Part shown: in pieces, positions 1 through 16,650 of the stretch
Position numbering within the stretch: the first letter of the stretch is position 1
How the letters are laid out: each line of letters starts with the position of its first letter
Assembly (NCBI GenBank): GCA_013821865.1
Contig: PNJM01000022.1
Span: forward strand, 1-16,650
DNA from: Rhodocyclaceae bacterium
GTDB taxonomy: Bacteria; Pseudomonadota; Gammaproteobacteria; Burkholderiales; Rhodocyclaceae
DNA: 16,650 nt
Direction: 5' to 3'
Translations under genes and position numbers: made by a program
The notes under the pieces: generated by a model
What the model saw: only the letters and a program-made list of their open reading frames with translations
Database searches by the model: none
What the model was told of the DNA's origin: nothing

Positions 1-756
1 GGGCTGATCAACGACCCCTATCTGGACAACAGCTTCAAGATCAACGACGGCCTGCGCTTGGCGCGCCGCATCCTGCTGGAAGTGAACGAGCAGGGCCTGC
101 CCGCCGGCACCGAATTCCTCGACACCATCACGCCGCAGTACACGGCCGACCTGGTGGCCTGGGGTGCCATCGGCGCGCGCACGACGGAAAGCCAGGTGCA
201 CCGCGAACTGGCGTCCGGCCTGTCCTGCCCGGTTGGTTTCAAGAACGGCACCGACGGCAACGTGCGCATCGCCTCCGACGCGATCAAGTCGGCACAGTCG
301 CCGCACGTGTTCCTGTCGGTCACCAAGGCCGGCCACTCGGCCATCGTGTCGACCGCCGGCAACGAGGACTGCCACGTCATCCTGCGCGGCGGCAAGGAGC
401 CCAACTACAACGCGGCGGGCGTGGACAAGGCGTGCAAGGAGCTGGGCCAGGCCGGGCTTGCCGCGCGCGTCATGGTCGACTTTTCCCACGGCAACAGCAG
501 CAAGAATTTCAAGCGCCAGATGGACGTCGCGCGCGACGTGGCCGGGCAGCTGGCCGGCGGGGAGGATCGCATCTTCGGCGTCATGATCGAATCGCACCTC
601 AAGGAGGGGCGCCAGGACCTGATGCCGGGCAAGCCGCTCGAACACGGCAAGAGCATCACCGATGCCTGCCTCGGCTGGGAGGACTCGGTCGTGGTGCTCG
701 ATCTCCTGGCACAGGCGGTGCGCGACCGGCGCGTGGCGCTGCTCGAAAAAGAATAG
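1..756 (+). CDS. aroG: 3-deoxy-7-phosphoheptulonate (DAHP) synthase, class I, 5'-truncated by window edge
   Basis: Condenses phosphoenolpyruvate with erythrose 4-phosphate, the first step of the shikimate (aromatic amino acid) pathway; cytoplasmic. The reading frame is open from base 1 (GLINDPYLDNSF...), so the gene begins upstream and the 251 residues seen are the C-terminal part of a protein usually about 350 long; roughly 100 N-terminal residues, including the metal-binding Cys region, are missing. Family motifs are intact: GARTTESQVHRELASG, GFKNGTDG, SVTKAGHSAIV, ILRGGKEPNY, VDFSHGNSSK (metal-ligand His), MIESHLKEG (metal-ligand Glu) and SITDACLGWED (metal-ligand Asp). The close match to the AroG/AroF/AroH type is clear. 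Which aromatic amino acid inhibits it cannot be told, because most of the N-terminal effector region is outside the window. A small hairpin directly follows the TAG stop. Confidence 0.96.
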   Translation, partial: GLINDPYLDNSFKINDGLRLARRILLEVNEQGLPAGTEFLDTITPQYTADLVAWGAIGARTTESQVHRELASGLSCPVGFKNGTDGNVRIASDAIKSAQSPHVFLSVTKAGHSAIVSTAGNEDCHVILRGGKEPNYNAAGVDKACKELGQAGLAARVMVDFSHGNSSKNFKRQMDVARDVAGQLAGGEDRIFGVMIESHLKEGRQDLMPGKPLEHGKSITDACLGWEDSVVVLDLLAQAVRDRRVALLEKE

Positions 757-771
757 CCGGGCACAGCCCGG
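757..771 (+). terminator. Possible weak terminator hairpin after aroG
   Basis: A perfect 6-bp stem CCGGGC / GCCCGG with a 3-nt loop (ACA) begins one base after the aroG stop codon. No proper T run follows, only short T triplets inside the heptamer repeat, so intrinsic termination would be weak. It could instead be the outer part of the repeat element that follows. Confidence 0.3.
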
Positions 772-773
772 CA

Positions 774-901
774 GTTTCGAGTTTGGAGTTTCGGGTTTCG
801 AGTTAAAAACCCCGTTTTGCGGCGGTTACGCGCAGAATTCGATCGCCACGAAGTTCGAAACCGATTGCGCAACTCCAAACTCGAAACCCTAAACTCGAAA
901 C
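774..901. repeat. Inverted pair of heptamer-repeat arms (GTTTNGR units) between aroG and the GT39 gene
   Basis: The left arm (774-804) reads as four heptamers plus GTT: GTTTCGA, GTTTGGA, GTTTCGG, GTTTCGA. The right arm (871-901), read on the minus strand, is GTTTCGA, GTTTAGG, GTTTCGA, GTTTGGA, then GTT. The arms are both 31 nt, inverted, and match at 27 of 31 positions, with a 66-nt spacer, so the transcript could form a long imperfect stem-loop. The right arm ends exactly at the base before the GTG start of the downstream gene and supplies the in-frame TAA (890-892) that fixes the upstream limit of that gene. Units are AT-richer than the flanking DNA. I do not know a named family for it. Confidence 0.8.
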
Positions 902-2428
902 GTGGCCCCGGTGATCGAAGCGCAGCAGCGCAATTTCTTCCTGGCGGCATTGATCGCCACCCTGGCTTTCCGCCTCTGGCTCGCCGCGGTCATGCCGATC
1001 ACCGGCGACGAGGCCTATTTCATCTGGTGGGGCAAGGTACCCGACTGGGGCTTCTACGATCATCCGCCCATGGTCGGGTGGTGGCTGGCGCTGCTGCTCA
1101 TGGTGTCGGATGCCGAGTGGTGGCTGCGGCTGCCGGTGCTGCTGCAGCCCGGCGTGCTGTCTGTCGGCATCGCCTGGCTGCTCAGTTCGTGGAACGTGCG
1201 CCGCCACTGGCTGGCGGCAACGGCCTTCCTGCTGCTGCCGGCGAACGTGTGGAACGTCTTCATCACCACCGACACGCCGCTCATCTATTTTTCGTTCTTC
1301 TCCGGCCTGGCTTTCCTGCGCGCCGCGCGCGGCGACGATTTCCGTTTTTATGCCCTTGCCGGGGTGCTGCTCGGCCTGGCCTTCCTCTCAAAGTATTTCT
1401 CGGCGCTGCTCGGCATCGCCTATTTTGCCCACGTACTGTGGCGGCCGACGCGCAGGAAAGTCGCCGGCCTGGCGCTGTTGATCGCCGCGGCGCTGCCCTT
1501 CGCGGCGATCAACCTGTGGTGGAATTGGGGCCACTGCTGGGCCAACATCATGTTCAACCTCTACAACCGCCACGAGGGCGCCGGGCTGTCCTGGCGGACG
1601 CCGCTGGCCTACGCCGGCATGATGCTGTACCTGCTCACGCCGCCGGTGCTGTGGCTGCTGTGGCGCCGGCGCGCGGCAATCGCCGCGATGAACGAAAGCG
1701 GCGATCGGCGCGCGCTGATGCTGATCGCGCTGGCGCCGCTGGCGCTTTTCGCGGCGCTCTCGTCCGTCAAGCAGATCGGCCTGCACTGGGTGCTGTCCTT
1801 CCTGCCTTTCACGATGATCCTGCTGGCGCTGGCGGTGGAGGAAGCAACCCTGCGCCGGATCGTGCGCTTCCTCGCCGCCTTCGCCGTGCTGCACGTCGCG
1901 GCCATCGCCGCCGCCGCCAGTCTGCCGCTGGAGACCTGGAAGAAGACGCGCCTCTACGACGGCATCGTGCTCACGTTCGAATCGCAGAAGCTGCTGGAAC
2001 AATTGAAGCCGTATGAGCAGGACTACGCCTTCGCCTCGGACGGCTATTCCAGCGCCGTGACGCTGGCCTACAATGCGCGGCGTTACTTTCTCGTCTTCGG
2101 CGAAGCATCGAGCCATGCGCGGCACGACGACATTCTCACCGATTTCCGCCCGCTCGAAGGCCGGAACATTCTCGTGCTGCGCAAGAGCGCACCGCAGCAG
2201 CAGGAATACGCGCCGTATTTCCGCGAGGTGGAGGTCCGGCGCATCGAGTTGCGCGGGGCGAGCTTCCATATCGTGCTGGGGCGCGGCTTCGACTATCCCG
2301 TCTATCGCGACATTGTGCTGGCCCAGGTGCGCGACAAGTATTACGCCATCCCGGCCTGGCTGCCCAAGGGGCCGTGCTATTTCTGCGAACAGTATTTTCC
2401 CGGTCGGCAGTGCAGGAAGGATGGTTGA
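902..2428 (+). CDS. GT39-type (ArnT/PMT-like) integral membrane glycosyltransferase
   Basis: Predicted polytopic inner-membrane glycosyltransferase of the GT-C fold that would move a sugar from a polyprenyl-phosphate carrier to a periplasmic acceptor. The 508-residue protein shows the family signature in its first periplasmic loop: ITGDEAYF with the acidic pair D36-E37 (the expected catalytic site) and FYDHPPMVGWW with D53-H54-P55-P56. About ten hydrophobic segments follow to near residue 360, then a soluble C-terminal domain of roughly 140 residues ending PKGPCYFCEQYFPGRQC. The in-frame stop at 890-892 leaves only GTG 902 or GTG 911 as starts; neither has a Shine-Dalgarno sequence, since the leader is the heptamer repeat. 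The next gene begins 3 nt after the stop, implying co-translation with the UbiA-type enzyme that may supply its donor. The sugar and acceptor cannot be told from sequence. Confidence 0.85.
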   Translation: MAPVIEAQQRNFFLAALIATLAFRLWLAAVMPITGDEAYFIWWGKVPDWGFYDHPPMVGWWLALLLMVSDAEWWLRLPVLLQPGVLSVGIAWLLSSWNVRRHWLAATAFLLLPANVWNVFITTDTPLIYFSFFSGLAFLRAARGDDFRFYALAGVLLGLAFLSKYFSALLGIAYFAHVLWRPTRRKVAGLALLIAAALPFAAINLWWNWGHCWANIMFNLYNRHEGAGLSWRTPLAYAGMMLYLLTPPVLWLLWRRRAAIAAMNESGDRRALMLIALAPLALFAALSSVKQIGLHWVLSFLPFTMILLALAVEEATLRRIVRFLAAFAVLHVAAIAAAASLPLETWKKTRLYDGIVLTFESQKLLEQLKPYEQDYAFASDGYSSAVTLAYNARRYFLVFGEASSHARHDDILTDFRPLEGRNILVLRKSAPQQQEYAPYFREVEVRRIELRGASFHIVLGRGFDYPVYRDIVLAQVRDKYYAIPAWLPKGPCYFCEQYFPGRQCRKDG

Positions 2429-2431
2429 GCG

Positions 2432-3337
2432 ATGGCCGACGAAAATCCCGCTGCGATGAAACCGCTGGCCTACCTGCGCCTGCTCCGCCCGCATCAATGG
2501 GTGAAGAACGGGTTCGTCTTCCTCGGCCTGCTGTTCGGCCACGCCTGGAACGATCCGGAGAAACTGGCGCTGGCGATCAGCGCCTTCGCCGCGTTCTGCC
2601 TGCTGTCCAGCGCCGTGTACGCCATGAACGACATCATCGACCGCGAGGAGGACCGGCGCCACCCGGCCAAGGCGCGCCGACCGCTGGCGAGCGGGGCGAT
2701 CGGCGTCGCGGAAGCCGCGGCGCTCATGCTGCTGTGCGCCGCCGGGGGATTGTGGCTGGCGATCGGGCACGCCGGTTCGGCGCCATGGATATTCTTCGCC
2801 TATCCGGCGCTCAACATCGGCTACAGCCTGGGCCTGAAGCACGTGGTGATTCTCGACGTGTTCATCATCGCGGCCGGCTTTATGCTGCGCATCCTGGCCG
2901 GCACGCTCGGCATCGGCATCGCCCCCTCGCAGTGGCTGCTGCTGTGCGGCCTGATGCTGACGCTGTTCCTCGGTTTCGCCAAGCGCCGCGCCGAGTTGAA
3001 TGCGCTGGCCGGGGAGGGCGGCAGCCATCGCCGCGTGCTGGAGCACTACACGCACGCGCTGCTCGACCAGATGATCGTCGTCGCCGCCTCATGCACGGTG
3101 GTTTCCTACAGCCTGTACACCGTGAGCGAGGAGACGGTCGCCCTGCACGGCACGGCGGATCTCATCTACACCGTGCCCTTCGTGCTCTACGGCATGTTCC
3201 GCTATCTGTTCCTGCTGCACCGGCGCGGCGGCGGCGGCGACCCCGCCCTGGAACTGATGCGCGACCCGCATCTCCTGGCGGCACTGGCCGGCTGGCTGGC
3301 CACGACGCTCTGGCTGCTGCCGGCGCGGGGACTATAA
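2432..3337 (+). CDS. UbiA-family transferase resembling decaprenyl-phosphate phosphoribosyltransferase
   Basis: Integral membrane prenyl-carrier enzyme of 301 residues. The N-terminus LRLLRPHQWVKN and the first Asp-rich motif N66-D67-x-x-D70-x-x-x-D74 (NDIIDREEDRRHPAKARRPL) are typical of the branch containing mycobacterial DPPR synthase (Rv3806c), which joins phosphoribosyl pyrophosphate to a polyprenyl phosphate. The LFLGFAKRRAEL stretch around K184-R186 is also characteristic of that branch rather than of ubiquinone-pathway UbiA. ATG 2432 is chosen because AGGAAGG lies 11 nt upstream; ATG 2456 has no ribosome site. Inference: it makes a lipid-linked pentose (or similar) donor for the GT39 enzyme encoded just before it. 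No DprE1/DprE2-like epimerase or phosphatase is present in the window. A function in quinone or heme synthesis is less likely on motif grounds. Confidence 0.82.
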   Translation: MADENPAAMKPLAYLRLLRPHQWVKNGFVFLGLLFGHAWNDPEKLALAISAFAAFCLLSSAVYAMNDIIDREEDRRHPAKARRPLASGAIGVAEAAALMLLCAAGGLWLAIGHAGSAPWIFFAYPALNIGYSLGLKHVVILDVFIIAAGFMLRILAGTLGIGIAPSQWLLLCGLMLTLFLGFAKRRAELNALAGEGGSHRRVLEHYTHALLDQMIVVAASCTVVSYSLYTVSEETVALHGTADLIYTVPFVLYGMFRYLFLLHRRGGGGDPALELMRDPHLLAALAGWLATTLWLLPARGL

Positions 3338-3341
3338 CGAT

Positions 3342-3368
3342 ACGGCGGAGCCGTGCATGGATATTTTT
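3342..3368 (+). terminator. Possible terminator between convergent UbiA-type gene and adenosyltransferase
   Basis: A 5-bp perfect stem ACGGC / GCCGT with loop GGA (3342-3354) lies just past the UbiA-type stop. It is followed nine bases later by a run of five T (3364-3368). The stem is short and the T run is distant, so this is weak, but the site lies between two convergent genes, where a terminator is expected. Confidence 0.3.
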
Positions 3369-3378
3369 GAGAAGAGAT

Positions 3379-4038
3379 CTACTTGTTGCGGCCCTTCTGC
3401 CAGAGCACGTCGCCGCGCCCTGCCTTGCGGTTGAGCGTGCGGCCGAGCACGAAGAGGAGGTCGGAGAGGCGGTTGACGTACTTGCGGCCGGCTTCGCTGA
3501 TCGCTTCGGTTGCGGCCAAGGCGACCATCTGGCGCTCGGCGCGCCGGCACACGGCGCGGGCGAGATGGGCCAGCGCCGCGGCGCGCCCGTCGATGGGCCG
3601 CCCCGAGACGGGCATTCCACCGCCCGGAGCGGGCGCAGCCCGCGAACCGCCGTCACCCCCTTCCCCGGGAAGGGGGGCGGGGGGCAGGGGCATGCCCGCA
3701 CCCGGCAGGATGAACTCCTTGAGCGGTCCGAGCCCGGCGTTGAAGCCGTCGATGGCTTTTTCCAGCACTTCGATCTGCGTTGCGTCGAGCAGGGTCGAGC
3801 CGGGGATGGCCATCTCGCCACCCAGGTCGAACAGGTCATGCTGGATGCCGGTCAGCAGCGCGCGGACGTCTTCCGGCAATTCCTCCGTCAGCAGCAGGCC
3901 GATGACCGAGTTCAGTTCGTCCACGTCGCCCAGGGCGGCGATGCGCGGGTGGTCCTTGGCCACGCGCGATCCGTCAGCGAGTCCGGTGGTGCCGGCGTCG
4001 CCGGTGCGGGTGTAGATTTTCGAGAGGCGGTGTCCCAT
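3379..4038 (-). CDS. PduO-type cob(I)alamin adenosyltransferase with a repeat-derived internal insertion
   Basis: Transfers the adenosyl group of ATP to cob(I)alamin to form coenzyme B12 (MMAB/PduO/CobO-2 family, cytoplasmic trimer). The N-terminus carries the ATP-binding signature KIYTRTGDAGTTGL (residues 7-20), then GDVDELNSVIG and LFDLGGEMAIPG, and near the end ARAVCRRAERQMVAL and YVNRLSDLLFVLGR, all family hallmarks. ATG 4038 is chosen because the conserved region starts at residue 4; an in-frame GTG at 4077 would add 13 non-conserved residues. The oddity is a 37-residue Gly/Pro/Ala-rich stretch placed between the normally adjacent FILPG and GRAAALAHLAR, encoded by palindromic GC-rich DNA at 3589-3699. 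With it the protein is 219 residues; without it, about 182, the usual size. The insertion keeps the frame, so the enzyme may still work. It is divergent from the SulP gene. Confidence 0.93.
   Translation of the reverse strand: MGHRLSKIYTRTGDAGTTGLADGSRVAKDHPRIAALGDVDELNSVIGLLLTEELPEDVRALLTGIQHDLFDLGGEMAIPGSTLLDATQIEVLEKAIDGFNAGLGPLKEFILPGAGMPLPPAPLPGEGGDGGSRAAPAPGGGMPVSGRPIDGRAAALAHLARAVCRRAERQMVALAATEAISEAGRKYVNRLSDLLFVLGRTLNRKAGRGDVLWQKGRNK
3589..3699 (-). repeat. In-frame palindromic repeat insertion (37 codons) inside the adenosyltransferase gene
   Basis: This 111-nt segment interrupts a normally continuous conserved block of the PduO family. It contains a perfect 10-bp inverted repeat around one central base (CCCCCTTCCC at 3656-3665, GGGAAGGGGG at 3667-3676) and a 6-bp hairpin GCGGGC-GCA-GCCCGC (3629-3643). 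Its two ends are also loosely alike (translated PGAGMP and PGGGMP), possibly a target duplication. Read on the gene's sense strand, the order is a C-rich tract, a GC hairpin, then a GCGGGC/GCCCGC hairpin. That order resembles the hairpin cluster at 8394-8568. The exact edges are inferred from where family similarity stops and resumes. Confidence 0.65.
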
Positions 4039-4077
4039 GTTTTTTCGATCCGGGTTGGCGAGCGGCGAATATAGCAC

Positions 4078-4188
4078 CCTGATTCGGCGATAAGGATATT
4101 TCGCCCACAGCCATATAAGGGGCGATTAATATATCACCTCTCCTTATAAGCAGTCATCCGGCCAGGGGCGCGGGCGCTGCAACAAGAA
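4078..4188. promoter_or_regulatory. Divergent AT-rich control region between the adenosyltransferase and SulP genes
   Basis: The only markedly AT-rich stretch in the first half of the window. ATAAGG occurs at 4090-4095 and 4115-4120 and, inverted, as CCTTAT at 4142-4147. TATAAGG (4114-4120) and CCTTATA (4142-4148) form a 7-bp inverted repeat 21 nt apart, the right half of which contains the palindrome CTTATAAG (4143-4150). Between them lies ATTAATATAT, suitable as a -10 region for the rightward gene. AATATA (4068-4073), just inside this region's left edge, reads TATATT on the minus strand and could be the -10 of the adenosyltransferase. No convincing -35 boxes are seen. The positions suit a transcription factor operator, but no regulator can be named. 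Confidence 0.4.
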
Positions 4189-6309
4189 ATGAACTACCCG
4201 CTGCTGAAACGACTGCTGCCTTTCCTGCGCTGGCTGCCCTATCCGGGAATGGCGCTGCGCGCCGACTTTCTCGCCGGACTCACCGTGGCGCTGGTGCTGG
4301 TGCCGCAATCGATGGCCTACGCCCAGCTGGCCGGCATGCCGCCCTATTACGGCCTCTACGCGGCCTTCCTGCCGGTGATGGTGGCGGCCCTCTGGGGCTC
4401 ATCGAACCAGCTCGGCACCGGCCCGGTTGCCGTGGTCTCCCTGCTGACGGCGTCGACGCTCGCACCCCTCGCTGCGCCGGGGTCCGAGCAGTTCATCGCG
4501 CTGGCAATCATGCTGGCGCTGATGGTCGGCATCTTCCAGCTGGCGCTCGGCGCGTTCAAGCTCGGCGTGGTGGTGAATTTCCTCTCGCATCCCGTCATCG
4601 TCGGTTTCACCAACGCGGCGGCGATCATCATCGGGTTGTCGCAAATCAACAAGCTGATCGGCGTGCCGATGGGCCGCTCCGAGCACTTCATCCAGGACAT
4701 CTGGGGCGTGCTCAAGCAGGCCGGCGACACGCACCTGCCGACGCTGGCCATGGGGGCCGCCGCCATTGCCATCATGTGGGCCTTGCGCAAGTGGGCGCCC
4801 AGGATGCCGGGCGTGCTGATCGCGGTGGCGATCACGACTACGACAAGCTGGTGGGTCGGCTTCGAACGCAATGCCACAGGCAGGATCGAGGAGGTTGTCG
4901 ATGCCGAGGCCAAGGCGCTGCTCGCGGAGCATGCCCGCACCGCGGCGCGCATCGATGAGCTGAATGCCCGGATCGCCGCCAGGTCGGCGGAATTGAAGAA
5001 GCTGCGGAAGGAACATGGCGAGCTTGGCCACGAGACGGCGACGCTGAACTACGAAATCGAGTTGCTCAGGCTGCAGCTGAAAGACCGCGAAAACGAGAAC
5101 CGCGGACGCAACCGCGCCATCCGCAGTTTCGTTTTCGAACGCTTGCCCGGAGCCAACGGTCAGCCTGCGAAACTGTATGCCGAGGGCAGGGTGCCGCAGG
5201 GCGAGCAGTCAGACGGCCACCGCTGGCGCATTGCGCATGCGGGCGCCAATGAGTTCAAGCTGGTCGGCGGCGGCGAAGTGGTGGGCCGGGTGCCGGAGGG
5301 ATTGCCCTCTCTCGACCTGCCGAAAATCTCCTGGGAGATGCTCGGCAGCCTGCTTTCCGCCACCGTCGTGATATCGCTGGTGGGTTTCATGGAGGCGATC
5401 TCCATCGCCAAGGCCATGGCAGCCAGGACCAAGCAGAAGATCGACCCGAATCAGGAACTGCTCGGCCAGGGCCTGGCCAACGTCGTCGGCGCGCTGAGCC
5501 AGTCTTTCCCCGTGTCGGGCTCGTTCTCGCGCTCCGCCGTGAACATCGATGCCGGCGCGGTCACCGGCATGTCGTCGGTGTTCACCGGCCTTTTCGTCCT
5601 GCTCACCCTGCTGTTTTTGACGCCGCTCCTCTATCATCTGCCGCAGGCGGTGCTGGCGGCGGTGATCATCATGGCGGTGATCGGCCTCGTCAATTTCGAG
5701 GCCGTCAAGCACGCCTGGCAGGCCAGCCGCCATGACGGCGTCGCCGCGATCGTCGCCTTCGTCGCCACGCTGGCTTTCGCGCCCCATCTCGACAACGGCA
5801 TCCTGGCCGGAGCCGGCCTCGCCATCCTGCTCTACCTGCTGCGCACCATGAACCCCCGCGTCGCCATCCTCGGCCGCCACCCGGACGGCACGCTGCGCGA
5901 CGCGAAGGTGCACAACCTGCCGGCCTCCGAGATCGTCACGGCGGTGCGCTTCGACGGGCGCCTGTATTTCGCCAACGTCGCCTATTTCGAGGACGCCATC
6001 CTCGAGGCCGTCGCCGCCAACCCCAAGGCGCGCTGGCTGCTGGTGGTGGGCGACGGCATCAACGAGCTCGACGCATCGGGCGAGGAGGTCGTGCACCATC
6101 TCGTCGAGCGGCTGCGGAGCAACGGTGTGAACATGGTTTTCTCGGGCCTGAAGAAGCAGGTGCTCGACGTGATGCGCGCCACCGGGCTGTTTGATGCGAT
6201 CGGCGAGAAGAACTTCCATATCACCGCGGACCATGCGCTGGAGGTGATCAGCGCCGAGATCGCGTCGCAGGGCATCGGGGGCGCCTTCTGCCTGCTGCCG
6301 CGGAAGTGA
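4189..6309 (+). CDS. SulP family inorganic anion transporter with coiled-coil insertion and C-terminal STAS domain
   Basis: Inner-membrane anion permease of the SulP/SLC26 family (sulfate, bicarbonate or other anions; substrate not readable). At 706 residues it is longer than the usual 550-600. The membrane core starts with RADFLAGLTVALVLVPQSMAYA and YYGLYAAFLPVM, and continues later with ELLGQGLANVVGALSQSFPVSGSFSRSAVN, all SulP signatures. The STAS domain runs from about residue 574 to the end and contains FDGRLYFANVAYFEDAI and the DASG motif (628-631). Between the seventh helix (ending WWVGFERN, residue 228) and GLPSLDLP (371-378), where a short loop is normal, sits an insertion of about 120-135 residues. 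It comprises a charged Glu/Lys/Arg/Leu-rich coiled coil (about 232-312) and a small beta-like segment. Initiation at ATG 4189 has only a weak AAGAA upstream. The Ehr-type operon follows after 74 nt. Confidence 0.93.
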   Translation: MNYPLLKRLLPFLRWLPYPGMALRADFLAGLTVALVLVPQSMAYAQLAGMPPYYGLYAAFLPVMVAALWGSSNQLGTGPVAVVSLLTASTLAPLAAPGSEQFIALAIMLALMVGIFQLALGAFKLGVVVNFLSHPVIVGFTNAAAIIIGLSQINKLIGVPMGRSEHFIQDIWGVLKQAGDTHLPTLAMGAAAIAIMWALRKWAPRMPGVLIAVAITTTTSWWVGFERNATGRIEEVVDAEAKALLAEHARTAARIDELNARIAARSAELKKLRKEHGELGHETATLNYEIELLRLQLKDRENENRGRNRAIRSFVFERLPGANGQPAKLYAEGRVPQGEQSDGHRWRIAHAGANEFKLVGGGEVVGRVPEGLPSLDLPKISWEMLGSLLSATVVISLVGFMEAISIAKAMAARTKQKIDPNQELLGQGLANVVGALSQSFPVSGSFSRSAVNIDAGAVTGMSSVFTGLFVLLTLLFLTPLLYHLPQAVLAAVIIMAVIGLVNFEAVKHAWQASRHDGVAAIVAFVATLAFAPHLDNGILAGAGLAILLYLLRTMNPRVAILGRHPDGTLRDAKVHNLPASEIVTAVRFDGRLYFANVAYFEDAILEAVAANPKARWLLVVGDGINELDASGEEVVHHLVERLRSNGVNMVFSGLKKQVLDVMRATGLFDAIGEKNFHITADHALEVISAEIASQGIGGAFCLLPRK

Positions 6310-6383
6310 CCGCATCGTGGCCAATGTGATGTGCCGTCGCCAGCCTCGGCCCGGCATTGCCTGATAAGATAGCGGTTGTCGCC

Positions 6384-8393
6384 ATGCCCGCCCTGCTGCC
6401 CATCGATGCCCTGCTGATCGCCGCTTGCGCCTGGCTGGTGCTGGGGATCGCCGGACTCGTGGCACCGCGCAACCTGCGCTTCATCAGCAAGACCCTGTTC
6501 CCGCTGGGCGCCCTGGTCGGCATGATGGTCGGCCTTGTGGCGCTCGGCTTTCTCGGCGAATCGCCGGAAGTCGCCGTGCTGGCCATCGGCCTGCCCGACC
6601 TGCCTTTCCACCTGCGCCTCGACAATCTCGCCGCCGTGTTCGCGCTGCTGCTGGGTTTTGCCTCGGTCGGCATCTCCATCTTCGCCGCAGGTTACTTCCG
6701 CAAGGGCGAGGGCACGGCGCCGGGCCTGATGTGCCTGCAATACCACATTTTCCTCGCCAGCATGCTCATGGTGCTGCTGGCCGACGATGCCTACGCCTTC
6801 ATGGTGGCGTGGGAGTGCATGGCGCTGTCTTCGTTCTTCCTGGTCACCACCGATCATCGCCATGCCGAGATTCGCCGCGCCGGCTACCTCTACCTGCTGA
6901 TCGCCCACATCGGCGCCATCGCCATCCTGCTCTCCTTCGGCGTGATGAGCTCGGGCAGCGGCGACTACAGCTTCGCCGGCATGCGTGCCCAGTCGCTGTC
7001 GCCGTTCTGGGGTTCCGCCGCCTTCCTGCTCGCGCTGCTCGGCTTCGGCGCCAAGGCCGGCCTGCTGCCGGTGCACGTCTGGCTGCCGGAGGCGCATCCG
7101 GCCGCGCCCTCGCCGGTGTCGGCAATGATGAGCGGGGTCATGCTGAAGACCGCCATCTACGGCCTGCTGCGGGTGAGCTTCGACCTTCTCGCCGAGCCGC
7201 TCTGGTGGTGGGGCGTGGTGGCCATGAGCATCGGGCTGGCTACCGCCGTGTTCGGCGTCCTCTACAGCACGGTGCAAAGCGACATGAAGCGCCTGCTGGC
7301 CTATTCCTCCATCGAGAACATCGGCCTGCTCGCCGTCGGCATCGGCCTGACGCTGATTTTCCATGCCTACCGCATGGAGTCCCTGGCGGCCTTGGCCATG
7401 ACGGCAGTGCTGTACCACTGCCTGGCCCACGCCGGCTTCAAGAGCCTGCTGTTCCTGTGTACCGGCTCGGTGCTGCATGCCACCAGGGAGCGCAGCCTCG
7501 GCAAACTGGGCGGGCTGATTCATCGCATGCCCTGGGTCGCCTGGCTGGCCCTGGCCGGTGTCATCGCCAGCGCCGGCCTGCCGCCCCTGTCGGGCTTCGT
7601 CTCGGAGTGGCTGCTGTTGCAGAGTTTCCTCTTCTCGCCGGGACTGCCTCATCCCTGGCTCAACATGGTGGTGCCGGTAGCGGCCGCGGTGGTGGCCCTG
7701 GTGGCGGCGCTGGCGGGATTCGCCATGGTCAAGTTCTACGGCATCATCTTCCTTGGCCAGATGCGCGAGGAGAACCTCAAGGACGCCCATGACGCCGGTC
7801 CCTGGGAGCGCGTCGGCCTCGTCTGGCTGGCGGGCCTGACCCTGGCGCTGGGCGTGCTGCCCTCTACCGTGATCGGCTTCATCGATGCCGCCACGCGCCA
7901 GCTTCTCGGCACCGGCCTGGCCGACAAGGTGCGCGAGCACGGCTGGTGGATGCTGGCGCCGATCTCCCCCGAGCGGGCCAGCTATGAGCCGCTCATCTTC
8001 CTCGCCACCATCGCCGCCGCGGTGCTGCTGGGGCGGCAGTTGGTGCGCCGCCTCTATCATGGCCGCCTGCGCCGGTCAGCGGCATGGGATTGCGGCTACG
8101 TGTTCCAGAGTGCCCGCGCCCAGGACACGGCCGAGGGCTTCAGCCAGCCGATCCGCCGCATCTTCGAGCCCATGTTCCGCATGGAGCGGCATTTCCCCAC
8201 CATCCGCGACGAGAAGCCCTATTACAGCGTCAAGGTCGAGGACCATTTCTGGCACTGGCTCTACCTGCCCGTGGCGCGCCTGGCCGAACGGGGCTCGCGG
8301 CTCATCACCCGGCTGCAGGGCGGGCGCATCGCCATCTACCTGCTCTACAGCTTCCTCACGCTGATCGTGCTCTTGCTGGTGGCCCGGCCATGA
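6384..8393 (+). CDS. hyfB: HyfB-like proton-translocating antiporter-type membrane subunit
   Basis: Large NuoL/M/N-type (proton_antipo_M) subunit of a complex I / group 4 hydrogenase-like membrane complex, expected to move protons or Na+. It has 669 residues, close to E. coli HyfB (672). The helix-5 glutamate is in VAWECMALSSFFL (E144), and the helix-7 lysine is in GFGAKAGLLPVHVWLPEAHP (K224), both standard for ion-translocating members; AAPSPVSAMMSG and LLAYSSIENIGL follow. A C-terminal part (WDCGYVFQSARAQDTAEGFSQ onward, ending in a last membrane helix) is typical of HyfB. ATG 6384 is preferred over an in-frame TTG at 6357, because the extra nine residues carry no membrane character and the TTG lacks a ribosome site. 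It is the first gene of the six-gene operon, 74 nt after SulP, and is followed by an unusual 175-nt hairpin cluster. Confidence 0.93.
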   Translation: MPALLPIDALLIAACAWLVLGIAGLVAPRNLRFISKTLFPLGALVGMMVGLVALGFLGESPEVAVLAIGLPDLPFHLRLDNLAAVFALLLGFASVGISIFAAGYFRKGEGTAPGLMCLQYHIFLASMLMVLLADDAYAFMVAWECMALSSFFLVTTDHRHAEIRRAGYLYLLIAHIGAIAILLSFGVMSSGSGDYSFAGMRAQSLSPFWGSAAFLLALLGFGAKAGLLPVHVWLPEAHPAAPSPVSAMMSGVMLKTAIYGLLRVSFDLLAEPLWWWGVVAMSIGLATAVFGVLYSTVQSDMKRLLAYSSIENIGLLAVGIGLTLIFHAYRMESLAALAMTAVLYHCLAHAGFKSLLFLCTGSVLHATRERSLGKLGGLIHRMPWVAWLALAGVIASAGLPPLSGFVSEWLLLQSFLFSPGLPHPWLNMVVPVAAAVVALVAALAGFAMVKFYGIIFLGQMREENLKDAHDAGPWERVGLVWLAGLTLALGVLPSTVIGFIDAATRQLLGTGLADKVREHGWWMLAPISPERASYEPLIFLATIAAAVLLGRQLVRRLYHGRLRRSAAWDCGYVFQSARAQDTAEGFSQPIRRIFEPMFRMERHFPTIRDEKPYYSVKVEDHFWHWLYLPVARLAERGSRLITRLQGGRIAIYLLYSFLTLIVLLLVARP

Positions 8394-8568
8394 GAATCTC
8401 CCCACCCCCCCCGACCCCCGCCCCAGTGCGGGGGAGCCCACAAGCTCGCTGCGCTCGCGGGTTACGGGGCGCTTCGTGGAGACGGGAGCGCGATTGTTCG
8501 CTCCGCGAACGTGCCGTCCGGCCTTGGGGCGGCCCGGCGGCCGGACTGCGCCGCATTCGGGAAATGGC
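8394..8568. repeat. Cluster of GC-rich hairpins splitting hyfB from hyfC
   Basis: This non-coding 175-nt stretch holds at least three perfect inverted repeats. They are CCCCCGC / GCGGGGG (8415-8421, 8428-8434), GGAGCG / CGCTCC (8485-8490, 8499-8504) and GTCCGGCC / GGCCGGAC (8516-8523, 8539-8546). It begins with a C-rich run (8398-8419) and includes GCTCGCTGCGCTCGC (8444-8458), a sequence style common in dispersed intergenic repeats of high-GC proteobacteria. All other junctions in this operon are overlaps or gaps under 6 nt, so it looks like an insertion. The same order of parts is seen in the element inside the adenosyltransferase gene. Confidence 0.65.
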
Positions 8569-9522
8569 ATGAACGTCTTCGGCTTTCTGGGACAGATGTT
8601 CGCCATCGCGCTCGCGCTCCTGCTGGCGCCGCTGCTCACGGGCTGGGTGAACCAGTGCCGCGCCTGGTTGCAGAACCGTTCGGCGCCGCCGCTGCTGCAG
8701 CCGTACTACATGCTGCACAAGCTCTTCCTCAAGGATGTGGTGCTGGCCCACGGCGCTTCCCCTCTGTTCCGCTTCGCGCCCTTCGTAGTGTTCGGCTGCA
8801 TGGTGCTGGCGTGCGCGATCATCCCCACGCTGTCTACCGACCTGCCGCTCGCGCCCGCAGCGGACACGATCGCCCTGGTCGGCGTCTTCGGCCTGGCGCG
8901 CATCTTCATCGCGCTCGCCGCGATGGATGTCGGCACCTCCTTCGGCACCTTGGGCGGTCGGCGAGAAATGCTGATCGGCTTCCTCGCCGAGCCGGCCCTG
9001 CTGATGGTGATCTTCACCACGGCGATGATCTCCCAGTCCACCTCGGTCGCCACCATCGTCGAGACCCTGGCCCACCGGGACTTCATCATCTATCCCAGCC
9101 TGGCCTTCGCCGGCATCGCCTTCACCTTCGTCTCCTTCGCCGAGAACGCCCGCGTGCCGGTGGACAATCCGGCCACGCACCTGGAACTGACCATGATCCA
9201 CGAGGCCATGATCCTGGAGTACTCGGGGCGCCACCTGGCGCTGATCGAGTGGGCGGCGAGCCTCAAGCTGTACGCCTATTCCTGCCTCGGCCTGGCGCTG
9301 TTCTTCCCCTGGGGCATCGCCGAGGGCGACAGTTTCCTCGGCCTGCTGCTGGCGATCCCGGTGCTGGCGATCAAGCTTGCCATCGGCGGCGCCTTGCTCG
9401 CCGGCATCGAGACCATCAACGCCAAGGTGCGCATCTTCCGCGCGCCCGAGTTCCTCGGCACCGCCTTTCTCTTCGCCGTGCTGGGCCTGCTGGTGCGCCT
9501 GCTGCTGGAAGGACGGGTATGA
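8569..9522 (+). CDS. hyfC: HyfC-like (NuoH-type) membrane subunit
   Basis: The NuoH/HyfC/HycD family subunit anchors the peripheral arm and forms part of the ion and quinone path in complex I relatives. It has 317 residues with about eight membrane helices, the family's usual size. Recognisable blocks are LQPYYMLHKLFLKD, GTLGGRREM, and FAENARVPVDNPATHLELTMIHEAMILEYSG, the acidic-residue-rich loop conserved in this family. ATG 8569 is chosen: GGGA at 8559-8562 sits six bases upstream and the conserved MNVFGFLGQMFAIALALLLAP start follows. The open frame extends upstream to 8476, but that part is repeat-derived sequence. The stop overlaps the next start (ATGA, 9519-9522). Confidence 0.93.
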   Translation: MNVFGFLGQMFAIALALLLAPLLTGWVNQCRAWLQNRSAPPLLQPYYMLHKLFLKDVVLAHGASPLFRFAPFVVFGCMVLACAIIPTLSTDLPLAPAADTIALVGVFGLARIFIALAAMDVGTSFGTLGGRREMLIGFLAEPALLMVIFTTAMISQSTSVATIVETLAHRDFIIYPSLAFAGIAFTFVSFAENARVPVDNPATHLELTMIHEAMILEYSGRHLALIEWAASLKLYAYSCLGLALFFPWGIAEGDSFLGLLLAIPVLAIKLAIGGALLAGIETINAKVRIFRAPEFLGTAFLFAVLGLLVRLLLEGRV

Positions 9523-10187
9523 ACCTGGCCGTTCCGCTTTCCTCCCAGCTCATCAACCTGTTCGCCTCGGTGATCCTGCTGCTGGCCTTCGCCATGCTGG
9601 CGCAGCGGCGGGTGCTGGCGCTGATCAACCTCTTTGCGCTGCAGGGGCTGACGCTCGCCCTGTCCACCCTGGTGGTGGCCGTCACCACGGGCCAGACCCA
9701 CCTCTACTGGTCCGCCGGCCTGACGCTGGTCCTCAAGGCCCTGCTGCTGCCGTGGATCCTGCACCGCCTGGTGCGGCGTCTGGAGGTCAAGGGGGACGTG
9801 GAGTCTCTCATCAAGGTGCCCACGACGATGCTGGTGGGCATCGCCCTGGTGATCATCGCCTTCAACGTCGCGCTGCCCATCTCGCAGCTGTCCAATACCA
9901 TCAGTCGCGGCACCCTGGGCATCGCCCTGGCCACCGTCATGCTGGCCTTCCTCATGATGATCACGCGCAGCAAGGCGATCCCGCAGGTGGTCGGCTTCCT
10001 CGCCATGGAGAACGGCCTCTTCCTCGCCGCCACCAGCGCCACCTACGGCATGCCGATGGTGGTGGAGCTGGGCATCGCACTTGACGTCCTTGTGGGCGCC
10101 ATCATCCTCGGCGTGTTCTTCTTCCAGATCCGCGAGCAGTTCGACAGCCTCGATATTCGCCATCTCGAGAAACTCAAGGAACGCTGA
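9519..10187 (+). CDS. hyfE: HyfE-like membrane subunit with NuoK-like part
   Basis: Small membrane subunit of 222 residues (E. coli HyfE has 216) with about seven helices. The C-terminal half resembles NuoK, with QVVGFLAMENGLFLAA containing the membrane-embedded glutamate expected in NuoK relatives, plus a second acidic residue in VVELGIALDVLVG. It is presumed to connect the NuoH-like subunit with the antiporter-like subunits in ion transport. The start codon overlaps the hyfC stop by four bases (ATGA) and is preceded by GGAAGGA at 9507-9513, five bases upstream, a strong ribosome site. The downstream gene starts 5 nt after the stop. HyfD, which lies between hyfC and hyfE in the E. coli hyf operon, is absent here. 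Confidence 0.92.
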   Translation: MNLAVPLSSQLINLFASVILLLAFAMLAQRRVLALINLFALQGLTLALSTLVVAVTTGQTHLYWSAGLTLVLKALLLPWILHRLVRRLEVKGDVESLIKVPTTMLVGIALVIIAFNVALPISQLSNTISRGTLGIALATVMLAFLMMITRSKAIPQVVGFLAMENGLFLAATSATYGMPMVVELGIALDVLVGAIILGVFFFQIREQFDSLDIRHLEKLKER

Positions 10188-10192
10188 ACGTC

Positions 10193-11644
10193 ATGGATTT
10201 CTTCGTTCTCACCCTCGTTATTCCCATCGTCGGCGGCCTGCTGCTGACAGTGGTGGGCGAGCGCGCCTGGGCGCCCAACCTCAACGTCATCGCCAGCCTG
10301 GGCACCTTCCTCGCCTCCGCCCTGCTCACCATCGAGATCGTCGCCAACGGGCCGCGCTTCGCCTTCGGCGAAATGTTCTTCATCGACTCGCTCAACGTCT
10401 TTTTTGTCGCCCTGACCGCCTTCGTCGGCCTTACCACCAGCATTTTTTCCGGCCCCTACATGAAGAACGAGCAGGAGCACGGCAAGCTCACCGTGCCGCG
10501 CCTGCGCCTCTACAAGAGCATGTTCCAGATCTTCATGTTCACCATGCTGGTGGCGCTGACCACCAACAATCTCGGCATCCTCTGGGTCGCCATGGAGGCG
10601 GCGACGCTGACAACCGTACTGCTGGTCTCGCTCTACCGTACGGCAGCCAGCCTGGAGGCGGCGTGGAAATATTTCATCCTTTGCGGCGTCGGCATCGCCC
10701 AGGCCCTGTTCGGTACCATCCTGCTCTACTTCGCCGCCGAGCGCGTGCTCGGTGAAACCGGCAACGCGCTGCTGTGGACCCACCTGGTGGAGGTGAAAGG
10801 GCAGCTCGAACCGACCATCATGGCCCTGTCCTTCATCTTCCTGCTCGTGGGTTATGGCACCAAGGTAGGCCTGGCGCCGCTGCACAACTGGCTGCCCGAC
10901 GCCCATGCCGAGGGCCCGACGCCGGTCTCGGCCGTGCTCTCCGGCCTGCTGCTCAACGTCGCGCTCTACGCCATCCTGCGCTGCAAGGTGCTGGCCGACG
11001 GCGCCATTCCCGGCGGCTTCGCCGGCAACCTGATGATGGGCTTCGGCCTGCTGACGCTGGTGGTGGCGGCCTTCTTCCTCTCGCGGCAGAAGGACATCAA
11101 GCGCATGTTCGCCTACTCGTCCATCGAGCACATGGGCCTCATCACCTTCGCCTTCGGCATGGGCGGGGCGGTGGCCAACTTCGCCGGCCTGCTGCACATG
11201 ACCATGCATTCGCTGACCAAGTCGGCCATCTTCTTCGCAGTGGGCCACGCCGCGCAGAAAAGCGGCACCCAGCAGATGGAGGATATCCGCGGACTGATCC
11301 GCATCAACCCCGTCATCGGCTGGGGCCTGATGCTGGGGACGCTGGCCATCCTCGGCATGCCGCCCTTCGGCGTCTTCGCCAGCGAGTTCATGATCCTCAC
11401 CCACGCCATGAAGCATCATCCCTGGGCCACGCCGGTGCTGCTGCTGGCGCTCGGCGTCGCCTTTGCCGCCATCTTCGGCAAGGTGCAGCCGATGGTGTTC
11501 GGCGACACCCATGCCAAGCCCCTGCCGCATGCGCCGGCCATCACGCCGGTGTTCGTGCATCTCGCCCTGGTGCTGATGATCGGCCTCTACATTCCACCCT
11601 ATCTCACGCGCTGGTTCCACGAGGCGGCTCGGATGCTCGGCTAG
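10193..11644 (+). CDS. hyfF: HyfF-like antiporter-type membrane subunit
   Basis: Second NuoL/M/N-type ion-translocating subunit, 483 residues (E. coli HyfF has 526). Key charged residues are present: the helix-5 glutamate in WVAMEAATLTT (E135) and the helix-7 lysine in YGTKVGLAPLHNWLPDAHAE (K224), followed by GPTPVSAVLSGLLLN, RMFAYSSIEHMGL and MPPFGVFASEFMI. The protein ends shortly after its last helix, with no long lateral helix as in NuoL. AAGGA lies 12 nt before ATG 10193, within the end of hyfE, so translation is probably coupled. With HyfB, the complex would have two antiporter-like modules, against one in E. coli hydrogenase-3 and three in hydrogenase-4. Confidence 0.93.
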   Translation: MDFFVLTLVIPIVGGLLLTVVGERAWAPNLNVIASLGTFLASALLTIEIVANGPRFAFGEMFFIDSLNVFFVALTAFVGLTTSIFSGPYMKNEQEHGKLTVPRLRLYKSMFQIFMFTMLVALTTNNLGILWVAMEAATLTTVLLVSLYRTAASLEAAWKYFILCGVGIAQALFGTILLYFAAERVLGETGNALLWTHLVEVKGQLEPTIMALSFIFLLVGYGTKVGLAPLHNWLPDAHAEGPTPVSAVLSGLLLNVALYAILRCKVLADGAIPGGFAGNLMMGFGLLTLVVAAFFLSRQKDIKRMFAYSSIEHMGLITFAFGMGGAVANFAGLLHMTMHSLTKSAIFFAVGHAAQKSGTQQMEDIRGLIRINPVIGWGLMLGTLAILGMPPFGVFASEFMILTHAMKHHPWATPVLLLALGVAFAAIFGKVQPMVFGDTHAKPLPHAPAITPVFVHLALVLMIGLYIPPYLTRWFHEAARMLG

Positions 11645-11646
11645 CC

Positions 11647-13218
11647 ATGCAACTGCTCGACGAACCCATCGATTTCGCACGCCAGGAGGGTGTTGGCGCG
11701 CCAGTCTGGACCGGGCGTGCCGCCGACAGCCAGGAACTGCAAGCCTTTGCCATCGCCGCCCACCGGGCCGACGGCCGCATTGCCGCGCTGTGGGGCTCCG
11801 ACTCCCGGCAGCGCGGCGGCGGCTTCCGCCTCGATTGCGTGTTCGGTCTCAACGAAGGTCATGCCTGGGTCAGCCTGGATCTGCCGGCGGAGAATCCCGC
11901 CTATCCCGACCTGGCCGGCATCTTCCCCGCCGCCAACCGCATGCAGCGCGCGACGTGCGATCTGGTCGGCATCGCCACGGAGGGCGGCGACCGGCGCCCC
12001 TGGCTGCGCCACGGTGCCTGGCCGGCGGACTGGTATCCGCTGCGCCACGATGCGGCGCAGTTGGCAAATGAGGGTGCCGGCTTCCCCAACGCACCGAGCG
12101 ACTACGACTTCGTCCAGGTCGGCGGCGATGGTGCCCACGAGATTCCCGTTGGGCCCATCCACGCCGGCATCATTGAGCCGGGGCACTTCCGCTTCTCGGT
12201 GATCGGCGAGCGCGTGCTGCGCCTCGAGCAGCGCTTGGGCTATCAGCACAAAGGCGTGGAAAAGCTGTACATCGGCATGAATGTCGCGGACGGCGCCCGG
12301 CTCGCCGGGCGCATCTCCGGCGACTCCACCTGCGCCTACGCCTGGGCCTATGCCGCCGCGGTCGAGGCGGCCTGCGGCGTCAGCCCGCCGCCGCGCGCCC
12401 TCCTGCTGCGGGCGCTGATGCTGGAGCGCGAGCGCGTCGCCAACCATCTCGGCGACCTGGGCGCGCTCGGCAACGACGCCGCCCTGGCCTTCGGCTTTTC
12501 CCAGTTCATGCGCCTCAAGGAGGACTGGCTGCGGCTGAACGGCGCGCTCTTCTGCCACCGCTTCATGATGGACAGCATCGTGCCCGGCGGCACCGCCCTC
12601 GACCTCGATGCGCCCGCGCTCGCCGCCATCGTCGAGCAGTGCGACGCTATCGGGCGCGAGGTGAAGGAACTCCAGAAAATCTACGACGAGCACGCCGGCC
12701 TGCAGGACCGTTTCCTCACTACCGGCGCCATCGACGCCGACCTGGCGCGGGAGTTGTCCCTCACCGGGGTGGCCGCCCGCGCCACGGGCATGATCCTCGA
12801 TGCGCGCATCCATCGCCAGGGCTACACCCCGCCGCCGCCCTACGCGATGCTGGGCGTACGCCCAGCCACGGACGAGCGCGGCGACGTGGCGGCGCGGGTG
12901 GCGGTGCGCTTTGCGGAAGTGTTCGAGTCCCTGCGGCTGCTGCGGGAGATCGCCGTCGGCCTGCCCGACAGCGGGGTGCGCATCGATGTGCCGCCCGTGG
13001 CCGATGGTTACGGCCTCGGCGTGATCGAAGGCTGGCGCGGCGAAGTGCTGGTGGGCGTGTCGTTCGACGGCGACGGCAGACTGGCCCGCGTCCATCCCCA
13101 CGATCCTTCCTGGCAGGCCTGGCCGGCGCTGGAGCATGCAGTGATGCGCGACATCGTTCCCGATTTCCCGCTCATCAACAAGTCGTTCAATCTTTCCTAC
13201 AGCGGAGTGGATCTGTGA
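11647..13218 (+). CDS. hyfG: HyfG-like fused NuoC-NuoD large subunit without [NiFe]-site cysteines (Ehr type)
   Basis: The peripheral large subunit has 523 residues. About 1-150 are NuoC-like and the rest NuoD / hydrogenase-large-subunit-like. GPIHAGIIEPGHFRFS (H172, H180), HKGVEKLYIG, and ERERVANHLGDLGALGND follow the HycE/HyfG pattern. In hydrogenases a CGIC motif precedes AYTTSVE and a DPCxxC motif closes the protein. Here the first aligns without gaps to S224-G225-D226-S227 before AYAAAVE (239-240), and the last is SFNLSYSG, with S517 and G520 in place of the cysteines. All four nickel ligands are therefore absent, and the protein ends right there, with no cleavable C-terminal extension. 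It should not evolve or take up H2; a quinone- or other redox-linked role, as proposed for Ehr complexes, is an inference. It starts two bases after hyfF. Confidence 0.9.
   Translation: MQLLDEPIDFARQEGVGAPVWTGRAADSQELQAFAIAAHRADGRIAALWGSDSRQRGGGFRLDCVFGLNEGHAWVSLDLPAENPAYPDLAGIFPAANRMQRATCDLVGIATEGGDRRPWLRHGAWPADWYPLRHDAAQLANEGAGFPNAPSDYDFVQVGGDGAHEIPVGPIHAGIIEPGHFRFSVIGERVLRLEQRLGYQHKGVEKLYIGMNVADGARLAGRISGDSTCAYAWAYAAAVEAACGVSPPPRALLLRALMLERERVANHLGDLGALGNDAALAFGFSQFMRLKEDWLRLNGALFCHRFMMDSIVPGGTALDLDAPALAAIVEQCDAIGREVKELQKIYDEHAGLQDRFLTTGAIDADLARELSLTGVAARATGMILDARIHRQGYTPPPPYAMLGVRPATDERGDVAARVAVRFAEVFESLRLLREIAVGLPDSGVRIDVPPVADGYGLGVIEGWRGEVLVGVSFDGDGRLARVHPHDPSWQAWPALEHAVMRDIVPDFPLINKSFNLSYSGVDL
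13204..13207 (+). promoter_or_regulatory. Ribosome binding site that decides the hyfI start
   Basis: GGAG at 13204-13207 lies seven bases before GTG 13215 but sixteen before ATG 13224. The spacing favours the GTG, whose last bases form the hyfG stop (GTGA), so hyfG and hyfI are probably translationally coupled. Confidence 0.55.
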
Positions 13219-13721
13219 TTCCAATGCTCAAGCGCATCCTGCGCACCGGCATCGTCACCGAGCCGCTGCCCGAGGCCGTCGAGGCCGAGAAGCGTGAGCT
13301 TGCGCGCCTACACGATGAAATCCTGCGCATCCTCGGCCGGGCCCTGACCATCCGCCAGGTCGATGCCGGCTCCTGCAACGGCTGCGAGCTGGAGATTCAC
13401 GCCCTCAACAATCCCTACTACAACCTGGAAGGGTACGGCATCAAGTTTGTCGCCAGTCCGCGCCACGCCGACATGCTGCTGGTCACCGGCCCGGTGACGA
13501 AGAACATGGAAAACGCGCTCAAGGTGGCCTATGACTGTACGCCCGATCCCAAGCTGGTGGTGGCGGTGGGCGATTGCGGCTGCACGGGTGGGATCTTCGG
13601 AGAAAGCTACGCCAGCTGCGGCGCGGTGGAGAACGCCATACCGGTGGATGTGCGCGTTCCCGGCTGCCCGCCGGCGCCCGCCGCGCTGCTGCGGGGCATT
13701 CTTGCGGCAGTGCGACGCTGA
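13215..13721 (+). CDS. hyfI: HyfI-like (NuoB-type) [4Fe-4S] small subunit
   Basis: Peripheral iron-sulfur subunit of 168 residues, equivalent to the complex I N2-cluster subunit NuoB and to HycG/HyfI, but much shorter than E. coli HyfI (about 250), so it is the core domain only. The four cluster ligands are visible: C54 and C57 in GSCNGCELEIHALNNPYY, C121 or C123 in GDCGCTGGIFG, and C151 in VPGCPPAP. The start is taken as GTG 13215 from its ribosome site; ATG 13224 (MLKRILRTGIV) would shorten it by three residues. As the only iron-sulfur protein in the operon, it would receive or deliver electrons at the HyfG interface. It is the last gene of the operon and convergent with chrA, 26 nt away; I see no clear terminator there. 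Confidence 0.92.
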   Translation: MIPMLKRILRTGIVTEPLPEAVEAEKRELARLHDEILRILGRALTIRQVDAGSCNGCELEIHALNNPYYNLEGYGIKFVASPRHADMLLVTGPVTKNMENALKVAYDCTPDPKLVVAVGDCGCTGGIFGESYASCGAVENAIPVDVRVPGCPPAPAALLRGILAAVRR

Positions 13722-13747
13722 CGCAACCCATTTCATGGCGCTTCTCT

Positions 13748-15109
13748 TCAAACTATCAGCGTGTAGGCCAGCCCCACCGCCGCGCAGGCGCCGATCACCG
13801 GCATGATCCCCACCTTGTAGCGGAACAGGGCGATTGCCGCGGCGACGCCGATCAGGGCCGAGAACCATTCGAACCTGCCGGCGAAAGGCGTGGCTTGCGT
13901 GCCCTGCGGCCACAGCACGTGCCAGGCGAAGAACACCGCCAGGTTGATCACCACGCCGACCACGGCGGCGGTGATGCCGGTCAGCGGCGAGGTGAACTTG
14001 ATGTCGCCGTGGGTCGCTTCCACCAGCGGTCCGCCGATGAGGATGAAGAGAAACGAGGGCAGGAAGGTGAAGAAAGTCGCCACCGTGGCGCCCGCCGCGC
14101 CGGCGAGCAACAGCGAATCGGCTCCGAAGATCTGCTTGGTCCAGCCGCCGACGAAGCCGACGAAAGCCACCACCATGATGAGCGGCCCAGGCGTGGTTTC
14201 CCCCAGCGCCAGGCCGTCGATCATCTGCGGGCCGGTGAGCCAGCCGTACTGCTCGACGCCGCCCTGATACACATAAGGCAGCACCGCATAGGCGCCGCCG
14301 AAGGTGAGCAGCGCCGCCTTGGTGAAGAACCAGCCCATCTGCGTCAGCACGCTGCTCCAGCCGCCTTGCGACACGAGTAACGCCATCGAGCCGCCCCAGA
14401 TGCCGAGACCGATTGCGCAGTAGCCGACCAGCCTGCCCCAGGAGAAACGCACCCAGGCGGGGGGCGGCGTGTCGTCGTCGATGAGAGCCGGGCCGAAACT
14501 CTTGTCGGCGGCACCATGACCGCCACCGGTCTTGAATTTGCCGGGCGTGATCTGTCCGCCGATGTAGCCGAGAATGGCTGCCACCAGCACGATGGCGGGG
14601 AAGGGCACGTCGAAGGCAAAGATGGCGACGAAGGCCGCCGCCGCCATCGCCCACAGCACGCCGTTCTTCAGTGCGCGCGAGCCGATGCGGTACGCCGCGA
14701 ACACCACGATGGCGGTGACCGCCGGCTTGATGCCGTAGAGGATGCCGGCCACCGCCGGCACGTTGCCGAAGGCCAGGTAAATCCAGGTGAGGCCGATCAG
14801 CATGAACACCGAGGGCAGCACGAACAGCACGCCGGCGACGATGCCGCCCCAGGTGCGATGCATCATCCAGCCGATGTAGACGGCGAGTTGCGTCGCCTCG
14901 GGACCGGGCAGCAGCATGCAGTAGTTGAGCGCGTGCAGGAAACGGCGCTCGGAAATCCAGCGGCGGCGCTCGACCAGATCCTGGTGCATCATCGAGATCT
15001 GCCCGGCCGGGCCGCCGAAGCTGATGAAGCCGAGCTTCAGCCAGTAGCGGAAGGCTTCGCCGAGCGAGACGGGGGCGGGGGGCATGGCGGGGGTATCGAC
15101 GGTGTCCAT
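13748..15109 (-). CDS. chrA: CHR family (ChrA-like) two-domain anion transporter
   Basis: Inner-membrane transporter of 453 residues with two homologous halves, the long (LCHR) form. The first half has FISFGGPAGQISMMH (FGGPAGQ at 31-37) and LLPGPEATQLAVYIGW. The second has LLTFGGAYAVLPYVYQ and LGETTPGPLIMVVAFVGF, the matching motifs. A hydrophilic linker rich in Gly, Asp and Pro (TPGKFKTGGG...DDDTPPPAW) joins them. ChrA proteins export chromate, but family members in sulfur-oxidising autotrophs have been linked to dissolved inorganic carbon uptake, so the substrate is uncertain. The start is ATG 15109, because GAGGAG lies five bases upstream; the in-frame GTG at 15115 overlaps that ribosome site. 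It is divergent from the MFS gene and convergent with the Ehr-type operon. Confidence 0.94.
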   Translation of the reverse strand: MDTVDTPAMPPAPVSLGEAFRYWLKLGFISFGGPAGQISMMHQDLVERRRWISERRFLHALNYCMLLPGPEATQLAVYIGWMMHRTWGGIVAGVLFVLPSVFMLIGLTWIYLAFGNVPAVAGILYGIKPAVTAIVVFAAYRIGSRALKNGVLWAMAAAAFVAIFAFDVPFPAIVLVAAILGYIGGQITPGKFKTGGGHGAADKSFGPALIDDDTPPPAWVRFSWGRLVGYCAIGLGIWGGSMALLVSQGGWSSVLTQMGWFFTKAALLTFGGAYAVLPYVYQGGVEQYGWLTGPQMIDGLALGETTPGPLIMVVAFVGFVGGWTKQIFGADSLLLAGAAGATVATFFTFLPSFLFILIGGPLVEATHGDIKFTSPLTGITAAVVGVVINLAVFFAWHVLWPQGTQATPFAGRFEWFSALIGVAAAIALFRYKVGIMPVIGACAAVGLAYTLIV

Positions 15110-15114
15110 GGGCA

Positions 15115-15120
15115 CTCCTC
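15115..15120 (-). promoter_or_regulatory. Ribosome binding site that decides the chrA start
   Basis: GAGGAG on the minus strand, five bases before ATG 15109. It excludes the in-frame GTG whose first base is 15115, since that codon overlaps the site. Confidence 0.7.
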
Positions 15121-15223
15121 GTTAAATGCACGATGTGCGGAACTTGGACGGGACACCGTCTGGGGAATGCCGGGAGCCCGCGTTGATCCCCGACCGGCGA
15201 AAGTCTAGCAGAATGTCGGACAA
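15121..15223. promoter_or_regulatory. Divergent intergenic region between chrA and the MFS gene
   Basis: It must hold the promoters of both genes. Two small inverted repeats are visible: GCAC-GAT-GTGC (15128-15138), close to the chrA ribosome site, and GACGG-GACA-CCGTC (15147-15160). TTGATC (15183-15188) could be a -35 for the rightward gene, with TAGCAG 17 bases later as a poor -10. No regulator or known operator is recognised. Confidence 0.3.
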
Positions 15224-16429
15224 ATGAACGATCGACGCATCATCTACGCGGCTGCTTTCCTGCGTGCGCTTGCCACCGGCATGGCGGGTGTGCTGCTCGG
15301 ACTGTACCTGGCGCGCATCGGATTCACCGCGGCGGTGATCGGCGTGGTCATCTCGGTCGGACTGGCCGGCGCGACCCTGGCGCTGGTGGTCGTGACCTGG
15401 ATCGGCGACCGCCTCGGCCGTCGGCGTGCCCTGCTGGCACTGTCGCTGTTGGGTGCGGGGGGTGGCGTTCTGGCAGCCCTGGGCGGCGGGCTGCCGGCGG
15501 TGGCGGCGGCAGCTTTCTTCGGCATGCTCAATGGCATGGGGCGCGATCGCGGCGCGGCCCTGGTGCTGGAGCAGGCCATCCTGCCGGCGACGACGGACGA
15601 TGCCGGGCGTACCGGCGCCTTTGCGCGCTACAACCTGTTCACCGACATCGGCCATGCGCTGGGCGCCTTGCTGGCGGCGGCGCCGGTCGCGTTGCAGACG
15701 ATGGCCGGCATAGCGGAAGCGGAGGCCTATCGGCTGATGTTCATGCTCTATGCGGTCTTGCTTGCCGCCGGCACGCCGCTGTACCTGAAACTCTCGCCGG
15801 CGGCGGAGGCCGGCGCAGCCCGCGACGACGGGGCTGCATCGCCGCGCATTTCTCCCGGATCGCGCCGCATCCTGTGGAGGATCTCGGCACTGTTCGCCAT
15901 CGACAGCATCGCCGGGGGCTTTCTCGGCTCGGCATTGCTGTCGTATTTTTTCTTCGAGCGCTTCGCCGTCTCGGCGGCTATGATCGGCGGGCTGTTCTTC
16001 GCCGCGCGCGTGCTGAATGCGCTCTCGCATCTAGGTGCGGCCTGGCTCGCGGCGCGCATCGGATTAGTGAATACGATGGTGTTCACGCACATCCCGTCGA
16101 GCGTCCTCCTGGCCTCGGTGGCCTTTGCGGCGGACTTCTGGGTGGCGGCGCTGCTGTTCCTGCTGCGCGAGGGGCTGGTGGAGATGGATGTGCCGACACG
16201 GCAATCCTACGTGATGGCGGTGGTGAAGCCGGAAGAGCGCACCTATGCCTCGGGCGTGACGCATCTGGTGCGCCTGGGCGGCTGGTCGGTGGCGCCGGGT
16301 TTGGCCGGCTGGCTGATGCAGGCGGCGTCGCTCGGCATGCCGCTGTTCATCGGCGCTGCCATGAAGATCGCCTACGACCTGCTGCTGTGGCGGGCCTTCC
16401 GCAAGCTCAAGCCGCCGGAGGAGCGCTGA
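15224..16429 (+). CDS. Major facilitator superfamily (MFS) transporter
   Basis: Twelve-helix inner-membrane transporter of 401 residues. The MFS motif A is present as GDRLGRRRAL (61-70) between helices 2 and 3. A hydrophilic mid-protein linker (LSPAAEAGAARDDGAASPRISPG) separates the two six-helix halves. The second half includes FAARVLNALSHLGAAWLAARIGL, where motif A is expected to repeat in weak form, and DVPTRQSYVMAVVKPEERTYASG, seen in a branch of bacterial efflux-type MFS proteins. The substrate cannot be told. ATG 15224 has only GGA three bases upstream, a weak ribosome site. The gene is divergent from chrA, and its 3' end overlaps the convergent gene at the right edge by 23 nt. Confidence 0.9.
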   Translation: MNDRRIIYAAAFLRALATGMAGVLLGLYLARIGFTAAVIGVVISVGLAGATLALVVVTWIGDRLGRRRALLALSLLGAGGGVLAALGGGLPAVAAAAFFGMLNGMGRDRGAALVLEQAILPATTDDAGRTGAFARYNLFTDIGHALGALLAAAPVALQTMAGIAEAEAYRLMFMLYAVLLAAGTPLYLKLSPAAEAGAARDDGAASPRISPGSRRILWRISALFAIDSIAGGFLGSALLSYFFFERFAVSAAMIGGLFFAARVLNALSHLGAAWLAARIGLVNTMVFTHIPSSVLLASVAFAADFWVAALLFLLREGLVEMDVPTRQSYVMAVVKPEERTYASGVTHLVRLGGWSVAPGLAGWLMQAASLGMPLFIGAAMKIAYDLLLWRAFRKLKPPEER

Positions 16430-16650
16430 CCTCAGCGGCCTGCCCGCATTCCTCGAAGATGCGCGCGCGGCAATTCGCGCAGACATCCTTGTCCAGTTGC
16501 GCATAGATGCCGGCGATCGCGTCGCGTTTCTCCGTGAAGCAGGCGCCGGGGCCGATGTCCTTCGCGAAAGGGTTCTTGGCCAGCATCGCCGCGGCGCCTT
16601 CGCGCAGGCCATGGAACCAGAGGCCGCCGCCGCGCTTCCTGCGCCGCCGC
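16407..16650 (-). CDS. C-terminal fragment of a probable STAS-domain / SulP-type protein, cut by window edge
   Basis: A minus-strand frame is open from the window end to a TGA at 16409-16407, giving 81 residues with no start visible. The sequence includes LWFHGLREGAAAMLAKNPF, DIGPGACFTEKRDAIAGIYA and QLDKDVCANCRARIFEECGQ. The glycine-leucine-arginine segment followed by an acidic-helix pattern resembles the last part of STAS domains (compare FSGLKKQVLDVMRATGLF in the SulP protein of this window). The CxxC...EC tail I associate, from memory of the family, with the extreme C-terminus of some SulP/STAS proteins. Only an internal Met lies inside the window, so the fragment is easily missed. It overlaps the end of the convergent MFS gene by 23 nt. 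It is certainly partial; the family assignment is tentative. Confidence 0.55.
   Translation of the reverse strand, partial: RRRRKRGGGLWFHGLREGAAAMLAKNPFAKDIGPGACFTEKRDAIAGIYAQLDKDVCANCRARIFEECGQAAEVSAPPAA

What the first reader, a model, noticed from the sequence alone, without database searches (positions are those of the whole stretch)
6384..13721. Six-gene hydrogenase-4-like complex whose large subunit has lost all four nickel ligands (Ehr type)
HyfG aligns without gaps to the hydrogenase L1 region but reads S-G-D-S for C-G-I-C, and the C-terminal DPCxxC region reads NLSYSG. The protein also stops where hydrogenases carry a tail removed after nickel insertion. The membrane part keeps its ion-path residues (E144/K224 in HyfB, E135/K224 in HyfF). 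The result is a likely ion pump with a redox reaction that is not hydrogen turnover. Ehr complexes are known as a class, but their reaction is undetermined.
Basis: partly seen in the sequence, partly recalled or inferred. Interest (0 to 1): 0.7.

Follow-up and report, generated by a model that had tools for sequence, protein, structure and literature searches.

The report
Nickel-free hydrogenase-like membrane ion pump
The window encodes a six-part membrane complex built like an energy-saving hydrogenase but without the nickel site; such complexes are widespread, a relative has been published as a hydrogenase, and what it really does is still open.

Summary
Confirmed. HyfG (11647-13218) reads RISGDS for RxCGxC and NLSYSG for DPCxxC, and has no C-terminal tail. 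This is not decay: in 227 distinct sequences of the clade D226 and K512 never vary, N515 and G520 almost never, and the tail is always 0 residues. HyfI keeps its four cluster cysteines, HyfB/HyfF their ion-path residues. The order is B-C-E-F-G-I in 55 of 55 loci with all six genes; the paired [4Fe-4S] motif of the hydrogenase ferredoxin subunit lies near hyfG in 1 of those 55, against 6 of 6 true hydrogenases.

The class is in print as Ehr. The same six-gene complex was studied as Azorhizobium Hyq and called a bidirectional 'endo-hydrogenase' from deletion mutants, although the 2012 paper already noted the missing CxxC pairs. I identified that locus by its primers. The three cysteines proposed there are absent here and in most sequences. 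In 40 of 63 Ehr-bearing genomes no HypD was found (18 of 36 near-complete ones), so a Hyp-built NiFe centre is unlikely there.

Best reading: a nickel-free, complex-I-like redox ion pump; electron partners unknown. In the window's subclade a SulP transporter sits upstream (27 of 36 loci).

The parts
4189..6309 (+). SulP-family anion transporter with STAS domain and a long inserted segment; 75 bp upstream of hyfB
   Evidence: Pfam PF00916/PF01740, TIGR00815 437 bits; nearest solved relative plant sulfate transporter 7lhv 336 bits, BicA-type entry 6ki1 89 bits; same-strand SulP within 3 kb upstream in 27 of 36 other loci of the >=68%-identity subclade, 0 of 41 more distant ones
6384..8393 (+). 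hyfB, NuoL/antiporter-like membrane subunit
   Evidence: NF005086 893 bits; E144 80/80, K224 79/80
8560..9522 (+). hyfC, NuoH-like membrane anchor
   Evidence: PF00146; E136, E144, E209 59/59
9519..10187 (+). hyfE, small membrane subunit
   Evidence: NF008556 91.6 bits, below its cut-off of 136
10193..11644 (+). hyfF, NuoM-like membrane subunit
   Evidence: NF005045 858 bits; E135 109/109, K224 108/109
11647..13218 (+). hyfG, fused NuoC/NuoD-type large subunit without Ni ligands and without C-terminal tail
12310..12327 (+). L1 region R222-I-S-G-D-S227 in place of RxCGxC
   Evidence: S224 216/227, G225 225/227, D226 227/227
13177..13215 (+). C-terminal N511-K-S-F-N-L-S-Y-S-G-V-D-L523 in place of DPCxxC plus tail
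   Evidence: K512 227/227, N515 225/227, G520 226/227, D522 227/227; no tail in 227/227
13215..13721 (+). hyfI, NuoB-type subunit with one intact [4Fe-4S] site (C54, C57, C121, C151)
   Evidence: PF01058; each 109/109
13748..15115 (-). chromate-transporter-family protein (ChrA), convergent neighbour; not shown to belong to the unit
   Evidence: PF02417, TIGR00937; a relative within 4.3 kb of hyfI also in L005, L008, L009, L010, L029 and L139

Best explanation
This is a six-subunit Ehr complex of the same clade as Azorhizobium Hyq: a nickel-free relative of hydrogenase-4 and complex I that moves ions across the membrane and is driven by, or drives, a redox reaction next to the single [4Fe-4S] cluster of HyfI. 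Shown here: the Ni ligands and the processing tail are gone, a different conserved set of residues (S224, D226, K512, N515, G520) lies in the same two segments, the cluster ligands and ion-path residues are kept, and no ferredoxin subunit is encoded nearby. Inferred: because the HyfH wire is missing, a soluble low-potential carrier (ferredoxin or flavodoxin) docks directly on HyfI, and electrons are exchanged with a quinone or another small molecule in the HyfG pocket; the direction can reverse with the proton-motive force. The electron-partner step is a guess of about 0.3; the rest carries the confidence given.
For: Alignment to HycE; conservation in 227 sequences, which also holds in the 62 of them below 68% identity to the window: D226 62/62, K512 62/62, N515 61, G520 61, S224 53; HyfI and membrane residues; order B-C-E-F-G-I in 55 of 55 loci with all six genes; paired [4Fe-4S] motif within 8 kb of hyfG in 1 of those 55 (L043, 6.7 kb away) and in 6 of 6 hydrogenase loci; window and HyqG separated from six hydrogenases, NuoD and one NuoD-like row by a branch of support 100/99; no HypD found in 40 of 63 Ehr genomes, 18 of 36 near-complete ones, 3 of 4 single-contig ones.
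Against: Azorhizobium hyq deletion mutants lose H2 recycling and most microaerobic H2 evolution, which reads most simply as H2 chemistry. The quinone-binding His and Tyr of complex I are not in place. The loop 169-178, which would line the pocket, reads like a hydrogenase and is poorly predicted. HypD is commoner in Ehr genomes (23 of 63) than in the others (71 of 335; odds ratio 2.1, p 0.014, not corrected for kinship). I saw no partner gene linked to the operon outside the window's own subclade. In the tree two divergent Ehr rows (L085, L139) sit unresolved, branches are long and the bootstrap had not settled.
Confidence: 0.62

Rival explanations
1. Nickel-free H2 turnover: the complex is a real H2:quinone oxidoreductase, as the Azorhizobium work says, but uses a site other than NiFe.
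For: H2 evolved at 20 uM O2 (pmol per 10^9 cells per min): wild type 12, delta-hup 16, delta-hyq 175, double 540; below 1 uM O2: 7,100, 61,000, 2,600, 14,000. Second-shell residues of hydrogenases are kept: E177 226/227, R464 227/227, both 6/6 in hydrogenases.
Against: No Ni ligands, no tail; the three cysteines offered as alternative are C in 35, 19 and 34 of the 62 sequences below 68% identity and in none of the 165 nearer the window. The authors state that no cell-free assay was at hand. Word searches for 'complement' gave 0 hits in the 2010 and 2012 papers and only the PCR sense in the 2009 passages. The deletion also removed hyqR.
Confidence: 0.08
2. Inorganic-carbon role in the window's subclade: SulP (and sometimes gamma-carbonic anhydrase) work with Ehr in energised bicarbonate or CO2 uptake, comparable in logic to NDH-1 CO2 hydration complexes.
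For: SulP upstream in 27 of 36 subclade loci; gamma-carbonic-anhydrase/CcmM-like gene between the anion transporter and hyfB in L044 and L116; RuBisCO at 150 bits or more in 19 of 21 genomes with HyfG at 68% or more, against 14 of 29 other Ehr and 11 of 30 Ehr-free genomes of the family; SulP and Chr families contain HCO3- transporters (PMC10880623, passages).
Against: Among solved structures SulP is closest to a plant sulfate transporter, far from BicA. The anhydrase is in only 2 of the loci held, 90% alike, perhaps one event. More distant loci have no SulP upstream (0 of 41). The RuBisCO threshold was set after seeing the list, SulP was not checked in each of the 21 genomes, and the contrast is confounded by kinship.
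Confidence: 0.12
3. Sulfane-sulfur chemistry at the HyfI cluster, as in archaeal MBS; SulP, SLC13 and TauE neighbours would move the sulfur anions.
For: MBS is a relative without a NiFe site that reduces polysulfide at the proximal cluster (PMC7684303, passages). An SLC13/CitMHS-type gene upstream in 4 loci (L020, L029, L038, L116) and a TauE-type gene in 4 (L022, L042, L051, L116).
Against: MBS has a cluster held by three cysteines and keeps two of the four Ni cysteines plus MbsN; HyfI keeps all four with CxxC spacing in 109 of 109, HyfG keeps at most one, and no MbsN-like pair of motifs is near.
Confidence: 0.07
4. Not a redox enzyme: a cation/proton antiporter with a structural peripheral arm.
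For: No electron wire, no Ni, no recognisable quinone site.
Against: Strict retention of four cluster cysteines in HyfI and of a polar pocket in HyfG.
Confidence: 0.08

Closest known systems
Hyq 'endo-hydrogenase' of Azorhizobium caulinodans (hyqRBCEFGI; PMC2650096, PMC2930871, PMC3357923)
   Same: Six structural genes in the same order; HyqG is fused NuoC/D, 504 aa, reads RVSGDST and NKSFNCSYAG, 44% identical to the window over 442 residues; HyqI 61%. Both CxxC pairs missing, as the 2012 paper states.
   Different: Window lacks C258, C491, C497 (G275, I510, L516), lacks an adjacent hyqR, has SulP upstream; no association with nifD within its family sample.
Ehr complexes (PMC6349859, PMC10284858; Marreiros 2013 recalled, not held)
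   Same: Group-4-hydrogenase relatives without NiFe ligands and with Mrp-like subunits.
   Different: The FDH-linked Ehr proposed for Riflemargulisbacteria has fdhA/nuoEF-like partner genes in the genome; none next to the operon here.
E. coli hydrogenase-3/-4 (HycE, HyfG)
   Different: Ni cysteines, C-terminal tail and ferredoxin subunit all missing here.
MBS of Pyrococcus (sulfane sulfur reductase)
   Same: Complex-I relative without a NiFe site that is held to pump ions.
   Different: MBS has a three-cysteine cluster, two leftover Ni cysteines and the MbsN ferredoxin subunit.
Respiratory complex I (NuoCD/NuoD)
   Different: Quinone His/Tyr positions differ; no NuoEFG and no NuoI encoded next to the operon (window ORFs).

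Membership tests
Ehr (energy-converting hydrogenase-related) | subunits homologous to group-4 hydrogenases | tested here: met
Ehr (energy-converting hydrogenase-related) | Ni/Fe-coordinating cysteines (both CxxC) absent | tested here: met
Ehr (energy-converting hydrogenase-related) | Mrp/antiporter-like membrane subunits | tested here: met
   HyfB, HyfF:
Ehr (energy-converting hydrogenase-related) | groups with named Ehr reference sequences in a tree | not tested
   no named Ehr reference was fetched; the tree holds Hyq, six hydrogenases, NuoD and other rows
Hyq (Azorhizobium endo-hydrogenase) | six structural genes B-C-E-F-G-I, fused NuoC/D large subunit without CxxC | tested here: met
Hyq (Azorhizobium endo-hydrogenase) | three cysteines C258/C491/C497 stated as completely conserved | tested here: not met
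   G275, I510, L516 in the window; C in 35/19/34 of 227. It is therefore called a relative of Hyq in the same clade, not a Hyq.
Hyq (Azorhizobium endo-hydrogenase) | hyqR and NifA/sigma-54 control upstream | tested here: inconclusive
   only 75 bp between SulP and hyfB, so no regulator gene there; the promoter patterns found nothing convincing in the window but also failed on the Azorhizobium control
Hyq (Azorhizobium endo-hydrogenase) | in vivo H2 uptake/evolution | not testable with these tools
   needs experiment
[NiFe] hydrogenase group 4 | four cysteine ligands | tested here: not met
[NiFe] hydrogenase group 4 | cleavable C-terminal tail | tested here: not met
   0 aa
[NiFe] hydrogenase group 4 | ferredoxin-type subunit (HyfH) | tested here: not met
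   no paired motif within 8 kb of hyfG in the window
Complex I | quinone-site His38/Tyr87 of Nqo4 (roles recalled) | tested here: not met
   I176 and G225 in the alignment
MBS | proximal cluster with three cysteines; MbsN present | tested here: not met

The most novel reading that the evidence does not exclude
The Azorhizobium genetics is right and complexes of this family turn over H2 without nickel, at the D226/K512/N515 pocket beside the HyfI cluster: a further kind of hydrogenase, present also in bacteria in which no HypD, hence no NiFe-centre assembly, was found.
Probability: 0.06. Interest if true: 0.95.

Novelty: new member of a known kind. Interest (0 to 1): 0.5.

Why it matters
The family is common (63 of 398 sampled Pseudomonadota genomes at 40% identity or more) and often annotated as hydrogenase (source names), so genomes may be credited with H2 metabolism they do not have. 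The conflict between sequence and published mutants can be settled largely by one strain: a hypD deletion in Azorhizobium. The missing ferredoxin subunit, the invariant D226/K512 pair and the failure of the three-cysteine proposal narrow the search for the reaction. The SulP and gamma-carbonic-anhydrase neighbours give one lineage a testable physiological lead.

Tried and rejected
Link to N2 fixation: weak in the phylum sample (11 of 63 Ehr genomes with nifD over its cut-off against 29 of 335 others, odds ratio 2.2, p 0.041), none in the family sample (22 of 58 against 35 of 92, odds ratio 1.0). The three genomes of the window's genus at 99-100% completeness have no nifD-type match. The own nifD hit is a NifE-like fragment beside a NifV-like gene (named from the sequence by recall) and may be contamination.

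Promoter patterns for sigma-54 and NifA: uninformative, the positive control failed. Three conserved cysteines as an alternative metal site: rejected. Conserved redox partner gene outside the window's subclade: none seen in the flanks; upstream genes were an HTH gene in one group of loci, methionyl-tRNA synthetase (recalled identity) in three, and others. My ORF caller misassigned several frames in these GC-rich loci, so the SulP count rests on tblastn. A complex model of HyfG-HyfI-HyfC and pocket geometry could not be made: single chains only, no coordinates returned. Marreiros 2013 is not held. Passages searched in PMC8467165, PMC6397845 and PMC4725956 gave nothing on this complex.

Rows dropped or re-counted: L002, L003, L067, L068 (copies of the window); L164-L167 (25-34% identity, other families), 24 of the 87 matching genomes, all whose best match is below 40% identity (of these I looked at G166, G240, G039, G363, G093 and G345: true hydrogenases or other nickel-less families), 4 of 62 genomes below 40% (G434, whose gene is the divergent Ehr L139, and G518, G404, G470). 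The 227-sequence set leans to close relatives: 165 at 68% or more, 62 below, 3 of these under 40%. The ferredoxin count was first 63 loci; some of those held only a cross-hit for hyfB, so the strict count is 55. RuBisCO was searched in 80 of the 150 genomes of the family sample.
Full report
What is there. The window is contig 22 of a draft genome (2.76 Mb, 548 contigs, 81.7% complete) whose nearest relatives are Rhodocyclales. Six genes run in one direction: hyfB, hyfC, hyfE, hyfF, hyfG, hyfI (6384-13721), with a SulP transporter 75 bp upstream and a convergent chromate-transporter-family gene downstream.

The rest of the machine. HyfI keeps C54, C57, C121 and C151 in 109 of 109. What is missing is the electron wire: of 55 loci that hold all six genes, all in the order B-C-E-F-G-I, one (L043, 6.7 kb away) has a paired [4Fe-4S] ferredoxin motif within 8 kb of hyfG; 6 of 6 hydrogenase loci have one.

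Who else has it. In an even sample of 398 Pseudomonadota genomes, 63 carry a HyfG at 40% identity or more; in the window's family 58 of 150. One genome (G512) carries two such operons tail to tail.

The published relative. Azorhizobium caulinodans hyqRBCEFGI was described as an 'endo-hydrogenase' from operon-deletion mutants (PMC2650096, abstract and passages; PMC3357923, parts 1-4 of 5 of the text; PMC2930871, passages). I found the locus by a primer end printed there, in 1 of 391 genomes of that family; three further primers match in the expected order, two (A and D) do not match exactly, and HyqG has the published 504 residues. It is 44% identical to the window's HyfG over 442 residues, with the same replaced site. 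The 2012 paper itself says that HyqG lacks both CxxC motifs and that a NiFe site is 'uncertain, if not unlikely', and points to three conserved cysteines instead. Those are cysteine in 35, 19 and 34 of the 62 more distant sequences and in none of the 165 nearer the window. The paper also says that no cell-free assay was at hand; I found no complementation by word search.

A test across genomes. Building NiFe(CN)2CO needs HypD (established knowledge). No HypD was found in 40 of the 63 Ehr genomes, in 18 of the 36 with at least 98% completeness and at most 2% contamination, and in 3 of the 4 single-contig ones (G287, G139, G217; G246 has it). So in many carriers the complex is unlikely to hold a Hyp-built centre. 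Against a clean separation: HypD is commoner in Ehr genomes (23 of 63) than in the others (71 of 335; odds ratio 2.1, p 0.014, not corrected for kinship), and both Azorhizobium and the window's genome hold other frames of the [NiFe] large-subunit family.

Mechanism. Shown: nickel-free site, intact cluster ligands, intact ion-path residues, no ferredoxin subunit. Inferred: redox-driven ion pumping, with a soluble carrier docking on HyfI and a small molecule, perhaps quinone, in the HyfG pocket. Against quinone: the positions of the quinone-binding His and Tyr of Nqo4 (roles recalled) read I176 and G225.

Neighbours. Apart from the window, SulP lies on the same strand within 3 kb upstream of hyfB in 27 of 36 loci at 68% identity or more, and in 0 of 41 below that. 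In L044 and L116, the only two of the loci held, a 186-residue protein close to gamma-carbonic anhydrases (Cam 101 bits, CcmM 83 bits) sits between the anion transporter (SulP or SLC13-type) and hyfB; its named relatives include 'carbonate dehydratase' of Sulfuricystis, Sulfuritalea and Thiobacillus. RuBisCO at 150 bits or more is in 19 of 21 genomes with HyfG at 68% or more, 14 of 29 other Ehr genomes and 11 of 30 Ehr-free ones. This points to inorganic carbon, but among solved structures the SulP is nearest to a plant sulfate transporter, and SLC13 and TauE neighbours would suit sulfur anions. A search for papers that join SulP, Ehr or hydrogenase-4 with these bacteria gave one paper, seen only as a listing.

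Novelty. The class is in print (Ehr: PMC6349859 and PMC10284858, passages; Hyq: 2009-2012). New here, as far as my ten paper searches of an open-licence library show: the invariant replacement site over a broad set, the failure of the three-cysteine proposal outside part of the family, the HypD test, and the SulP/gamma-carbonic-anhydrase linkage.

Noticed in passing
L136 (G512:C1:2503000-2522900): Two complete Ehr operons tail to tail in one genome, HyfG 59% and 46% identical to the window's.
   Followed up: no
L044:4307-4867 and L116:14803-15363: Gamma-carbonic-anhydrase/CcmM-like gene directly upstream of hyfB, behind SulP (L044) or an SLC13-type transporter (L116).
   Followed up: partly
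L164, L165 (G039, G363): Divergent HyfG/HyfI-like pair at 25-26% identity with RINAxDS and no cysteine ligands; a different nickel-less family in genomes of 2.0-2.5 Mb.
   Followed up: no
L139 (G434): Divergent Ehr (33% identity) with several HyfB-like matches upstream and a ChrA 71% identical to the window's downstream.
   Followed up: no
window 4189-6309: SulP carries a long insertion (about residues 220-363, coiled-coil-like by eye) between its two matched halves.
   Followed up: no
L170 (G000:C43): NifE-like fragment next to a NifV-like gene in the own genome, although three genomes of the genus at 99-100% completeness have no nifD-type match: contamination or a variable trait.
   Followed up: partly
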